Positions 1 to 64,000 of a DNA stretch of 64,000 nt are shown here, piece by piece (the first letter of the stretch is position 1; each line of letters begins with the position of its first letter). The notes beneath the pieces were generated by a model. That model was given only the letters and a program-made list of their open reading frames with translations, did no database searches and was not told where the DNA came from. The stretch spans positions 186,001 to 250,000 of the forward strand of contig NZ_BMJV01000002.1 of NCBI RefSeq assembly GCF_014643635.1, given 5' to 3'. A program made the position numbers and the translations under genes. This stretch comes from Salipiger pallidus. GTDB taxonomy: Bacteria > Pseudomonadota > Alphaproteobacteria > Rhodobacterales > Rhodobacteraceae.

Positions 1-1
1 C

Positions 2-706
2 GTGCGGCTTCCCAGTGACGCGTCGCGTTTCCGGTTCGAGGCGCTGTTCGCCCGGATCCTGCCGGTTCGCATGGCGCTGCTGCTTGCGGAGCTTGATGGC
101 AAGCATCCGTTGGTCCTGCATGACGGGGTGGAGGTCGGCCCCGGCCTGCCGCTTGGCGACGTCCTCGTCGAAGAGCTCCCGATCGACCTGCCTTACGATA
201 CCCTCGTGATCGCCCTGCCGCAGCGGCGTCACCATCCCGACCAGCTGCTGGGCAGTGCCGTGGCGGAGGCGCTGATCGTGGCGCTCGACCGTGGTGACAT
301 TCCCATGGAGCGAGAAACCGAGGCGCTTCACGGGCTGGCACAGGCCGCAATGAAACGCGCCGCGACCCTTCAGCGTGACGGCGAGGATCTCGATCTCGAT
401 GCCTTCACGCTTGGCATGTCGCAAGCCCTGGGTCGCCACTGGATGGTGCCGCAGTCGATCGTTGCGCTGCCCAACATGCTGTCGCAAGCGAGCCTGCAGC
501 GCCATCTCGAGCGGCTTGATCCCGGGTTCCGCGCCTCCCAGTTGCAGACCTTCGGTGCCAGCATTCTGGATGTGGCCGACGACACTCTTGGATTCGGCGA
601 CTGGTGTGCCCGCACCAGCACGGCACTGCGGTGCTGCCTTGGCGCGCCCAAGGTGGACAGCGATCCTGTAGAGCTTGGCCTGTCGACGCGCTTTAACTTC
701 CATTAA
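2..706 (+). CDS. Hypothetical protein, probably truncated at its 5' end by the window edge
   Basis: The frame is open from the left edge, where a GTG at 2-4 could be a start or simply an internal valine, and closes at TAA 704-706. About 234 residues are visible. I recognise no family. The visible part is soluble, Leu/Ala-rich and mostly helical in appearance, with an early LLLAELDG stretch and a run of acidic residues around residues 125-133. There is no signal peptide or membrane segment, but the true N-terminus may be missing. It reads toward the flagellar fliK gene, so a flagellar role is possible by position only. Codon use is typical of the window, which supports it being a real gene. 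Confidence 0.6.
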   Translation: MRLPSDASRFRFEALFARILPVRMALLLAELDGKHPLVLHDGVEVGPGLPLGDVLVEELPIDLPYDTLVIALPQRRHHPDQLLGSAVAEALIVALDRGDIPMERETEALHGLAQAAMKRAATLQRDGEDLDLDAFTLGMSQALGRHWMVPQSIVALPNMLSQASLQRHLERLDPGFRASQLQTFGASILDVADDTLGFGDWCARTSTALRCCLGAPKVDSDPVELGLSTRFNFH

Positions 707-1020
707 AGCATTAAATTCTTTCGGCTTTCGTCAAAGCGTGTATTTTTATTCTTGGAAACAAGAATAAGGCGGCCTTGGCGCATGCTGGCGACGTTGTACA
801 AATCAGCACTGGCCAAGCCGTTTCTGGCACTGGCTCAGGGCCGTTCAGGGATGCGTGGCTGGCAGGCCGATGCAGACCTGCGCTTGCCTGAACGGCCGGT
901 GCGATCATTCGCGCGGCAGGTGCGGTCGGTCGCAGCGCGACACACCGGCCTTTCCGAGGCGGTATCGCGACGTCGCCGAAACCTTGTAAGTGGGGGCTTC
1001 TTGCGAAGCCTGTCGGGTGC
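707..1020. other. Intergenic region upstream of fliK, 314 bp
   Basis: No convincing gene is present. The first 60 bases are unusually AT-rich for this window and contain a perfect inverted repeat (746-767). A second small hairpin, GGCTTC/GAAGCC with a TTGC loop, lies at 995-1010, only 10 bases before the fliK start. The promoter of the fliK-flgD unit is expected here, but I cannot name a sigma factor from the sequence. Confidence 0.5.
746..767. repeat. Perfect 9-bp inverted repeat in an AT-rich patch
   Basis: TTATTCTTG at 746-754 and CAAGAATAA at 759-767 are exact reverse complements separated by GAAA. The stem is AT-rich and is not followed by a T-run on either strand, so it looks more like an operator or a leader hairpin than a simple terminator. 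It lies 40 bases after the preceding gene and about 250 bases before fliK. Confidence 0.55.
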
Positions 1021-2571
1021 ATGTTGAACATAATGTCCGCATTGGCCGGTATCGGCCTTGGTCCAGTTGAGCCGGGCAGCGAGCGCGGCCCGGGGAGCGG
1101 CGGGCTTTTTTCACGCCTGTTGGGCCCGGCGACGGTTCCCGAGGAAAGTGCCGAACCGTCAGCACCGGACGCACAGGACTTGCTGTCGGATCTGGAGGGC
1201 GCGCTGGCGGATCCGGACCTGTCTGACGAGGCGCTTGTCGAAGAGGTTGAGCCAATCCTTTCCGCCCTTGGCGAGGCCCTGCCGCGTGATGTCTCCGGCG
1301 CCGTGACCGGGTTTGAAGGCGGAGTGCTCGATGGCCTGGCCGGCGCCCCCGTGCCCACGGATCGTACCCTTGCCGGCGACGGCGATGCCCGTCGCGAGCA
1401 TGGCCTTGCGGCGATGTTCGAAAAGGTCCGCGACGTGCTCGGGCTTGAGGACGCAGGGAAAGACGGTGCGGGCCCGAGGGGCGCTGTGCAGGAGGGGCAC
1501 GCGCGCCCGGAGGGCGAAGGGTCTGGATGGCAGCGGCTCGCAGAGTGGCCAGACGGCTTGGCTGAGGGCACGACGTTGCGCGAAGGGCTCGAACGGCTCG
1601 TGGCAGACCTCAGGCAGGCGGTCGCAGCAGAGCCGGGGGCTGAGCCTGATACGCTCGCAAAAGGGGTGCTTGGCGCTGCGGCTGTCCTTGCGCTCAGGAC
1701 ACCGGACGCTGGCACGAAACGAAGTGCAGGCGCGCTGACCGATGTGAGGAGCGCTCTGCCTCGGACAAATGGGCTATCCGAGGCGGGACTTGCGTCGCGG
1801 GGTCTCTTTCAGCAGGGGGAGGCCCTTCAGGATGGGGCCGCCGATGGTCCGGTGCCGGATGGCACTGGTTCGGAGCTGTTCGACTTGCGGGCACTGCCTG
1901 TGGATGCCGAACAGGATGGGGCAATGCCGCGTGATCCTGCGGCCATGGCAGCTGAGCCTGCCTTGCCCCGTGCCACTGCCGCCAGCGCCGATCCGGTCGC
2001 TGCATTGGCCCCAGCGGTGACCGTAGCAGCCTCGGTATCGGCAGCCGTAGCCACGCCGGAGGCTGCCCCAAGGGCGCCTGTACCGCTGCCGGACAGCGCC
2101 CAGATCCTCAACCAGATCCGTGCCCAGGTGTCTCAGGACGGTGTGATCCGGGTGCGACTGGATCCGGGAAGCCTTGGCCAGGTGGAGATCGAGCTGTCAG
2201 CGCAGGATAGCGGTGCTATCAGCGTATCCGTGCGCGCCGAACAGGCATCAGTGCTTGGCAGCTTGCGGGCGGACCGCGACGGACTTGTCGCGCTCTTGCG
2301 GGAACAGGGTCATGTGGTGGACAGCCGTTCGCTCAGCTTCGGGGACCTCGGAGACCGAAGCGCTGGTCAGCAAACGGGTCAGAACGCAGGCCAGAACGCA
2401 GGCCATGGCATGGGACAGAATTCGGGCCAGAATCCGGGCCAGCCTTGGGGCGCCCGACCCGTGCCCCAGTCGCCCGGCTGGGACGTGGCCGATGCCGGCA
2501 GAGAAACGCCCGAACAACTACCTTCGCGCAGCGCCATGCCTTCGGGCGGCGGTGTCGACATCTCGGTCTGA
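1021..2571 (+). CDS. fliK: Flagellar hook-length control protein FliK
   Basis: FliK is the secreted molecular ruler that sets hook length and switches export from hook to filament substrates. The 516-residue product has a long low-complexity Gly/Ala/Asp-rich N-terminal part and a typical Flg_hook C-terminal domain at about residues 361-442, with RVRLDPGSLGQVEIEL followed by a helix ending in LLREQGHVV. After this domain comes a short Gly-Gln-Asn repeat (bases 2365-2450, GQNAGQN and variants). ATG 1021 was chosen; ATG 1033 in the same frame is an alternative, and neither has a good ribosome binding site. A small hairpin (995-1010) sits just upstream. flgD follows after 19 bases, as expected for a hook-assembly operon. 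Confidence 0.9.
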   Translation: MLNIMSALAGIGLGPVEPGSERGPGSGGLFSRLLGPATVPEESAEPSAPDAQDLLSDLEGALADPDLSDEALVEEVEPILSALGEALPRDVSGAVTGFEGGVLDGLAGAPVPTDRTLAGDGDARREHGLAAMFEKVRDVLGLEDAGKDGAGPRGAVQEGHARPEGEGSGWQRLAEWPDGLAEGTTLREGLERLVADLRQAVAAEPGAEPDTLAKGVLGAAAVLALRTPDAGTKRSAGALTDVRSALPRTNGLSEAGLASRGLFQQGEALQDGAADGPVPDGTGSELFDLRALPVDAEQDGAMPRDPAAMAAEPALPRATAASADPVAALAPAVTVAASVSAAVATPEAAPRAPVPLPDSAQILNQIRAQVSQDGVIRVRLDPGSLGQVEIELSAQDSGAISVSVRAEQASVLGSLRADRDGLVALLREQGHVVDSRSLSFGDLGDRSAGQQTGQNAGQNAGHGMGQNSGQNPGQPWGARPVPQSPGWDVADAGRETPEQLPSRSAMPSGGGVDISV

Positions 2572-2590
2572 ACCGGAAAGGACACGCATC

Positions 2591-3271
2591 ATGGCCATCG
2601 ATCCCTTTGCCATCGGCAGCTCCGCCACCGCCACGGGTGCCTCGGGCAGTGCGGCCAACTCGTCGCTCAGCCAGCTGGGCGAGGATTATCAGAGTTTCAT
2701 CACCCTGCTGACCGCGCAGATACAAAATCAGGATCCGCTCGAGCCCATGGACAGCACTGCCTTCGTGTCACAGCTGGCGACCCTGACGCAGGTGGAGCAG
2801 GCGGTGGTGCAGAATGCCAACCTTGAAGGCATTGCCTCGCAGTTGTCGGGCCTTTCGGCGATGTCGGGGCTTAACTTTCTCGGGCGCGAGGTGGTGGCGC
2901 CGATGTCCAATGTGACCCTGTCGGACGGCAACGCGACACTGGGCTATCGCCTCGGCAACGAAGCGTCCGACGTGTCGCTTGCGGTGATCGACGGGGCGGG
3001 CCGGGTGGTGCGCAACATCAGCGGGCTTCCGGGCACGACCGGCACGCTGCACCAGGTGATCTGGGATGGCCTTGATGACGAGGGGCTGCCGCTGGCCGAT
3101 GGCCGCTACAGCATGCAACTGGTGGGGCTGGACGCGGACGGGAACACCGTCAATGCGCAGACCTACGCCCTGTCGCAAGTCGCGAGCCTCACCTACGAGC
3201 AGGGGCTGGCGATGCTGCATCTTGAAACCGGCGAACAGGTGCCCGCCGGTATGATCGAGGAAGTCAGGTAA
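2591..3271 (+). CDS. flgD: Flagellar hook capping protein FlgD
   Basis: FlgD forms the temporary scaffold cap on which hook subunits (FlgE) polymerise. The 226-residue product carries the conserved N-terminal signature of the family: YQSFITLLTAQIQNQDPLEPMD followed by a TAFVSQLATLTQVEQ-type segment (about residues 30-70). Downstream are the FlgD Tudor-like and FnIII-like regions, with a WDGLDDEG...LADGRY turn at about residues 155-175. Start ATG 2591 is preceded by a clear GGAAAGGA ribosome binding site (2575-2582). It is cotranscribed with fliK and ends against the convergent fliL-like gene, with an inverted repeat between them. Confidence 0.95.
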   Translation: MAIDPFAIGSSATATGASGSAANSSLSQLGEDYQSFITLLTAQIQNQDPLEPMDSTAFVSQLATLTQVEQAVVQNANLEGIASQLSGLSAMSGLNFLGREVVAPMSNVTLSDGNATLGYRLGNEASDVSLAVIDGAGRVVRNISGLPGTTGTLHQVIWDGLDDEGLPLADGRYSMQLVGLDADGNTVNAQTYALSQVASLTYEQGLAMLHLETGEQVPAGMIEEVR

Positions 3272-3278
3272 TCGGGAC

Positions 3279-3304
3279 TGCCGCGCGGCTTCAGCTGCGC
3301 GGCA
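3279..3304. terminator. Bidirectional terminator-like hairpin between flgD and the fliL-like gene
   Basis: TGCCGCGC (3279-3286) and GCGCGGCA (3297-3304) form a perfect 8-bp stem with a 10-base loop. It sits between two convergent genes and overlaps the stop codon of the leftward gene. There is no long T-run, so efficiency is uncertain. Confidence 0.55.
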
Positions 3305-3875
3305 CTTCCGCCTGCACCATGGACAGCACGAGCACGTCCGACACCGCGTCGCCGAACCCGTTCTTGAGGTCTGCTTTCAGCTTTTCCGACAGTTCCGGCG
3401 TGTCGATTACTGCGCCAGTCAGGCTCATGCCTTCCGCCGCACGGTGCATTGCAGCCAGGACGGCGTCGCGCAGGCGCGAGGTGTTGTCCATCTCGTTGTA
3501 GTCGGCGACGGCGGCCAGGTCGCGCATCTGCACGCCAATCTCGGACACCATGTAGGTGACGCTGTGGGCGCCGTAGACCGGCACGCTCATGCGGCCAAGA
3601 CGGACAACGTGGGAATCATTGGCTGCGGCTTCCATCGCGGCGAGATCCGAGGGCGTGGCCTCTGCGTCGGTCTTGTCCGCGGCCGCGTGGGTGTCGCCCT
3701 CTTCATCGGCAAGCTTGTCCAGAACGCCTTCGGCAGCATTTGGAGCGGTGGGCTCTGCCGTTTCGGTGGCGGCGACGGCAGGCGTTTCCTTCACGGGCAA
3801 CACCTGACCTCCGGCATATCCTGCGGCGGCAAAGACCAGCGGCAGGCCGGCAAATGCGATCAAGGCTTTCTTCAT
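3291..3875 (-). CDS. FliL-like flagellar basal body-associated protein (second copy, divergent)
   Basis: The 194-residue product starts MKKALIAFAG with an N-terminal hydrophobic anchor (residues 2-22). A low-complexity Ala/Glu/Thr/Asp linker follows to about residue 85, then a C-terminal domain resembling FliL in layout: a RLRDAVLAAMH helix followed by LKADLKNGFG and a final VSDVLVLSMVQ strand. FliL proteins sit around the stator and support torque. It is the last gene of the leftward flgF-flgG-flgA-flgH unit, about 100 bases after flgH. A canonical fliL is present at 24374, so this is a paralogue or a distant relative. ATG 3875 was chosen because it gives the signal anchor at the N-terminus; a longer frame to 3923 would put 16 polar residues before it. 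The FliL link is by topology and C-terminal pattern only. Confidence 0.65.
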   Translation of the reverse strand: MKKALIAFAGLPLVFAAAGYAGGQVLPVKETPAVAATETAEPTAPNAAEGVLDKLADEEGDTHAAADKTDAEATPSDLAAMEAAANDSHVVRLGRMSVPVYGAHSVTYMVSEIGVQMRDLAAVADYNEMDNTSRLRDAVLAAMHRAAEGMSLTGAVIDTPELSEKLKADLKNGFGDAVSDVLVLSMVQAEVPRS

Positions 3876-3878
3876 GTC

Positions 3879-3909
3879 CGATTCCCGAAAATGGCTGCTT
3901 CGGGAATCG
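3879..3909. repeat. Perfect 11-bp inverted repeat at the start of the fliL-like gene
   Basis: CGATTCCCGAA (3879-3889) and TTCGGGAATCG (3899-3909) are exact reverse complements with a 9-base spacer, ending 3 bases before the ATG (3875) of the leftward gene. In the transcript this would fold directly over the ribosome binding region (GGGAA). It could be a translation-controlling hairpin or a protein operator. Confidence 0.6.
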
Positions 3910-3974
3910 GTATCGCGGGTCAATGGGGCGATAATTTTGGTAAATCGTGGCTTAATAATGGTAAGCGCGATGGC

Positions 3975-4733
3975 CTAGTAGGGCAGGATCACGTCCAGCA
4001 CGTCCTCGCCGTAGCCGCGCACCTGCTGGCGGCTGACCGACCCTCGGCCGCCATAGCTGATCCGGGCCTCGGCCATCTTGTCGTAGAGGATGGTGTTGCC
4101 GCGGTCGATGTCCTGCGGTCGGATAATGCCCGAGACGCGCAGCTCGCGCAGTTCCTCGTTCACCTTCACCTCCTGCCGACCGACCACGACCATGTTGCCG
4201 TTGGGCAGGGTCTGCACGACCAGCGCCGCCATGCGCAGGAAGATGTCCTCGCTGCGGTCGATGGAGCCGCTGCCCCGCGCGGAAGTGGCCGAACTGATGT
4301 CGACGATGTCGCCGCTGGGCAGATCCTCGGGGCCGACGCCGGGCAGGATCTTGTCGATCTGGCTGCCGTAGCCGAAGAAGCCGGGCTGAGCGAGAGTGCT
4401 TTCACCGCTGCGGCTGCGTTTTGAGGTGTTGTCGAGGCTGGCCTCGTCGCGGATGTCGATGACGATGGTCAACAGGTCGCCGATTTTCGTGGCGCGCTGG
4501 TCGGCGAAGAACCCGCCGGACCCGCGTTCCCACAGCGACGCACCCTCGGCGCGATAGGGGATGCGCTCGGCTTCGGGGGGCGGCATGGGGACGTTGACGG
4601 TGCGCGCGGCCTGCAGGTCCTGCTGGTCGACGCCGATGGGGCTGAGTTCGGGTTCGCGGTCGAACACGGGGCTGCTGCAGGCTGCCAGCGCAAGGGCGGG
4701 GACCATCAAGGCGGCGGGGCGGTAACGGATCAT
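3975..4733 (-). CDS. flgH: Flagellar L-ring protein FlgH
   Basis: FlgH is the outer-membrane lipoprotein that assembles the L-ring bushing around the rod. The 252-residue product has a short signal peptide ending in the lipobox LAAC (Cys19). It then carries the family pattern SLWERGSGGFFADQRATKIGDLLTIVIDI near residues 65-95 and the conserved C-terminal stretch VNEELRELRVSGIIRPQDI with a closing QVRGYGEDVLDVILPY. Its start overlaps the end of flgA by 4 bases (ATGA-type), so the two are translationally coupled. Confidence 0.96.
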   Translation of the reverse strand: MIRYRPAALMVPALALAACSSPVFDREPELSPIGVDQQDLQAARTVNVPMPPPEAERIPYRAEGASLWERGSGGFFADQRATKIGDLLTIVIDIRDEASLDNTSKRSRSGESTLAQPGFFGYGSQIDKILPGVGPEDLPSGDIVDISSATSARGSGSIDRSEDIFLRMAALVVQTLPNGNMVVVGRQEVKVNEELRELRVSGIIRPQDIDRGNTILYDKMAEARISYGGRGSVSRQQVRGYGEDVLDVILPY

Positions 4734-5389
4734 CGGATCACCTCGACGAGGCCGGGTTCACGCGCGATGGCGACCAGCGGCTGGTTGCTGACCAGATTGA
4801 CAATGCGCAGCTCTGCGCCGCGATGGGCGGCATCAAGCGCGCGGCCGGGGGCGGTCAGAACCAGCCGGCCATCGTCGTAAAGAATGGAGACCTTGTCGCC
4901 CCGGTCGATCACCAGCGGCTGCATCACCGACTGCGCCATCACCGGGCGGCCTTGGCTGAGCATCCGCCGCACCTGCTGGCCCACGAGGTCTTCCGCGTCG
5001 GTCAGGGTGTAGGCGCCTATGCGGCGCAGGGCCATTTCAGTCAGGGTGATGTCGGCCTCGGTGACGATGTCGCCCGGCATGAGCGAGCGCACGGGCACCG
5101 GCACCGCCATGATCGGCATGGCCATGCCCTGCAGCCGGTGGGTGATGCCTTCGGCGGTCACCGCGTTGGCCAAGAAGCGCCCGCTGTCGCGGTCCATCCA
5201 GAAGTCCGAGATCAGCTCGGCCTCTTCGATGGTACTGCCTGAAAAGGTGATCCGCAGCATCGCCTCGGGCGGCAGCTCGGGGCCCCAGCTGCCACGGACC
5301 TTTTCCTCGACCAGCACGGTCGGGGTTTCGGCGGCAGTGGCCAGCGGGGCCAGCACGAGCGCGGCCAGAAGGGCGAGACGGCGCAGCAT
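4730..5389 (-). CDS. flgA: Flagellar P-ring assembly chaperone FlgA
   Basis: FlgA is a periplasmic chaperone needed for P-ring (FlgI) polymerisation. The 219-residue product begins with a cleavable signal peptide (about residues 1-19, ending ATAAE) and has the C-terminal SAF domain: VPVPVRSLMPGDIVTEADI at about residues 97-115, then LVGQQVRRMLSQGRPV, and LYDDGRLVLTAPGRALD near residues 170-190. It lies 3 bases after the flgG stop and overlaps flgH by 4 bases. Confidence 0.93.
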   Translation of the reverse strand: MLRRLALLAALVLAPLATAAETPTVLVEEKVRGSWGPELPPEAMLRITFSGSTIEEAELISDFWMDRDSGRFLANAVTAEGITHRLQGMAMPIMAVPVPVRSLMPGDIVTEADITLTEMALRRIGAYTLTDAEDLVGQQVRRMLSQGRPVMAQSVMQPLVIDRGDKVSILYDDGRLVLTAPGRALDAAHRGAELRIVNLVSNQPLVAIAREPGLVEVIR

Positions 5390-5392
5390 GGC

Positions 5393-6178
5393 TCAGCGGA
5401 TCTGGTTGGCCGAGGACATCATCTGGTCCGCGGTCTCAATCGCCTTCGAGTTCATCTCGTAGGCGCGCTGCGCCTGGATGAGGTCGGTGATCTGGCGCAC
5501 GATGTCCACGTTCGAGCTTTCGAGATAGCCCTGCCGCAGGATGCCCACGCCTTCGTCCCCGGGCAGTGCGGGGATTGCATCGCCCGAGGCGACGGTGGCC
5601 TGCAGCAGGTTGTCGCCCAAGGGGCGCATCCCGGCATCGTTGACGAAGGTGGTCAGGGTCAGCTGCCCGATCTCGACGGGGTTTGGGTCGTTGTCCACGT
5701 AGGCGCTGACAATGCCCGTCTCGGACACCGCGATGGACGTGGTGTTGTCCGGCAGCACGATGCCCGGGTCGATCTCGTAGCCATTGGCGTTGACGATCTG
5801 CCCTTCGGCAGACAGCCGGAAGGACCCGTCGCGGGTGTAGGCCTGTTCGCCGTCGGGCATGTTCACGGTAAAGTAGCCGCGCCCGTCGATGGCCATGTCG
5901 AGCTGGTTTTGCGTCTGCGTCAGCCCGCCTTGGGTGTTGAGCCGAACGGTGCCCACCGCCTGCACGCCAAGGCCGACGTCAAGGCCGACGGGGCGAGTGT
6001 TGCCCTCTTCCGCCGTCACCGCGCCTTCGCGCGAGACGTTCTCGTAGATCAGGTCGCTGAACGAGGCACGGGCGCTCTTGAAGCCGGTGGTGTTGGCGTT
6101 GGCGATGTTGTTGGAGATAACGTCGACGTTGGTCTGCTGCGCCATCATGCCGGTTGCGGCGATCCCGAGGGCTTTCAT
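5393..6178 (-). CDS. flgG: Flagellar distal rod protein FlgG
   Basis: FlgG polymerises into the distal rod of the basal body. The 261-residue product has the typical length and both signature ends: an N-terminal coiled rod motif with NVDVISNNIANANTTGFKSA (residues 18-37) and a C-terminal helix with LESSNVDIVRQITDLIQAQ followed by AYEMNSKAI. It sits 12 bases after flgF and 3 bases before flgA in the same leftward operon. Confidence 0.97.
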   Translation of the reverse strand: MKALGIAATGMMAQQTNVDVISNNIANANTTGFKSARASFSDLIYENVSREGAVTAEEGNTRPVGLDVGLGVQAVGTVRLNTQGGLTQTQNQLDMAIDGRGYFTVNMPDGEQAYTRDGSFRLSAEGQIVNANGYEIDPGIVLPDNTTSIAVSETGIVSAYVDNDPNPVEIGQLTLTTFVNDAGMRPLGDNLLQATVASGDAIPALPGDEGVGILRQGYLESSNVDIVRQITDLIQAQRAYEMNSKAIETADQMMSSANQIR

Positions 6179-6190
6179 CTGTCTGCTCCG

Positions 6191-6940
6191 TTAGGTTGTG
6201 CGGCCGATGCGGCTCAGCATCTCTTTCTGCAACTCGTCATCGGACGAGACGAGGTTCAGCGCGTGCTGGTAGGCCTGCTGGATGTCGATGAGGCGGGTAA
6301 CCTCGGTCACCGCCTGAACGTTGCTCGATTCCAGCGCGCCCTGGATCACCTGGGTGCCGCTGTCATCGGGGGTGAACTGCATATTGCCCTCTTCGGGCAC
6401 GAACAGGCCGCCACCGGCGCGGCCAAGGCTCTGGCGGTCGGGCAGGGCGAAGATGCCCACCTGCCCCAAAATCGCGCCATCGGGTCCGGAAATGGTGCCG
6501 TCTCCGGCGATGCTCACGGTGCCTGCAACCGCGGGCGGCAGGTTGAGTGGCGCTCCGGCGGCGTCCAGCAGCTGTGCGCCACCGGTGGTCACCACGCGGC
6601 CCTGCGGGTCCAGCACGAAGTTGCCGTCACGGCCAAAACCTTGCGTGCCATCCGCGTTCTCGTAGGCGAACCAGCCCTTGCCGGACAGCGCCATGTCCAG
6701 CGGGTTGCCCGTCTGGATCGTGGTGCCCGCGCGATCATCAAGGTACGAGCCACGGTCGATCAGGTAGTTGGTGCCCTGATCGGTGGGCAGGCTCTCGTCT
6801 TGCTGGAGGTAGCTTTCGAACAGCACCCGCTCGGCCTTGAAGCCGGTGGAGTTGGCGTTCGCGATATTGTTCGCCGTCACGTCAAGCTGACGCTCAAGGG
6901 CGGTCAGCTGGGACAGCGCCACATAGGTCGAGGTGGCCAT
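6191..6940 (-). CDS. flgF: Flagellar proximal rod protein FlgF
   Basis: FlgF is a proximal rod component. The 249-residue product shows the rod/hook family N-terminus (LDVTANNIANANSTGFKAE, residues 19-37) and C-terminus (GALESSNVQAVTEVTRLIDIQ). It is the first gene of the leftward operon flgF-flgG-flgA-flgH-fliL-like. Its upstream strand reads ACAAGGATTAG about 15 bases before the ATG, close to the CAAGGATAGA box seen before other flagellar genes here. Confidence 0.95.
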   Translation of the reverse strand: MATSTYVALSQLTALERQLDVTANNIANANSTGFKAERVLFESYLQQDESLPTDQGTNYLIDRGSYLDDRAGTTIQTGNPLDMALSGKGWFAYENADGTQGFGRDGNFVLDPQGRVVTTGGAQLLDAAGAPLNLPPAVAGTVSIAGDGTISGPDGAILGQVGIFALPDRQSLGRAGGGLFVPEEGNMQFTPDDSGTQVIQGALESSNVQAVTEVTRLIDIQQAYQHALNLVSSDDELQKEMLSRIGRTT

Positions 6941-7032
6941 GGGCGAACCTTCCTAATCCTTGTCAGTTCAGGGGAATATCGGCTTTTTCTTGCTGACAAT
7001 GCGATTTCAGCCTGTGTATATCAAGAACAATC

Positions 7033-8895
7033 ATGGTGAGTGAAAAAAATAAATTCGCCTATCCTTGGGCTATTCGTGCTGCCGCAGCGTTTGCGGTCGC
7101 GCTGGTGCCCCATGTTGCGCTGGCGGATCTCGACGATGACGGCATCGCACCCGTGCCGGCGCTGGCGCGGCCCGCCAAGGTGATTGACCCGCCGGTGCTG
7201 TTCCTGCTGCCACAGCGCGCGCTGCCCTTCCTCGAGGCCCGCGGGGAGCTCATGGCCCGGGTGCTGGACACCGAAGGCGCGGGCCCGGCCCATGCGCGGG
7301 CGCTCACGGACCTGGCCGAGCTTCACCTGTCCCACGGTATGGCCTCGGAGGCGCTGTCGATCCTTGGCAACGTGACAGGGGCCGAGCTGCCGCTGGCCCA
7401 CCGCCTGCGCGCTGCGGCGCTCGAGCTGGTGGTCGGCCTGACCGACCCGCTGAACCGGCCGCTGACCGACCGTGCCGAAAAGTTGCTGGACCCGAAGCAC
7501 GAGGACTGGGCGGACCAGCCCATGCTGCGCGTGCTGTCGGAACTGAAGTCAGGGGACTGCGCCGCCGCAGCGCCCGAGCTGGCCGAGGCGTTCTTGCGCT
7601 CGGACCGTTTCCCGGCGCCGTTGCGTGCGCGCGTGTTGCCGTCGCTGCTGGACTGCGCCATCGAAAGCCGCCGCTGGGGCCTTGCCCGCGACATCGCTGC
7701 ACGCTTCGCCGATCACCCCGAGTTGCGGGACGGCACCGCGCTGCACTACCTTCTGGGCCGGGTGGCCGAAGCCGGAAACGACCCGCTCGCGGCCTTCGAC
7801 AGTTATGTCCGGGCGCAGGGCGGAGACGATCTCTGGGCGCATCGGGCGCGGCGGGCCATCGTCGATCTGGGCCTGCGAGAAGAGGTGCTGGAGCCTGCTG
7901 AAGCGGTAAAACTCTTGTCCATCGAGACCGAGATCTGGCGTGGAGACGATCACGCGGCGCGCACGCTGGACGATCTTGCCTCGCTTCAGGCCATTACCGA
8001 AGACCGGCTGGGCGCGCTGGAAACCTACGGGCGACTGTTGCAGCGCCATCCCGGCACGCCGCAGGCCAGCGCCGCGCGGCAGAAGGCGCGGAGCCTTGTC
8101 GAGGCGCTCTATGCCGACGGCGAGAACGGCACCCTGTCGCTGTCACGTTTCATGGAGGTGCATGCGCGCCTCACCCCGTGGTTCCGCTTCGAGCCAAGCT
8201 TTGCGCTGGTGTCGGAAGGCTTTGCCGATCACTTCCGTGATCTTGGCGCGACCACCGTGGCGGCCACCGAATACGGCGCGATCCGCGACTACCTGACCGC
8301 GGGCGCTGACCTTGGCCTGTTCGAGACCTCCTCGGCGCAGCTTGAGCGGCTGGCAGTCAAGGAGGCCGAGGCGATGCTGGAGGGCGCGCAGTTTGACGCG
8401 CTGGGGGCCCTGCTGGCGGACCCGCCCGAGCCGCAGGACGCTGAGCTTGCCCGCCGCGTTGAGCTGGTCAAGGCGCGGTACTTCGACGCGACGGGGCAGG
8501 CGGCCGAACTGGTTGCGGGCGCAAGCGCCGGTGCCCCCGAGCAGGTGCTGCGGCTGCGCGCGCAGGCGCAGTTCGGGCGTGAGGACTGGCTGCAGGCACA
8601 GGCTACCTATGCTCTGCTTGCCGAACGCACCGGGGATGATCTGCCGTTGCCCGATGCCATCCGCTACATGCTGGCCGCCCACCGCAGCGGCGACGCCGCC
8701 ACCGCCGCCACCCTCGCGGCACGGTTCGAGGGGCTGACCGACCTGCCGCAATGGGCTGAGATCGCCGCGACCCTCACCAGTGTCGCGCCGCAGTTGCTTC
8801 CGCTGCGGCAGGGCACCGCGCGTGAACGGCTCGACAGCGCCGGCGAGATGCTGGACCGGCTGTCCGGGGTGCAAGTCCCCCCGGATGTGAACTGA
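7033..8895 (+). CDS. Exported helical-repeat (TPR-like) protein of the flagellar cluster, function unknown
   Basis: The 620-residue product has an N-terminal signal peptide (hydrophobic core about residues 12-31, cleavage near ALA-DL) and then an almost entirely helical Ala/Leu/Arg-rich body. Recurring TPR-like pairs are visible, for example ARALTDLAELHLSHGMASEA (about residues 84-103), DRLGALETYGRLLQRHPGTP (about residues 324-343) and a later EDWLQAQATYALLAER. It is therefore probably a periplasmic scaffold. It starts from the flgF/flgE intergenic region and is followed by flgE. Rhizobial MotC is another periplasmic protein encoded among flagellar genes, but I see no specific match to it. 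ATG 7033 was chosen because it gives the signal peptide. Confidence 0.75.
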   Translation: MVSEKNKFAYPWAIRAAAAFAVALVPHVALADLDDDGIAPVPALARPAKVIDPPVLFLLPQRALPFLEARGELMARVLDTEGAGPAHARALTDLAELHLSHGMASEALSILGNVTGAELPLAHRLRAAALELVVGLTDPLNRPLTDRAEKLLDPKHEDWADQPMLRVLSELKSGDCAAAAPELAEAFLRSDRFPAPLRARVLPSLLDCAIESRRWGLARDIAARFADHPELRDGTALHYLLGRVAEAGNDPLAAFDSYVRAQGGDDLWAHRARRAIVDLGLREEVLEPAEAVKLLSIETEIWRGDDHAARTLDDLASLQAITEDRLGALETYGRLLQRHPGTPQASAARQKARSLVEALYADGENGTLSLSRFMEVHARLTPWFRFEPSFALVSEGFADHFRDLGATTVAATEYGAIRDYLTAGADLGLFETSSAQLERLAVKEAEAMLEGAQFDALGALLADPPEPQDAELARRVELVKARYFDATGQAAELVAGASAGAPEQVLRLRAQAQFGREDWLQAQATYALLAERTGDDLPLPDAIRYMLAAHRSGDAATAATLAARFEGLTDLPQWAEIAATLTSVAPQLLPLRQGTARERLDSAGEMLDRLSGVQVPPDVN

Positions 8896-8990
8896 CGGGC
8901 GAATCTGAGCTGCCGAATCTGAACGGGCGCAAGAACAGGCCGCAAACGGCCAAGGTCATGGGCAGCCTGTGGAAAAGATAGCAAAGGACT

Positions 8991-9017
8991 CCCGGTTTTA
9001 AAGTTGGTGAAACCGGG
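8991..9017. repeat. 8-bp inverted repeat between the helical-repeat gene and flgE
   Basis: CCCGGTTT (8991-8998) and AAACCGGG (9010-9017) are perfect complements with an 11-base loop. It may end the upstream transcript or sit in the flgE leader; there is no T-run after it. The remainder of the 8896-9077 gap also carries two copies of CGAATCTGA. Confidence 0.45.
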
Positions 9018-9077
9018 GCTCTGTATATCCAATGGGAACGGTGCCCGAACACCGACATTCAAAGAGGCGAGGCTGTT

Positions 9078-10382
9078 ATGAGCATTTCCAACGCGATGGC
9101 GTCCGGCGTCAGCGGACTTCTGGCAAACTCCACCGCCGTGGGGAGCATTTCGTACAACATCGCGAATGCCGACACCGTGGGCTACCGCCGCAGCTTCGAG
9201 CAGATGATCACCTCGGGCTCCGCGTCGGCGGTGGGCGGAGCGATGTCCACGGGCGTGCAGACCGCGACCGTGAACACCAACACCATCGACGGCAACTATT
9301 CCGAAACTTCGGTCGCGACCAACCTTGCCATCAGCGGCGGTGGGTTCTTCGTGGTCAACTCGAACGTCGATGCCTCCTACACCTCGGGCAACATGTTCAC
9401 CCGCGTCGGCAGCTTCGAGCCGGACGAGGACGGCAACCTCGTGAACTCGGCGGGGCTGTACCTGATGGGCTTCCCCTATGATGCCAACGGCAACCTCGGG
9501 TCGGTGGACCGCAACAGCTTTGCCGATCTCGAGCCGGTGAACATCGCAGGTCAGACCATCGCCGGTGCGATCACCGAGAACATCGGCATCAGTGGCAATC
9601 TGCCCTCGCAGGAAACCGGGCTCGACACCCCCGGCGATGCCTTCGTGACCTCGATCGAATATTACAACGCCCTCGGCGAGGCCGAGCGCCTGACCCTGTC
9701 CTTCCAGCCCACGGCAGAGCCGAACACCTGGGACGTCACGATTTCGGACGCGAACGGCGATTACGGCCAGGTTACCATGTCCTTCGCCAACAGCGGCGAA
9801 GGCGCGGGCGCGCCGCAAGCCTACAGCGACGGCACGGTGCTGGCCGCCGACCCGGCGGGCTTTGCCTTCGATCCGGCCACCGGCACCATGACCCTTACCA
9901 TTCCCAACGGTGACGTGCCGCAGACGGTCAACGTATCGCTTGGCGCGCCGGGCAGCTTCGATGGGCTGAGCCAGTTCTCGGGCGATTACACCCCGCTTTC
10001 CATCGAGGCGGACGGCAGCGAAAGCGGCGTGCTCACGCGGGTGGAGTTCGACGAGTTTGGCAACGTGTGGGGTGTCTTCGACAACGGCACGCGCACATCG
10101 CTCTACCAGGTGCCGCTGGCGACCTTCGCCAACCCCAATGGGCTGCAGACCTCGAACAACTCGACCTTCTCGGCGTCGATGGATTCGGGCAACTTCTACC
10201 TCGGGCAGGCCGGTTCGGGCGAGACGGGCACGCTGACTTCGGGCGGGGTGGAATCCTCGAACGTGGACATCGCGCAGGAACTGACCAGCCTGATCCAGCG
10301 CCAGCGGGCCTACTCGTCCAACGCCAAGATCATCACGACCGCCGACGAGATGCTGTCGGAAACCGTGAACCTCAAGCGCTGA
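9078..10382 (+). CDS. flgE: Flagellar hook protein FlgE
   Basis: FlgE polymerises to form the hook, the universal joint between rod and filament. The 434-residue product has the rod/hook family N-terminus (SISYNIANADTVGYRRSFEQ, about residues 24-43), a central hook-specific beta-rich region and the C-terminal helix with GGVESSNVDIAQELTSLIQ followed by AYSSNAKIITTADEML. A purine-rich GAGGCGAGG site lies upstream of ATG 9078. It heads the flgE-flgK-flgL run. FlgD (cap) and FliK (length control) for this hook are encoded at the left of the window. Confidence 0.95.
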   Translation: MSISNAMASGVSGLLANSTAVGSISYNIANADTVGYRRSFEQMITSGSASAVGGAMSTGVQTATVNTNTIDGNYSETSVATNLAISGGGFFVVNSNVDASYTSGNMFTRVGSFEPDEDGNLVNSAGLYLMGFPYDANGNLGSVDRNSFADLEPVNIAGQTIAGAITENIGISGNLPSQETGLDTPGDAFVTSIEYYNALGEAERLTLSFQPTAEPNTWDVTISDANGDYGQVTMSFANSGEGAGAPQAYSDGTVLAADPAGFAFDPATGTMTLTIPNGDVPQTVNVSLGAPGSFDGLSQFSGDYTPLSIEADGSESGVLTRVEFDEFGNVWGVFDNGTRTSLYQVPLATFANPNGLQTSNNSTFSASMDSGNFYLGQAGSGETGTLTSGGVESSNVDIAQELTSLIQRQRAYSSNAKIITTADEMLSETVNLKR

Positions 10383-10403
10383 TCAGGCTGACGGGATAAT
10401 ATC

Positions 10404-11807
10404 ATGAGCCTGACCTCCGCCCTCAACGCGGCCAGCAGCGGGATGACCGTATCCTCCCGCTGGGCCGAAAACGTGTCCTCGAACATCGGCAATGCAAACA
10501 CCGAAGGTTACGCCCGCCGGAGCATCGGCATCACCGCCGGTCCGAACGGGGCGCCGCAGGTGTCGACCATCGGTCGCGCCGTGGATACCACGCTGGACGC
10601 AATGTACCGCACCGAAGTGTCGCGCACCGCGTCGCAGGACGCCGTGGCCACGGGGCTCGACGCCTACACCAGCCTGCTGGGCGACAGTGAAAGCGGCAAC
10701 ACGATCCTGACCAATCTCACCGGGTTCCAGGGCGCCCTTGGCCTACTGTCGGTGTCGCCCTCGGACAGCGCCACCCAGCGCGGTGCGGTGGATGCGGCGC
10801 AGGGGCTGGCCGTGGCGCTGAACCGCGCCGGGGACGAGCTGGCCACCACCATGACCCGCACCAACGACGCCATCGCTTCGGACGTGGGCTCCGTGAACGC
10901 GCGCATTGCGCGGTTGCAGGAGTTGAACGAACGGGTGGCGGGCGGCCTTCAGGGCGAGGCGAGGCTTGCCACCGAGGACGCCATCGGCACCGAGCTTGAT
11001 GCGCTGGCCGAGGTAATCGACTTCACCATGCGTACCGATGCGCAGGGCCGGGTGGAACTGTTCACGACCGGCGGTACAGAGCTGCTGGCTGGCAACCAGG
11101 GGCAGGCGCTGCGCTACGACGCACAGACCGGCACCCTGTTTGCCGGCGCGGTCGAGATCACGCCGGGAAAGCCGGGGGTGCGTGGCATCTCCGAAGGGTC
11201 TCTGGCCGGGCGCATCACCATGGCAAGCGATACGCTGCCGCAAATGCAGGCGCAGCTCGACGAGGTCGCCTCGGCGCTGATCGAGACCATGGCCACCGTC
11301 GACACCAGCACCGGCGGTCCGGGCCTCTTTACCGATGCCGGTGCCATGCCGGGCGTGCCCTACGAGCCGGGCCTTGCCGCGCGCATAGCGGTGAACGCGG
11401 CGGTGCTGCCCGACGAGGGGGGGGCGGTCTGGCGCATCCGTGACGGGATGGGCGCGGCCCAGCCGGGCAACACCGGGGACAACACGCTGATCGAGGACAT
11501 GATCGACGCGCTCGATGCGCCGGTCGGCTTCGACGAGGCGGCTGGTCTTGGCGGCAGCGCCACCATCGCCACCTATGCCTCGACCCTGATCGCCGGGCAG
11601 AACGCCACCCGCGCGCGCGCTGAAACCGAGGCGGCGACGCTCGCCTCGGGGGCGGTCGCTGTGCAGGGCACGCGCATGTCCTTCCAGGGCGTCAACGTGG
11701 ATGACGAGCTGCAGCAGCTGACCCAGATCCAGCAGAGCTATGCCGCCAACGCACAGGTGCTCCAGACCGTGGCCGAGATGCTCGACACCCTTATCGCCGC
11801 GGCCTGA
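10404..11807 (+). CDS. flgK: Flagellar hook-filament junction protein FlgK
   Basis: FlgK (HAP1) joins hook to filament. The 467-residue product has the N-terminal motif ENVSSNIGNANTEGYARRSI (about residues 23-42), a long central region with the LNERVAGG segment, and the C-terminal pair VNVDDELQQLTQIQQSYAANAQVLQTVAEML typical of FlgK. It follows flgE after 21 bases and precedes flgL by 25 bases. Confidence 0.95.
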   Translation: MSLTSALNAASSGMTVSSRWAENVSSNIGNANTEGYARRSIGITAGPNGAPQVSTIGRAVDTTLDAMYRTEVSRTASQDAVATGLDAYTSLLGDSESGNTILTNLTGFQGALGLLSVSPSDSATQRGAVDAAQGLAVALNRAGDELATTMTRTNDAIASDVGSVNARIARLQELNERVAGGLQGEARLATEDAIGTELDALAEVIDFTMRTDAQGRVELFTTGGTELLAGNQGQALRYDAQTGTLFAGAVEITPGKPGVRGISEGSLAGRITMASDTLPQMQAQLDEVASALIETMATVDTSTGGPGLFTDAGAMPGVPYEPGLAARIAVNAAVLPDEGGAVWRIRDGMGAAQPGNTGDNTLIEDMIDALDAPVGFDEAAGLGGSATIATYASTLIAGQNATRARAETEAATLASGAVAVQGTRMSFQGVNVDDELQQLTQIQQSYAANAQVLQTVAEMLDTLIAAA

Positions 11808-11832
11808 CGGCAGGCCCGAACCGGAGATCCCG

Positions 11833-12873
11833 ATGATCTACAACATGAACAGCGGCCCCTCGACGCAGTACAGCAACCTTCTGCGCCGCAACACCAATGC
11901 CGAGCTTCAGACCCGCCTTGCCACCGCCGAGCAGGAGTTGTCCACCGGCGTGAAGTCGGACATCTACAAATCGCTTGGGGTCGGCGCGTCCGAGGCGCTG
12001 GCGCTGAACGCTACGCTGGAACGGGACGCGGCGCAGATCGCCGCCAATGGTCTTCTGGGCAGCCGCATCGACCGCATGAGCAGCGCCATCAGCGCCATCC
12101 GTGCTGGCGTCGGACCGGCGATGGAGCTCGCGCTTGCCAACAGCGTCGCGGACAGTGGCGCAGCGGACGGCATCCAGGTGGTGGCGCGGGCGGCGCTCGA
12201 TGCGCTGGTGAACCAGGCCAACGCCACCCATGCTGGAGCGGCGCTGTTTGCGGGTGCAGCGGGTGACGCACGTGCGCTGACCCCTTGGGACGCGGCCTCG
12301 GATGGCGGGCAGACGCCCCGGCAGGCGGTCGCGGCAATCACTGGCGGCAGCATCGACAGCCTTGCCGATGCCGAAGCCAAGTTTGCGGAACTGGATGCGC
12401 TGTTCTCGGGCGGTGGCTTTGATGGGCTGTTCTATGGCGGCAGCGGCGATGGCCGCCAGTCCGTGGGCATCGGCGATGGCGAGCGGGTGAGCTTTGGCGC
12501 CTCTGCCAGTGATCCGGCCTTCCGCGAGGTGCTGCAGGGGCTGGCGATGCTGGTCTCGGTCGATCCTGCCGGGATCACCGATGACGCCGCCTATGATGCC
12601 TGGGTCGGTACTGCCGCCTCGCGTATTGCCGAGGGCATGGCCGGGCTGCTTGACCGCCAGACCCAGCTTGACGCCGCGTCTGCGCAGGTCGAGGCCTCCA
12701 GCGCGCGGCTGAAGGATCGTGAAGTGGTCTACTCCGCGCGTGTGGATGCGCTTGTCGGGGTGGACAGCTACGAGGCTGCGACCAGCATCACCGCGCTCGA
12801 AACCCAGCTTCAGGCCAGCTACGCCGTGACCGCGCGGCTATCGCAGCTGAGCTTTCTGAATTTCATGTCCTGA
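11833..12873 (+). CDS. flgL: Flagellar hook-filament junction protein FlgL
   Basis: FlgL (HAP3) is the second adaptor between hook and flagellin filament. The 346-residue product has a flagellin-like N-terminus (LLRRNTNAELQTRLATAEQELSTG) and a C-terminal helix ending in LQASYAVTARLSQLSFLNFMS. ATG 11833 was chosen because it begins MIYNMNSGPSTQY, the expected N-terminus, with GGAG upstream. Its last 36 bases overlap the 3' end of the convergent regulator gene, so the two messages are complementary there. Confidence 0.92.
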   Translation: MIYNMNSGPSTQYSNLLRRNTNAELQTRLATAEQELSTGVKSDIYKSLGVGASEALALNATLERDAAQIAANGLLGSRIDRMSSAISAIRAGVGPAMELALANSVADSGAADGIQVVARAALDALVNQANATHAGAALFAGAAGDARALTPWDAASDGGQTPRQAVAAITGGSIDSLADAEAKFAELDALFSGGGFDGLFYGGSGDGRQSVGIGDGERVSFGASASDPAFREVLQGLAMLVSVDPAGITDDAAYDAWVGTAASRIAEGMAGLLDRQTQLDAASAQVEASSARLKDREVVYSARVDALVGVDSYEAATSITALETQLQASYAVTARLSQLSFLNFMS

Positions 12874-13596
12874 GCCAGGCAGGGGCAGCGGCTGCGTTGC
12901 CTCTTCCAAGCCCTCGGGGGACAGCTTGTAGCCGCGGCCGCGGATCGTGCGGATGTGCGGATCGCCCAGCGGCGACATTTCCTCGATCTTCTTGCGGATG
13001 CGGTGGATGTAGACGTCGATCACCTTGTCGAAGGGCTGGTCGTCGGCCATGCCGTAGACCGCGTCGTAGATCCGCGATTTCGACACCACGCGCGGCGCCG
13101 CCAGTGCGATCTGCTGGAAGATCGCCAGTTCCCGCTGCGACAGCCGCATGGGCTGGCCCGCCACGTCCGGATCACGCCCGTCGAAATACGCCGTGATATC
13201 ACCGATATGCACAGACGCCGCCGCGTGGCCGTGGAATCGCCGGGTGATGGCGTTGACGCGGCTGCGCAGCTCGAACCCGGTCAGCGGCCCGACGATGTCG
13301 TCATCGGCACCCGCGTCAAGCGTCTCCATCGCCGCCTCGGGGTCACGCTCGGAGCGCAGGACCAGAACCGGGTTGCGGCAGCCGGCGCGGCGCAGGCGCG
13401 CGATGCGCTCCACGATGCGGGGGTGGCCCCACATCAGCACAGGGCGGTCGGCAAAGCCGTCGGGCGCGATGAGGTCGAGCTGGCGGTCGAAGAAGTCGTC
13501 GGTGACGGGAACCGGCTCCCACTGAGCCTCGCTCATCCCCGAGATCAGCCCGCCAAGGGCGTTGTTACGCGGCTCGTAAAGGTAGATATGCACCAC
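12838..13596 (-). CDS. FtcR/CtrA-type DNA-binding response regulator with a degenerate receiver domain
   Basis: The 252-residue product has an N-terminal receiver-like half (about residues 1-120) and a C-terminal winged-helix Trans_reg_C domain (about residues 150-235) with SQRELAIFQQIALAAPRVVS, then IDVYIHRIRKKIEEM and TIRGRGYKL. The DNA-binding half resembles CtrA and the flagellar regulator FtcR. In the receiver half the phospho-acceptor Asp position reads LMWGHPR and the usual Lys before Pro is Gly (VGPLTG), so phosphorylation at the usual site looks impossible. Start is GTG (complement of 13594-13596), with AGGGGG upstream. Its place inside the flagellar island, divergent from flgI, suggests it controls flagellar genes; this is inference. 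Confidence 0.82.
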   Translation of the reverse strand: MVHIYLYEPRNNALGGLISGMSEAQWEPVPVTDDFFDRQLDLIAPDGFADRPVLMWGHPRIVERIARLRRAGCRNPVLVLRSERDPEAAMETLDAGADDDIVGPLTGFELRSRVNAITRRFHGHAAASVHIGDITAYFDGRDPDVAGQPMRLSQRELAIFQQIALAAPRVVSKSRIYDAVYGMADDQPFDKVIDVYIHRIRKKIEEMSPLGDPHIRTIRGRGYKLSPEGLEEATQPLPLPGSGHEIQKAQLR

Positions 13597-13676
13597 GCCC
13601 CCTGACAGCTGTTGGACTTTTCATGGCAATCGCAAGCATACAATGCTGCGATATTGCGGCTCGGTCAAGCAGAACA

Positions 13677-13686
13677 CAAGGATAGA
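13677..13686 (+). promoter_or_regulatory. CAAGGATAGA box upstream of flgI
   Basis: The 10-mer CAAGGATAGA occurs here in the 204-bp gap between the FtcR-like gene and flgI. The identical 10-mer occurs on both strands of the fliF/fliL gap (24341-24350, and the complement of 24269-24278), and CAACGATAGA lies in the fliC leader. It may be part of a flagellar promoter or a regulator site. Confidence 0.45.
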
Positions 13687-13800
13687 ATGGTTAGTCATGG
13701 ATTGCTGAAGGAATTAATCATTGCGATTTTGGCTCCGTCGTAGTTTAGTTTCACGGCGCGGCCCTGCCGTCAGATCCCCTCCAGACCCGTTCGGAGCATC

Positions 13801-14913
13801 ATGCGTATCGCTGCCTTCCTCGCCGCCGTCGCCACCGCGCTGCTGCCTGCCTTCCCGGCGCAGGCGGATGTGCGGATCAAGGACATTGCCACGTTCGAAG
13901 GTGTGCGCGAGAACCAGCTGGTGGGCTACGGCCTCGTGGTCGGCCTCAATGGGACTGGCGACTCGTTGCGCAACAGCCCCTTCACCGAGAAGAGCATCGA
14001 GGCGATGCTGGAGCGGCTTGGCGTCGGCAACCTGTCCGACGACAATATCCGTACGCAGAACACCGCTGCCGTTATGGTCACTGCGATGCTGCCGCCCTTC
14101 GCGCGGCGCGGCTCGCCCATCGACGTGGTGGTGTCGTCCTTGGGCGATTCAACCTCCCTGCGGGGCGGTACGCTGATCGTGACGCCCCTGACCGGCGCCG
14201 ATGGCGAGGTCTATGCCGTGGCGCAGGGCCCCATTGCCGTCGCCGGCTGGGCCGCGCAGGGCGTTGCCGCCTCGCTGGTCGAGGGCGTGCCTACGGTGGC
14301 CCGGATCGAGAATGGTGCCACGGTCGAGAACGAAATCCCGTTCGAGCTGGCATCGCTGGACACCATCCGCCTCAGCTTGCGCAATCCCGACTTTACCACT
14401 GCCAGCCGGGTGGCAGAGGCGATCCAGCAGAAGCTGGGGGGCAACATGGCCCGCGCCCTGGATCCCGGCACGGTAGAGGTGCGGCTCAGCGGGTCGGGCA
14501 AGGGCGACGTCCCCGAGATGATGTCCGTGGTCGAGAACCTCATGGTCGAGCCCGACAGCATCGCCAAGGTGGTGATCGACGCCCGGTCTGGCACCATCGT
14601 GATCGGGGCCAACGTGCGTATTGACCGGGTCGCGGTCAGCCAGGGTGGACTTACGGTCATGGTGCGCGAGGATCCCGAGGTCAGCCAGCCCAACCCGGTG
14701 ACAATCGGCGGCACCACCGTCGTGGTGCCCCGCACCACCGTGGGCGTCGAGGAGACTGAGACCCATTTCACCATCCTTGAAGGCGCAGACGTGAGCCTTC
14801 AGCGGCTGGTGGATGCGCTCAACGCCATCGGTCTGACGGCGACGCAGACCATTTCCATCCTCCAGGCCATCAAGGCCGCGGGGGCGCTTCATGCCGATCT
14901 TGAAATCATCTGA
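13801..14913 (+). CDS. flgI: Flagellar P-ring protein FlgI
   Basis: FlgI is the periplasmic protein that forms the P-ring in the peptidoglycan layer, with FlgA as its chaperone. The 370-residue product has a signal peptide ending QADVRIKDIA (cleavage about residue 22), then the family hallmarks ENQLVGYGLVVGLNGTGD (about residues 37-54), SLGDSTSLRGGTL (about residues 113-125) and the C-terminal LVDALNAIGLTATQTISILQAIKAAGAL. GGAG (13793-13796) precedes ATG 13801. It starts the rightward flgI-flgJ-flgN unit. Confidence 0.97.
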   Translation: MRIAAFLAAVATALLPAFPAQADVRIKDIATFEGVRENQLVGYGLVVGLNGTGDSLRNSPFTEKSIEAMLERLGVGNLSDDNIRTQNTAAVMVTAMLPPFARRGSPIDVVVSSLGDSTSLRGGTLIVTPLTGADGEVYAVAQGPIAVAGWAAQGVAASLVEGVPTVARIENGATVENEIPFELASLDTIRLSLRNPDFTTASRVAEAIQQKLGGNMARALDPGTVEVRLSGSGKGDVPEMMSVVENLMVEPDSIAKVVIDARSGTIVIGANVRIDRVAVSQGGLTVMVREDPEVSQPNPVTIGGTTVVVPRTTVGVEETETHFTILEGADVSLQRLVDALNAIGLTATQTISILQAIKAAGALHADLEII

Positions 14914-14925
14914 CGAGTATTTGTG

Positions 14926-15246
14926 ATGGACATTTCCACCAACATGGCCGCCCTTCAGGTCACTGGCGCGATGGGTGCCCGGCCCGGCACCGCCGAGCCG
15001 GATGCGGCCCAGACTGCCGCGCGCGAGTTCGAGGCGATGTTCCTGAGCCAGATGGTCGACGAGATGCTGAGCCAGGTGGACATCGGCGATTTCGGCGGCG
15101 GGCAGGCAGAAGAGCACTGGCGGTCCTTCCTGGCCGAGGCCTTCGGCCGCGAGATCGCCGAGCAGGGTGGGGCGGGCATCTCGAGCAGCCTGCGCGGCGC
15201 ACTTGAGGCCTACACCTCGGCCCGCGGCGAGGAGCGCGAGGGATGA
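14926..15246 (+). CDS. flgJ: Rod-binding protein, FlgJ N-terminal domain only
   Basis: The 106-residue product matches the rod-binding (rod-capping) half of FlgJ: AAREFEAMFLSQMVDEML (about residues 27-44) and a conserved helix around FLAEAFGREIAEQGG. The C-terminal muramidase domain of enterobacterial FlgJ is missing. That is the usual arrangement in alphaproteobacteria, where a separate lytic transglycosylase opens the wall. ATG 14926 was preferred over the adjacent GTG 14923. It follows flgI by 12 bases and overlaps the next gene by 4 bases. Confidence 0.85.
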   Translation: MDISTNMAALQVTGAMGARPGTAEPDAAQTAAREFEAMFLSQMVDEMLSQVDIGDFGGGQAEEHWRSFLAEAFGREIAEQGGAGISSSLRGALEAYTSARGEEREG

Positions 15247-15653
15247 CCGACGTGACCCCCGCCCGCGCCAACATGCTGATCGACCAGCTTGCGCGCCTGC
15301 TGCGCGACGAGATCGCCGCCATCGGCCAGGGTCAGCTGGGCCGCGTCGAAGAGCTGTTTCCCCGAAAGGCGGAGCTTCTTGGCGAAATTGAGACGGTCTT
15401 CGGGCAGCAGGAAAAAATTTTCGGACAAGACGATGCAGCGTCCGAGCGGCTGCGGGTCCGGCTGGATGATCTGCGTGATCTCATCGCGACCGATCTGGCG
15501 CTTTTGCGCCGCATGACCGAGGCTACAAGCGCTGTAGCCAGCGAAATTGAGCGAATCCGCGACCGTCAGAGCCTGCGTGGCCTCTACGGCAAGGACGGCG
15601 CCCGCAGCTCCTCGGATGTGACCCCATCGCAACGGTTTGACCAGTCGGTCTAG
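15243..15653 (+). CDS. FlgN-like flagellar export chaperone (probable)
   Basis: The 136-residue product is small and almost entirely helical. It has a heptad-rich N-terminal half (MLIDQLARLLRDEIAAIGQGQ and ELFPRKAELLGEIE) and a polar C-terminal tail. Size, helical content and position just before the flagellins fit FlgN, the chaperone of FlgK and FlgL. There is no invariant motif, so the call rests on architecture and context. It overlaps the rod-binding gene by 4 bases (ATGA). Confidence 0.65.
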   Translation: MTDVTPARANMLIDQLARLLRDEIAAIGQGQLGRVEELFPRKAELLGEIETVFGQQEKIFGQDDAASERLRVRLDDLRDLIATDLALLRRMTEATSAVASEIERIRDRQSLRGLYGKDGARSSSDVTPSQRFDQSV

Positions 15654-15655
15654 CG

Positions 15656-15669
15656 TTAACCTTCGTTAA
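15656..15669. promoter_or_regulatory. TTAAC-GTTAA palindrome upstream of the first flagellin gene
   Basis: TTAAC (15656-15660) and GTTAA (15665-15669) form a 5-bp dyad separated by CTTC, right after the flgN-like stop codon. It resembles a CtrA site (TTAA-N7-TTAA) but the spacing is 6 rather than 7. TTAAC also occurs twice upstream of the second flagellin (16812-16816 and 16847-16851). Confidence 0.35.
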
Positions 15670-15717
15670 ACCTCTGTTCACATTCTGTCGTGTTACCCAG
15701 TACTTACGGCAAGGACC

Positions 15718-15767
15718 GTTTTCGTCAGAAAGACGAAGACCAACGATAGAAATCGGAGCAGAACATA
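15718..15767 (+). promoter_or_regulatory. Flagellin 1 leader: hairpin plus conserved AACGATAGAAA element and ribosome binding site
   Basis: TTCGTC (15721-15726) pairs with GACGAA (15732-15737) around an AGAAA loop. Three further pairs, one of them a wobble, extend the stem to 15718-15740. AACGATAGAAA follows at 15742-15752 and GGAG at 15755-15758, nine bases before ATG. The same arrangement, with compensating stem changes and the same distance from hairpin to AACGATAG, precedes the second flagellin. It is a candidate RNA target for FlbT, or a promoter with a dyad. Confidence 0.6.
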
Positions 15768-16760
15768 ATGTCTTCTATCAATACCAACGCAAGTGCGATG
15801 AACGCGCTGGCGACGTTGCGTGGCATCAACTCCAACCTCGAAACCACCCAGGGCCGCATTTCGACCGGTCTCAAGGTGGAATCCGGCAAGGACAACGCAG
15901 CCTACTTCCAGATCTCCGAAACCATGAAGGGCGACAGCTCGGTTTACGCGTCGATCAACGAAGGCCTGACCCTCACCAAGAACTCGGTCTCGACCGCGCG
16001 TCTTGGTGCTGAAACCATCAATGGTCTGGCTCAGCAGTTTCTCGACAAGGTTGCCTTCGCGCAGGGCGCGACCGGCGGTCATGCCGAGATCGAAAGCGAC
16101 CTTGCCGAGCTGGTCAAGCAGATGGAAACCACCCTCAGCCAGTCGACCTTCAACGGTGACGACATGCTGGGTGCCGGTGGGTACGACGATATCGTGGCAG
16201 GCGCGAACGGTGGTACCAACGCGGTGGCAGATGTCGACGGTACGATCACGACCGCCGCGGTCAACGGTGGCGCCACTGTCGGCGACGACCGCGAAGTGGT
16301 GACCGGCATCAGCCGTGCCGGCGGTTCGTACGCGACCACCTCGATCACCGTTGGCACCCACGACGTGGCATCGCTGGTGGCATCGTTCAAGGCGATCGTC
16401 GAAGTGGCCGGCACGACCACCGCTGGCGACGCCGTTACCGGTTTCGGCGCGACCGCCGCTGCGGGTGACACGACCGACAACTTCCTGGCGACCGCCCTGA
16501 CAACCACCGAAGGCCTCGTCGGCCAGGTGACCGACATCGCCACCAAGCTCGGCCAGTCGGAAAAGTCCATCGAGAACCAGCAGACCTTTCTGAACGCTGT
16601 CGTCGACAGCATCGACTCCGGTGTGGGCTCGATGGTCGACGCCAACATGGAAGAGGAAGCCGCGCGTCTTCAGGCGCTTCAGGTGCAGCAGCAGCTGGCA
16701 ACCCAGTCGCTGTCGATTGCCAACCAGGCGCCGCAGAATATCCTGTCGCTGTTCCGCTGA
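15768..16760 (+). CDS. fliC: Flagellin (first of two tandem copies)
   Basis: Flagellin is the filament subunit exported through the flagellar type III system. The 330-residue product has the conserved D0/D1 ends: SSINTNASAMNALATLRGIN and an N-terminal coiled region to about residue 140, and a C-terminal helix ending ATQSLSIANQAPQNILSLFR. The centre (about residues 140-235) is a short variable domain rich in Ala, Gly, Thr and Val. It is a close paralogue of the next gene, nearly identical at both ends and different in the centre. FlaF and FlbT are encoded downstream. Confidence 0.96.
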   Translation: MSSINTNASAMNALATLRGINSNLETTQGRISTGLKVESGKDNAAYFQISETMKGDSSVYASINEGLTLTKNSVSTARLGAETINGLAQQFLDKVAFAQGATGGHAEIESDLAELVKQMETTLSQSTFNGDDMLGAGGYDDIVAGANGGTNAVADVDGTITTAAVNGGATVGDDREVVTGISRAGGSYATTSITVGTHDVASLVASFKAIVEVAGTTTAGDAVTGFGATAAAGDTTDNFLATALTTTEGLVGQVTDIATKLGQSEKSIENQQTFLNAVVDSIDSGVGSMVDANMEEEAARLQALQVQQQLATQSLSIANQAPQNILSLFR

Positions 16761-16773
16761 CAGGGTTGATACC

Positions 16774-16789
16774 GCCCGCCGGGGCGGGC
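16774..16789. terminator. GC-rich hairpin between the two flagellin genes
   Basis: GCCCGCC (16774-16780) and GGCGGGC (16783-16789) are complementary, 14 bases after the first flagellin stop codon. There is no T-run, so it may be a weak terminator or a 3' stabilising hairpin. Confidence 0.4.
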
Positions 16790-16827
16790 CTCTCGCCCCG
16801 GTGACACTGAATTAACAGGCCCAAGTT

Positions 16828-16873
16828 CTTGTCAGAATGACAAGCGTTAACGATAGAAACGGAGCAGTACGAT
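16828..16873 (+). promoter_or_regulatory. Flagellin 2 leader: hairpin plus conserved AACGATAGAAA element and ribosome binding site
   Basis: CTTGTC (16828-16833) pairs with GACAAG (16839-16844) around AGAAT. Compared with the first leader, stem positions 1 and 3 change as whole pairs (T-A to C-G, C-G to T-A). AACGATAGAAA follows at 16849-16859 and GGAG at 16861-16864, nine bases before ATG. Confidence 0.6.
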
Positions 16874-17809
16874 ATGTCTTCCATCAATACCAACGCCAGC
16901 GCAATGAACGCACTGGCCACCCTGCGTGGCATCAATTCGAGCCTCGAGCAGACCCAGGGCCGCATTTCCACGGGTCTCAAGGTCGAGTCCGGCAAGGACA
17001 ACGCAGCCTACTTCCAGATCTCCGAGACCATGAAGGGCGACAGCTCGGTCTACTCGTCGATCAACGAAGGATTGACCCTCACCAAGAACTCGGTCTCGAC
17101 CGCGCGTCTTGGTGCTGAAACCATCAACGGCCTCGCCCAGCAGTTCCTCGACAAGGTTGCCTTCGCGCAGGGCGCGACCGGCGGTCAGACCGAGGTCGAA
17201 AATGACCTCAACGAGCTGGTCAAGCAGATGGAAACCACTCTCAGCCAGTCGACCTTCAACGGTGACGACATGCTGGGCGCAGGTGCCTATTCGGGTGGTG
17301 ACGTGACCGCCGGATCGGTTGCCGCGGCGACCGGTATTCTGACCGCGGCCACGCAGACCGACACCGACGTGGGCGTGGCACGCAACGTCGTCACCGGCAT
17401 CAGCCGGGCCGGCACCTACAGCACGACCGACATCTCGGTGGGGACCCACGACATCGGCAAGCTGGTGCAGGACTTCAAAACCCTTGCAACCGGCTTCGCC
17501 ACCAACGCCGAGGCCGCCACCGGCGAGGCTTTCCTGGCAGGGGCCCTGGCCTCGACCGAAGGCGTCGTGGGCAATGTCACGGACATCGCCACCAAGCTTG
17601 GCCAGTCAGAGAAGTCGATCGAGAACCAGCAGACCTTCCTGACCGCCGTTGTCGACAGCATCGACGCCGGTGTGGGGTCGATGATCGACGCCAACATGGA
17701 AGAGGAAGCCGCCCGTCTTCAGGCGCTTCAGGTGCAGCAGCAGCTGGCGACGCAGTCCCTGTCGATCGCCAACCAGGCGCCGCAGAACATCCTGTCGCTC
17801 TTCCGCTGA
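16874..17809 (+). CDS. fliC: Flagellin (second of two tandem copies)
   Basis: This second filament subunit has 311 residues. Its N-terminal 140 residues and C-terminal 90 residues are almost the same as in the first flagellin, including the SGKDNAAYFQISETMKGDSS stretch and the C-terminal ATQSLSIANQAPQ. The central region is about 20 residues shorter and of different sequence (AYSGGDVTAGSVAAATG and following). Tandem duplication with divergence of the surface-exposed centre is the simplest explanation. Its leader preserves the hairpin and the shared element of the first copy, so both are probably regulated together. Confidence 0.95.
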   Translation: MSSINTNASAMNALATLRGINSSLEQTQGRISTGLKVESGKDNAAYFQISETMKGDSSVYSSINEGLTLTKNSVSTARLGAETINGLAQQFLDKVAFAQGATGGQTEVENDLNELVKQMETTLSQSTFNGDDMLGAGAYSGGDVTAGSVAAATGILTAATQTDTDVGVARNVVTGISRAGTYSTTDISVGTHDIGKLVQDFKTLATGFATNAEAATGEAFLAGALASTEGVVGNVTDIATKLGQSEKSIENQQTFLTAVVDSIDAGVGSMIDANMEEEAARLQALQVQQQLATQSLSIANQAPQNILSLFR

Positions 17810-17836
17810 TCAGGACTTACGTTCGGTAGATGATCC

Positions 17837-17865
17837 GGCGAGGGGCGCGTTCTGCGCCCCTCGCC
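17837..17865. terminator. Perfect 12-bp hairpin after the second flagellin
   Basis: GGCGAGGGGCGC (17837-17848) and GCGCCCCTCGCC (17854-17865) are exact complements with loop GTTCT, 27 bases after the flagellin stop and before flaF. No T-run follows. It probably limits read-through into flaF or protects the abundant flagellin message. Confidence 0.6.
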
Positions 17866-17949
17866 ACCCCAGGCACCAGGACCGGCGGAACCAGCCGCGG
17901 CCAGTGCAAGGAACGTCCGGCCCGGTCCGGGCGAAGAGGCAGGAAAGAC

Positions 17950-18387
17950 ATGAGCATCAACGCATACAAGCGGACCATCCGCGAAAGCGAAACGCCCCGG
18001 CAGATCGAAGCCCGGGTCTTTGCCCGCATCACCGGCGGCATGAGCGTGCATCTCGAGGCCTGGAACGGCGCCGGCGACAAGGCCGAGCGCGTGGCGATCC
18101 TGGCGCAGGGCCTGCGCGAGGTGGTGTCGGAAAACCGCGCCCTCTGGGTCCGCCTGCAGAACGACCTCTCGCGCGAGGGCAACCAGCTGCCCGCGGCGCT
18201 GCGGGCGAACCTCATTTCCCTGTCGCTGTGGGTCGACCGGACCTGTGGCGAGGTGATCGGCGGCGGCAATGGACTGAAGGCGCTGATCGACGTAAACCAG
18301 AACATCATGGGCGGCCTTGCAGGCCAGAGCCCGGCCCCTGCAGCGGTGGATCTCGATGGCACTCAATCTCACGCTCAAGCCGTTTGA
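17950..18387 (+). CDS. flaF: Flagellar biosynthesis regulator FlaF
   Basis: FlaF is an alphaproteobacterial protein required for flagellin secretion or synthesis; in Caulobacter it acts opposite FlbT. The 145-residue product begins MSINAYKRTIRESETPRQIEAR and carries the family helices AILAQGLREVVSENRALW and LISLSLWVDRTCGEV. ATG 17950 has an AGGAAAG site just upstream. Its 3' end overlaps the flbT start by 32 bases, so the two are coupled. Confidence 0.92.
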   Translation: MSINAYKRTIRESETPRQIEARVFARITGGMSVHLEAWNGAGDKAERVAILAQGLREVVSENRALWVRLQNDLSREGNQLPAALRANLISLSLWVDRTCGEVIGGGNGLKALIDVNQNIMGGLAGQSPAPAAVDLDGTQSHAQAV

Positions 18388-18760
18388 ACGGATCATCGTC
18401 AACGGCTGTCTGATGCGCAACGGCGGTCGCAAGAGCACGATCACCGTTGAAACCCGCGCGGACATCATCCGCGAAACCGACCTGCTCAGCCCCGGTGCCG
18501 CGACGACGCCGGTGACCGCCGCCTACTTCCTCATACAGAGCGCGCTCATTGATGCCGAGGGCCGCGACAAGGCGGTCAAGGCCGCGCAGGAGCGTCTTGC
18601 GGCGCTGGTGGGCGCCTTCTCGGCCGAGATGTCAGGCCATGTCTTCGAAGCCGCCAACAACGTCAGCCGCGGGGAATACTTCACCGCCCTGCGCAACCTG
18701 CGCCCGCTCATGGCGCGCGAGGCCGAGCTTCTCGGGACAGCGGAAGGCGAACGCGCATGA
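18356..18760 (+). CDS. flbT: Flagellin mRNA regulator FlbT
   Basis: FlbT in Caulobacter binds the 5' untranslated region of flagellin mRNA and promotes its decay until the hook is finished. The 134-residue product starts MALNLTLKPFERIIVNGCL, then RKSTITVETRADIIRETDLL, and has the C-terminal helix YFTALRNLRPLMAREAELL. It overlaps flaF by 32 bases and the DUF1217 gene by 4 bases. The paired hairpins in both flagellin leaders upstream are plausible targets. Confidence 0.92.
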   Translation: MALNLTLKPFERIIVNGCLMRNGGRKSTITVETRADIIRETDLLSPGAATTPVTAAYFLIQSALIDAEGRDKAVKAAQERLAALVGAFSAEMSGHVFEAANNVSRGEYFTALRNLRPLMAREAELLGTAEGERA

Positions 18761-19587
18761 TCTCGGTTGCCGGGATGGCGACCAACGTGGCGCTGCGCAT
18801 CGTCAACGCCACCGAGGACAAGCAGCAGGAGATGATCCGCTCCGAGCCGCAGCACGCCCGTGCCATCGAATATTTCATGGAGAACATCTCGGACGTGCAG
18901 TCCGTGGATGATCTCCTGGAGGATTACGATCTCTACAGCTTCGTCATGAAGGCCTATGACCTCGAGGACCAGATCTTCGGCAAGGCGATGATGGAGAAGA
19001 TCCTCAAGAGCGACATCGAGGACCGCGATGCCCTCGTGAACAAGCTGACCGACAGCCGCTTCAAGGATCTCTACACCGCGCTGGGGTTCGGTGCCGGGGG
19101 CGAGGGCAACATCAACACTCTTTTGACCAGCTGGAAGACGACCGTGGTCGACAAGTACGTTGACACCCAGTTCGTCAATGCCAAGACCGACGAGAATGAA
19201 ACGCTGGGCGCCGCACTGGCCTTCCGGCGCAAGGCCGGTGACGTCAATTCCGCCTTCGACATCCTGCGCGATACCGACCTGTCGAAGGTGGTGCGCACGG
19301 TGCTGGGCCTGCCCGAGGCCCTCGCCGCGCTCGACATCGACAAGCAGGCGGCGCTGATCAATGAAAAGCTCGACCTCGAGACCCTGTCGGACCCCGAGGT
19401 GATCGAGGAGATGGTGACGAAATACGTGGCCATCAGCGATGCGACGTCGGGCAGCAGCTCCACCCCGCTGAGCGGGGCGATGACGATCCTGAGCAGTGCG
19501 TCGAGCTTTGCATCGGGCAGTTTCGTGCCCGTCACCATCGACATCACCGCCATTTCCGGCTTTGGTGGCTACCGCACCAACCGCTGA
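18757..19587 (+). CDS. DUF1217 family flagellar protein
   Basis: The 276-residue product matches the DUF1217 family found in alphaproteobacterial flagellar clusters and has no assigned biochemical role. It has an N-terminal helical part (YFMENISDVQSVDDLLEDY at about residues 39-57, then YSFVMKAYDLEDQIFGKAMM) and repeated D-R-Y/F-type segments such as LVNKLTDSRFKDLYTALGF. The C-terminus is Ser/Thr-rich. The ATGA overlap with flbT places it in the flaF-flbT operon. It ends against the convergent fliG with a hairpin between them. Confidence 0.8.
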   Translation: MISVAGMATNVALRIVNATEDKQQEMIRSEPQHARAIEYFMENISDVQSVDDLLEDYDLYSFVMKAYDLEDQIFGKAMMEKILKSDIEDRDALVNKLTDSRFKDLYTALGFGAGGEGNINTLLTSWKTTVVDKYVDTQFVNAKTDENETLGAALAFRRKAGDVNSAFDILRDTDLSKVVRTVLGLPEALAALDIDKQAALINEKLDLETLSDPEVIEEMVTKYVAISDATSGSSSTPLSGAMTILSSASSFASGSFVPVTIDITAISGFGGYRTNR

Positions 19588-19595
19588 GCGCGCCG

Positions 19596-19617
19596 GAGAC
19601 GCTCAGTAGAGCGTCTC
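19596..19617. terminator. Hairpin between the convergent DUF1217 gene and fliG
   Basis: GAGACGCT (19596-19603) and AGCGTCTC (19610-19617) form a perfect 8-bp stem with loop CAGTAG. It begins in the 15-bp gap and overlaps the end of fliG, and probably terminates transcription in both directions. Confidence 0.6.
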
Positions 19618-20658
19618 TTCGTCATCGTCGTTCAGCGGCAGGCGGATCTGTTCGTCCTCGGCCAGCGTGCGCGCGTAGTCGAGCGCCAGCGTCTGCGCCT
19701 CTCCCACCTCGCGGCGGCGCACCGGACCCATGCCGTTCATCTCTTCCTGCAGCATGTCGCGCGACCGCTGGGGCAGGGCGGCCAGGAACGCCTCGCGGGT
19801 GGTCTCGCTGGCACCCTTGAGCGCGGTGGGCAGGGTGTTGCCGGGCATGCCCCGCATGACTCGGGCCAGGTCCAGCGGCTCGAGCTTGGCAAGATCCTCG
19901 AAGGTGAACATCTTGGCCTTGATCGCCTCGAAGCTGTCGGGAACCGACTCCTCGAGGGCAGGAGCCATGGCATCGAACGCGACACGGTCCAGCTTGTTGA
20001 AGAGATCCGCCATGCGCTGGTGCTGCTCGCTTGCGGTGGGCTGGGCACCGGCGTTCATGATGTCCGCCTGAAGCGCCTCTTCGATCTGTTTCATCATGTG
20101 GTTGGGCACCGCTTCCATTCGGATCATCCGTTCCACCACGTCGTTCATCTTGTCCGGCCCGAGCAGCGGCAGCACCTTGGCGGCCACATCCGTCTTCACG
20201 TTGGTGAGGATCGCCGCAACAGTCTGCTCGTGTTCGTTGCGCAGGTAGTTGGCGATCACGGTCTCGGACAGGGCACCGAAGCGGGCCCAGAGGTCGCGCT
20301 CCTTCAGGGGGCCGCGGATGTCCTTGAGAATACCGTCCACCTGTTCGCCCGGCAGCAGGTTGCGCAGCAGGTTCTCGGCAACCGAGAACGAGCCCACGAC
20401 GCCGCCACCGTTGGTGATGTCGTCGACGAACTCGCGCAGCACCTGCTCCACCTGATCGTTCGAGATCGACCCGAGACCGGACATGGCGCGGGTGACCTTC
20501 TGGATCTCGAGATCGTCAAGCTGCTGAAGGAGCGCGGAGCCGCGCTTTTCCCCAAGGCACAGGAACAGGATCGCGGCCTTCTGCGGCCCTGTCAGCTTGC
20601 GCGTGCGGGGGACGGTGGCGGCGGGGTCTGCCTTGCGGCGAAGGTCGGCGACGGCCAT
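19603..20658 (-). CDS. fliG: Flagellar motor switch protein FliG
   Basis: FliG links the MS ring (FliF) to the C-ring and interacts with the stator to generate torque. The 351-residue product has the N-terminal domain GPQKAAILFLCLGEKRGSAL (about residues 24-43), the conserved NEHEQTVAAILTNV segment (about residues 141-154) corresponding to the EHPQ motif, and the charged C-terminal torque helix region. It is the last gene of the leftward fliF-fliH-fliN-fliP-fliG operon, with 25 bases between it and fliP. Confidence 0.96.
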   Translation of the reverse strand: MAVADLRRKADPAATVPRTRKLTGPQKAAILFLCLGEKRGSALLQQLDDLEIQKVTRAMSGLGSISNDQVEQVLREFVDDITNGGGVVGSFSVAENLLRNLLPGEQVDGILKDIRGPLKERDLWARFGALSETVIANYLRNEHEQTVAAILTNVKTDVAAKVLPLLGPDKMNDVVERMIRMEAVPNHMMKQIEEALQADIMNAGAQPTASEQHQRMADLFNKLDRVAFDAMAPALEESVPDSFEAIKAKMFTFEDLAKLEPLDLARVMRGMPGNTLPTALKGASETTREAFLAALPQRSRDMLQEEMNGMGPVRRREVGEAQTLALDYARTLAEDEQIRLPLNDDDEETLY

Positions 20659-20683
20659 TCTGAAGCTCCGTTTCCCGAAGGGG

Positions 20684-21505
20684 TCAGCCGGCGCCCGCCA
20701 TGGGCGCGTAGCTTTCCATGAGGCTGCCGGCGAGCATGTACCAGCCGTCGATCAGCACGAAGAAGATCACCTTGAAGGGCAAGGAGATAAGGACAGGGGG
20801 CAGCATCATCATGCCCGCGCTCATCAGGACCGAGGCCACGATGAGGTCGATCACGAGGAAGGGCAGGTAGATCAGGAACCCTATGGTGAAGGCGCGCCGC
20901 AGCTCCGAGATCATGAAGGCGGGCACCAGCGTGCGCCAGTCCGCCTCGGCGGCGGTTTCGGCCAGCGGCGGCTGCTGCGCCGCATCGCGGCCCGCGATCT
21001 CGTGGAAGAGGGCAAGGTCCTTCTCGCGGGTGTTGGCGAACATGAAGGCGCGGAACGGATCTCCGATGCGGCGCAGCGCCTGTTCCTCGTTGATGGCATT
21101 GTTCATGAGCGGCTGCACCCCGCCGTCCCACGCATCCTCGAACACCGGCTGCATGACGAAAAAGGTCATGAACAGCGCCATGGACGACAGCACCATGTTG
21201 GGCGGCGTCTGATTGAGGCCAAGCGCCGAACGCAGCATGGAAAAGACGATCACGAAGCGGGTGAAGCTGGTCATGATGACCAGCAGCCCCGGCGCGATGG
21301 AAAGCGCGGTGATCGCCGCCACAAGCTGGATGATGCGCCCCGACAGGGTGGCGCGGTCGTCCGAACCTGCGGGCGCGTCGCTCAGCGCATCGCCGATGGC
21401 GCCCAGCAGGTCGCTACCGATGCCCTGCGCCGCCGCAGGCCCGGCCAGCAGGGCGGCAAACCCCGCGACGGCAAGGCAGACAGCGATGGCGCGGGGCTGG
21501 ATCAT
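20684..21505 (-). CDS. fliP: Flagellar export gate protein FliP
   Basis: FliP forms the core of the flagellar type III export gate with FliQ and FliR. The 273-residue product has a signal peptide (about residues 1-26), a first membrane region containing FTRFVIVFSMLRSALGLNQTPPN (about residues 80-102), a soluble periplasmic part and the C-terminal membrane region AFTIGFLIYLPFLVIDLIVAS followed by MMMLPPVLISLPFKVIFFVL. fliQ and fliR are not next to it. It overlaps fliN by 4 bases. Confidence 0.96.
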   Translation of the reverse strand: MIQPRAIAVCLAVAGFAALLAGPAAAQGIGSDLLGAIGDALSDAPAGSDDRATLSGRIIQLVAAITALSIAPGLLVIMTSFTRFVIVFSMLRSALGLNQTPPNMVLSSMALFMTFFVMQPVFEDAWDGGVQPLMNNAINEEQALRRIGDPFRAFMFANTREKDLALFHEIAGRDAAQQPPLAETAAEADWRTLVPAFMISELRRAFTIGFLIYLPFLVIDLIVASVLMSAGMMMLPPVLISLPFKVIFFVLIDGWYMLAGSLMESYAPMAGAG

Positions 21506-21861
21506 TCGGTGGACACGTAATCCTTGACGATCTCGATCAGTGACACGCCCAGCCGGTCGTCCGCCAGCTTGACGAGATCGCCGCGTGCCACCAGGCGGTC
21601 GTTGATGACCACCTCGACCGGCTGGCCGATGGACTTGTCGAGTTCGATGATCGACCCGCGGCTGAGCTTGAGCAGCTGCGCGATGGGCATGCGGGTGCGG
21701 CCCAAAACGATCTGCACGTTCAGCCCGACATTCAGCATCGCCTCGATGTTGGCCCCGCCTGCGGGCTTTGCCTCGTCGCCGCGCTGCGCGGCCTCTTCGG
21801 CCAGCGCGTCCTGGGCAACGGCGCTCAGGGCGGTTTCGTCGGTGTCAGTCAGGTCGTTCAT
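21502..21861 (-). CDS. fliN: Flagellar motor switch protein FliN
   Basis: FliN builds the lower C-ring with FliM. The 119-residue product has an acidic N-terminal tail and a single SpoA-type domain: MLNVGLNVQIVLGRTRMPIA, LLKLSRGSIIELDKSIGQPV, and VARGDLVKLADDRLGVSLIEIV at the end. ATG 21861 was chosen because it overlaps the fliH stop by 4 bases and gives the usual FliN length. It is translationally coupled to both neighbours. Confidence 0.93.
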   Translation of the reverse strand: MNDLTDTDETALSAVAQDALAEEAAQRGDEAKPAGGANIEAMLNVGLNVQIVLGRTRMPIAQLLKLSRGSIIELDKSIGQPVEVVINDRLVARGDLVKLADDRLGVSLIEIVKDYVSTE

Positions 21862-22532
21862 GTGCGGTCTCCTGCGAGTTTCTGCCCGAGCCTCTGTTCG
21901 ATATCGTCCCGCGTCATGCCAAGCGCCCCGAGGATGCGGGCGCAGACCTCGGCAAAGCTGTAGGACATGACGCCATTGTCCCAAGCGGCGCGCACGTCAC
22001 CGGCGGAAAGCTCCGGGTCGGGGCGCAGAGACAGCCGGCCCCCGAAGCCCGCTTCGCGGGCGGCGGCCTCAAGCTCGGCGCTGGCGCTTTCCACGGTGTC
22101 GGGGGGCAGGAACAGCGTCAGCTGCGACGCGCCAAGCGCCATGCGCACGGCGCCAAGCGTCTCGCGCCGAGCCTGGCTCTCGGCCAGTGCGGCCAGCACG
22201 TCGGGCGCGACCTGCGAAAAGACCGACAGCACGAACTCGACCATCTGCGCCTCAAGCGCCGCGTGATGCGCCTGCGCGTCCTCGAAAAGCGCGCGAAGGG
22301 TGGGCACCACCGCCTCGGCCGCCTTGAGGCGGCGGGCGCTCTGCGAGCCTTCGGCGGCGTCGAAGGCTTCGGCGCGGCCCTGCTCGAGCCCCGCCTCGAA
22401 GCCCGCGGCGCGGGCCTCGGCAACGGCCTGTTCGTACTGGGCGCGGGTGAAGACGGCACCGATGACCGGCGTTTCACCGCGCGCCGTGGCCTCGCCTTCG
22501 GCGTCGAAGTTGCGGTCGAAGACGAAACTCAT
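21858..22532 (-). CDS. fliH: FliH-like flagellar export ATPase regulator
   Basis: FliH binds and regulates the export ATPase FliI and docks it at the C-ring. The 224-residue product has a short N-terminal region, a helical stalk with spaced Ala/Gly (AVAEARAAGFEAGLEQGRAEAF, about residues 36-57) like the GxxxG stalk of FliH, and a C-terminal domain with LSLRPDPELSAGDVRAAWDNG. Divergence from model FliH is strong, as is usual in this group. Position between fliF and fliN with 4-base overlaps on both sides supports the call. fliI is outside the window. Confidence 0.82.
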   Translation of the reverse strand: MSFVFDRNFDAEGEATARGETPVIGAVFTRAQYEQAVAEARAAGFEAGLEQGRAEAFDAAEGSQSARRLKAAEAVVPTLRALFEDAQAHHAALEAQMVEFVLSVFSQVAPDVLAALAESQARRETLGAVRMALGASQLTLFLPPDTVESASAELEAAAREAGFGGRLSLRPDPELSAGDVRAAWDNGVMSYSFAEVCARILGALGMTRDDIEQRLGQKLAGDRT

Positions 22533-24226
22533 GTGGCCGATCCTTCGGCGAGCCAGCCGCGCACCACCTTGATGGCATCGTCGGGCTCGTTCTCGATCAG
22601 CGTGCCGACGGTGTTGATCCAGCCGCGCTGGACGCCGCCCTGCACCGAGGCCAGTGCAATGGTGTCATCCTCGTCCCGGGGCAGTGGGTCGAGCACGGTG
22701 CCATCCTGGTAGACGTTGCGTTCCGTGGTGCCGGCCTGCCGGGCGTTCTGGATGTTGGTGATGTTCGTTGTCGTCGAGCTGCCGTCGCTGCCGATCTGTG
22801 CCAGCGCACCGGGACCGCCCGGTGCCGCGCCGTCGGGGCCGGGCAGGGCGGCAGGGGTGGCCAGCCGGTTGAGCGCCGGGCGCACCGCGAAGAACAGGAC
22901 CGCCGCCACCAGCCCCAACGCGAAGAGGCCGCGCAGCATGGTGCCGAGGTTGTCGCGCATCAGCTGCATGACCCCGCCAGACACCGGCTCGCCCACGTCC
23001 ATTGAGTAGTCCATGAAGCGCAGGCTCACCACCTCGACGCTGTCGCCGCGCGCCTCGTCGAAGCCGATGGCGCTCTGGACCAGCGTCTCGAGGCGGGCGA
23101 GCTCGTCTTCGCCGCGTTCCTCGTAATCGACGGCACCGCCGCCCTCAACGTTGTAGATGCCGTTGACGAGAACCGCGACAGACACGCGCTGGATCTCGCC
23201 GGGCTCCTGCACGATCTCGGAGCGGGTGCCGCCAATCTCGTAGTTCACCACCTCGTTGGTGCTGTTCGAGGTGTTCGAGGCATTGCCCGGCACGTCATCG
23301 GCGAGCGCCGCGGGGATGTTGTCGTTGACGCCAACCTCTCCGGATGCGGCGCGCTGGTCCTCTCGGGATTCCTCGCGGGTTTCGGTGGAGCGGACCACGC
23401 GCTGCGCGGGGTCGTAGGTCTGTTCGTGGATCACCCGGCGCTCGGTGGACAGATCCACACTGACCTGCACCCTTGCGTTGCCGGCGCCCACGCGGGCCGA
23501 CAGGATCTGGGTGATGCGCTGACCCAGCCGGTCCTCGATCTGGGCGCGGGCCGATTGCAGCGACGTGTCGGACCCCGCCTCGCCATCCTCCGCAAGGATC
23601 GTCTCGCCCGAGGCGGACAGCACTGTCACATGGTTCGGCGCAAGGTCCGGCACGGCCGAAGCCACCAGCGACCGGATCGCCTGCGCCTGCCGCATGGCGA
23701 TCTGACGCTGCCCGCGCACGATGACCGACGCAGAGGGCTGAGCCCGCTCGCGGCTGAACGGCTCGCGTTCGGGCAGAACAAGGTGGACCCGGGCCGCCTC
23801 GATGCCGTCGATGGTCTGGATTGAGCGCGCCAGCTCGCCTTCCATCGCCCGCATCCGGTTCACCCGCTGCATGAAGCTGTTCATGCCAAGGCCCGTGGCG
23901 CTGTCGAAGATCTCCCACCCCGGGGTGCCGTCATTGGGCAGGCCTGCACCGGCAAGCTCCATGCGGGCGCGGGCAAGGTCCTCGGCGGGCACGCTCACGG
24001 CGGTGCCGGCCATGTCGGCGCGAGCGGGGATCTGGGCCTGCTCCAGCGCCTCGACGATGCGCCCCGCGTCTGCGGGCGACAGGTCACGGTAGAGCGAGAC
24101 GTAATCGCGTTGCGCCAGCACCGCCATGCCGATGAATACCGCGAGCACGAGCCCGACCCCCACGGCGCCAAGCGCGATGAGGCGTTTCTGCCCGAGGGAT
24201 TTCAGGTTGTCTATCAGCGCCTGCAC
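22529..24226 (-). CDS. fliF: Flagellar MS-ring protein FliF
   Basis: FliF forms the membrane-embedded MS ring and is the first structure assembled. The 565-residue product has an N-terminal membrane segment (about residues 16-35), the secretin-like ring-building region with LARARMELAGAGLPNDGTPGWEIFD (about residues 84-108) and the GLGMNSFMQRVNRMRAMEGELAR stretch. A second membrane segment follows near residues 430-450, then a cytoplasmic tail ending in the FliG-binding motif GWINTVGTLIENEPDDAIKVV. It is the first gene of the leftward operon and diverges from fliL. Confidence 0.97.
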   Translation of the reverse strand: MQALIDNLKSLGQKRLIALGAVGVGLVLAVFIGMAVLAQRDYVSLYRDLSPADAGRIVEALEQAQIPARADMAGTAVSVPAEDLARARMELAGAGLPNDGTPGWEIFDSATGLGMNSFMQRVNRMRAMEGELARSIQTIDGIEAARVHLVLPEREPFSRERAQPSASVIVRGQRQIAMRQAQAIRSLVASAVPDLAPNHVTVLSASGETILAEDGEAGSDTSLQSARAQIEDRLGQRITQILSARVGAGNARVQVSVDLSTERRVIHEQTYDPAQRVVRSTETREESREDQRAASGEVGVNDNIPAALADDVPGNASNTSNSTNEVVNYEIGGTRSEIVQEPGEIQRVSVAVLVNGIYNVEGGGAVDYEERGEDELARLETLVQSAIGFDEARGDSVEVVSLRFMDYSMDVGEPVSGGVMQLMRDNLGTMLRGLFALGLVAAVLFFAVRPALNRLATPAALPGPDGAAPGGPGALAQIGSDGSSTTTNITNIQNARQAGTTERNVYQDGTVLDPLPRDEDDTIALASVQGGVQRGWINTVGTLIENEPDDAIKVVRGWLAEGSAT

Positions 24227-24268
24227 GTCGGAATCCGCCCCTGTCCGGTTTATCCAAAATTAATCACA

Positions 24269-24350
24269 TCTATCCTTGTCCATCAAGATTATTGTCGCGT
24301 TTTATACTTGCTTTAACGGCCGTGTTTTCGCATCATGGTGCAAGGATAGA
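24269..24350. promoter_or_regulatory. Paired CAAGGATAGA boxes in the divergent fliF/fliL promoter region
   Basis: CAAGGATAGA reads rightward at 24341-24350 toward fliL, and the same 10-mer reads leftward at 24278-24269 toward fliF, so the boxes form an inverted pair 62 bases apart. The 147-bp gap is AT-rich for the window. Each box lies 24 to 43 bases before its start codon. A shared promoter element or a regulator bound at both sites would explain the symmetry. Confidence 0.5.
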
Positions 24351-24373
24351 AAAGCATTTCGGCAGGCTCTCCA

Positions 24374-24952
24374 ATGGCATCGGCAAGCAGCGCAGACCCC
24401 GCAGGCGGCGCCCCTCGAAAGGGGCGTGGGCTGTTGCGAGGGGCGCTTCTGGTGCTGGCCTGCCTCGTGGCGCTTGGCGGCGGGCTTGTCGCGTCGGTCG
24501 GGCCATCGGCGGTCATGGCGCTGCTCCCCGGGTCTGGCGACGAGGCGGGAGAAGCGCACGCGGACGAAGGCAGCGCTCCGGACGCAGACCAAGCCCATGC
24601 AGGCTCTGCTGCTGGTGGCGTGGGCGACGATCGCATCGTTGTCACGCCGTTCCAGGAAATCATCGTCAACATCACGTCCACGACGGCGACCGGGCGGCAG
24701 ACCACGCGGTTCCTCAAGCTCAACCTTGCGCTGGCCTATGACAACACCCTGCCGGGCGCGGCGAACATCGAAGAGCGCAAGCTGTTCATGCGCGACAGTA
24801 TTCAGGATTACCTGCGCCAGCTGAACGAAAGTGACCTGCAGGGCAGCATTGGTCTCGTCCGGCTCAAGGCCGAATTGCTGCGTCGCGCGCGTGCGATTTC
24901 CGATAGTGATGCGCCGCAGGAATTCCTTATCGCGGACCTGATCGTGCAATGA
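24374..24952 (+). CDS. fliL: Flagellar basal body-associated protein FliL
   Basis: FliL surrounds the stator units and supports torque. The 192-residue product has a cytoplasmic Gly/Lys-rich start, a membrane segment (about residues 21-48), an acidic low-complexity linker (about residues 53-82) and the FliL domain: IVVTPFQEIIVNIT, TTRFLKLNLALAYDN, RDSIQDYLRQL, and the terminal FLIADLIVQ matching the classic C-terminal viQ end. It overlaps fliM by 4 bases and begins the rightward fliL-fliM unit. Confidence 0.93.
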   Translation: MASASSADPAGGAPRKGRGLLRGALLVLACLVALGGGLVASVGPSAVMALLPGSGDEAGEAHADEGSAPDADQAHAGSAAGGVGDDRIVVTPFQEIIVNITSTTATGRQTTRFLKLNLALAYDNTLPGAANIEERKLFMRDSIQDYLRQLNESDLQGSIGLVRLKAELLRRARAISDSDAPQEFLIADLIVQ

Positions 24953-25890
24953 CCGTGCATCCCGATTCCATGCTCAGCACCCGTGACGTGCAGGAGTTGA
25001 TGGTCGAGCGGGCCAAGCATTCCTATGCCCGCCTGCCCATGCTCGAGGTCGCCTTCGACCGCTTTGCGCTGTCCCTTGGCCAGGTCCTGCGCAGCTACCT
25101 GGGCGGCATGGCCGAGACCTCGCTGCGCGGCATCGACTACATGACCTGCCAGGATGCGCTTGGCGAGTTGCCCGAGGTGGCGCTGATCGCGGTGACCGAT
25201 GCGGACGACTGGGGCGGCACCGTCGCCTCGATACTGTCGCCGAACCTGCTGTTCAACATCGTCGAAGTGACCTTTGGCGGGCGCACCGGGCCGCAGACCG
25301 CGCCGGCCTCCCGCAATTTCACCGGCATCGAGAAACGGGTGGGGCAGGGCTTTTGCGAGACGGTGCTGGCCGAGCTGACCGCAGCCTTCAACAAGGTCTC
25401 GCCGGTCACGTTCCGCATCGATCACCTCGAGACCAACCCCAAGGGTCTGCTGCTGGCGCCACCGACCAGCGCCTGCGTGCGGGCCACACTCGACATCGAG
25501 ATCGAGGGCCGCAGCGGCGAGATGGTCTTCATCCTGCCCAACACGGCGTTCGAGCAGGTCAGCCACCTTCTGTCGCAGCAGTTCACCGGCGGCCAGCTGG
25601 GCGGTGACAGTGGCTGGCGGTCCAAGATGACCGACATGCTGGGCGGCACCTCGGTGGATCTGTCCGCGGTTCTGGCGCAGGTCAACCTGCCCATGCGGGA
25701 GGTGCTGGCGTGGACGCCGGGGCAGGTGCTGGAACTGGGACTTCAGGCGGACGACGCGGTGACGCTGACCTGCGTGGGCAAGGACATTGCCCATGCCGAG
25801 GTCGGCCACCGCAAGAACGGGCGCATGGCGCTCAAGGTTACGGAAAAGCTTTACCAAGAAGAGGAGCTGCCAGATGTCCTTCGTGATTGA
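24949..25890 (+). CDS. fliM: Flagellar motor switch protein FliM
   Basis: FliM is the C-ring protein that binds phosphorylated CheY and flips rotation direction. The 313-residue product has the CheC-like middle domain (LPMLEVAFDRFALSLGQVLR at about residues 28-47, then FTGIEKRVGQGFCETVLAELT) and a C-terminal SpoA domain (LAQVNLPMREVLAWTPGQVLELG). The N-terminal CheY-binding peptide, normally LSQxEIDALL, appears here as the weak MLSTRDVQELM, followed directly by the core with almost no linker. Confidence 0.92.
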   Translation: MTVHPDSMLSTRDVQELMVERAKHSYARLPMLEVAFDRFALSLGQVLRSYLGGMAETSLRGIDYMTCQDALGELPEVALIAVTDADDWGGTVASILSPNLLFNIVEVTFGGRTGPQTAPASRNFTGIEKRVGQGFCETVLAELTAAFNKVSPVTFRIDHLETNPKGLLLAPPTSACVRATLDIEIEGRSGEMVFILPNTAFEQVSHLLSQQFTGGQLGGDSGWRSKMTDMLGGTSVDLSAVLAQVNLPMREVLAWTPGQVLELGLQADDAVTLTCVGKDIAHAEVGHRKNGRMALKVTEKLYQEEELPDVLRD

Positions 25891-26242
25891 TGTTGCTGTC
25901 CTTGTCCTTCTGGTCGGTACACTCGGCTATGCCTGGGTGGTGGACCGCCGGGTGCGCAAGCTTATGGTCGTCCTGCGCGAGATGGAGCCGATGATCGGCA
26001 GTTTCTCCCAGGCGGTGGAGCGCAGCGAAAGCACGGTGTCCGCCCTGCGCGCCGCCCGCGAGGCGCAGCCCCGGGCGCGCACCGAGACCCGCAGCGAAAC
26101 TCGCACCGAAGCGGCCCGCAAGGAACCCGCCTTCCGCAGCAGCCGCGAACGGCCCAGCCGTCCGCCTGAAGCCACGCCGCTGAACGGCAAGTCCGAACTG
26201 GTGCGCGGCTTCTTCGAAACCGTCCGTCAACGCGAAGCCTGA
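25874..26242 (+). CDS. Small membrane-anchored flagellar-locus protein (DUF6468-like)
   Basis: The 122-residue product has one N-terminal membrane helix (VIDVAVLVLLVGTLGYAWVV, residues 4-23), a helical segment RKLMVVLREMEPMIGSFSQAV, an Arg/Glu/Thr-rich low-complexity region and a C-terminal GKSELVRGFFETVRQ. Proteins of this layout are found after fliM in many alphaproteobacteria (DUF6468, by recollection); their function is unknown. It overlaps the end of fliM by 17 bases and lies 9 bases before motE. Confidence 0.7.
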   Translation: MSFVIDVAVLVLLVGTLGYAWVVDRRVRKLMVVLREMEPMIGSFSQAVERSESTVSALRAAREAQPRARTETRSETRTEAARKEPAFRSSRERPSRPPEATPLNGKSELVRGFFETVRQREA

Positions 26243-26251
26243 GATCTGTCC

Positions 26252-26848
26252 ATGCGCCCCATCAGCCTTATCCTCGGCGGTATCGCCCTTGTCGTCCTTG
26301 CCAAGGCCGGGGCCACTGTCCTTGAGATGCCGCAGCTGCAATCGGCCTCCGGCGGTGCACTGATCTCGGCTGCACAGGCCGCAGAGGAGGGCGCCCCCAC
26401 CCCCGAGCCCGTGATCTGCGAGGCCCCCGAGGAACTGCTCGCCTCGATCCGCCGCGAGCGAGAGCTGCTCGAGGCGCAGAAGGATCGCTCGGCGGAACGG
26501 TCGGCGGAACAGGACCTGACGTCGGAAACGCTCGAGATCGAACGCCAGCGGCTTGCGGATCTCAAGCAGGAGCTTGAGGGCCTGCTGGAGCGGGTCGAGG
26601 CGGCGCATACGGCCGACGTGGACCGGCTGGTGTCGCTCTACCGGAACATGAAGCCCAAGGAAGCGGCGAACATCATGAACGACCTCGACATCGAGGTGAC
26701 GGTGATGGTCATGGGCACCATGGACGAACGCGACGCGGCGCCGATCCTCGCATCGCTGGACCCGGTGCGCGCGCGGGCGATCTCGCAGATCATCCTCGAA
26801 CGGTCCAAGCTGCCCGGCGATCAGCGGCTGGACGACATCAAGCTCTGA
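26252..26848 (+). CDS. motE: MotE-family flagellar protein
   Basis: MotE in rhizobia is a periplasmic chaperone for the motility protein MotC. The 198-residue product has an N-terminal signal or anchor helix, a coiled coil (about residues 64-120, rich in Glu, Arg and Leu) and a C-terminal MgtE-N-like domain: LVSLYRNMKPKEAANIMNDLD, then VMVMGTMDERDAAPILASLD and ARAISQIILERSK. It closes the fliL-fliM-motE run. The large exported helical-repeat protein at 7033 is one possible client; that is inference. Confidence 0.82.
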   Translation: MRPISLILGGIALVVLAKAGATVLEMPQLQSASGGALISAAQAAEEGAPTPEPVICEAPEELLASIRRERELLEAQKDRSAERSAEQDLTSETLEIERQRLADLKQELEGLLERVEAAHTADVDRLVSLYRNMKPKEAANIMNDLDIEVTVMVMGTMDERDAAPILASLDPVRARAISQIILERSKLPGDQRLDDIKL

Positions 26849-27030
26849 CATAACCGGCGCGGTGGATCAGGCGGATGTGCCCTTGTCCACAACCCGGTCT
26901 GCCAGAAGCACCTGCAGCGTCGGTGCACTGCCAGCCCCGCTGTTGCCCGGCCTGTCCGTGCCGTGAAACCGGCCTTGGAGACTGTGGCCATCCCACGTAG
27001 GTTACCGCAAACAGCGCGACGGGGAATGCC

Positions 27031-28098
27031 ATGGCCTTCGACTTCATCCTGATGCTTACCGAAAACGACCGGACCATCCCGGACGCCCGCGCCCGCATCG
27101 ACGAGGCGCTGGAAGGCGGGGTGCGACACATCGGGTTCAAGGACGTGGGCCTGCCGCTGCCGGAACTGCGCGGTCTCGCGGATGCCATACGCGCGGCGGG
27201 CGGGCGCAGCTACCTCGAGGTGGTGAGCCTTGATGAAGAAAGTGAACTGGCCTCGGCCCGCGCCGCCGTGTCGCTGGACGTGGATTGCCTGCTGGGCGGC
27301 ACGCGAGCAGACGTGGTGACGCAGGTGACCCGCGACCATCCGCTGCGCTACTACCCTTTCTGCGGCGAGATCACCGGACACCCGAGCGTGCTTCAGGGGC
27401 CGGAATCGGCAGTGGCTGACTCCGCCCGGCGGCTTTGCGATCTGGAACATGTGCACGGGCTGGACCTGCTGGCCTACCGCTTTGCCGGAGATGTACCGTC
27501 GCTGATGCGCGCGGTCTGCGGCGCCGTGGACAAGCCGGTAATCATGGCGGGCAGCATCGACGGCGAGGCCCGCATCCTGTCGGTGGCTGAGGCGGGCGGC
27601 GCGGGCTTTACCGTGGGCACTGCCGCCCTCGCAGGCGAGTTTCCCGCCGACACCCCCGGTTTTGCCGGGCAGGTGCGCTCGATCCTCGCGATGACGGGGC
27701 GGGCGCGCCGGTCCTCGACGGCGCCGCGCCGCATCGCGCTGGCAGCGCATGACACCCGCAAGTCTCACCTGCGGGCATGGGTGATGCGCCATGCCGCCGC
27801 GCTGGAAGGGCACCGGCTGATCTGCACCGGCGGTACCGGGCGTATGATCTCGGAGGCGGCGCCCGAGCTGACCGTTCGGCGATTGCAGCGCGGCTCGCGC
27901 GGGGGCGACCAGCAGATGGGTGCGATGATCGCCACGGGCGAGCTTGACGCGGTGATCTTCTTTGCCGATCCCACTGTGCCCCATGGCGGAGAGGCGGACC
28001 TTCAGGCGCTTACCCGGCTGTCGGTGCTGCATGACACGCCTTTGGCGCTGGGACCATCTGAGGCTGACATGGTCGCAACGGCGCTGCTCTCGGTCTGA
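27031..28098 (+). CDS. Methylglyoxal synthase fused to an N-terminal TIM-barrel-like domain
   Basis: The 355-residue product has two parts. Residues 235-355 match methylglyoxal synthase (dihydroxyacetone phosphate to methylglyoxal plus phosphate): AHD with His240 and Asp241, GGDQQ with Asp293, FFADP with Asp313, and His318. All positions expected for catalysis and phosphate binding are present. Residues 1-220 look like a beta/alpha barrel ending in a phosphate-binding pattern (PVIMAGSIDGEARILSVAEAGGAGFTVGTAAL in overview, residues 169-200), loosely like HisA or GlpP. A basic linker RARRSSTAPRR joins them. Stand-alone MgsA is about 150 residues, so this is a fusion. The first domain may supply or sense a triose phosphate; its activity is unknown. 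Confidence 0.82.
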   Translation: MAFDFILMLTENDRTIPDARARIDEALEGGVRHIGFKDVGLPLPELRGLADAIRAAGGRSYLEVVSLDEESELASARAAVSLDVDCLLGGTRADVVTQVTRDHPLRYYPFCGEITGHPSVLQGPESAVADSARRLCDLEHVHGLDLLAYRFAGDVPSLMRAVCGAVDKPVIMAGSIDGEARILSVAEAGGAGFTVGTAALAGEFPADTPGFAGQVRSILAMTGRARRSSTAPRRIALAAHDTRKSHLRAWVMRHAAALEGHRLICTGGTGRMISEAAPELTVRRLQRGSRGGDQQMGAMIATGELDAVIFFADPTVPHGGEADLQALTRLSVLHDTPLALGPSEADMVATALLSV

Positions 28099-28196
28099 TC
28101 CGGCGCGCCACCACGCCAAAATCCTGCCTTATTCGTTTCTTAAGGAAGCGGCAGCCAATCGGTGGGGGCCTGTTGAGCTGTTCTAAGGAGTGTTTC

Positions 28197-28562
28197 ATGC
28201 TGCGCAAGTCTGCTATCCTCGCCACCCTGATCGGAGCTCTCGCAGGCCCTGCGGCCGCGGTCGAGCATTACGTCATCATCGTGGGTGACGGATTCTTTCC
28301 CGATCAGGTCTTTCCCGCGATCGGCGACACTGTCCGCTTCGTGAACCAGTCGGGCACATCCACCAGTGCCTCGGCCACGGATGACACATGGACCACTGGT
28401 GTCCTTGAACCTGATGCGCAATACGTGCTGAACGTGACCGACGGCATGGCGCAGGATTTCGTCAGCCCGCTGAGTGCCTCCAGCGGTACCGTGGGCGTGA
28501 TCGACTATCACAACGCTCCGCCGCTCGAGTTCGAGACCAACTCCGAGCCCAATCACAACTGA
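28197..28562 (+). CDS. Small secreted cupredoxin-like protein lacking obvious copper ligands
   Basis: The 121-residue product has a signal peptide (residues 1-21, GPAAA-VEH) and a beta-rich body with FFPDQVFPAIGDTVRFVNQSG, resembling the plastocyanin/azurin fold start (FxPxxxxxxxGDTVxFxN). The usual Cys, second His and Met ligands near the C-terminus are absent, where the sequence reads GVIDYHNAPPLEFETN. It may be a structural cupredoxin without metal. AAGGAG (28185-28190) gives a strong ribosome binding site, and a terminator follows, so it is a single-gene unit. Confidence 0.7.
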   Translation: MLRKSAILATLIGALAGPAAAVEHYVIIVGDGFFPDQVFPAIGDTVRFVNQSGTSTSASATDDTWTTGVLEPDAQYVLNVTDGMAQDFVSPLSASSGTVGVIDYHNAPPLEFETNSEPNHN

Positions 28563-28582
28563 TTGCCAGCCATTCCTTCAAA

Positions 28583-28610
28583 GGTCCCGCCACGTCGGCG
28601 GGGCCTTCTT
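28583..28610 (+). terminator. Rho-independent terminator after the cupredoxin-like gene
   Basis: GGTCCCGCC (28583-28591) pairs with GGCGGGGCC (28597-28605), one wobble, loop ACGTC, followed by TTCTT. The next 230 bases up to the convergent enoyl-CoA hydratase contain no supported gene. Confidence 0.7.
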
Positions 28611-28841
28611 CATGCTTCATGCGCGCGATCAGTTGCAGTGGACCCGGTGCACTCTGGTACGGCTGGGATTTAAACGCCTGCGCCGATGCACCCAGCAGGC
28701 CGCTGAGAAACCCGAGGCAAAGGCGTTTGAGCGCGAAAGAGCGTCATTTTTCAGCTGCATGCGCTTGGCCGGCAAGACGGATCCCGTTGGGCCGAGGCGA
28801 GCAGGACGACAAGCCGATCTCGTGACCTTTTCAGGGGCGTG

Positions 28842-29450
28842 CTAGCGGATCATCTGCTTGATGGCGCCGGACAGGGCAGGGTCCGCCGCCAGAGTGTGCT
28901 CGCACAGGGCGCGGGCGTCGGTCAGCAGGGCAGGGGGCTCGACGATGCGGTCGACAAGGCCCCAGTGCGCGGCCTCTTCCACGGGGATCTTCTGGCCGGC
29001 CATGAGGATCACTTTGGCCCGCGCCGGCCCCACCAGCGCGGTCAGGCGCATCGGGTCGGAAGGCTGCGGCAGGAAGCCCAGCTTCATCACCGGGTAGAAC
29101 AGCTTGGCCCCCGGCACCGCGATGCGCAGATCGCAAGCCAGCGCCATGCCAATGGCACCCCCCGCGCAGGTGCCGTTCATGGCGCAGATGCTGAGGCCCG
29201 GCAGCCGCGCGATGGCACCCGACAGCCGTTCCCACAGCGGCGAGGTGGCAAGCCCCGCCCGTGCCGCGTCCAGGTCCGCCCCGGCGGAGAAAACCTTGCC
29301 CACACCGGTGATCACCAGCGCCTTGGCGGCCTGCGCGGCTTCGGCGATTTCGCACAGGCGGCCCAGCATCTCCGGGGTCAGCGAATTGGCCTTGTCGGGG
29401 CGGTCGATGACCACCAGCCAGTAATCGCCGTCCTGCTCGAGCGATATCAT
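28842..29450 (-). CDS. Enoyl-CoA hydratase/isomerase family protein, short form
   Basis: Crotonase-fold proteins act on acyl-CoA thioesters. The 202-residue product shows the oxyanion-hole segments FSAGADLDAARAG (about residues 54-66) and MNGTCAGGAIGMALACDLRI (about residues 90-109), then the LGFLPQPSDPMRLTALVG segment. The family is usually about 255-265 residues; here the C-terminal helical trimerisation tail is short. The substrate cannot be told. It overlaps the upstream SDR gene by 4 bases, so the two probably act in one pathway. Confidence 0.85.
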   Translation of the reverse strand: MISLEQDGDYWLVVIDRPDKANSLTPEMLGRLCEIAEAAQAAKALVITGVGKVFSAGADLDAARAGLATSPLWERLSGAIARLPGLSICAMNGTCAGGAIGMALACDLRIAVPGAKLFYPVMKLGFLPQPSDPMRLTALVGPARAKVILMAGQKIPVEEAAHWGLVDRIVEPPALLTDARALCEHTLAADPALSGAIKQMIR

Positions 29451-30196
29451 CCGAGGCCGACCTTGCTGCGGATGTCCTCGTCCCTAAGGGACACCTCGTC
29501 TCCGAGGAAGCCGTCCGCCTCGGGGCCGCACATCCACAGCAGGGTGCGGGCGACCCATTCGGGGGGGATATGGTCGTCCCAGTCAAGCTCGCTGACCGCG
29601 TTGACGCCGCTGGCCTTGATGGTGCGCTGCATGTCCGTGGCGACTGTGCCCGGCGACAGCGACAGGGCGCGGATGCCCTTGGCGCCGTATTCCTCCTGCG
29701 CCGCGCGGGTCAGCATCAGGGTGCCCGCCTTCGACGTGCAATAGGCCGACCACCCCTCGAGCGGGCGGTGCGCCGCGCCCGAGCCGATTGTCAGCACCGT
29801 GCCGCCGCCCGCGCCAAGCATCACCGGCAGGGCCGCGCGCATGCCGTTGAACACACCCTTGGTGTTGATGTCGATCGCCGCGCTCCATGCGTCGGGGTCG
29901 GCCTCGGCCAGCGGGGCGATGGGGTCGATGACGCCAGCGTTGTTCACCACGATATCAAGCGAGCCAAAGGCCTTGAGCGTGTTGGCCACTGCCTGCTCCA
30001 CCTCCCAGTAGCGCGAGATCTCGCAGGGGATGGCGACGGCGTTCTGGCCGATCTCGCCCGCCAGCTCGGCGATGGCGTCGCGGTTGCGGGCCAGCAGCGC
30101 AACCTTGGCGCCGGCCTCGGCAAAGATCCGGGCGGTGGCGGCACCGATGCCGCGCGAGGCTCCGGTGATGAGCGCTGTCTTGCCTGTCAGGTCCAT
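29447..30196 (-). CDS. SDR family oxidoreductase
   Basis: The 249-residue product is a classical short-chain dehydrogenase/reductase with NAD(P)-binding TGASRGIG (residues 12-19), NNAGV near residue 90, and the catalytic Ser plus YCTSK (Tyr-x-x-x-Lys). A substrate cannot be assigned. The C-terminus is unusual for the class in ending with a charged RDEDIRSKVGLG. It is cotranscribed with the enoyl-CoA hydratase gene (ATGA overlap), suggesting acyl-CoA or hydroxyacid metabolism. Confidence 0.88.
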   Translation of the reverse strand: MDLTGKTALITGASRGIGAATARIFAEAGAKVALLARNRDAIAELAGEIGQNAVAIPCEISRYWEVEQAVANTLKAFGSLDIVVNNAGVIDPIAPLAEADPDAWSAAIDINTKGVFNGMRAALPVMLGAGGGTVLTIGSGAAHRPLEGWSAYCTSKAGTLMLTRAAQEEYGAKGIRALSLSPGTVATDMQRTIKASGVNAVSELDWDDHIPPEWVARTLLWMCGPEADGFLGDEVSLRDEDIRSKVGLG

Positions 30197-30328
30197 GGGA
30201 TACCTCGATTTTCCGATTCACAACCTTGGTAAAGGCTGGAAAACCCCCGGTCCAGCCTCTTGACCCCGCTCGCCCACAAGCAGAAGTTCCCGGCAACCAA
30301 TTGATAGCTCCCGTGGAAGGATTGCCCC

Positions 30329-31849
30329 ATGAAACGCACAAGTCTTGCCGTCCTTGCGGCCTCCGTCTCGGTTCTCGCGCTGCCCGCGCAGGCCGATGTG
30401 ACCCCCGAAGAGGTGTGGCAGGACATGTCGCGCAGCCTTGACGGGTTCGGCTACGCGCTCGAGGCCGGGACCACGCGGTCCGGCGATGTGCTGACCGTGT
30501 CCGATATCCGGATGATCAGCGAGCTGCCCGAAGACGAGGGGACGTTCACTGTCTCCATGCCGGGGATGGACCTCGAGGAGGCGGGCGACGGGTCGGTCCG
30601 GGTGGTGCTGCCCGACGTGCTGCCCCTGACGATCGAGGTGCGCCCGAACGAGGGCGAGACGATGGACCTGCAGATCGACTACCGTCCGGAAGAGTTCGAC
30701 ATGGTCGCCTCGGGCGATCCCGATGCCATCGACTACGATTTCAGCGCCGCGCGGCTGGTGCTGGAACTGGCGCGTCTGGTGGTGGACGGCACCGAGATCC
30801 CCCGAGAGGGAGCGCGGGGTCTGGTGTCCATGGACACGCTCGACGGGACCGCGACCTCTCGCCGTGACGGCGACATGCAGCGGATGGAGAAATCTCTCAA
30901 CATCGCCAGCGTCGCCTATGACATCTTCGGCAGCGATGAGACCGGCGCCAACGGCGGTTCGGCCATCGGCAGCGCCGAGAGCGTCGAAGTAAGCTCGATC
31001 ATGGCGCGCCCGGTGGACATGGCCCCCGACGTGGAGAACCCCATGGCGGCGGGCCTCGAGGCGAGTGGCAGCATCGAGATTGGCCCGGGCCGGTCCGAGA
31101 TGACCTTCACCGAAGAGGGCTCCGCCACCACGATCACCAGCTCCAGCGACGGGTCGGGGCTGCGCTACAGTGCCTCGCAGGACGGGCTCAGCTACGATGC
31201 GGGCGCCCAGCGGGTCAGCTGGGAAGCGCAGACGCCGGAGTTTCCTTTCCCGCTCAGCGCCGAGATGAATGAGGTGACGGCCCATGCGCTGGTCCCGGTG
31301 AGCGCCTCGGACGAGCCGCAGGACATGGCCTTCGGCGTCAACTTCGGTGGGCTCACCCTGTCGGACATGATCTGGAACATGTTCGACCCCGAGGCCGTCA
31401 TGCCGCGTGATCCGATGACCGTGATGCTGGACCTGTCGGGGCAGGTGACGCCCTACATCGATTTCTTCGATCCGACGCAGCTGGCAACGCTTGAAGGTGG
31501 CAACACCAAGCCGGGTGAGCTGAACGCGCTGACGCTCAATGACCTCACCATCGAGGCCGGCGGCGCAAAGCTGACCGGGACGGGCGATTTCACCTTCGAC
31601 AACGACGATCTCGAGAGCTTTGACGGCATGCCCGCGCCCACCGGCACGCTCGAACTGCAGGCCGACGGGGCGAATGGCCTCATCGATCGACTGATCGAGC
31701 TGGGCGTGGTGTCCGAGCAGGACGCCATGGGCGCGCGGATGATGCTGGCGATGTTCACCGTGAGCGGTTCGGACCCCGACAGCGTCAGCTCGACCATCGA
31801 GATCAACGACAGCGGCCAGATCCTTGCCAACGGCCAACGGGTGAAGTGA
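30329..31849 (+). CDS. DUF2125 family exported protein
   Basis: The 506-residue product has a clear signal peptide (MKRTSLAVLAASVSVLALPAQA, cleavage before DV) and a long beta-rich body with many Asp/Glu/Gly. The sequence is consistent with the DUF2125 family of alphaproteobacteria, which begin LTPEEVW-like after the signal and end with a GQILANGQR-type strand. The function is unknown; periplasmic or outer-membrane-facing location is likely. It is a single gene diverging from the SDR pair and ending at a strong terminator. Confidence 0.8.
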   Translation: MKRTSLAVLAASVSVLALPAQADVTPEEVWQDMSRSLDGFGYALEAGTTRSGDVLTVSDIRMISELPEDEGTFTVSMPGMDLEEAGDGSVRVVLPDVLPLTIEVRPNEGETMDLQIDYRPEEFDMVASGDPDAIDYDFSAARLVLELARLVVDGTEIPREGARGLVSMDTLDGTATSRRDGDMQRMEKSLNIASVAYDIFGSDETGANGGSAIGSAESVEVSSIMARPVDMAPDVENPMAAGLEASGSIEIGPGRSEMTFTEEGSATTITSSSDGSGLRYSASQDGLSYDAGAQRVSWEAQTPEFPFPLSAEMNEVTAHALVPVSASDEPQDMAFGVNFGGLTLSDMIWNMFDPEAVMPRDPMTVMLDLSGQVTPYIDFFDPTQLATLEGGNTKPGELNALTLNDLTIEAGGAKLTGTGDFTFDNDDLESFDGMPAPTGTLELQADGANGLIDRLIELGVVSEQDAMGARMMLAMFTVSGSDPDSVSSTIEINDSGQILANGQRVK

Positions 31850-31958
31850 CCCGGCCGGGCCGGGCATGACACCGGCCCGCATTTGCCTCCGGGTGCGCTG
31901 ATGCCTGTGGCCCGTGCGGCAAGCGGCCCAAGGTTGCCAAGGGCTTCCACATGAAAAA

Positions 31959-31984
31959 AAGGCCCCGCCATCGTGCGGGGCCTT
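31959..31984. terminator. Bidirectional terminator between the DUF2125 gene and the convergent SDR gene
   Basis: GGCCCCGC (31961-31968) and GCGGGGCC (31975-31982) form an 8-bp stem, extended by two A-T pairs, with loop CATCGT. Seven A residues precede it and TTCTGTTGTT follows, so it can work in both directions. Confidence 0.8.
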
Positions 31985-32031
31985 CTGTTGTTCCGGTGGG
32001 TGTTTCTGAACGGGTTTCGTGGCCGTGGCGA

Positions 32032-32805
32032 TCAGGCGGTTTCCGCTTCGACCACCGATCGCAGGGCCGGAAGGCCGACGCCGGTGCTGTCGAACCCGCC
32101 ATCCACCGCAAGCACCTGCCCGGTGATATAGGATGCCTTGTCGGAGGCGAGGAACACGATGGCTTCGGCCAGCTCGCGTTCAGACCCGTAGCGGTTCAGT
32201 GGGATCGCGTCATGGTAGGCGGCGATGATCTCGGGGGAATGGACCGCCATGGCCAGCTTGGTGCGGACGGGGCCGGGGGCGACACAGTTCACCCGGATGC
32301 CCTGTTCGCCCAGCTCGGCGGCGTATTGCTTGGTCATGTGGATGACGGCGGCCTTGGATGTGCCGTAGGCCACCCGCAGGGTCGAGGCGCGCAGGCCGCT
32401 GATCGAGGCGATGTTGACGATGGCGCCCTTGGTGGCGGCCAGCGGCTCGATGCAGGCCTGACTGCACAGGAAGGTGCCGTCAAGGTTGGTGTCCATCACC
32501 CGGCGCCATTGGGCGTGGCTGCAATCGCGGATCGGGCCGAATTCGGCCACGCCGGCATTGTTGATGAGCGCATCGATGCGCCCCGACCAAGCCAGCGTCT
32601 CGCCGACGGCGGTGGTCACCTGCGCGGGGTCGGACATGTCGTAGGGTAGGGTCAGCACGCCGGTCCGGCTTTCGGCGGCAGCTTTCAGTTCGGCCTCGTC
32701 CCAGTCGAGCATGGCAACCTGCCAGCCAAGTTCAAGGAACAGGTCGGTCGTGGCCAGACCGATGCCGCGCGCGGCCCCGGTGACGATTGCACAGTTCTGG
32801 GTCAT
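32032..32805 (-). CDS. SDR family oxidoreductase
   Basis: The 257-residue product is a classical SDR: TGAARGIG (residues 8-15), NNAGVAEFG near residue 85, IASISG, and YGTSK as the active-site Tyr/Lys pair. C-terminal segments LNRYGSERELAEAIVFLASDKASYITGQVLAVDGG in overview are typical of the FabG-like subgroup. The substrate is not deducible. ATG 32805 has GAGAGG just upstream; a longer frame to 32850 lacks this. It lies 71 bases after the LLM oxidoreductase start-to-stop unit on the same strand. Confidence 0.88.
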   Translation of the reverse strand: MTQNCAIVTGAARGIGLATTDLFLELGWQVAMLDWDEAELKAAAESRTGVLTLPYDMSDPAQVTTAVGETLAWSGRIDALINNAGVAEFGPIRDCSHAQWRRVMDTNLDGTFLCSQACIEPLAATKGAIVNIASISGLRASTLRVAYGTSKAAVIHMTKQYAAELGEQGIRVNCVAPGPVRTKLAMAVHSPEIIAAYHDAIPLNRYGSERELAEAIVFLASDKASYITGQVLAVDGGFDSTGVGLPALRSVVEAETA

Positions 32806-32876
32806 GGTGATCCTCTCTCCCGCTTGCGGTATCAGGGCGGACCCTTGCACGCGGGAGAGAGGAAGTTAAGCCGCGA

Positions 32877-33896
32877 TCAGCGCCAGCCGAGCGCGGGGGC
32901 GATGTCCTTGAGGATCGTCTCGATCACATGGACGTTATAGTCCACGCCCAGCATGTTCGGCACGGTCAGTAGCAGGGTGTCCGCCTCGGCAATCGCCTCG
33001 TCGCCCTTGAGCTGTTCGATCAGCCGGTCCGGCTCGTCCGCGTAGCCGCGCCCGAAGATCGACCGCTGCTGTTCGATGAACCCCACCTGGTCGCTCTCCT
33101 TGCCGCCGCGCCCGAAATAGCGCCGGTCCATGTCGTTGGTCAGCGCAAAGATCGACCGGCTGACCGACGTACGCGGTGTGCCCGCATGCCCGGCTTCCTG
33201 CCACGCAGCCTTGTAGGCGCGCAACTGGTCGGCCTGCTGAACGTGGAACGGCTCGCCGGTCTCGTCGTCCTTCAGGGTCGAGCTTTGAAGATGCATGCCC
33301 AGTTTGGCGGCCCAGACGGCGGTGGCGTTCGATCCCGCGCCCCACCAGATGCGGTTGCGAAGCCCCTCGGAATGCGGCTCGAGCCGCAGCTTTCCCGGCG
33401 GGTTGGGGAACATCGGGCGCGGGCTCGGCTCGGCAAAGCCGTGGCCTTCCAGCAGGTTCAGGAACGCCTCGGTGTGGCGCCGAGCCATGTCGGCCGAGCT
33501 TTCGCCGGGCTCGGGCTCGTAGCCGAAGTATTTCCAGCCATCGATCACCTGCTCGGGCGATCCGCGCGACAGGCCCAGCTGAAGCCGCCCGCCGGCGATG
33601 AGGTCGGCGGCGCCGGCATCCTCGGCCATGTAGAACGGGTTTTCATAGCGCATGTCGATGACGCCGGTGCCAAGCTCGATCTTCGAGGTCTTGGCGCCTG
33701 CGGCGGCCAGCAGCGGGAAGGGCGAGCCAAGCTGCCGGGCAAAGTGGTGCACCCGGAAGTAGGCCCCGTCGAGACCCAGCTCTTCGGCGGCCACCGTGAG
33801 GTCGATGGACTGCAGGAGCACATCCGAGGCGGTCTTCACCGCGCTGCCGTGGGTCGGGGACCAGTGCCCGAAGGAGAGAAAGCCGATGGATTTCAT
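32877..33896 (-). CDS. LLM class (bacterial luciferase-like) flavin-dependent oxidoreductase
   Basis: The 339-residue product belongs to the luciferase-like monooxygenase superfamily, which uses reduced FMN. Visible features are LGLDGAYFRVHHFARQ (about residues 40-55), ELGTGVIDMRYENPFYMAEDA (about residues 75-95), LQLGLSRGSPEQVIDG and a C-terminal helix ending IETILKDIAPALGWR. The substrate is unknown. ATG 33896 (MKSIGFLSFGHW) with AAGGATC upstream was chosen over longer frames. It reads in the same direction as the SDR gene after it. Confidence 0.87.
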   Translation of the reverse strand: MKSIGFLSFGHWSPTHGSAVKTASDVLLQSIDLTVAAEELGLDGAYFRVHHFARQLGSPFPLLAAAGAKTSKIELGTGVIDMRYENPFYMAEDAGAADLIAGGRLQLGLSRGSPEQVIDGWKYFGYEPEPGESSADMARRHTEAFLNLLEGHGFAEPSPRPMFPNPPGKLRLEPHSEGLRNRIWWGAGSNATAVWAAKLGMHLQSSTLKDDETGEPFHVQQADQLRAYKAAWQEAGHAGTPRTSVSRSIFALTNDMDRRYFGRGGKESDQVGFIEQQRSIFGRGYADEPDRLIEQLKGDEAIAEADTLLLTVPNMLGVDYNVHVIETILKDIAPALGWR

Positions 33897-34251
33897 GTCA
33901 GTGATCCTTTCGCGTGGGTGCGCCCGGTGGAGACCTGCAAAGGCAGCGCCACCGGTTGCGCCTTGATGATCAGATAGGGGCCATCCCCCCTGTGCTGCAA
34001 CGCGCATGGGGGCGCAGGGGCTGTGCAGACCCGCGCCGAGGTGCCGCAGCAGGTGACGCTCTGGAGCCGTGGCAAAGAGGCACTTGGGCGATGCGGCAAA
34101 GGCGTGCGCCGGAGGTCGCGCAGGGCATCAGGGACGAGGCTGCCCGCGGCAAGTGTGGCAACAAAAGTGCTCGGGGCGCGTCCGGCGGGTGTTGCACACC
34201 GCGCTCAGGAGCAGCTGCGGGTTGCCGAAGCGCGGCCGCAGGGCAGGGGGC
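33897..34251. other. Intergenic region of 355 bp with no recognised gene
   Basis: Lies between two leftward genes, the UbiH-family gene and the LLM oxidoreductase. Several short frames are open on both strands, as expected at this GC content, but none has a ribosome binding site or a recognisable product. The promoter of the LLM-SDR pair should be at its left end. I see no repeat or RNA gene. Confidence 0.5.
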
Positions 34252-35469
34252 TCAAGGCCGCATCAATTCCGGCAGATCTCCGGTGATGCCCGCCGCCTCG
34301 CGGATGAAACCACGGCGCATGGCGGGCACCGCGTTGATCGCCGCCATGCCGAGGTCCCGACCCATCCGCAGCAGCGGGTTGTCGTTGGAAAAGAGCCGGT
34401 TGAACAGGTCGGTCGAGGCCGCCAGCGTCGCGGTATCGAAGCGGCGCCATTGCTGGTAGCGGTCCAGCACCAAGGGCGAGGCGATGTCCTCGCCCCTGCG
34501 CCGCGCATCGGCCAGCACATGGGCCAGCGCCGCCACGTCGCGCAGCCCGGCATTGAGGCCCTGCCCGGCGATGGGGTGCATCCCGTGCGCAGCATCCCCC
34601 ACCAGTGCCAGCCGCGGCGCGATGAAGCTGTTCGCCAGCGTCAGCCCCAGTGGGTAGGTGAACCGCTTGCCCGCGAGCGAAATCTCCCCGAGGAAATCCC
34701 CGAAGCGCGGGCGCAGCACCGCAAGGTAGTCCTCGTCCGGCAGCGCGTTGATGGCGCGGGCGGTGGCGTCGGTCTCAGACCAGACGATGGAGCTGCGGTT
34801 GTCCGGCAATGGCAGGATTGCGAGCGGTCCCGGCGGCATGAAGAACTGGTGCGCGACGCCGCCGTGGGGCTTCTCGTGTGCAATGGCACAGACCAGCGCG
34901 GTCTGTTTGTAGGACCAGCCGGTGCGCCGGATGCGGGCGCGGGCGGCAGTGCCGCTCTGGCGGCCATCGGCGCCCACCACGATGCGGCTCTTGAGGCTGC
35001 CTCCGCTGGCCAGTGACAGGGTCACGCCCTGTGCGGCCACGTCCTGCGCGATCACCGTTTCGCCCTGCATGTGCGTGACGCCCGGCTCGGCGTCCATGGC
35101 ATCCAGCAGTGCGCGCCGCAGGTAGCGATCTTCGAGCATCTGGCCCATGGGGCCTTCCTCGATCTCGGCGCTGTTGAAATGCAGACCCAGAAACGCCTTG
35201 GCATCCCCAGCGCGCCCGTCGGTGACCTTGATCTCGTTCATCGGCTGGGCGTGGTCTGCGACCGTCTCCCAGACCCTCAGCCGCGCCAGCATGCGCACCG
35301 ACGACAGCGCCAGCGCGTACCCGCGCCCGTCAAAACCGTCATCCGTGCGGGTGGCGCGGGGCAGGGCGTCGATCACGGTGCTGGAAAGCCCGGCCTTCGC
35401 GGCGGCAAGCGCCAGCGCGGGGCCGTTGAGCCCGCCGCCGACGATAAGAAGATCGCTGTCATGTTCCAT
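34252..35469 (-). CDS. UbiH/UbiF/Coq6-family FAD-dependent monooxygenase
   Basis: These flavin hydroxylases act on the ubiquinone ring precursor. The 405-residue product has the dinucleotide-binding motif LIVGGGLNGPALALA (residues 7-21), the DDGFDGRGYALALSS segment, the VVGADGRQSGTAARARI motif and the second FAD motif ALVGDAAHGMHPIAGQGLNAGLRDV (about residues 283-307). It is a full-length family member; which ring position it hydroxylates cannot be told. ATG 35469 was chosen; an ATG 12 codons upstream is possible. It diverges from the amidase gene, with 86 bases between starts. Confidence 0.87.
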   Translation of the reverse strand: MEHDSDLLIVGGGLNGPALALAAAKAGLSSTVIDALPRATRTDDGFDGRGYALALSSVRMLARLRVWETVADHAQPMNEIKVTDGRAGDAKAFLGLHFNSAEIEEGPMGQMLEDRYLRRALLDAMDAEPGVTHMQGETVIAQDVAAQGVTLSLASGGSLKSRIVVGADGRQSGTAARARIRRTGWSYKQTALVCAIAHEKPHGGVAHQFFMPPGPLAILPLPDNRSSIVWSETDATARAINALPDEDYLAVLRPRFGDFLGEISLAGKRFTYPLGLTLANSFIAPRLALVGDAAHGMHPIAGQGLNAGLRDVAALAHVLADARRRGEDIASPLVLDRYQQWRRFDTATLAASTDLFNRLFSNDNPLLRMGRDLGMAAINAVPAMRRGFIREAAGITGDLPELMRP

Positions 35470-35555
35470 GCCCGTCAATATGGCCGGCCCGGCGGGATTG
35501 TCCATGCGCCCTCGTGCCGCTACCAATGACCGCAAAGAAGGAAGGGGTAGCACCG

Positions 35556-36884
35556 ATGACCGACTGGACAGGCAAAAGCGCGGCAGAGCTGGGCGCGGGC
35601 ATCGGCGCGGGGGAAATCGATCCGGTCGCGCTGACCGAACAGTTCCTCGCGAAGATCGACGCCCACCCAATGCGGGACCGCATCTATGCCCGCCTGACGC
35701 CCAGCCGCGCCCGCGCCGAGGCCGCCGCCGCCAAATGGCGCGCCGATCTCGGCCAGCGCCTGTCGTCCCTCGATGGCGTGCCGGTCAGCTGGAAGGACCT
35801 CTTCGACACCGCCGGCACCGCCACCGAGGCAGGCACGCGCCTGCTGGCGGGCCGGGTGCCGGACATGGACGCCGAGGTGCTGAAGGTTGCCACAGCAATG
35901 GGCCTCGTCTGCCTCGGCAAGACCCACCTGTCGGAACTGGCCTTCTCGGGCCTCGGCCTCAACCCGATGACAGCAACGCCGCCTTGCGTGAACGACGCGG
36001 ACGCGGTGGCGGGCGGCTCTTCCTCGGGTGCCGCCGCATCGGTGGCCTTCGGACTTGCCGCCGCAGCCATCGGGTCGGACACCGGCGGATCGGTGCGCAT
36101 CCCTGCGGCATGGAATGACCTCGTGGGTCTCAAGACGACCTCGGGCCGCCTGTCGCTGACCGGCGCCGTGCCTCTGGCGCAGCGGTTCGACACCGTGGGC
36201 CCGCTTTGCCGCACGGTCGAGGATGCGGCGCTCACCCTTGCCGCGCTCGAGGGCCGCGCCGCCCCCGACCTTACCGGGGCAAGCCTGAAGGGTGTGCGCC
36301 TCGCAAGGCTGAAGACCATTGTCGAGGACGACATTCGCGACACCCCCGCCAGCGCCTACGAGGCCGCCATCGCAAGGCTCGAGGCCGCGGGCGCCGCGAT
36401 CACCGAGATCGAGGTGCCGCAGCTTGCCGTCCCCATGGGCGACGCGGGCATCCTCTACACCGCCGAGGCCTGGGCCAACTGGGGGGACGCCATCGACGCG
36501 GACCCGGACAACATCTACCCGCCCATCCGCGACCGTTTCGCCGCAGGCCGTACCTTCACGGCGGCAGACTATATCCGCGCCTGCGCCCGCATGACCGACG
36601 CACGCGCCGCATGGGCCACAGCCACCGCGCCATACGACGCCGTGCTCTGCCCGACCGCCCCCATCCTGCCGCCCAATGCCGGACGGCTGATGGAGGACAG
36701 CGACTACTACGTCACGGAAAACCTGCTCGCCCTGCGCAACACCCGTGTCGGCAATGTCATGGGCCTCTGCGCGCTGACCCTGCCCACCGGCACGCCCTCC
36801 TGCGGGATCTCCCTCATGGCAGCACCGATGCAAGAAGACCGCCTGCTCCGCCTCGGCGCCGCCGCCGAACGAGCGCTCGCCTGA
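35556..36884 (+). CDS. Amidase signature family protein (GatA-like)
   Basis: The 442-residue product carries the amidase signature with its Ser-cisSer-Lys triad: SWKDLFDTAGTATEAGT (Lys, about residue 73), GGSSSGAAASVAFG (about residues 149-162) and GSDTGGSVRIPAAWN (about residues 171-185). It hydrolyses or transfers an amide, but no gatB or gatC lies nearby and the substrate is unknown. ATG 35556 follows a GGAAGGGG site. Downstream is a repeated-type hairpin element and no further gene for 250 bases. Confidence 0.88.
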   Translation: MTDWTGKSAAELGAGIGAGEIDPVALTEQFLAKIDAHPMRDRIYARLTPSRARAEAAAAKWRADLGQRLSSLDGVPVSWKDLFDTAGTATEAGTRLLAGRVPDMDAEVLKVATAMGLVCLGKTHLSELAFSGLGLNPMTATPPCVNDADAVAGGSSSGAAASVAFGLAAAAIGSDTGGSVRIPAAWNDLVGLKTTSGRLSLTGAVPLAQRFDTVGPLCRTVEDAALTLAALEGRAAPDLTGASLKGVRLARLKTIVEDDIRDTPASAYEAAIARLEAAGAAITEIEVPQLAVPMGDAGILYTAEAWANWGDAIDADPDNIYPPIRDRFAAGRTFTAADYIRACARMTDARAAWATATAPYDAVLCPTAPILPPNAGRLMEDSDYYVTENLLALRNTRVGNVMGLCALTLPTGTPSCGISLMAAPMQEDRLLRLGAAAERALA

Positions 36885-36898
36885 GTCTTCCTTTGGCC

Positions 36899-36939
36899 TT
36901 AAATATCCCGGGGGAGCCGAAGGCGGGGGCAGAGCCCCC
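36899..36939. repeat. Intergenic hairpin element after the amidase gene
   Basis: TTAAATATCCCGGGGGAG (36899-36916) is followed by the hairpin GGGGGC/GCCCCC with loop AGA (36925-36939). From memory, this AT-start plus GGGGGC-AGA-GCCCCC pattern is common between genes in Rhodobacteraceae. It probably serves as a terminator; the rest of the 36885-37134 gap holds no supported gene. Confidence 0.55.
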
Positions 36940-37134
36940 ATCCCGGCAAAACCGTGACGCCAAAGGGGCCTCCGGTGCTTTCCCGGGCTGCTGAGGCTTT
37001 CCCGCCACAGGGGGGCGCGCTCTCACCTCCGTGCTGGACGGGAGGGCGGGGCTTGCCGTATCGTCGGGGCAGAACGGGGCGCAAATGACCCCGAAAAACA
37101 AGCAGTACTACAGGCAACTCAAGGCAGACACGCC

Positions 37135-38316
37135 ATGTTTCCCGAGCGGTTCTCGAACCTGCCGCCCTACGCGTTCCCGCGCCTGCGGGCGCTGCTCGAC
37201 GCCCATGCGCCGGGCGGGACGGTCACGCATATGTCCATCGGCGAGCCCAAGCACCCCTTCCCGGAGTGGGTGGGCGAGGTGCTGGCCGCCAACGTCCACG
37301 AATTCGCGAAGTACCCGGCCAACGACGGCACCCCTGAACTGCAGCAGGCCATTTCGGACTGGATCGCCCGCCGCTACGGCGTGACTGTCGATCCTGCCAG
37401 CCAGGTGATGCCCCTCAACGGCACCCGCGAAGGGCTCTACAACGTCGCCATGGCGCTCTGCCCGGAAACCAAGGCGGGCAGGCAGCCCACGGTGCTGATC
37501 CCCAACCCGTTCTACCAGGTCTACGCGGTGGCGACGGTGTCGGTGGGGGCCGAGCCGGTCTTCGTCAACGCCACGAAGGACACCGGCCAGCTGCCGGATT
37601 ACGCCAGCCTGCCCGAAGACGTGCTCGACCGCTGCGCCATGGTCTATGTGTGCTCGCCCGCGAACCCGCAGGGTGCGGTGGCGGACCGGGCCTACTGGAA
37701 GACCCTCATCGCGCTGGCGGAAAAGCACGATTTCCGCATCCTCGCCGATGAATGCTATTCCGAGATCTACCGCGATGCGCCGCCCCCGGGGGCGCTCGAG
37801 GTGGCGACCGAGATGGGTGCCGACCCCGAACGGGTGCTGATCTTCCACTCGCTGTCCAAGCGCTCGAACCTGCCGGGGCTACGCTCGGGCTTCGTGGCGG
37901 GCGGGGCCGAAAGCCTGCGCCGCATCCGACAGCTGCGCGCCTACGCGGGCGCACCGCTGCCGCTGCCGATCCAGCGTGTCAGCGAAAAGGTCTGGGCTGA
38001 CGAGGCCCATGTCGAAGAAAACCGCGCCCTCTACCGCGCCAAGTTCGCCATCGCCGACCGTCTCTTCGGTGATGTGCCGGGGTACGAGCCGCCGCAGGCG
38101 GGCTTCTTCCTGTGGCTGCCGGTCGAAGATGGCGAGGCGGCAGCGCTGAAGCTGTGGAAGGACACCGGGGTGCGCGTTCTGCCGGGCGCCTACCTGTCGC
38201 GGGACACGACCACCGGCAACCCGGGCAAAGGATACATACGGGCGGCCCTCGTGGCTCCCGAGAAAGAGACCGAGCAGGGACTCGCGAGCATTCGCGACTG
38301 TCTCTATGGCCGATAA
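37135..38316 (+). CDS. dapC: Succinyldiaminopimelate transaminase DapC
   Basis: DapC makes N-succinyl-LL-diaminopimelate in lysine and peptidoglycan precursor synthesis. The 393-residue product is a class I/II PLP aminotransferase. Features include the N-terminal [18 protein letters not shown] and [14 protein letters not shown] segments, [30 protein letters not shown] and the PLP lysine in [20 protein letters not shown] (about residues 241-260). These match the DapC subgroup closely. It overlaps ftsK by 11 bases, so cell-wall precursor synthesis is coupled to the division gene. Confidence 0.85.
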
Positions 38317-41300
38317 GAAAAAGACGAGGCGCGAGATGGCATATCAGACCCGGGGGCGCGACCCCCTGTTCGACCGGAACATGCAGGTGGCGATCGAAAA
38401 GCGCGGCCGGGAACTCGCCGGGCTGGCGCTTGTCGCGCTGGGCGTGATGGCGGCGATGATGATCGGGTCCTACACGCCCGACGATCCGTCGTTCCTGTCG
38501 GCTACGGACGCGCCAGTGCAGAACTGGCTGGGGCGCATCGGCGCCTCGGTCTCGGCGCCGCTGTTCATGATCGTGGGCCGCGGGTCCTGGGGCATTGCGC
38601 TCGTGCTGCTGGTCTGGGGCCTTCGCCTCGCCCTGCACCGCGGTGAAGAGCGCGCCCTGTCCCGTATTGTCTTCGCGCCGATCTGGATCGCGCTGTCGGC
38701 GGTCTATGCCGCCGGTCAGACCGTGGGGCCGGAATGGACCCACAGCTTCGGTCTTGGGGGGCTGTTCGGTGACATGATGATGGGCTCGCTCCTCGGGATG
38801 CTGCCCTTCGGTGCTGGATTCGCGCTGAAGCTGGTGATGGTGGTGCTGGCTGCCGGGCTGGTGGCGCTGGGGGCCTATGTCCTCGGCTTCACCAAGCAGG
38901 AGCTCCAGAACATCGCGCGGTTCCTCATGCTGGGCACGGTGATGGCCTATGCCAGCCTGCTGACCCTCCTGGGGCGCGGCGCGAACGGCACCATGTCGGC
39001 GGCGCAGCGCATGCAGTCCGCCCACGCCGAACGCCGTGAACGCCGCCGCGAGGAAGAAGCTGAAGCCGCCGCCTGGGCGGCCGCGCAGGAGGCCGTCCCG
39101 GCCCCGCGCGCGCCCATGGCAGAACGCGCGTCGCCTGCTCCGGTGGTCCGCCGCGCCCCCTCCCCTGCCGTGGAGGTGCCGGGCTATTCGGATCATTATG
39201 ACCACGAAGACACGTACGAGCCGGCCCCCGCCGCACCGCAGCCGAGCCGCGTGGTGCGCGCCCCTGCCGCGCCCGAGCGGCCCCCGATGGCAGAACCGAC
39301 CCTGCCCATGGAGCTTGAAGATCCGGACGACATGGTCATCGACGAATGGGTCGAACCCGCGCCCGAGCCAAAGAAACCCTCGCTTCTGTCGAGCATGAGC
39401 AACCTCATCAAGCGCACGGACCCCGATGCGGACCGCGCCCTTCCCGAGCCCGAGCTCTACGAGGCGCAGATCCTCGATGACAGCGTCGAGGCCCCCGGGC
39501 AGGACCGCATCCGCTCCAAGATCGCCGATGCCATCCGGGCCCGCCGTCCTGCGGCCGAGCCGGCCTTCGTGCCCGATCCCTCCAAGCCGCTGACCAAGGG
39601 CAGGGGCCGCCGCCCCGAGCCGCTGATCTATCGCCCCGCGCCCGGTGCCCGGACCGAGCCGCCCATCACCGCCGCAAAGGCGCCGCGTCCGGCAGAGCCG
39701 CCGATCACCGCCGCGGCCCCTGCTGCTGCGGCAGTGGCTGCAGTGCATCGCGCCGCGGAACCGCTGGCAGCCCCGGCGCGAGCGGCTGCCCCGGCACCCT
39801 CAGCGCAGCCCCGCATGGAGCGCGCGGCACCGGTACCGCCCGCGCCTATGCACCACATTCCCGAACAGACGGCAGATGATTTTGCCGACTACCGCGATTT
39901 CGACGATTACGCTGATTATGCCGAAGAGCCCATCGCGGCGCCCGCGCCCCGGGCCCAGGCAGGTCGGCCGCAGCCGCAGCCGCAGCCGGCCCGCGCCGAG
40001 GACACGCGGGATGCCGCCAGCTACGGCGACTACGATGCCCGCGCCTATGTGGATCAGGGCTATGGTGATGATCGGGGCTACGGTGACGAGAACGTCTTCC
40101 GCGACGGAGACTTTGCCGAGGACTATGCCGATGATTACGATGGCCCCGTGTCCTTTACTGCCCCCAGTGATGATGACGGTGATCTGACTTACGCCGAGGA
40201 AGAAGCGCAATCGGCACGCATTCACCGCGGTGGCGACGGTTCGGCCCGCCGGGACGACGATGACGACTTCGATGATGAGGACGGCTACAACCCGCCCATG
40301 CCCGAAGAGCATCGCAGCGCGCCGATCCCCGTGGCACAGCCGCGCAAGGCCGTTCAGCCCGCGTCGCCCCAGCCGCTGCAGCAATCGAAGCCGGCCCGGC
40401 AGGAGGCGCAGCCGGTGGCCGGGTTCGACCCCGCGGACACCGTTTTCGAGCTGCCGCCGCTCAGCCTTCTGGCCAGCGCCGACACGATCGAGCGCCATCA
40501 CCTGTCGGATGATGCGCTGGAAGAAAATGCGCGAATGCTGGAAACCGTGCTCGAGGATTACGGCGTGAAGGGCGAGATCGTCTCGGTCCGTCCCGGCCCC
40601 GTGGTTACCATGTACGAGCTCGAGCCTGCGCCAGGCCTCAAGGCGTCCCGGGTGATCGGCCTTGCGGATGATATCGCGCGCAGCATGTCGGCGCTGTCGG
40701 CCCGTGTCTCCACGGTGCCGGGCCGGTCGGTGATCGGGATCGAACTGCCCAACGACAACCGCGAGATGGTGTCCTTCCGCGAGATCCTGTCGAGCCGCGA
40801 CTACAGCGACGGCAACCAGAAGCTTCCCCTTGCCCTCGGCAAGGACATCGGCGGTGATCCCGTCGTCGCCAACCTTGCCAAAATGCCCCACCTGCTGATC
40901 GCGGGCACCACGGGTTCGGGCAAGTCGGTGGCGATCAACACCATGATCCTGTCGCTGCTCTACAAGCTGACGCCGGATGATCTGCGCCTTGTCATGATCG
41001 ACCCCAAGATGCTGGAACTGTCGGTCTATGACGGCATCCCGCACCTGCTATCGCCGGTGGTGACCGATCCCAAGAAGGCCGTGGTGGCGCTCAAGTGGGT
41101 CGTAGGCGAGATGGAAGACCGCTACCGCAAGATGTCCAAGATGGGCGTGCGGAACATCGACGGCTACAATGGCCGCGTGGCTGAGGCCCAGAACAAGGGC
41201 GAGATGTTCTCGCGGACCGTGCAGACGGGCTTTGATGACGATACCGGCGAACCGGTGTTCGAAACCGAAGAGTTCGAGCCCAAGAAAATGCCCTATATCG

Positions 41301-41959
41301 TCGTCATCGTCGACGAGATGGCCGACCTGATGATGGTGGCGGGCAAGGAGATCGAGGCCTGTATCCAGCGCCTTGCGCAGATGGCGCGGGCGAGCGGTAT
41401 TCACTTGATCATGGCAACCCAGCGCCCGTCGGTCGACGTGATCACCGGCACGATCAAGGCGAACTTCCCCACCCGGATTTCCTTCAGCGTGACGTCGAAG
41501 ATCGACAGTCGCACCATCCTTGGCGAACAGGGGGCCGAGCAGCTGCTGGGCATGGGCGACATGCTTTACATGGCGGGCGGTGCCAAGATCACCCGCTGCC
41601 ACGGTCCGTTCTGTTCCGACGAGGAGGTCGAGGAGGTGGTGAATCATCTCAAGGCCTTTGGCCCGCCGGAATACGTTGGTGGTGTCGTGCAGGGCCCCGA
41701 TGAAGAAAAGGCCGACAATATCGACGCGGTGCTGGGCCTCAACACCGGCGGCAACACCGGCGGCGAGGATGCGCTGTACGATCAGGCGGTGGCGATCGTC
41801 ATCAAGGACCGCAAGTGCTCGACCTCCTACATTCAGCGCAAGCTGGGCATCGGCTACAACAAGGCGGCACGCCTCGTTGAGCAGATGGAGGACGAAGGCG
41901 TCGTGTCCGCCGCCAACCACGTGGGCAAGCGTGAGATCCTCGTTCCCGAGCAGGCGTGA
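38306..41959 (+). CDS. ftsK: DNA translocase FtsK
   Basis: FtsK anchors at the septum and pumps chromosomal DNA toward dif. The 1217-residue product has an N-terminal membrane domain with about four to five helices (residues about 35-225), a very long linker (about 235-710) rich in Ala/Pro and then in Asp/Tyr, and the motor. The motor shows [15 protein letters not shown] (Walker A near residue 870), [18 protein letters not shown] (Walker B region) and [15 protein letters not shown]-terminal gamma winged helix follows ([24 protein letters not shown]). It overlaps dapC by 11 bases; ATG 38339 is an alternative start. Confidence 0.96.
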
Positions 41960-41980
41960 CTTTCATCGCAGCGTGAACCG

Positions 41981-42012
41981 GCGGTGGCGGGCCCTTCGGG
42001 GCCCGCCGCTGT
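41981..42012 (+). terminator. Strong GC hairpin after ftsK
   Basis: GGCGGGCCC (41986-41994) and GGGCCCGCC (41999-42007) pair perfectly across a TTCG tetraloop, with five more pairs including wobbles extending the stem to 41981-42012. The sequence after it (CTTGAGC) lacks a T-run. Confidence 0.6.
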
Positions 42013-42075
42013 CTTGAGCAGGCCCGTGGGGCCTGCCGCAGGGGGCGCTGCCTCCGCCCCTGCAGGGCCCCCCGG

Positions 42076-42096
42076 CGTATTTTCCAAGAGAAGAAG
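42076..42096. repeat. Dispersed 21-bp intergenic repeat, copy 1
   Basis: On the complementary strand this reads CTTCTTCTCTTG then GAAAATACG. It matches 48160-48180 on the other strand at 20 of 21 positions. It lies in the ftsK to class IV aminotransferase gap, next to GC-rich inverted repeats. Confidence 0.6.
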
Positions 42097-42160
42097 GGTG
42101 GGCTGGACCTATGGCGGCCGCGGGCATAGCTTGGCGGCAGATTTATCGGAGACTCCAGTC

Positions 42161-43024
42161 ATGGCCGCAGGCAAGCGCATCCGCACCTATTTCGAGGGCA
42201 CCTGGCACGAGGGTGATCTTGCCGTCATGAAGGCGGCGGACCACGGCATGTGGCAGGGCAGCAGTGTGTTCGACGGCGCGCGCTTCGTGAACGGGCTGGC
42301 TCCTGACCTTTATCCCCATTGCGCGCGGGTGAACCGGTCCGCAGAGGCGCTGATGATCCGGCCCACGGTGACGCCCGAGGACATGGTGCAGATCGTCTGG
42401 GAGGGGCTGGGTGCCTTCCCCAAAGAGGCTGCGGTCTACATCCGGCCCATGTATTGGGCGATCAACGGTGACGAGACGGTGCTGGTGCCCTCAAAGGAGG
42501 CCACAGGTTTCGCGATCTCGCTGGAAGAGATTCCCATGGCGGCCCCGGATGCGGCGCAGACGCTGGGCAAGACCAGTTTTCGCCGCCCGGTGCTGGCGGA
42601 TTCGGTGTGCAACGCCAAGGCGGGCTGTCTTTACCCCAACAACGGGCGGATGCTGGTGGAAACGCGGGGGCGTGGCTTTTCCAACGCGCTGGTGACCGAC
42701 GCCATGGGCAACATCGCCGAAAGCGCGACGGCCAATGTCTTCATGGCCCGCGATGGCGAGCTGTTCACTCCGATTCCCAATGGTACGTTTCTGTCAGGCA
42801 TCACCCGGGCGCGGCACATCGCGAACTTCCGTGCCGATGGCGTAACGGTGAACGAGTGCGTGCTCACCTACGCCGATTTCGAGGCGGCGGACGAGGTCTT
42901 CCTGTCGGGCAACCTCAACAAGGTGACGCCGGTGGTGGGCTTCGAAGACACGTCCTACCGGATCGGACCGCTCACGAAGCGGGCGCGCGAGCTTTACTGG
43001 GACTGGGCGCTGAGCGAAGGCTGA
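42161..43024 (+). CDS. Class IV aminotransferase (branched-chain aminotransferase-like)
   Basis: The 287-residue product is a fold-type IV PLP enzyme. It shows HGMWQGSSVFDGARFVNG (about residues 28-45), the PLP lysine in VCNAKAGCLYPNNGRML (about residues 149-165), and the EETRGRGFSN-like and ESATANVFMARDGELFTP segments, with the cofactor-phosphate loop GTFLSGITRARHI. Branched-chain amino acid transamination is the most likely activity, but D-amino acid or aminodeoxychorismate-type relatives share the fold. Start ATG 42161 follows CGGAGA. Confidence 0.85.
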   Translation: MAAGKRIRTYFEGTWHEGDLAVMKAADHGMWQGSSVFDGARFVNGLAPDLYPHCARVNRSAEALMIRPTVTPEDMVQIVWEGLGAFPKEAAVYIRPMYWAINGDETVLVPSKEATGFAISLEEIPMAAPDAAQTLGKTSFRRPVLADSVCNAKAGCLYPNNGRMLVETRGRGFSNALVTDAMGNIAESATANVFMARDGELFTPIPNGTFLSGITRARHIANFRADGVTVNECVLTYADFEAADEVFLSGNLNKVTPVVGFEDTSYRIGPLTKRARELYWDWALSEG

Positions 43025-43097
43025 GCCCCGTGCCCGGTTTTCGGCCATTGCGTGCGGTTGGTGCCTGCGACATGATCGCCCGGAAAGGGAGGCCGTA

Positions 43098-43553
43098 ATG
43101 CGCAAGTTTCTCGTGATCCTCGATGACAGCCGCGAATGCCTCAACGCCATGCGCTTTGCCGCCATGCGTGCGGAAAAGACCGGCGGCGGGGTCTCAATCC
43201 TGTCGGTCATCGCTCCCGAGGACTTCAACCACTGGATTGGGGTCGGTGACATCATGCGCGAGGAGGCCCGCGAGCGCATCCACGCCCATTACGAGGTCTT
43301 TGCCAAGTGGATGCGCGACCGCCACGGGGTCGACCCCGAACTGGTCATCCGCGAGGGCGACACTGTGACCGAGATCATGGGGCAGGTGAACGAGGATGAC
43401 AGCATCGGCGTGCTGGTGCTGGGCGCATCCTCCGGCAAGAAGGGGCCGGGGCCGCTGGTGAACTATCTCAGTCGGTCCTCTGGCAGCCTGCCGATTCCCG
43501 TCACCATCGTGCCGGGCGATCTGTCAAAGGAACGTCTGGAAGAGATCACCTGA
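43098..43553 (+). CDS. Universal stress protein (UspA family)
   Basis: The 151-residue product has the Usp fold: MRKFLVILDDSRECLNAMRFAA at the N-terminus, a central helix, VIREGDTVTEIMGQVNEDDSIGVLVLGASSG and the glycine-rich nucleotide-binding region GASSGKKGPGPLVNYLSR, then LPIPVTIVPG. ATP-binding Usp proteins have a G-x2-G-x9-G-[ST] loop and this version fits it loosely. It stands between the aminotransferase and nfuA as a single gene with a GGAGG-like site upstream. Confidence 0.88.
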   Translation: MRKFLVILDDSRECLNAMRFAAMRAEKTGGGVSILSVIAPEDFNHWIGVGDIMREEARERIHAHYEVFAKWMRDRHGVDPELVIREGDTVTEIMGQVNEDDSIGVLVLGASSGKKGPGPLVNYLSRSSGSLPIPVTIVPGDLSKERLEEIT

Positions 43554-43576
43554 TCTTCGGAACGCTTCCCACAAAG

Positions 43577-43593
43577 TTTAGAACCGTTCCAAA
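43577..43593. promoter_or_regulatory. Irr-box-like palindrome upstream of nfuA
   Basis: TTTAGAACCGTTCCAAA matches the Irr box (TTTAGAA-N3-TTCTAAA) with one mismatch. It lies just upstream of a possible promoter (TTGAC at 43596-43600 and TATAGG at 43621-43626, spacing slightly long) and about 80 bases before nfuA. Control of an iron-sulfur assembly gene by the haem/iron sensor Irr would fit known alphaproteobacterial biology. Confidence 0.55.
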
Positions 43594-43655
43594 ACTTGAC
43601 GTTCGGTCCCGCCGGGCGCATATAGGAACTGCCCCCGGAGAAAGGTGTGCTGCAC

Positions 43656-44216
43656 ATGTTCATTCAGACCGAATCCACCCCGAACCCCGCGACCCTCAAG
43701 TTCCTGCCTGGACAGGCGGTGCTTGGTGCCGGCACGGCGGATTTCCCGAGCGCCGACGGCGCTGACGCCTCCCCGCTGGCGAAGCGCCTCTTCGAGGTCG
43801 CCGGTGTCACCGGCGTGTTCCTTGGTGGTGATTTCGTCACCGTGACCAAGGACGATGGCGCCGACTGGGATCACGTGAAGCCCGCGGTGCTTGGCGCGAT
43901 CCTTGCGCATTACCAGTCCGGCGATCCCGTCATGGCGGGTGAGGGCGGTGCCTCGGGCCACGCGGCTTTCGAAGGCGAAGACGAGGAAATCGTCGGCCAG
44001 ATCAAGGAGCTGCTGGACAGCCGCGTGCGTCCTGCCGTGGCCCAGGACGGCGGCGACATCACCTTCCACGGCTTCGAGCGTGGCGTGGTCTACCTGCACA
44101 TGCAGGGCGCCTGCGCGGGCTGCCCGTCCTCGACCCTGACCCTGAAGATGGGCATCGAGAACCTGTTGCGCCATTACATCCCCGAGGTCACCGAAGTGCG
44201 CCCTGTCGCCGTCTGA
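43656..44216 (+). CDS. nfuA: NfuA-type iron-sulfur cluster carrier protein
   Basis: NfuA carries [4Fe-4S] clusters to apoproteins. The 186-residue product has the Nfu N-terminal domain beginning MFIQTESTPNPATLKFLPGQ and the C-terminal NifU domain LLDSRVRPAVAQDGGDITFHGF (about residues 113-134), followed by the cluster ligands in GACAGCPSS (Cys-x-x-Cys, about residues 148-156). Start ATG 43656 has GGAGAAAGG upstream; the earlier GTG 43647 is too close to it. An Irr-box-like palindrome lies in the promoter region. tsaB follows after 9 bases. Confidence 0.93.
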   Translation: MFIQTESTPNPATLKFLPGQAVLGAGTADFPSADGADASPLAKRLFEVAGVTGVFLGGDFVTVTKDDGADWDHVKPAVLGAILAHYQSGDPVMAGEGGASGHAAFEGEDEEIVGQIKELLDSRVRPAVAQDGGDITFHGFERGVVYLHMQGACAGCPSSTLTLKMGIENLLRHYIPEVTEVRPVAV

Positions 44217-44225
44217 CCCCAGCAC

Positions 44226-44897
44226 GTGACTGAACAGCCCACGATCCTCGGTTTCGATACCTCGGGACCGCATGTCTGCTGCGCCGTGCTGCGCGGCGGC
44301 ACGGTCGTGGCCGAGATCCACGAGGACATGGCGCGTGGTCAGGCCGAGGCACTGATGCCGATGCTCGAGCGGGTGCTCGGGCTGGCAGGAATCGGCTGGT
44401 CCGATCTTGATGCGCTGGCGGTCGGCGTGGGGCCGGGCAATTTCACCGGCATCCGGATTTCCGTGTCTTGCGCCCGTGGCCTTTCACTGGCGCTAGGGAT
44501 CCCCGTGCAGGGGGTGTCGAGCTTCGAACTGATGCGCGGCGAGGACGGACCGGACGATGCGCTTGTCCTCGTGGGGGCGCCACGGGGGCAGGCTTATGCC
44601 ATGCCTTTCGTGAGAGGGGCTCCTGCTGCAGAGCCAAGGTTCATCGTCCCTGAACATCCGCCCGAGGACCTCTGCGCCCCCGGCGCAGTGGTGCGCGGGG
44701 CAGGGGCCTCGGCGCTTGCCGCCCAGCTGGGGCGCGAGGGTGCGGAGGCCGTACTTGGGGACATTCCGGCGCGCCTCGTGCGCTGCGCCGCGCGGCTTCT
44801 GGCGGACAATCCCGCGCCGGGCCGTCCCGCACCGCTTTACGTCAAGCCCGCCGATGCCGCGCCGTCGCGCGACACGCCGCCGGCCATCCTCACGTGA
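44226..44897 (+). CDS. tsaB: tRNA threonylcarbamoyladenosine synthesis protein TsaB
   Basis: TsaB is the partner of TsaD in making t6A37 on tRNAs. The 223-residue product has the ASKHA N-terminus [16 protein letters not shown], then [54 protein letters not shown] in overview, the diagnostic TsaB/TsaD stretch. Start is GTG 44226. It overlaps rimI by 4 bases, the usual tsaB-rimI pair. Confidence 0.93.
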
Positions 44898-45307
44898 CTG
44901 CCGCAGAGATCGCGGCCATCTCGGCCCGCGCCTACCAGCACATGTCGCCTTGGTCCGAAGCGGACATCGCGGGCACGCTGGATCATCCCCTGACAGTGCT
45001 GAGCCACGATGGCGCGTCCTTCGCCCTTGGCCGGGTGATCGTCGACGAGGCCGAGATCCTTGCCCTTGCCACCGACCCGGGAAAGCAGCGTGGCGGCGGG
45101 GCTAGCCGGGCGCTGGCGGCCTTCCACGCAGAGGCGATGGCGCGCGGGGCGGTCACCTGTTTTCTCGAGGTCGCCGCAGACAACGCCCCTGCCATCGCCT
45201 TCTACGAGACGCGCGGCTATGCCCGCACCGGGCTGCGCAAGGGTTACTATCCGCGCGCCGGGTCTGCGCCTGCGGATGCCCTGCTGATGGCACGGGCACT
45301 GCCGTGA
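44894..45307 (+). CDS. rimI: GNAT N-acetyltransferase, RimI-like
   Basis: RimI acetylates the N-terminal alanine of ribosomal protein S18. The 137-residue product shows the GNAT acetyl-CoA site as [23 protein letters not shown] (about residues 55-77) and the end motif [23 protein letters not shown]. It is a little shorter than E. coli RimI. Start GTG 44894 overlaps the tsaB stop by 4 bases; the tsaB neighbourhood supports the RimI identity. Confidence 0.85.
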
Positions 45308-45460
45308 GGTCATGCCTTGTGGGCGCGCGATCCCGGACCATCCGGTAAAAATCCGGTTGACCGCCAGACAACCCAAGGCTTTGATCGGACACGATCTGCA
45401 TGGATCCTGCATGAAGAGCGGGCGCATCGCGACCCGCCGCCATCACCCTGGGAGCAAGAC

Positions 45461-46465
45461 ATGACCCTCATCACCAAGTTTCTCGGCGCAAGCGCCGCGC
45501 TGGCCCTGACCGCGGGCGCCGCGCTGGCCGACCCGGCGCTGGTCTATGACCTTGGCGGCAAGTTCGACAAGTCGTTCAACGAAGCCGCCTACAACGGCGC
45601 CGAGGCCTGGGCAGCCGAAACCGGCGGCAGCTACCGCGACATCGAGCTTCAGTCCGAAGCGCAGCGCGAACAGGCCCTGCGCCGCTTTGCCGAGGCCGGG
45701 TTCAACCCGGTGGTGACCACCGGCTTCTCCATGTCCTCGCCCATCGCGTCGGTGGCACCGGATTATCCGGACACCAAGTTCGTCACCATTGACGGCTTCG
45801 TGGACCCCGAAGAGCACCCCAACGTGCTGTCGATCCTGTTCTCCGAACACGAAGGCTCGTACCTTGTGGGCATGATGGCAGCCATGGCGTCCGAGACGGG
45901 CACCGTGAGCTTCGTCGGCGGCATGGACGTGCCGCTCATCCGCAAATTCGCCTGCGGCTACGCTCAAGGCGCCAAGGCGGCCAACCCCGACATCGAGGTC
46001 ATCTCCAACATGACCGGCACCACCCCCGCCGCTTGGAACGATCCGGTGAAGGGCTCGGAGCTGGCCAGCGCCCAGATCAGCCAGGGCTCTGACGTGATCT
46101 TCGCCGCGGCAGGCGGCACCGGCATCGGCGTGCTTCAGACCGCCGCTGACCAGGACATCCTGTCCATCGGCGTCGACAGCAACCAGAACGCCCTGCACCC
46201 GGGGCAGGTGCTGACCTCCATGCTCAAGCGTGTGGACGTGGCCGTTCAGGACGCGATGACCGCCGGCGCCGACCTTGAAACTGGCGTGACGGTGCTCGGG
46301 CTTGCGGAGAACGGCGTGGATTACGCCATGGACGAGAACAACGCCGACCTCGTGTCCGAGGACATGGTCGCCGCGCTCGACGCCGCGCGCGAGCAGATCG
46401 TGTCGGGCGAGGTTACCGTGCACGATTATTCGTCCGACGACAGCTGCCCGGCGCTGTCCTTCTGA
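45461..46465 (+). CDS. BMP family (PnrA-like) nucleoside ABC transporter substrate-binding protein
   Basis: The 334-residue product has a signal peptide (MTLITKFLGASAALALTAGAALA, cleavage before DP) and the BMP/PnrA fold: LVYDLGGKFDKSFNEAAYNGAEAWA (about residues 27-51), GFSMSSPIASVAPDYPDTKFVTIDGF and GTGIGVLQTAADQDILSIGVDSNQ. Members bind purine nucleosides. No lipobox is seen, as usual in Gram-negative versions. It is the first gene of a complete ABC transporter unit. Between it and the ATPase is a hairpin that would favour higher expression of the binding protein. A CTGCATG-GATC-CTGCATG direct repeat lies upstream at 45396-45413. Confidence 0.9.
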   Translation: MTLITKFLGASAALALTAGAALADPALVYDLGGKFDKSFNEAAYNGAEAWAAETGGSYRDIELQSEAQREQALRRFAEAGFNPVVTTGFSMSSPIASVAPDYPDTKFVTIDGFVDPEEHPNVLSILFSEHEGSYLVGMMAAMASETGTVSFVGGMDVPLIRKFACGYAQGAKAANPDIEVISNMTGTTPAAWNDPVKGSELASAQISQGSDVIFAAAGGTGIGVLQTAADQDILSIGVDSNQNALHPGQVLTSMLKRVDVAVQDAMTAGADLETGVTVLGLAENGVDYAMDENNADLVSEDMVAALDAAREQIVSGEVTVHDYSSDDSCPALSF

Positions 46466-46485
46466 TCGCCGCCACATGACCTGAC

Positions 46486-46511
46486 GGGAGGCCGGACCAC
46501 GGCCTCCCTTT
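46486..46511 (+). terminator. Terminator-like hairpin between the binding-protein and ATPase genes
   Basis: GGGAGGCCG (46486-46494) and CGGCCTCCC (46500-46508) form a perfect 9-bp stem with loop GACCA, followed by TTT. Partial termination or 3' protection here would raise binding-protein levels relative to the membrane parts. Confidence 0.6.
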
Positions 46512-46531
46512 CCCATTCAGCCGGACCTGCC

Positions 46532-48136
46532 ATGACCGACACAGCCCCCGCAATCGAGCTGAAGGGCATCTCCAAGTCCTTCGGCCCCGTGCAGGCCAAC
46601 AAGGACATTGCGATGCGCGTGATGCCTGGAACCATCCACGGCATCATCGGCGAAAACGGCGCCGGCAAGTCGACCCTGATGTCGATCCTCTACGGCTTCT
46701 ACAAGGCCGACCGGGGCGAGATCTTCATCGGCGGCAAGGAGGCCCGGATAACCGACAGTCAGTCCGCCATCGCGGCTGGCATCGGCATGGTCTTCCAGCA
46801 TTTCAAGCTGGTGCAGAATTTCACGGTGCTGGAAAACATCATCCTCGGCGCCGAAGACGGCCCCATGCTGCGCCCCTCTCTCGCCCGCGCGCGCGGTGTG
46901 CTGAAGCAGCTGTCGGACGAATACGAACTGTCGGTCGATCCCGACCAGCTGATCGAGAACCTCAGCGTCGGCCACCAGCAGCGGGTCGAGATCCTCAAAG
47001 CGCTCTACCGGCAGGCCGACATCCTCATTCTCGACGAGCCGACAGGGGTGCTCACCCCCGCCGAGGCGGACCACCTGTTCCGTATCCTCGACAACCTGCG
47101 CTCCGAGGGCAAGACGATCATCCTCATCACCCATAAGCTGCGCGAGATCATGGAGATCACCGACACGGTCTCGGTGATGCGCCGCGGCCAGATGACGGCA
47201 ACGGTCAAGACGGCGGAGACCTCGCCCGGCGAGCTGGCCGAGTTGATGGTGGGCCGCAAGGTGCTGCTGCAGGTGGACAAGTCCCCGGCCAAAGTCGGTG
47301 CGCCGATTCTCCAGATCGAGAACCTGCGCCACGTGGACAGCCACGGGGTTGAACGCCTGCGCGGCGTCTCGCTCGAAGTGCGCGCGGGAGAGGTGCTGGG
47401 CATCGCTGGCGTTGCGGGGAATGGCCAGTCGGAATTGCTCGAGGTGCTGGGCGGGTACGCAGATGCCACCGGCTCGGTCACGGTGAACGGCAAGCCGCTG
47501 CCGCTGACCGGCACAGGGGCCGATGGGGCCGCCCGCCGCAAGACCGGTATTGCCCATGTCCCCGAGGACCGGCAGACTGAGGGGCTCATCATGCCCTACA
47601 CCGCGTGGGAGAACACCGTCTTTGGCTACCACCGCGAACCGGAATTCCAGTCCGGCATGCTCATGGACAACGCCAAGATCCGCGAGCAGGCGCAGGACAA
47701 GATGACCCGCTACGACGTGCGTCCCCCCGATCCCTCGCTGCCCGCCAAGGCGTTCTCGGGCGGCAACCAGCAGAAGATCGTCCTCGCCCGCGAGATCGAG
47801 CGTGACCCCGACGTGCTGCTCATCGGCCAGCCCACGCGAGGCGTGGACATCGGCGCCATCGAGTTCATCCACAAGGAAATCATCCGCCTGCGCGACACCG
47901 GCAAGGCGATCTTGCTGGTCTCGGTCGAGCTGGACGAGATCTTTGCCCTGTCGGACCGCATCGCGGTGATGTTCGACGGGCAGGTGATGGGCGAACGCAT
48001 GCCCAACGAAACCGACCAGACCGAACTGGGGCTACTGATGGCCGGCGTCACCGAACGCCCCGGCGGCGATCCCATCAAGGCCGTCGACGCTGCCCTCGAG
48101 CAAAAGGAACAGCGCGAGGCTTCCCAACATGACTGA
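46532..48136 (+). CDS. Nucleoside ABC transporter ATPase with two nucleotide-binding domains
   Basis: The 534-residue product has the RbsA-like double-ATPase layout used by sugar and BMP-type nucleoside importers. The first domain shows GENGAGKSTLM (about residues 45-55), LSVGHQQRVEILKAL and LILDEPTGVLTPAEAD. The second shows the degenerate Walker A GVAGNGQSELLEVLGG, FSGGNQQKIVLAREI and IGQPTRGVDIGAIEFI. The loss of Lys in the second Walker A (GNGQS) is normal for this family. ATG 46532. The two permeases follow. Confidence 0.92.
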   Translation: MTDTAPAIELKGISKSFGPVQANKDIAMRVMPGTIHGIIGENGAGKSTLMSILYGFYKADRGEIFIGGKEARITDSQSAIAAGIGMVFQHFKLVQNFTVLENIILGAEDGPMLRPSLARARGVLKQLSDEYELSVDPDQLIENLSVGHQQRVEILKALYRQADILILDEPTGVLTPAEADHLFRILDNLRSEGKTIILITHKLREIMEITDTVSVMRRGQMTATVKTAETSPGELAELMVGRKVLLQVDKSPAKVGAPILQIENLRHVDSHGVERLRGVSLEVRAGEVLGIAGVAGNGQSELLEVLGGYADATGSVTVNGKPLPLTGTGADGAARRKTGIAHVPEDRQTEGLIMPYTAWENTVFGYHREPEFQSGMLMDNAKIREQAQDKMTRYDVRPPDPSLPAKAFSGGNQQKIVLAREIERDPDVLLIGQPTRGVDIGAIEFIHKEIIRLRDTGKAILLVSVELDEIFALSDRIAVMFDGQVMGERMPNETDQTELGLLMAGVTERPGGDPIKAVDAALEQKEQREASQHD

Positions 48137-48159
48137 CCTGACCGCAATGGCGCCCGCCG

Positions 48160-48180
48160 CTTCTTCTCTTGAAAAATACG
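48160..48180. repeat. Dispersed 21-bp intergenic repeat, copy 2, inside the ABC operon
   Basis: Starts CTTCTTCTCTTG and matches the complement of 42076-42096 at 20 of 21 positions. It is followed by GC-rich complementary segments up to about 48240. It lies between the ATPase stop (48136) and the permease start (48256), making an unusually long gap in an otherwise compact operon. Confidence 0.6.
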
Positions 48181-48255
48181 TCCGCCGGAGGCAACGGCGC
48201 CCACAGGGCGCTCAACCCTGCTGCCCGAAGGGCTCCGCCGGATACGAGGCCACAT

Positions 48256-49350
48256 ATGGATAAGATGCCCGCCTGGGCCGACGCGGTGCTCGTGCCCCTG
48301 ATTTCCATCCTGCTCGCTGCGATCCTGTCAGCGCTGGTCATCCTCGCCATCGGGGAAAACCCCGTCGAAGCCTTCAACCTCATGGTCGAAGGCGCGCTCA
48401 TGCGCTCGGCAGGCTGGGGCTACACGCTCTACTATACCACCAACTTCATCTTCACCGGCCTCTGCGCCGCCGTCGCCTTCCATGCCAAGATGTTCAACAT
48501 TGGCGGCGAAGGGCAGGCGATGATCGGCGGGCTCGGGGTGGCGCTGGTGTGCCTCTTCATTCCCTTCCCGCACTGGACCGTCGCGCTTCTGGTGGCGATC
48601 GTCGCCGCAGGGGCGTTCGGCGCGCTCTGGGCCCTGATCCCGGCATACCTGCAGGCAAAGCGCGGCAGCCACATCGTCATTACCACGATCATGTTCAACT
48701 TCATCGCCTCAGCGGTGCTGAACTACGTGCTGGTGAACCTCTTGCGCCCGCAAGGGGCCATGGACCCGGCCACCGCCCGCTTCCCGGAGGCGACGCAGCT
48801 GCCCACCTTCCAGGACATGTTCGCCACCGCCGACAACCCGCTGTTCCGGGGCTCCCCGGCCAACGTCACCTTCTTCCTCGCCGTTCTCGCCTGTGTCGCC
48901 TTCTGGTTCCTGATGTGGCGCACGCGGCTCGGCTACGAGATCCGCGCCTTCGGACATTCTGAATCGGCGGTGAAATACGCCGGCATTTCGCCGGTGCGCA
49001 TTACCATTGTTGCCATGCTGATCTCGGGCGGGCTTGCGGGGATGATGGCGCTCAACACCACCATGGGCGAGGCCGAACGCCTCGTGATGAACGCCACCGA
49101 AGGGGCGGGCTTCATCGGCATCGCCGTGGCGCTCATGGGGCGCAGCCACCCAGTGGGAATCTTCCTTGCCGCGCTGCTCTTCGGGTTCCTCTATCAGGGT
49201 GGGGCGGAGCTCGCGCTCTGGACCAACATCCCGCGCGAGCTCATCACCGTGATCCAGGCGCTGGTGATCCTGTTCACCGGGGCGCTCGACAACATGGTGC
49301 GGATGCCGCTTGAGCGGCTGTTCGTGGCGCTGGGACGAAAGGACGCGTGA
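48256..49350 (+). CDS. Nucleoside ABC transporter permease 1 (BPD_transp_2 family)
   Basis: The 364-residue product begins MDKMPAWADAVLVPLISILLAAILSALVI in overview and has about nine to ten membrane helices. The family stretch FHAKMFNIGGEGQAMIGGLG (about residues 75-94) and AGFIGIAVALMGRSHPVGI near the C-terminus are visible. ATG 48256 was chosen; an upstream frame reaching into the dispersed repeat would start from a TTG inside the repeat and gives no extra recognisable sequence. Its stop overlaps the next ATG by one base. Confidence 0.9.
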   Translation: MDKMPAWADAVLVPLISILLAAILSALVILAIGENPVEAFNLMVEGALMRSAGWGYTLYYTTNFIFTGLCAAVAFHAKMFNIGGEGQAMIGGLGVALVCLFIPFPHWTVALLVAIVAAGAFGALWALIPAYLQAKRGSHIVITTIMFNFIASAVLNYVLVNLLRPQGAMDPATARFPEATQLPTFQDMFATADNPLFRGSPANVTFFLAVLACVAFWFLMWRTRLGYEIRAFGHSESAVKYAGISPVRITIVAMLISGGLAGMMALNTTMGEAERLVMNATEGAGFIGIAVALMGRSHPVGIFLAALLFGFLYQGGAELALWTNIPRELITVIQALVILFTGALDNMVRMPLERLFVALGRKDA

Positions 49351-50315
49351 TGGATTTCATGACCCTCCTGCAAGTGCTGGATTCCACTGTCCGCCTTGCC
49401 ACGCCGCTGCTGCTCGCCTGCCTTGCGGGCCTCTTCTCGGAACGCTCGGGCGTCGTCGATATCGGCCTTGAAGGCAAGATGCTCGCCGCGGCCTTCGCCT
49501 CTGCCGCCATCGCCGCCGTCTCGGGGTCTGTCTGGCTGGGGCTGCTGGCCGGGATCGTCTCGGCCTCGCTGATGAGCGCGCTGCACGGGCTCGCCTCGAT
49601 CACCTTCCGGGGCAACCAGCTGATCTCGGGGGTGGCGATCAACTTCCTGGCCTCTGGCCTTACGGTGCTCATCGCTCAAAGCTGGTTCGGGCAGGGGGGG
49701 CGCACCCCGTCGCTGATGGGCGGGGGCAGGTTCGAGTCCATCACGCTGCCCTTCGCCAATGCCCTGCGCGATGTGCCGGTGCTGGGCCCGATCTACGCCG
49801 AGCTGATCTCGGGCCATTCCATCCTTGTCTACGTCGCCTTCCTGATGGTCCCACTCAGCTGGTGGGTGCTGTTCCGCACTCGCTTCGGCCTGCGCCTGCG
49901 TGCGGTTGGCGAATCGCCCGAGGCGGTGGACACGGCTGGCATCTCGGTCGTCGGCCTGCGCTTTGCGGCCATCGGGATTTGCGGCCTGCTCTGTGGGCTC
50001 GCCGGGGCCTACCTTGCCACCGGGCTGCAGGCCGGCTTTGTGCGGGAGATGACCGCGGGGCGCGGCTATATCGCCCTTGCTGCGCTGATCTTTGCCAAGT
50101 GGCGGCCGGTCTACGCGCTCTGGGCCTGCCTTCTGTTCGGCCTGCTGCAGGCGGTGGCGCTGCGCTACCAGAACATCGACCTTGGCGGGATCACCATCCC
50201 GGTGCAGGTGATGGATGCGCTGCCCTATATCCTGACGGTCATCATCCTTGCGGGCTTTGTCGGCAAGGCTATCCCGCCACGGGCCAGCGGCGAGCCCTAC
50301 GTCAAGGAACGCTAG
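49350..50315 (+). CDS. Nucleoside ABC transporter permease 2 (BPD_transp_2 family)
   Basis: The 321-residue product is the second, shorter permease of the pair, with about eight to nine helices. It shows the hallmark GLFSERSGVVDIGLEGKMLAAAFASA (about residues 28-53), FRGNQLISGVAINFLASGLT and GRGYIALAALIFAKWRPVYALWACLLFGL. It completes the BMP-type importer begun at 45461. Start ATG 49350 shares a base with the previous stop. Confidence 0.92.
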   Translation: MDFMTLLQVLDSTVRLATPLLLACLAGLFSERSGVVDIGLEGKMLAAAFASAAIAAVSGSVWLGLLAGIVSASLMSALHGLASITFRGNQLISGVAINFLASGLTVLIAQSWFGQGGRTPSLMGGGRFESITLPFANALRDVPVLGPIYAELISGHSILVYVAFLMVPLSWWVLFRTRFGLRLRAVGESPEAVDTAGISVVGLRFAAIGICGLLCGLAGAYLATGLQAGFVREMTAGRGYIALAALIFAKWRPVYALWACLLFGLLQAVALRYQNIDLGGITIPVQVMDALPYILTVIILAGFVGKAIPPRASGEPYVKER

Positions 50316-50328
50316 GTTGCTGGCCTCT

Positions 50329-50360
50329 GTCCTGCCCGTGGGCTATTCCGGGGGCAGGAC
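50329..50360. terminator. Inverted repeat after the ABC transporter operon
   Basis: GTCCTGCCC (50329-50337) and GGGCAGGAC (50352-50360) are perfect 9-bp complements with a 14-base loop, between the last permease and fmt. No T-run follows, so termination is uncertain. AAAGGAG just after it serves fmt. Confidence 0.45.
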
Positions 50361-50378
50361 GGACAAAGGAGCCAAGCC

Positions 50379-51305
50379 ATGCGCGTGATCTTCATGGGGA
50401 CCCCCGATTTCTCGGTGCCGGTGCTTGATGCGTTGGTGGAGGCCGGGCACGAGATTGCCGCCGTCTACTGCCAGCCACCCCGCCCCGCGGGCCGGGGCAA
50501 AAAGGACCGCCCCACACCGGTCCATGCCCGCGCCGAGGCGCTTGGCCTAGAGGTGCGCCACCCCGAGCGGCTGAAATCCCTGGAGGAACAAGAGCGTTTC
50601 GCCGCTCTGGGCGCGGATGTGGCCGTGGTGGTGGCCTATGGGCTGATCCTGCCACAGGCGATCCTCGATGCGCCCAGCAAGGGCTGCCTTAACATCCACG
50701 CCTCGCTTCTGCCGCGCTGGCGCGGGGCCGCGCCGATCCACCGGGCGATCATGTCGGGCGATCCCGAAACCGGTGTCTGCATCATGCAGATGGAGGCGGG
50801 GCTGGATACCGGCCCGGTGCTGCTGCGCGAGGCGACGCCCATCGGCCGTACGGAAACTACCGGCGCGCTGCATGACCGGCTGAGCGCCATGGGCGCGGGG
50901 CTGATCGTCGATGCGCTGTCGCGGCTGGACCAGCTGCCGCCGCAGGAGCAACCCGAGGCGGGCGTGACCTATGCCGCCAAGATCGACAAGGCCGAGGCGG
51001 CGGTGGACTGGTCGCGCCCGGCCGAGGAGATCTCGCGCCAGGTGCGCGGCCTCGCGCCGTTCCCCGGCGCCTGGACCCTGCTGGGCGAGGACCGCATCAA
51101 GCTGCTGGGGGCCGAGGTTGTCCCCGGCGAGGGCGCCCCGGGCGAGGCGCTGGACAATGGCTTCGTCATCGCCTGCGGGGCGGGCGCGGTGCGGATCACC
51201 CGGGCACAGCGGGCCGGGAAGGGCGCGCAGGACGCCGAGACCTTCCTGCGCGGCATGGCCATTCCGCAGGGCACTGTTCTGGGCTCGACGTCGGGCGCGC
51301 ACTGA
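50379..51305 (+). CDS. fmt: Methionyl-tRNA formyltransferase
   Basis: Fmt formylates initiator methionyl-tRNA with 10-formyl-tetrahydrofolate. The 308-residue product has [19 protein letters not shown] at the start, the substrate motif [27 protein letters not shown] (about residues 106-132) with the catalytic Asn-His pair, [17 protein letters not shown], and a C-terminal OB-like domain with PFPGAWT. The usual partner def is not adjacent here. The folate it needs is made by FolD and Fhs encoded just to the right. Confidence 0.96.
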
Positions 51306-51547
51306 TGTTCCCGGTGATGATCGGCACCATCGTCATCGCGGGGTTCGTCGGCTATGCGTCCGAGCGGACCGGCTTTACCCGCAACGGGGTGTTGCAAAGC
51401 ATCATCATCTGCATTGGCGGGGCGTTCCTCGCCTATTTCCTGCGGTTGATGTTCGGGATCGGCTTCGGCTCTCCAGGGGTGAACGCGATCGTGTCCTCCA
51501 TCGGGGCGCTGATCATCGTGCCGACCCACTGGCGGCGGCGGAAGTAG
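51305..51547 (+). CDS. Small membrane protein, GlsB/YeaQ/YmgE (transglycosylase-associated) type
   Basis: The 80-residue product is hydrophobic with about three membrane segments: MIGTIVIAGFVGYASER, IIICIGGAFLAYFLRLMFGI and NAIVSSIGALIIVPTHW. The layout and glycine spacing match the small YeaQ/YmgE family, whose function is not established. It overlaps the fmt stop by one base (TGATG), so it is coupled to fmt. Its basic end WRRRK favours a cytoplasmic C-terminus. Confidence 0.7.
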   Translation: MFPVMIGTIVIAGFVGYASERTGFTRNGVLQSIIICIGGAFLAYFLRLMFGIGFGSPGVNAIVSSIGALIIVPTHWRRRK

Positions 51548-51842
51548 AGGCGGTTTCCCGTATTGGCTTGGCGGGACGCTCTTGGTCGGAAGGGGTAACC
51601 TTTTCGGCTGGTCAGCTAAAGCCTTCCTCACTTTGCCAGCGCGGAATCAAGGCCGGAGGCCGCCGCACATCGCCGGTCCGCCCCCCCGGACTGGCCATTT
51701 GGTTTGTCTGGGTGCTTTGTGTCGAAGTCGTCCGGATGTGGTCGGGATAAATCAATAGGTTCAGTGCGTGGATCGCCAATCCACGGACCGGCGATGCGCG
51801 GCTCTCGTCTTGCTGGCTGATGGAAAAGGGCCACCAGCAAAA
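51548..51842. other. Gene-free stretch between the fmt unit and the folD unit
   Basis: Together with the two hairpins that follow, 377 bases separate the convergent units. Short open frames exist on both strands (for example a leftward one over 51628-51840) but none shows a ribosome binding site or known product. GC content is a little lower than in the coding parts. It may hold a decayed gene. Confidence 0.4.
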
Positions 51843-51870
51843 GGGCCGGATGCTTCGCAGCATCCGGCCC
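51843..51870 (-). terminator. Terminator of the leftward folD unit
   Basis: GGGCCGGATGCT (51843-51854) and AGCATCCGGCCC (51859-51870) form a perfect 12-bp stem with loop TCGC. Reading leftward, the stem is followed by TTTTGCTGG, so this is a good intrinsic terminator for folD and its upstream genes. Confidence 0.75.
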
Positions 51871-51901
51871 CTCAAATTCTTGAACCTCACCGGCTCAGGT
51901 C

Positions 51902-51923
51902 CTTAGGGCCTTGGGGCCCTAAG
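51902..51923. repeat. Hairpin directly after folD
   Basis: CTTAGGGCC (51902-51910) and GGCCCTAAG (51915-51923) form a perfect 9-bp stem with loop TTGG, one base beyond the folD stop codon. It probably works with the terminator 30 bases further on. Confidence 0.6.
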
Positions 51924-51924
51924 T

Positions 51925-52827
51925 TCAGGCCGTCAGCCCCTCGGGCTCCGGCAGGCCGTTCGCGCGGCAGCAGGCGGTAACCGTGTTGGCGAGCAGGCAG
52001 GCGATGGTCATCGGCCCCACGCCACCCGGCACCGGCGTAATCGCTCCGGCCACTTCGGCGCAGCTGTCGTAATCCACGTCACCCACGAGGCGGGTCTTGC
52101 CCTCACCCTTTTCGGGCGCGTCGATGCGGTTGATGCCCACGTCGATCACCGTGGCACCGGGCTTGATCCAGTCTCCGGGGACCATCTGCGGACGACCCAC
52201 CGCCGCCACGACGATGTCGGCGCCGCGCACGACGGACGCCAGGTCCTTGGTGCGGGAATGCGCGATGGTCACCGTGCAGCTTTCGCCCAGCAGAAGCTGC
52301 GCCATCGGCTTGCCGACGATATTGCTGCGCCCGATCACCACGGCGTTCATGCCGGACAGCGATCCGTGCACGTCGCGCAGCATCATCAGGCAGCCCAGCG
52401 GGGTGCAGGGCACCATGCTCTTCTGACCGGTGCCCAGAAGGCCGACGTTCGAGATATGGAAGCCGTCAACGTCCTTGGCCGGGTCGATGGCGTTGATCAC
52501 GGCGTCGGAGTTCATGTGCGAGGGCAGGGGAAGTTGCACGAGGATGCCATGCACCGCCGGATCGGCGTTGAGCTGCTGCACAAGCGCCAGGAGGTCCGCC
52601 TCGGGGGTGTCGTCGGGAAGCTTGTGCTCGAAGCTCTGCATCCCGCATTCCACGGTCTGCTTGCCCTTGTTGCGCACGTAGACCTGGCTTGCCGGGTCCT
52701 CGCCCACCAGCACGACCGCAAGGCCGGGGGTGATATCGTGATCCGCCTTGAGCCGGGCCACATGGCCCGCCACCTTTTCCCGCACATTGGCCGCAAAGGC
52801 CTTGCCGTCGATGATCCGTGCCGCCAT
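51925..52827 (-). CDS. folD: Bifunctional methylenetetrahydrofolate dehydrogenase/methenyltetrahydrofolate cyclohydrolase
   Basis: FolD interconverts 5,10-methylene-, methenyl- and 10-formyl-tetrahydrofolate. The 300-residue product has the catalytic Lys region [16 protein letters not shown] (about residues 50-65), [18 protein letters not shown], the NADP-binding [18 protein letters not shown] (about residues 167-184) and the C-terminal signature [27 protein letters not shown] precedes ATG 52827. It lies 11 bases after the chorismate mutase gene and near fhs on the same strand. Confidence 0.96.
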
Positions 52828-52838
52828 GGGCCTCTCCT

Positions 52839-53135
52839 TCACTCGCGACCGAGCGCGACCTGCTCGCGCCGGATCGACCATTCCACAAGTTCGCGCCAGA
52901 GCTTTTCCGCAAGATCCGCATCCCAGCCCTCGGCCTCGGCAAAGCGGCGCACGTTGTCGATGACTTCTTCCACCCGTCCGTCGATGCGGGCGGGCCAGCC
53001 GTTCTCTTCCTTGAGCTGCGCGGCGCGGCTGATCAGCCGGGCGCGGTGGCCAAGCAGGGCGCAAAGCTGGGCGTCAGTGTCGTCGATCTCGGTACGCAGG
53101 TCCGTCATGTCGGCGAGGGTCGCGGGGTCGCGCAT
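52839..53135 (-). CDS. Chorismate mutase, AroQ type
   Basis: AroQ-type mutases turn chorismate into prephenate on the way to phenylalanine and tyrosine. The 98-residue product is all helical: [30 protein letters not shown] (about residues 13-42), [21 protein letters not shown] and a last helix [14 protein letters not shown], with Arg and Glu spaced as in the family active site. AAGGAG lies 7 bases before ATG 53135. Its place between two one-carbon folate genes is unusual for function but common as a compact operon. Confidence 0.88.
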
Positions 53136-53274
53136 GCGCGGGCTCCTTGAAGTTCTGTCGCCCCCTGATGCCGCAGGAAGGCTGAAGTTTCAACGCTCAG
53201 GGGCGGCGCTTTTGCGCCCCGATGCGGCATAGCGGGTTCCGATAGGCGCCGGGCGGCCCCCGATCGGAACGGGT

Positions 53275-54978
53275 TCAGAAAAGGCCTTCAACCTGACCAC
53301 CCGCGCCAATGCGGATGCTTTCGGCCGCAGGACGGCGGGGCAGGCCGGGCATGGTCATGATGTCACCGCAGATGGCGACAACGAATCCGGCCCCGGCGGA
53401 CAGGCGCACTTCGCGCACGGGGATCACGTGGCCCTCGGGCGCGCCAAGTGCGGTGGGGTCGGCGGAAAAGCTGTACTGGGTCTTGGCCATGCAGACCGGC
53501 AGATTACCGTAGCCCTCAGCCTCCCACGCCGCCAGCTGGTCGAGGACCTTCTGATCGGCGATGACACCTTCGGCGTGGTAAATGCCCTTGGCGACGCTGC
53601 CAATCTTGTCCCAGAGCGGCATGTCATCAGGATAGAGCGGGGCGAACTGGGCCTCGCCGGCATCGGCGATCTCGGCGACGCGGGTCGCCAGCGCCTCGGC
53701 GCCGACGCCGCCTTCGGCCCAGTGGGTGCAGACATGCGCCTCGGCCCCCTCGGCGGCTACGTAATCACGAATCACGTTCAGTTCCGCGTCGGTGTCGCCG
53801 GTGAAATGGTTGATCGCCACCACCACGGGCACGCCGAATTGCTTGAGGTTGCGGATGTGCCGTCCGAGGTTGGCGCAGCCCGCACGCACCGCCTCGGTAT
53901 CCTCGGCCCCGAGCGCATCCTTGGCCACGCCGCCGTTCATCTTGAGCGCCCGCACCGTGGCCACCAGCACCACGCAATCGGGGGCCAGATTGGCCTTGCG
54001 GCACTTGATGTTGAGGAACTTCTCGGCCCCGAGATCGGCGCCGAAGCCCGCCTCGGTCACCACGTAATCGGCCAGCTTCAGCGCGGTGCGGGTGGCGATG
54101 ACGGAGTTGCAGCCGTGGGCGATGTTGGCGAACGGCCCGCCATGGACGAAGGCGGGCGTGTGTTCCAGCGTCTGCACGAGGTTGGGCTGCATGGCGTCGC
54201 GCAGCAGCACGGTCATGGCGCCATGGGCGTCGATGTCACGGGCAAAGACCGGGGTCTTGTCATGGCGATAGGCGATGATCATGGCGCCGAGGCGTTCTTC
54301 GAGATCGGCCAGGTTTTCGGCCAGGCAAAGGATCGCCATCACCTCGGAGGCGACGGTGATGTCGAAACCGGTCTCACGCGGGAAGCCGTTGGCCGGCCCA
54401 CCAAGCGCCGAGGCCACGTGCCGCAGCGCCCGGTCGTTCATGTCGAGCACCCGGCGCCAGACCACGCGGCGCAGGTCGATGTTCTGCTCGTTTCCCCAGT
54501 GGATGTGGTTGTCGATCATCGCCGCCAGCAGGTTGTGGGCGCTGGTGATGGCGTGGAAATCCCCGGTGAAGTGAAGGTTCATGTCCTCCATGGGCACGAT
54601 CTGCGCATGGCCGCCCCCCGCAGCGCCGCCCTTCAGCCCGAAGTTCGGACCGAGCGACGCTTCGCGGATGCAGATCGCGGCGTTGCGACCGATGCGGCTC
54701 AGCCCGTCGCCGAGGCCCACGGTCGTGGTGGTCTTGCCCTCGCCAGCCGGGGTGGGATTGATCGCCGTCACGAGGATGAGCTTGCCCATGGGCCTGTCTG
54801 CCAGCCCGGCGATGAACCCTTGCGATACCTTCGCCTTGTCATGGCCGTAAGGGACGAGATCCTCTGGCGGAATGCCCAGCTGCGCTCCGATATCCTGAAT
54901 GGGGCGTTTGTCGGCGGCGCGGGCGATCTCGATATCCGGCAGGACTGGCAATTTTCGGCTCCTTGGGGGCAATTCCAT
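53275..54978 (-). CDS. fhs: Formate-tetrahydrofolate ligase
   Basis: Fhs makes 10-formyl-tetrahydrofolate from formate, ATP and tetrahydrofolate. The 567-residue product has SDIEIARAA-like [19 protein letters not shown] at the N-terminus, the P-loop TPAGEGKT (residues 76-83) and [36 protein letters not shown] in overview. [22 protein letters not shown] and a C-terminal [16 protein letters not shown] are also present. ATG 54978 gives about ten residues more than most family members; the start is uncertain. It shares a strand with the chorismate mutase and folD genes, 139 bases upstream of them. Confidence 0.95.
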
Positions 54979-55030
54979 GCCCGTCGATAATAGCGCGGGG
55001 GCTGGCCCGTGCTGGGATGGCAGCAAAGTC

Positions 55031-55630
55031 TCAGCCCTTGCGGGCGGCATCCAGATGCGCCCAGACCGGCTGGTCGGGAATGTGAAGCACCAGCTCGTCA
55101 CCGACCGAAAGCCGTCCGGGCCGTTCCACCGAGGCGGTGATGCCACGCTTGCCGGCGGCGGCGCGGCGGAACTGACCACCGATTCCCTCGTGCTCCTGCT
55201 CGATCTCGCGCGATACGAGGTGGCAGGGGCGGTTCTCCATGTCGACGATGAGGGTCAGCCCGTCCGGCCCCTGCAGCCGCGAGGACGGGGGCAGGTGGCT
55301 GAAATCGCCGATGCCCTCGACGATGACCGTTGCGCCAAGCCATTCCGGTTCGATCTCGGTCAGGCCCATGGTGGCGGCGACCTCGGCCATCTCTTCGGCA
55401 GAGGCTAGGCTCAGCTGGCGGGTGTTGCGGATCTCGGTGCCCTTGGGGTGCTGGCCGGTGACGCGGCTGCACGAGGGGCGGTTGAGGCCCGAATGGCGTT
55501 CCCCCACGGGGCCTTCGAAGCCGATCTCGAGCCCCTGAACCGAGGTAGACCGGATGCCCTTGCCTTCGGGAGGAACCTGCCCGAGCCAGCGGACGGTTGC
55601 CTTGAACGGGGTTGGCTTGAGTGCGGGCAT
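55031..55630 (-). CDS. MOSC domain-containing protein
   Basis: MOSC domains are found in molybdenum cofactor sulfurases and in proteins such as YiiM. The 199-residue product has a single MOSC-like domain with [30 protein letters not shown] in overview (conserved Cys near residue 54), [18 protein letters not shown] and a C-terminal [21 protein letters not shown], the usual closing pattern in this family. Cofactor and substrate are unknown. It stands between the methyltransferase and fhs genes on the same strand. Confidence 0.82.
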
Positions 55631-55644
55631 CGGGACGGGTCCTG

Positions 55645-56421
55645 TCAGGTGGTGAGAGTAAGGAACATGCGCCGGAACGGGAACAGCACGTTGCCGTTCG
55701 GCTGAATCGGGTAGGCGCTGCCGATGACCCGGTCATAGGCTGCCACGAGGCGCTTGCGCTCATCTTCATCAAGAACGCTCAGCACCGGACGGGCGAAGGA
55801 AGATTCGGTAAAGCGGCGCACAGGGTGGCCAGAGGTCTCGGGCGTCAGCTCCTGATAGTACTCGGTTTCCCAGAGGGTGACATGGCCGAAGGGCCGCAGC
55901 AGCCGGTGATATTCCGCGCCCAAAAGGACTGACGGGATGGAATCGCGATCGACCCGTCCGGGGAACATCTCTTCGGCAAGGGTCAGCCAGAACCGGTGTG
56001 AGGGGGCATTGTTCTGGTTGGGTACCTGCACCGCCAGCGTACCACCGGGGGCAAGCATGCCCGCAAGACGCGGCAGCAGCGTCTCGTGGTCCGGGGCCCA
56101 TTGGAGGGCTGCGTTGGTGAAGATGAGGGCAGGGGGCGTTTGCGGCTGCCAGGTTGTCAGATCACCTTCGGACAGTTCCGCATAGCAGCCGGTGGCCCGC
56201 GCCTTGGCAAGCATTGACGGGCTCAGATCCACGCCCACAAGCCGACGCTTCAACCGTTGCAGAGCAGGGCCCGCCGCGCCGGAGCCGCAGCCCAGGTCGA
56301 TGATATCGCCTTCCGGCAGGACTCCCACGGACCGCAGCAGGTCCGTGGCGGGCCTCAAACGAAGACCCCGGAACTCGTGGTAGAGCCCGGGGTCCCAATC
56401 GGTGGTGCCGGTCTGGCTCAT
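55645..56421 (-). CDS. tam: Class I SAM-dependent methyltransferase, trans-aconitate methyltransferase-like
   Basis: The 258-residue product has the SAM motif [18 protein letters not shown] (about residues 40-57), [15 protein letters not shown] and [38 protein letters not shown] in overview, all typical of trans-aconitate 2-methyltransferase. The N-terminal [24 protein letters not shown] also fits Tam. The exact substrate is inferred from similarity. It overlaps the ftsH stop by 4 bases. Confidence 0.8.
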
Positions 56422-58331
56422 GCGCTGGGCTCGGGCTCCAGACCGCTGTCACCCGCTGGCTTCACTTTGGGCTTGGACTTGGGGATGGCGGTCACGCTCG
56501 GGGTGTCGTTCCCGTCATCGTCCGAAGGATCGCTGGAATGGGGCGGTTCACCCTTCATCACGCGCTTGATCTCTTCACCGGTGAGGGTCTCGTATTCCAG
56601 CAGGCCTTGCGCCAGACGCTCCCAGTCTTCCTTGTGGTCGGTCAGGATCTGGAAGGCACGGTCATAGGCTTCGGTGATGAAGCGCTGCACCTCGGCTTCG
56701 ATCAGCTCCTTGGTGTGAGCAGACACGGAGAGGCCGGCAGTGTTGCCCTGATAACCTTCATGCGCTTCGGAATAGTCGATGTTGCCGATCTTGTCCGACA
56801 TGCCCCAGCGCAGGACCATCGCGCGGGCGAGGGCAGACGCCTGCTGGATGTCGCCAGCGGGGCCGTTCGACACGTTGGGCTCGCCGTACTTGATGATCTC
56901 GGCGGCCTTGCCGGCCATGGTCATCGCCATCTTCTCTTCGCATTCCGACAGGTGCCAGTTCAGGCGGTCGATTTCGGGAAGCGAGACCACCATGCCAAGC
57001 GCGCCGCCACGGGGGATGATCGTCGCCTTGTAAACCGGATCGCACTGCGGAAGGACAAGGCCCACCACCGCGTGACCGGCCTCGTGGTAGGCGGTCTTTT
57101 CCTTCTGGTCCGCGGTCAGAACCATGGACCGGCGCTCGGCGCCCATCATGACCTTATCCTTGGCGTTCTCGAAATCCTCCATCGTCACGAAGCGGCGGCC
57201 GACGCGGGCGGCCATGAGCGCCGCCTCGTTCACGAGGTTCGCCAGATCCGCACCCGAGAAGCCGGGGGTGCCGCGCGCGATGATGCGCAGATCGACATCC
57301 GGGCCAAGCGGGGTCTTGCGAGCGTGAACGCCAAGGATCTTCTCGCGGCCCTTGATGTCGGGATTGCCCACCATGACCTGACGGTCGAAGCGGCCCGGAC
57401 GCAGCAGCGCAGGGTCGAGGACGTCGCGGCGGTTGGTGGCGGCGACGATGATCACGCCCTCGTTCGCCTCAAAACCGTCCATCTCGACCAGCAGCTGGTT
57501 GAGGGTCTGTTCGCGCTCGTCGTTGCCACCGCCGTAGCCGGAGCCACGGTTGCGGCCAACGGCGTCGATCTCGTCGATGAAGACGATACAGGGCGCGTTC
57601 TTCTTGGCCTGCTCGAACATGTCGCGGACACGGGATGCACCCACACCGACGAACATTTCCACGAAGTCGGAGCCCGAGATGGTGAAGAACGGCACGCCCG
57701 CTTCGCCTGCGATGGCGCGCGCCAGCAGCGTCTTACCGGTGCCCGGAGGGCCCACGAGAAGAGCACCCTTGGGGATCTTGCCGCCAAGGCGCGAGAATTT
57801 CTGCGGGTTGCGCAGGAATTCCACGATCTCTTCGAGCTCTTCCTTGGCCTCGTCGATGCCCGCGACGTCGTCGAAGGTCACACGACCGTGCTTTTCGGTC
57901 AGCAGCTTGGCCTTGGACTTGCCGAAGCCCATGGCGCCGCCCTTGCCGCCGCCCTGCATGCGGTTCATGAAATAGATCCACACACCGATCAGCAGCAGGA
58001 AGGGCAGGAGGCTGAGCAGGAAGGCTTGGAAGCCCGATTGTTCCTGTTGTTCGGCCCGGACCACCACGCCCTTGTTGATGAGCATGTCGGTGACCTGCGC
58101 ATCCTCGGGTTTCACGGTGACGTAGTCGGTGCCGTCATTGCTTCGGTAGCGGATCTGTTCGCCGTCGATGGTGACGGCGGTGACATTCTGGTCGTCCACG
58201 GACTGAACGAAGTCCGAATAGCTGATCTCGCGGCTTTGCAGCGTGCTGCCGCCACCAGAGAACAGGTTGAACAGGGCCAGAATGAGAAGGAACAGAACCA
58301 CCCAAAAGGCGATGTTACGTGCGTTGCCCAA
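56418..58331 (-). CDS. ftsH: ATP-dependent zinc metalloprotease FtsH
   Basis: FtsH is the membrane-bound AAA protease that degrades misfolded membrane proteins and regulators. The 637-residue product has two membrane segments (about residues 7-24 and 102-122), Walker A GPPGTGKT (residues 194-201), Walker [13 protein letters not shown], the second region of homology ending RPGRFDRQ, and the zinc-binding HEAGH (residues 416-420). The C-terminal tail is acidic and low in complexity. It follows tilS on the same strand, as in many proteobacteria. Confidence 0.98.
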
Positions 58332-58412
58332 GGATTGCCTCCAAACATGCTTCCCGCGCCCGGCAGGCGATGCGGGCGCGCTCTGCCTAACATAAGGATC
58401 GTTACCGCCGGT

Positions 58413-59741
58413 TCAATGCGAAAGAAGGAATGCCGGGAAACCGTTTGCCTCTTGCAGCACCGCGGTGGTCTCGGGCCCGGCTCGCAGCGGGGCGCAGGCG
58501 AGCAGCCGGTCGCCGTCCCAGAGTGAAGGAAGCGCCTGTGCCGTGGCATGCGAGAGCCCGCCGGGCAAGGCGGCGCGGGTGTCGGGCGGGAGCTGCTGCC
58601 AGCCGTCTTCGGCAAGTGCTCGCAAGGTGAGCGAGGTGCCTTTGGTATGGAATACCTGCCACTTGCCGTCCCAAAGCACCGTTTTGCCCGGAGGCAGGTC
58701 CATCGGCGTGGTCGCGGCGGGTTCGCGCAGGATGTGCAGCGCGTCGTGGCCGGTCCGGATGGCACAGCCATGCAGCGTGCCCGACCCGCCCGACAGCAAA
58801 CGGTCAAGCAGCGCCTCGAGCTGGGTCGCACGCGGGCGGTACTCTGCCGATGCCACGTATTGCAGGGCGCTCGCGAGGAGGCGCATCTGGGTGTCACGCT
58901 CATACCCGGCGAATCTGTCGCGGTTGAAGGTAAGGTCAGCCACGGGGCCTTCACGCCCGCAGAGGGTCCACGCCTTGAGGGCGCGCAGCCGCAGCGCCTC
59001 GCGGGCGCGGGACATGCGCTTCGCGGTGGCGGCAAGGGTGCCTGCATCCAGCCCCTCGGGGGCGAGGGTGGCAAGCAGCTTGCGGAACCGCACCCGGTCG
59101 TAGTGGGGATCGTCGTTGGACGGATCATCCACCCATCGGCCCTTGAGTACCCTGAGGTAATGACGCAGCTCTTCCCGGCCCATGTCGAGGCAGGGGCGCA
59201 CGAGGCGCAGCCGGTCCGCGGCAGGGCCGGGAGGGGTGGCACCATCCATGTCGGGGACCGGGGCTGTCCCGCGCGTTACCTTGCGGACGGGCTGCATCGC
59301 AGACAGTCCGTCAACGCCCGATCCACGGGCCAGCCGCATGAGGAAGGTTTCCGCCACATCGTCCCGGGTATGGGCCAGCAGCAGCGTGTCCAGCCGTCCG
59401 CACCAGCGCCCCATGAGGTCGATGCGCGCCCGCCGCGCGGCGTCCATGAGGTTGCCGGCCCCGTCCCAGCGCCAGCGCAGGGTGGCGTGTGGATGGCCAA
59501 GCTCATCGCAGGTTTCGCGCACCAGGGCGGCCTCGGCGGCGGCTTCGGGCCGCAGGCCGTGGTCCACCGTGACAACCCAGAGCTTTACGCCCCAGATGTG
59601 GGTCCAGTTGTGTGCAAGGGTGAGCATCGCCATGCTGTCGCCGCCGCCGGAGACGGCGAGGGCGATCTCGGCCGGAAAATCCGGCCCCAGCGTCGCGCCC
59701 ATGGCATCGGCAAAGCGCCGATCGAGGGACGGCGGGGTCAC
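58413..59741 (-). CDS. tilS: tRNA(Ile)-lysidine synthase
   Basis: TilS puts lysidine at position 34 of tRNA-Ile(CAU), changing its codon reading. The 442-residue product has the PP-loop LAVSGGGDSMAML (about residues 29-41), VDHGLRPEAAAEAALVRETC, the [18 protein letters not shown] and LLLAHTRDDVAETFLMRLARGSGVDGL segments typical of TilS, and RPCLDMGREELRHYL. Start GTG 59741 was chosen, 10 bases after the cpoB stop; a longer frame to 59789 would run back into cpoB. Confidence 0.92.
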   Translation of the reverse strand: MTPPSLDRRFADAMGATLGPDFPAEIALAVSGGGDSMAMLTLAHNWTHIWGVKLWVVTVDHGLRPEAAAEAALVRETCDELGHPHATLRWRWDGAGNLMDAARRARIDLMGRWCGRLDTLLLAHTRDDVAETFLMRLARGSGVDGLSAMQPVRKVTRGTAPVPDMDGATPPGPAADRLRLVRPCLDMGREELRHYLRVLKGRWVDDPSNDDPHYDRVRFRKLLATLAPEGLDAGTLAATAKRMSRAREALRLRALKAWTLCGREGPVADLTFNRDRFAGYERDTQMRLLASALQYVASAEYRPRATQLEALLDRLLSGGSGTLHGCAIRTGHDALHILREPAATTPMDLPPGKTVLWDGKWQVFHTKGTSLTLRALAEDGWQQLPPDTRAALPGGLSHATAQALPSLWDGDRLLACAPLRAGPETTAVLQEANGFPAFLLSH

Positions 59742-59751
59742 GGGCCGCGCC

Positions 59752-60585
59752 CTACTGGCAGCCGAGACGGCCCTTCTCGGCCTGCGCATCGGCGACCTCG
59801 GGCGTGCCGGGGTAGCGGGTGCCGACCTCGGTCAGGGTCACGCAGGCCTCGGACATGCTGCCAAGCTTGCCAAGGGTCGTGCCAAGCTGCAGCAGCGCCT
59901 GCGGTGCCGCGTCGCTGGACGGGTAGGTGGCATAGGCGTCGAGAAAACGGCGCGCCGCCTCACGGGTGTCACCTGCGCCGTCGAGGGCCTTGCCCTCGCC
60001 GACAAGCGCGCCAGCCTCTAGGGGCGAGCCTGGAAAGGTCTCGCGGAAGGTCGCAAACTGGTTCGCGGCGGATTGAAAGTCACCGCTGGCGAGCGCCTCC
60101 TGCGCCCGCCGGAAATCCGTCTCTTCGCCGACGGCAAGCTCTGCGCCGCCCGAGGGCAGCGTGTCGTTGGAGGGGGCAGGGGCCGGAGCAGGCGCGGCGG
60201 TCGCCGCATCCTGCCCGCCGATGGGGGGCGTCTGGCCTACGCTACCGATGTCGCAGCCCGGCTCGAGCTCGCAGATACGGAACTCGAGGTCGCCGACCCG
60301 GTTGGTGCCGTCGGTGACCACGGTGTCGATGCGGTGGCCAAGCTCTTCGGCCAGCGCGGTGACGCGCATCAGCTCGGCTTCGATCGTGTTGACCCGGTCG
60401 AGCATGGAGCCCGTGACCTGCACCCCGCCGCCGCCGGTTGTGTTCAGTTCCTGCTTGAGGCGCGTGAGTTCGCCGGTCAGGACCGACAGATCCTGCCGCA
60501 TGTCGGCGAGGGTCTCGGCGTTCTGAGCGGAGAGGGGGCTTGCCAGCAGGCAGGCCCCGAGAACGAAGGCGGCGGCGCGGCGCAT
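59752..60585 (-). CDS. cpoB: Cell division coordinator CpoB (YbgF), Tol-Pal associated
   Basis: CpoB is a periplasmic protein that links outer-membrane constriction by Tol-Pal with peptidoglycan synthesis. The 277-residue product has a signal peptide (cleavage near SAQ-NAE), a coiled-coil N-terminal part (about residues 28-95), an Ala/Pro-rich linker with a CELEPGC segment nearby and a C-terminal TPR region: FRRAQEALASGDFQSAANQFATF, GKALDGAGDTREAARRFLDAYATYP and ALLQLGTTLGKLGSMSEACVTL. It lies 5 bases after pal. Confidence 0.92.
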   Translation of the reverse strand: MRRAAAFVLGACLLASPLSAQNAETLADMRQDLSVLTGELTRLKQELNTTGGGGVQVTGSMLDRVNTIEAELMRVTALAEELGHRIDTVVTDGTNRVGDLEFRICELEPGCDIGSVGQTPPIGGQDAATAAPAPAPAPSNDTLPSGGAELAVGEETDFRRAQEALASGDFQSAANQFATFRETFPGSPLEAGALVGEGKALDGAGDTREAARRFLDAYATYPSSDAAPQALLQLGTTLGKLGSMSEACVTLTEVGTRYPGTPEVADAQAEKGRLGCQ

Positions 60586-60590
60586 GAGGA

Positions 60591-61136
60591 TCAGACCCCC
60601 GCGCCCATGGAGATGACGGTCACCGCGCGGCGGTTCTTGGCATAGCAAGATGCCTGCGAGCAGACCTCGACAGGACGTTCCTTACCGTAGCTGATGAAGC
60701 GAAGGCGGTTCGGAGCCACGCCCTTGGACACGAGGTATTCCATCGTCGCGTTGGCGCGGCGTGCGCCGAGGGCGATGTTGTATTCGCGGGTGCCCTGTTC
60801 GTCGGCATGGCCTTCGATAACGGCAAGGTAGTCGCTGTTGGTCATCAGCCACTGGGCCTGTTGGTCCAGCGTCGCCTGCGCCTCGGCGCTCAGGCTCGAT
60901 TGGTCCACGGCGAACAGCACGCGGTCGCCGATGGTCTGGTTGAAATAGGCGGGCGACTTCGGGTCGTTCGCGCTGCCGGGGATGATGCCGCCGGTGACGC
61001 CACCGTTTGCGCCATATCCGCCATTCGCGCCGGCACCGGCGCCGCCAGCGCCACCCGCACCGAAGCGGTCACCGTTGGTACAGGCGGCAAGCCCGAGAAC
61101 GGCGGCAATCGTCAGAGCCTTGTAGAGATGTTTCAT
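60591..61136 (-). CDS. pal: Peptidoglycan-associated lipoprotein Pal
   Basis: Pal is anchored in the outer membrane and holds peptidoglycan through its OmpA-like domain. The 181-residue product has a lipoprotein signal ending LAAC (Cys19), a Gly/Ala/Asn-rich spacer (about residues 26-50) and the OmpA-like domain with DRVLFAVDQSSLSAEAQATLDQQAQWL, VIEGHADEQGTREYNIALGARRA and RFISYGKERPV. ATG 61136. A small hairpin GAGGCT/AGCCTC (61164-61180) lies between tolB and pal. Confidence 0.96.
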   Translation of the reverse strand: MKHLYKALTIAAVLGLAACTNGDRFGAGGAGGAGAGANGGYGANGGVTGGIIPGSANDPKSPAYFNQTIGDRVLFAVDQSSLSAEAQATLDQQAQWLMTNSDYLAVIEGHADEQGTREYNIALGARRANATMEYLVSKGVAPNRLRFISYGKERPVEVCSQASCYAKNRRAVTVISMGAGV

Positions 61137-61207
61137 GGAACTGTCCTGCTCGTGGGTTACGCAGAGGCTAGCACAGCCTCCGCGGTGTGGAAAAGGCGGG
61201 AAAACGC

Positions 61208-62545
61208 TTATTGTAGCGGGCCCCATGCGGGATCCGACGCGCCGTCCGGGGTGCGCACGCGCTTGAGCGTGCGGCCCGCCACGTCCACGGAATACAGCGA
61301 CGAGGTGCCGCTCGCGCCCAGCGTCTCGCGGCTGAACATGATGACCCGGCCGTTGGGGGCCCAAGTGGGGCCTTCGTCCAGAGGCGAGGCGGTCAGCAGA
61401 CGTTCATTGCTGCCGTCAGTGCGCATGACACCGATGTGGAAGCGGCCCTGATGCTGCTTGGTGAAGGCGATCATGTCGCCGCGCGGCGACCACACCGGGG
61501 TGCCGTAGCGGCCCTGGCCGAAGCTGATGCGCGTCGCCTCACCGCCTCCGCTGGGCATGACATAAAGCTGCTGGCTGCCCGAGCGGTCACTTTCGAAGAC
61601 GATCTGGCTGCCATCGGGAGAATAGCTTGGCGCAGTCTCGATGGCCGGGGTCTGGGTCAGCTGACGGGTGGCGCCGGAGCCCAGATCCATCGTGTGGATG
61701 TCAGTGTTCGAGCCCTGGTTCACCGAGTAGACCACCTGGTTGCCGCTGGGCGAGAAGCGCGGTGCAAAGCTCATGGCGCTGCCGCCGGCGCTGAGGATGC
61801 GGCTTTGCACCGAGCCGACGTTGAGAATGTGGATCTGCGGCTCGCCGGTCTCGTAGCTGGTGTAGAGCACGCGGTCGCCGTTGGGCGAAAAGCGCGGCGC
61901 CAGCACGATGGAACGGCTGTCGGTCAGGTACTGCACGTTGGCGCCGTCGTAATCCATGATGGCAAGGCGCTTCGCCCGCTGGTCCTTGGGCCCGCTTTCG
62001 GAGACGAAGACCACGCGGCTGTCGAAATAGCCGGTTTCGCCGGTAAGGCGCGAATAGACCTGGTCGGCCACCTTGTGGGCCAGCCGGCGCCAGCCATCGG
62101 AAGTTGCGGCGAACTGCATGCCGTCGCCAAGCTCGGTCCCGGCAAAGACATCCCAGACGCGGAACTTGACGTTCACCCGGCCGCCTTCCTCTGAGACCGC
62201 GCCGGTCAGCAGCACCAGCGCGTTGATCGCCCGCCAGTCAGCGAACTGCACGGGGCTTTCAAAGCTGCTCACCCGGCTGATGTGCGACTCGCGCGGGATC
62301 TCGCGGAAGAGGCCCGTTCCGGTGAGGTCCTCGGCGATGACCCGGCCGATCTGCTGGGCCATCTGCTGCGCGCCCGGGGTCTCGGCCACGAAATCGGGAG
62401 CGGCAAATGCCATCGGCTCGATGGTGCCTTCGGTGATCTCGATGCGCAGCGGTCCGTCCTGGGCCTGCGCGGTGGCGGGCGCCAGAACCAGCGGCGCGAG
62501 CATCGCAAGCGCGACGGCGGCGGCCCTGCTCAGCAGCTTTTTCAT
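61208..62545 (-). CDS. tolB: Tol-Pal system protein TolB
   Basis: TolB is the periplasmic beta-propeller that shuttles between Pal and TolA. The 445-residue product has a signal peptide (residues 1-28, ending AQA-QD), an N-terminal domain with [13 protein letters not shown] and [17 protein letters not shown], and five to six WD40-like repeats, visible as [40 protein letters not shown] and [23 protein letters not shown]. The start follows GGAGAGAG. Two tandem repeat units lie upstream between it and tolA. Confidence 0.97.
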
Positions 62546-62631
62546 GACAACTCTCTCCTTGCAGGGCCTTACGCGGCCCGCTTGTGGTTTGCTCGAACCA
62601 TGCAACCCCTGACCGGCTGGGGCAAGTGACG

Positions 62632-62679
62632 GGCCAGTGAACTGGCCGGTGAACAGGCCAGTGATTTGGCCATTGACCA
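62632..62679. repeat. Tandem 24-bp repeats with internal hairpins between tolA and tolB
   Basis: Two adjacent 24-base units (62632-62655 and 62656-62679) agree at 19 of 24 positions and both begin GGCCAGTGA. The first holds the perfect hairpin GGCCAG/CTGGCC with loop TGAA, the second a 5-bp version GGCCA/TGGCC. They lie in the 161-base gap in which the tolA stop and tolB start flank no gene. Confidence 0.6.
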
Positions 62680-62706
62680 GGTTTATGAGGGGGCGGGTCA
62701 TGTGGG

Positions 62707-63894
62707 TCACCTCATCTGGCTGGGGTTGAAGGTCATCTCGACCTGCTTCCATTGCTGGTACTTGTCCTGCGGTAGGTCGTATCCGCCGTCCTGGCAGCGC
62801 AGGATGGCCCGGCGTGCGGCCTGGAAGGCAATCTCGGCAGCCGAGGCGCTGCCGCCCTGCGAGCCAAGCATGCGGATGCTCGAACTGACGACTTGCCCGT
62901 TGGGCTGCATCTCCATCCCCACGGTGACCGTGGTATTGGCTGCCTCCGATCCCACGTCGACCACCCAGCAGCGCTGCACCGCGATGCGGAAGCCCTCGCG
63001 CTCGCCCGAGGTCAGGGGCGGGCCGCTGGGGCCTTCCTGCGCCGGGGCACCGCCACCGCCGCCCGCAAGGGCCTCGGCGATTGCATCTGCCACGGCATCG
63101 TCGGTCGCGTTGTCCTGCGGGGCAGGGGCCGGTTCAGGCTCGGGCTCGGGGGCAGGCGTATCGTTCGATGCGCTCTGCGTCGGGGCCGGCTCCTCGGCGG
63201 GTTCCGGCTCCGGCTCGGGACGCGAGGCGACATTGGCGGGACGGGTGCGCGGGCGCACCGAAGCATCGGGGGCGCGGGCAGGGTCTTCGTCCGCCTCGGT
63301 CACGATCTCGGTCGTGGCCTCTTCGGGGGCGGTTTCTTCCTGCTGCTCCTCGGCGATTTCGGGGCTTTCGGCCTCCTGTTCGGCGGCTTGCTGCGTTTCC
63401 TCGGCGATGGTGGCCTCGGGCGACGGCTCGGGCACGGCTTCGGGCGCCACGCGGTCGGCGGGGCGGGGCACCGGGCGCGGCGCGATATCCGGGGCCAGCA
63501 CTTCGGGCAAGGGCTCGGGCGCGGGGGGGGCGGGGACGGGCTCCGGTTCTGGCGTGGGCTCGGGGGCCGGCTGAGGCGTGGGCTCCGGGGCAGGCGCTGG
63601 TTCGGGTTCCGGCGTGGGCTCTGGCTGGGGCTCCGGCTCGGGTTGCGGCTCCGGCTGAGGCGCGGGTTCGGGCGCAGGCTCGGGTTCCGGGGCGGGGGGC
63701 GCCTCGGTTTCGGCCTCGGGCTGCGGATCTGCGCCGGTGGAGGGCTGCGTCATCGCGGCGAACTCGGCCTCCGAGATCATCGACACAGACGACACCTGCA
63801 TCTCCGGCGGGTCAGGCCGGAACACGTTGCCGATCAGCAACCAGAGGATCACCAGGGCGTGCACCCCGGCGGATATGAGGAAACTCCTGCTCAA
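62707..63894 (-). CDS. tolA: Tol-Pal energy-coupling protein TolA
   Basis: TolA spans the periplasm and transmits force from TolQ/TolR to TolB/Pal. The 395-residue product has one membrane helix (about residues 5-25, [20 protein letters not shown]), a very long Pro/Glu/Ala linker (about residues 45-290) made largely of PEPxP repeats, and a C-terminal TonB/TolA-like domain with [11 protein letters not shown] (about residues 312-322) and [15 protein letters not shown]. The start appears to be TTG at 63892-63894, 10 bases after the tolR stop, with GGGGG upstream. Confidence 0.92.
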
Positions 63895-63904
63895 TCAGGC
63901 CCCC

Positions 63905-64000
63905 TCAGCCGTCCGACGCGCCGTCCATGGCAGGCCCGCCCGCATCGGTCACCAGACCGATCGAGGAAAAGCCGCCACGGTTCAGCGCACCCATCACCTG
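63905..64000 (-). CDS. tolR: Tol-Pal system protein TolR, C-terminal end only (cut by window edge)
   Basis: Only the last 31 codons are visible, read leftward from the right edge to TGA at 63905-63907. They encode QVMGALNRGGFSSIGLVTDA and a short Gly/Asp-rich end, which matches the final helix and strand of TolR/ExbD proteins (VMGAL...GF..I.LVT). The position just upstream of tolA is the standard one. tolQ is expected beyond the edge. Confidence 0.85.
   Translation of the reverse strand, partial: QVMGALNRGGFSSIGLVTDAGGPAMDGASDG

Follow-up and report, generated by a model that had tools for sequence, protein, structure and literature searches.

What does the AGAA-loop hairpin that precedes each of two neighbouring flagellin genes of Salipiger pallidus do, and which factor reads it? 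The question was posed by the initial annotation of the window (the whole 64,000-nt stretch analysed here), which regarded the hairpin as a candidate RNA element recognised by FlbT and named a palindromic DNA operator plus promoter as a second fit. The locus contains the following features:

15656..15669, plus strand: CtrA-type box TTAA-N6-TTAA, 5' of leader 1 (from the sequence)
15706..15719, plus strand: H0, a tentative, possible hairpin ACGG-CAAGGA-CCGT (from the sequence)
15718..15740, plus strand: H1 of leader 1, GTTTTCGTC-AGAAA-GACGAAGAC, 9 bp (from sequence, fold and covariation)
15744..15755, plus strand: H2 of leader 1, CGAT-AGAA-ATCG, its last base common to the Shine-Dalgarno GGAG (from the 53-nt fold)
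15755..15758, plus strand: Shine-Dalgarno GGAG of flagellin 1 (from the sequence)
15768..16760, plus strand: flagellin 1, 330 aa (PF00669/PF00700)
16828..16844, plus strand: H1 of leader 2, CTTGTC-AGAAT-GACAAG (from sequence and fold)
16851..16861, plus strand: H2 remnant of leader 2, CG-AT-AGAA-A-CG, AGAA at 16855-16858, 2-bp stem (from the sequence)
16861..16864, plus strand: Shine-Dalgarno GGAG of flagellin 2 (from the sequence)
16874..17809, plus strand: flagellin 2, 311 aa (PF00669/PF00700)
17950..18387, plus strand: FlaF (PF07309)
18356..18760, plus strand: FlbT, the proposed reader of the AGAA hairpins (PF07378; profile similarity to CsrA)

The Pfam matches bear out the placement of the FlbT gene, together with that of FlaF, downstream of both flagellins. 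FlaF is encoded together with FlbT, the flbT start overlapping the flaF end (18356 and 18387, respectively); in Caulobacter it is a flagellin secretion chaperone (PMC7591256).

The core of H1 in leader 1 (TTCGTC-AGAAA-GACGAA) occupies positions 15721-15737 with the AGAA(A) loop at 15727-15731, and the sequence confirmed the whole-pair differences from leader 2 at stem positions 1 and 3 on which the initial proposal was built. The constant distance from the hairpin to AACGATAGAAA likewise stood, with 21 nt from AGAA to AGAA in both leaders (15727 to 15748 and 16834 to 16855) and GGAG following. AGAA hairpins with a stem of at least 5 bp and a loop of 4 or 5 nt occurred three times on each strand of the window: two of the three on the plus strand are the flagellin leaders and the third (14429) is located within an ORF (13801-14913). 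The folding energy of the 53-nt leader 1 (15718-15770) was far under that of its shuffles (z -4.71); leader 2 folds H1, yet its energy was ordinary compared to shuffles (z -0.46). The 3' arm of H0 overlaps the outer H1 pairs, and just 2 of the 4 H0 pairs are held in the computed fold. H0-like paired arms were visible by eye in some relatives.

Two working labels were used for the relatives: fla2-type for flagellins at least 50% identical to the N-terminus of window flagellin 1, and fla1-type for those below 50% identity or, in one set, starting with MSSILTN. AGAA was found at the H1 place (-50..-34) in 78 out of 79 fla2-type leaders, a set that includes close species; 65 distinct FlbT ORFs were found among the 79 named leader loci. 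Each of the six H1 stem pairs was kept in 57-77 of the 78 leaders when the loop length was chosen per row, a choice favouring pairing; in a permutation control with the same freedom the mean stem reached at most 3.74 against 5.28 observed. At each H1 pair the mutual information in the 78 leaders was above a tree-aware null that lacked this per-row freedom (p from 0/500 to 0.02). In a 31-row alignment (A6) of leaders with 5-nt loops, picked from 52 de-duplicated leaders, the covariation score was 0.453 as compared to 0.196 after shuffling, and none of the 500 shuffles reached the observed value. Both tests support the selection for pairing that had been suggested from two leaders only: in the relatives the H1 stems vary with pairing kept. 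H1 is well supported as a structured RNA element with covarying pairs. In 20 genomes of the genus the matches of the element model at E <= 0.01 lay directly before fla2-type flagellins (20/20), and the window's genome contains exactly two matches.

The element AACGATAGAAA, originally seen as a separate linear motif, turned out differently: it carries a second AGAA, located exactly 21 nt 3' of the H1 AGAA at the Shine-Dalgarno site, and in leader 1 it and the adjoining 3' bases can fold into the H2 hairpin. Its exact copies in the whole genome number two, namely the two flagellin leaders. H2 of leader 1 is present in the 53-nt fold and absent from a 77-nt fold including the first codons, where GATAGA is paired with coding bases in its place. 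Leader 2 lacks one base, which leaves the 2-bp remnant at most; the minimum-energy fold of its 51 nt pairs 16845-16848 with 16858-16861, and the centroid has neither pairing. In the fla2-type leaders AGAA was present at the H2 place (-27..-8) in 71 of 79, with stems beyond permutation that were nevertheless weak (at least 3 bp in 35/71). The H1-H2 spacing was 20-22 nt in 46 of these 71 leaders and ranged in relatives from 16 to 33 nt; where several H2 AGAA sites were available, the one closest to 21 nt was counted, a choice favouring this spacing.

Whether such a hairpin acts in RNA or in DNA can be judged from its strand and from its arms. AGAA loops on a stem of at least 4 bp were present in 66/77 fla2-type, 30/54 fla1-type and 20/66 class-wide leaders, while antisense TTCT loops with the same stem were found in none of them (0/77, 0/54 and 0/66; one per set with a stem of at least 3 bp). 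The combination of variable stems, a fixed loop and its sense-strand orientation supports an RNA element and disfavours a palindromic DNA operator or a promoter part acting in transcription, such as a sigma28-like -35/-10 pair (TCAGAA and AACGATAG), for which the constant spacing and the palindromic arms speak within the two window leaders alone. Among relatives the arm sequences differ with pairing retained, and the H1 position shifts from near -40 in the fla2-type to mostly near -70 to -90 in the fla1-type leaders. CtrA-type TTAA-N6/7-TTAA boxes were present upstream in 26 of the 79 fla2-type leaders, between -99 and -114 (a count made without a chance control), and a 6-bp spacing of TTAA boxes is functional in Rhodobacter sphaeroides (PMC6180460). 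The box at 15656..15669 makes a transcription start upstream of H1 in leader 1 likely, as a prediction; a limited literature search turned up no paper mapping the start of a Rhodobacterales flagellin. In the class-wide set, 25/66 leaders have a predicted sigma54-type promoter; AGAA hairpins occur in 13 of these 25, and 12 of the 13 have one 3' of the predicted start. The DNA operator is, overall, very improbable. The sigma28-type promoter (TCAGAA ... AACGATAG) was dropped in view of the variable H1-H2 distance and arms in relatives.

The AGAA motif extends across the Alphaproteobacteria, where it stands before flagellins of genomes with FlbT. In 142 genomes of the class (approximately one per family, some incomplete) FlbT/FlaF and CsrA/FliW were almost mutually exclusive. 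An unbiased scan of loops on stems of at least 4 bp gave AGAA as the top loop in FlbT genomes (20/65 leaders against 0.95 expected) and AGGA, the loop of CsrA, in CsrA genomes (10/32 against 0.49 expected). Counted by genome, AGAA was present in 21/29 FlbT-only and 2/19 CsrA-only genomes (p 2.7e-5), a contrast that follows deep lineages and so falls short of fully independent evidence. When a single leader was drawn at random from each genome, the means were 15.5/29 and 1.0/19. Genome G041 of the window's own family is among the 29 FlbT-only genomes and is omitted from the 65- and 66-leader sets. An AGAA hairpin of at least 3 bp was lacking in 35/65 leaders of FlbT genomes, and 8/29 FlbT-only genomes had no AGAA hairpin in the sampled leaders.

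FlbT has figured in descriptions as a regulator of flagellin mRNA since 2000, with binding reported in a Caulobacter leader. A 2015 review lists it as a proposed binder of the flagellin 5' UTR, leaving the recognised motif blank in its table (PMC4347634), and in Caulobacter crescentus FlbT and the flagellin FljJ have together been proposed to repress translation (PMC7591256); the window resembles this system in having a flagellin leader, FlbT and FlaF. The second point of comparison is CsrA. In the Campylobacter jejuni flaA leader two adjacent hairpins carry CsrA motifs separated by 21 nt, and the major flagellin is translationally repressed; overlap with the Shine-Dalgarno site is common among CsrA sites (PMC4894983). 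In Bacillus subtilis CsrA blocks translation of the flagellin (hag) until export (PMC8306008). The tandem hairpins of the window, about 21 nt apart with the second at the Shine-Dalgarno site, are built similarly to those of flaA. Among the known RNA families, Rfam RF01736 (flg-Rhizobiales) is comparable: it is an alphaproteobacterial candidate cis-regulatory RNA that bears a flagellar name and has at least two hairpins, but its model spans 141 positions and has UGCGC, not AGAA, in the second hairpin loop. Neither the window nor any of 13 relatives contained a match to RF01736, or to another Rfam family, at the gathering score; for RF01736 the 142 class genomes gave a single match, below the cut-off. 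A low-threshold scan of 15500-18000 gave matches far below the cut-off only, and 20 class-wide leaders gave two, both unrelated and below the cut-off.

The resemblance to the tandem CsrA hairpins of flaA (PMC4894983) is also the argument for taking the window hairpins as genuine CsrA sites. In contrast to CsrA/RsmA sites, however, their loops are AGAAA and AGAAT without GGA, and the flagellins are adjoined by FlaF and FlbT, with no match to CsrA (PF02599, 0 matches) or FliW in the window's genome; lacking both the loop and the protein, this explanation is hardly credible. A more serious competitor is a structured leader read by a factor other than FlbT: another protein, an RNase, or a 5' stabiliser setting the context of the Shine-Dalgarno site. 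It gains from the 8 FlbT-only genomes mentioned above, and the contact with FlbT is one that we infer. On the other hand, the loop type tracks FlbT versus CsrA genomes, and the AGAA hairpin was absent (0/5) from the leaders of five flagellins (L179-L183) of the window's order that are presumably fla3-like. Conservation of the loop, beyond the stem alone, suggests a specific reader, and we consider a non-FlbT reader unlikely. Of the initial proposal, the RNA nature of the element stood by its variable stems and fixed sense-strand loop, and FlbT as the reader is favoured through the association of loop and genome type only. The H1 and H2 AGAA sites are a good candidate for FlbT recognition. With a probability of roughly 0.7, the flagellin leaders are an FlbT-bound translational-control element, built like the tandem GGA hairpins of CsrA and read as GAA.

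A relationship between the two proteins was suggested by profile comparison. The FlbT N-terminus aligned with CsrA in hhalign with a probability of 91.6 and a score of 37.4 over 40 columns; the controls gave maxima of 24.3 (100 column shuffles) and 16.3 (167 windows of 11 other cluster proteins). The result depended on the rows, the probability being 90.4 with 36 Rhodobacterales rows and 35.8 with 28 class-wide rows. FlbT R39 did not vary among 36 and 34 Rhodobacterales rows and was present in at least 90% of 40 class-wide and other rows (L139 has a different residue). It aligns with R44 in strand 5 of CsrA, an RNA-contacting residue that was invariant in 22 rows. A profile search of FlbT against PDB sequences did not match CsrA. 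Foldseek, run without a CsrA positive control, had no CsrA in the best 50 of 244 matches of the full FlbT model (best E 0.81) or in the best 50 of 85 of the N-terminal model (best E 1.4), which has four strands and a pTM of 0.49; CsrA is a domain-swapped dimer, and a monomer fold search may miss such a match. Out of 40 FlbT N-termini, Pfam Sm_like matched 6 (best E 0.0069), DUF2117 matched 3 (0.0048) and CsrA matched 1 (E 0.1). Despite the Sm_like matches an Sm/Hfq-like fold is less favoured than a CsrA-like one, since the direct comparison with an Hfq profile (25 rows) gave a probability of only 0.9-1.0. We tentatively put it at somewhat below even odds that FlbT is a divergent member of the CsrA superfamily with a code switched from GGA to GAA, and that FlbT-FlaF with AGAA tandem hairpins at CsrA-dimer spacing replaced CsrA-FliW with AGGA hairpins in the flagellin leaders of most flagellated Alphaproteobacteria.

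Binding by FlbT, bridging by a dimer, repression and kinship with CsrA are what we infer from these patterns, and they would combine into the following scheme. In the flagellin mRNA leader H1 is the stable hairpin, its loop being AGAA or AGAAN, and about 21 nt 3' of it a second AGAA lies in the weak H2 hairpin at the Shine-Dalgarno site. FlbT would bind both hairpins, probably as a bridging dimer, as CsrA does on tandem GGA hairpins, and the bound protein would block ribosome access (or speed up decay) until the hook is complete and flagellin is exported. FlaF may work on the opposite side of the switch from FlbT. Lineages keeping CsrA-FliW carry AGGA-loop hairpins in their flagellin leaders.

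The result provides a concrete candidate for the FlbT motif, with a loop and a spacing, in the place that was left blank in the 2015 review table (PMC4347634). If the relation to CsrA is true, it would join two flagellin checkpoints previously termed analogous (PMC4894983) and would show how the code of an RNA-binding protein and that of the loops it targets can shift together.

The closest named matches to the flagellar gene cluster of the window came from two Salipiger bermudensis strains, with Marinovum algicola FF3 also among the matches. The cluster is similar to the fla2 type, for which Marinovum algicola DG898 serves as the reference in the fla1/fla2/fla3 scheme (PMC11974857). Two flagellin genes are followed by the genes for FlaF, FlbT and a DUF1217 protein, so that FlbT, the proposed reader of the leader hairpins, lies downstream of the flagellins, as the initial annotation had it. 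The leader features are:

15656-15669, CtrA-type box TTAA-N6-TTAA, upstream of leader 1
15718-15740, AGAA-loop hairpin (H1) in the leader of flagellin 1
16828-16844, H1 in the leader of flagellin 2
starting at 15748 (leader 1) and 16855 (leader 2), second AGAA, shortly 5' of GGAG

The distance from AGAA to AGAA is exactly 21 nt in both leaders, bearing out the constant distance to a shared element and GGAG noted initially. The second AGAA of leader 1 can be closed by a 4-bp stem into a hairpin, H2, that ends on the first G of the Shine-Dalgarno site, while in leader 2 H2 is possible only as a 2-bp remnant. A 53-nt piece of leader 1 folded into H1 plus H2 (z -4.71); in a 77-nt piece including the first codons (z -2.85) H1 was kept, GATAGA paired with coding bases and H2 was absent. 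The leader 2 z values at two lengths were -0.46 and 0.39, with a centroid containing H1 only, plus a single 3-bp helix upstream when the longer piece was folded.

Several other features of the cluster were recorded. The start of flbT lies within the 3' end of flaF (overlap 18356-18387), which suggests coupled translation of both partners. A GC-rich 12-bp hairpin between both flagellin genes (16777-16803), absent from the terminator listing, could separate or stabilise the two flagellin transcripts; a very stable hairpin with a 13-bp stem 3' of flagellin 2 (17836-17866), carrying the loop AGAAC on the minus strand (start 17853), is probably a terminator-like structure. The product of the minus-strand gene at 12838-13596 carries the C-terminal DNA-binding domain of a response regulator (PF00486) and is perhaps of the FtcR kind.

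Leaders of related flagellins were collected from 79 loci of named genomes and from 20 genus genomes, giving 112 distinct sequences. H1 was anchored solely by AGAA between -50 and -34, ignoring pairing, in the 79 leaders of fla2-type flagellins (N-terminus at least 50% identical to flagellin 1). It was found in 78 of them, none ambiguous; the sole exception, L072_5000p, precedes the least similar of its cluster's four flagellins. The six stem pairs were standard in 76, 77, 77, 75, 73 and 57 of the 78 leaders, respectively, and the four bases 5' of the loop occurred in 14 forms, a few of them in unpaired rows. Against a tree-aware null, in which the substitutions of each column were re-placed at random on the flagellin tree, both mutual information (p 0/500 to 0.02) and the number of paired rows (p 0/500 to 0.036) were in excess at all six pairs; pair 2 changed on 12 branches and retained pairing in 11. 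A second set of 31 leaders, restricted to 5-nt loops, had 93.5% of cells paired versus 80.3% after shuffling and a covariation score of 0.453 versus 0.196, reached by 0/500 shuffles and at most 0.208 in slid versions, while two pair- or type-counting measures stayed within the shuffles (109/500 and 157/500). The selection for pairing proposed from the two window leaders is supported by these relatives. Conservation of H2 is weaker: its AGAA was present at -27 to -8 in 71/79 fla2-type leaders, its mean stem was 2.41 against a permutation maximum of 2.04, and the stem is less well kept than the loop. The H1-H2 spacing was 20-22 nt in 46 of the 71, with a mode of 21.

The same palindrome might have served as a DNA operator, as was considered initially, but this explanation is disfavoured: in related leaders the arms vary around a constant loop, and with stems of at least 4 bp the loop appears on the sense strand only. 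AGAA loops of this kind were present in 66/77 fla2-type, 30/54 fla1-type (flagellins below the identity limit or starting MSSILTN) and 20/66 class-wide leaders, and antisense TTCT loops in none of these three sets; at 3 bp, one TTCT loop appeared in each. The place of H1 relative to the ATG also differs, from about -40 in fla2-type leaders to a more distal position in the fla1 type, where 25 of 33 leaders had AGAA at -95 to -60 (23 of these with a stem of at least 3 bp), a second, slightly overlapping set had the hairpin at -70 to -90 in 15/23, and one of the fla1-type leaders of the window's genome, that on contig C6, has TCGTC-AGAAA-GACG at -80. CtrA-type boxes (TTAA-N6/7-TTAA) occurred at -99 to -114 in 26/79 fla2-type leaders (raw count), the window's leader 1 among them. 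A 6-bp box spacing can work in the fla2 promoters of R. sphaeroides, and CtrA activator sites are reported near -35 (PMC6180460), which together with the box position predicts a start near -70, 5' of H1. A predicted sigma54-type promoter was visible in 25/66 class-wide leaders, 13 of which had an AGAA hairpin (stem at least 2 bp); in 12 of the 13 one such hairpin falls downstream of the predicted start and ahead of the ATG, and in L211 only upstream of the start. The leader comparisons support H1 as an RNA element, not a DNA one.

A covariance model built from 31 leaders was searched over the 20 genus genomes, scoring 150 first-look candidates per genome. All 20 matches at E <= 0.01, in 14/20 genomes, were directly 5' of fla2-type flagellins, several of these leaders being themselves rows of the model; the window's genome gave exactly two. 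Three fla2-type flagellins (G008, G010, G018) were missed, and another four matches, with E values of 0.23 to 0.93, appear to be due to chance. An AGAA hairpin of at least 3 bp was found in 0/5 leaders of fla3-like flagellins of the order and in neither of two flagellins starting MSGAIGS.

Among 142 genomes of the class, sampled at roughly one per family, matches were obtained for flagellin in 88, FlbT in 49, its partner FlaF in 50, and the alternative flagellin-control pair CsrA and FliW in 28 each. The 88 flagellin genomes comprised 46 with FlbT only, 26 with CsrA only, 15 with neither and one with both (Fisher p 9e-11, phylogeny ignored). FlbT was present in 46/50 FlaF genomes and CsrA in 25/28 FliW genomes; FliW never co-occurred with FlbT, and with FlaF only in G141.

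The leader loops followed this division. Class-wide leaders, a subset of all flagellins, numbered 66 where the genome has FlbT and 43 where it does not, and every tetramer loop was scanned against dinucleotide shuffles with no favourite preset. At stems of at least 4 bp the top loop was AGAA in FlbT genomes (20/65 leaders, expected 0.95) and AGGA in CsrA genomes (10/32, expected 0.49). Judged by the CsrA consensus, the AGGA hairpins, e.g. GAC-AGGAT-GTC, are of the CsrA type. In CsrA sites the GGA is located in loops (PMC4894983). By genome (stem at least 3 bp), AGAA was found in 21/29 with FlbT only against 2/19 with CsrA only (p 2.7e-5); for AGGA/AGGT the figures were 6/29 against 14/19 (p 3.8e-4). 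The 29 include one from the window's own family, and FlbT genomes were represented by more leaders apiece; when a single leader was drawn at random from every genome, the means were 15.5/29 versus 1.0/19 for AGAA and 2.7/29 versus 10.0/19 for AGGA/AGGT. Nine genomes with neither FlbT nor CsrA had AGAA in two and AGGA/AGGT in two. Beyond Rhodobacterales the Shine-Dalgarno site can be part of H2, e.g. TCCTT-AGAAA-GAGGA.

Other recurrent elements were seen in these leaders. An AAAA loop (e.g. GGGC-AAAAT-GCCC), one base off AGAA, was enriched in FlbT-genome leaders L209-L268 (14/65 versus 1.84 expected, stem at least 4 bp) and may be a variant site or another element. Many fla1-type leaders have, by eye, GGCGC-AAA-GCGCC hairpins downstream of H1 and ahead of the start codon. 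In addition to their AGGA hairpins, CsrA-genome leaders (L149-L175, L269-L276) repeatedly had CCAAGTAGGAG or CATGTAGGAG where the Shine-Dalgarno site lies; an AAGT loop occurred in 10/32 (0.87 expected, stem at least 3 bp).

The odds that FlbT is homologous to CsrA appear slightly better than even. Profile-profile comparison of 64 FlbT with 22 CsrA rows gave a probability of 91.6 (score 37.4, 40 columns), the alignment starting at residue 1 with FlbT ILR opposite CsrA VFR/VLR; the probability was 91.4 with 40 FlbT rows that overlap this set, and 35.8 with the 28 class-wide rows alone. Column-shuffled FlbT scored at most 24.3 in 100 controls, 167 windows from 11 other cluster proteins at most 16.3, and Hfq gave no match with FlbT. 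FlbT R39, invariant in Rhodobacterales rows and at least 90% conserved in the wider set of 40, aligns to CsrA R44, itself invariant in 22. In the AlphaFold2 model of FlbT (pLDDT 87.7) the N-terminus forms five strands, with helices after them, and modelled alone it forms four strands. Strands first, then helices, is also the order in CsrA. On the other side, the FlbT profile did not find CsrA among PDB sequences, and CsrA was not among the Foldseek matches listed for the full and N-terminal models (best E 0.81 and 1.4). The Pfam CsrA model was matched by only 1/40 FlbT N-termini (E 0.1), fewer than matched Sm_like, weakly, with 6/40 (best E 0.0069).

No Rfam 15 family reached its gathering score in the window or in 13 relatives, and low-threshold scans gave nothing of the AGAA-hairpin kind; RF01736 (flg-Rhizobiales) is a separate, longer RNA. 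The available parts of the FlbT, FlaF, CsrA and flagellin-leader literature (PMC4894983, PMC4347634, PMC8306008, PMC7591256, PMC11974857, PMC6180460, PMC2864571) yielded no report of the AGAA motif or of FlbT-CsrA homology; the original Caulobacter FlbT papers lie outside this scope, so part of the finding could be in print there. In PMC4347634 the motif column for FlbT is blank. FlaF with FlbT was proposed as a possible analogue of the CsrA system in PMC4894983.

FlbT would most likely bind H1 and H2 together, and the Shine-Dalgarno site would stay closed by bound FlbT until flagellin is accepted by the export apparatus. The spacing mode of 21 nt in fla2-type leaders compares with the 21 nt that separate the pair of CsrA hairpins in Campylobacter flaA, a distance near the 18-nt optimum for one dimer (PMC4894983). 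Reports on FlbT differ: its binding is reported to promote decay in Caulobacter and it is a proposed activator in Brucella (PMC4347634); translational repression is described for FlbT with the flagellin FljJ (PMC7591256). For the window's organism the sign of regulation is thus conjecture, unlike the H1 element itself. The only genome of the 142 with both FlbT and CsrA, G106 (L143, L266, L304), also has FlaF and lacks FliW, and its single sampled leader had neither an AGAA nor an AGGA/AGGT hairpin; it offers a natural test of which system governs flagellin.
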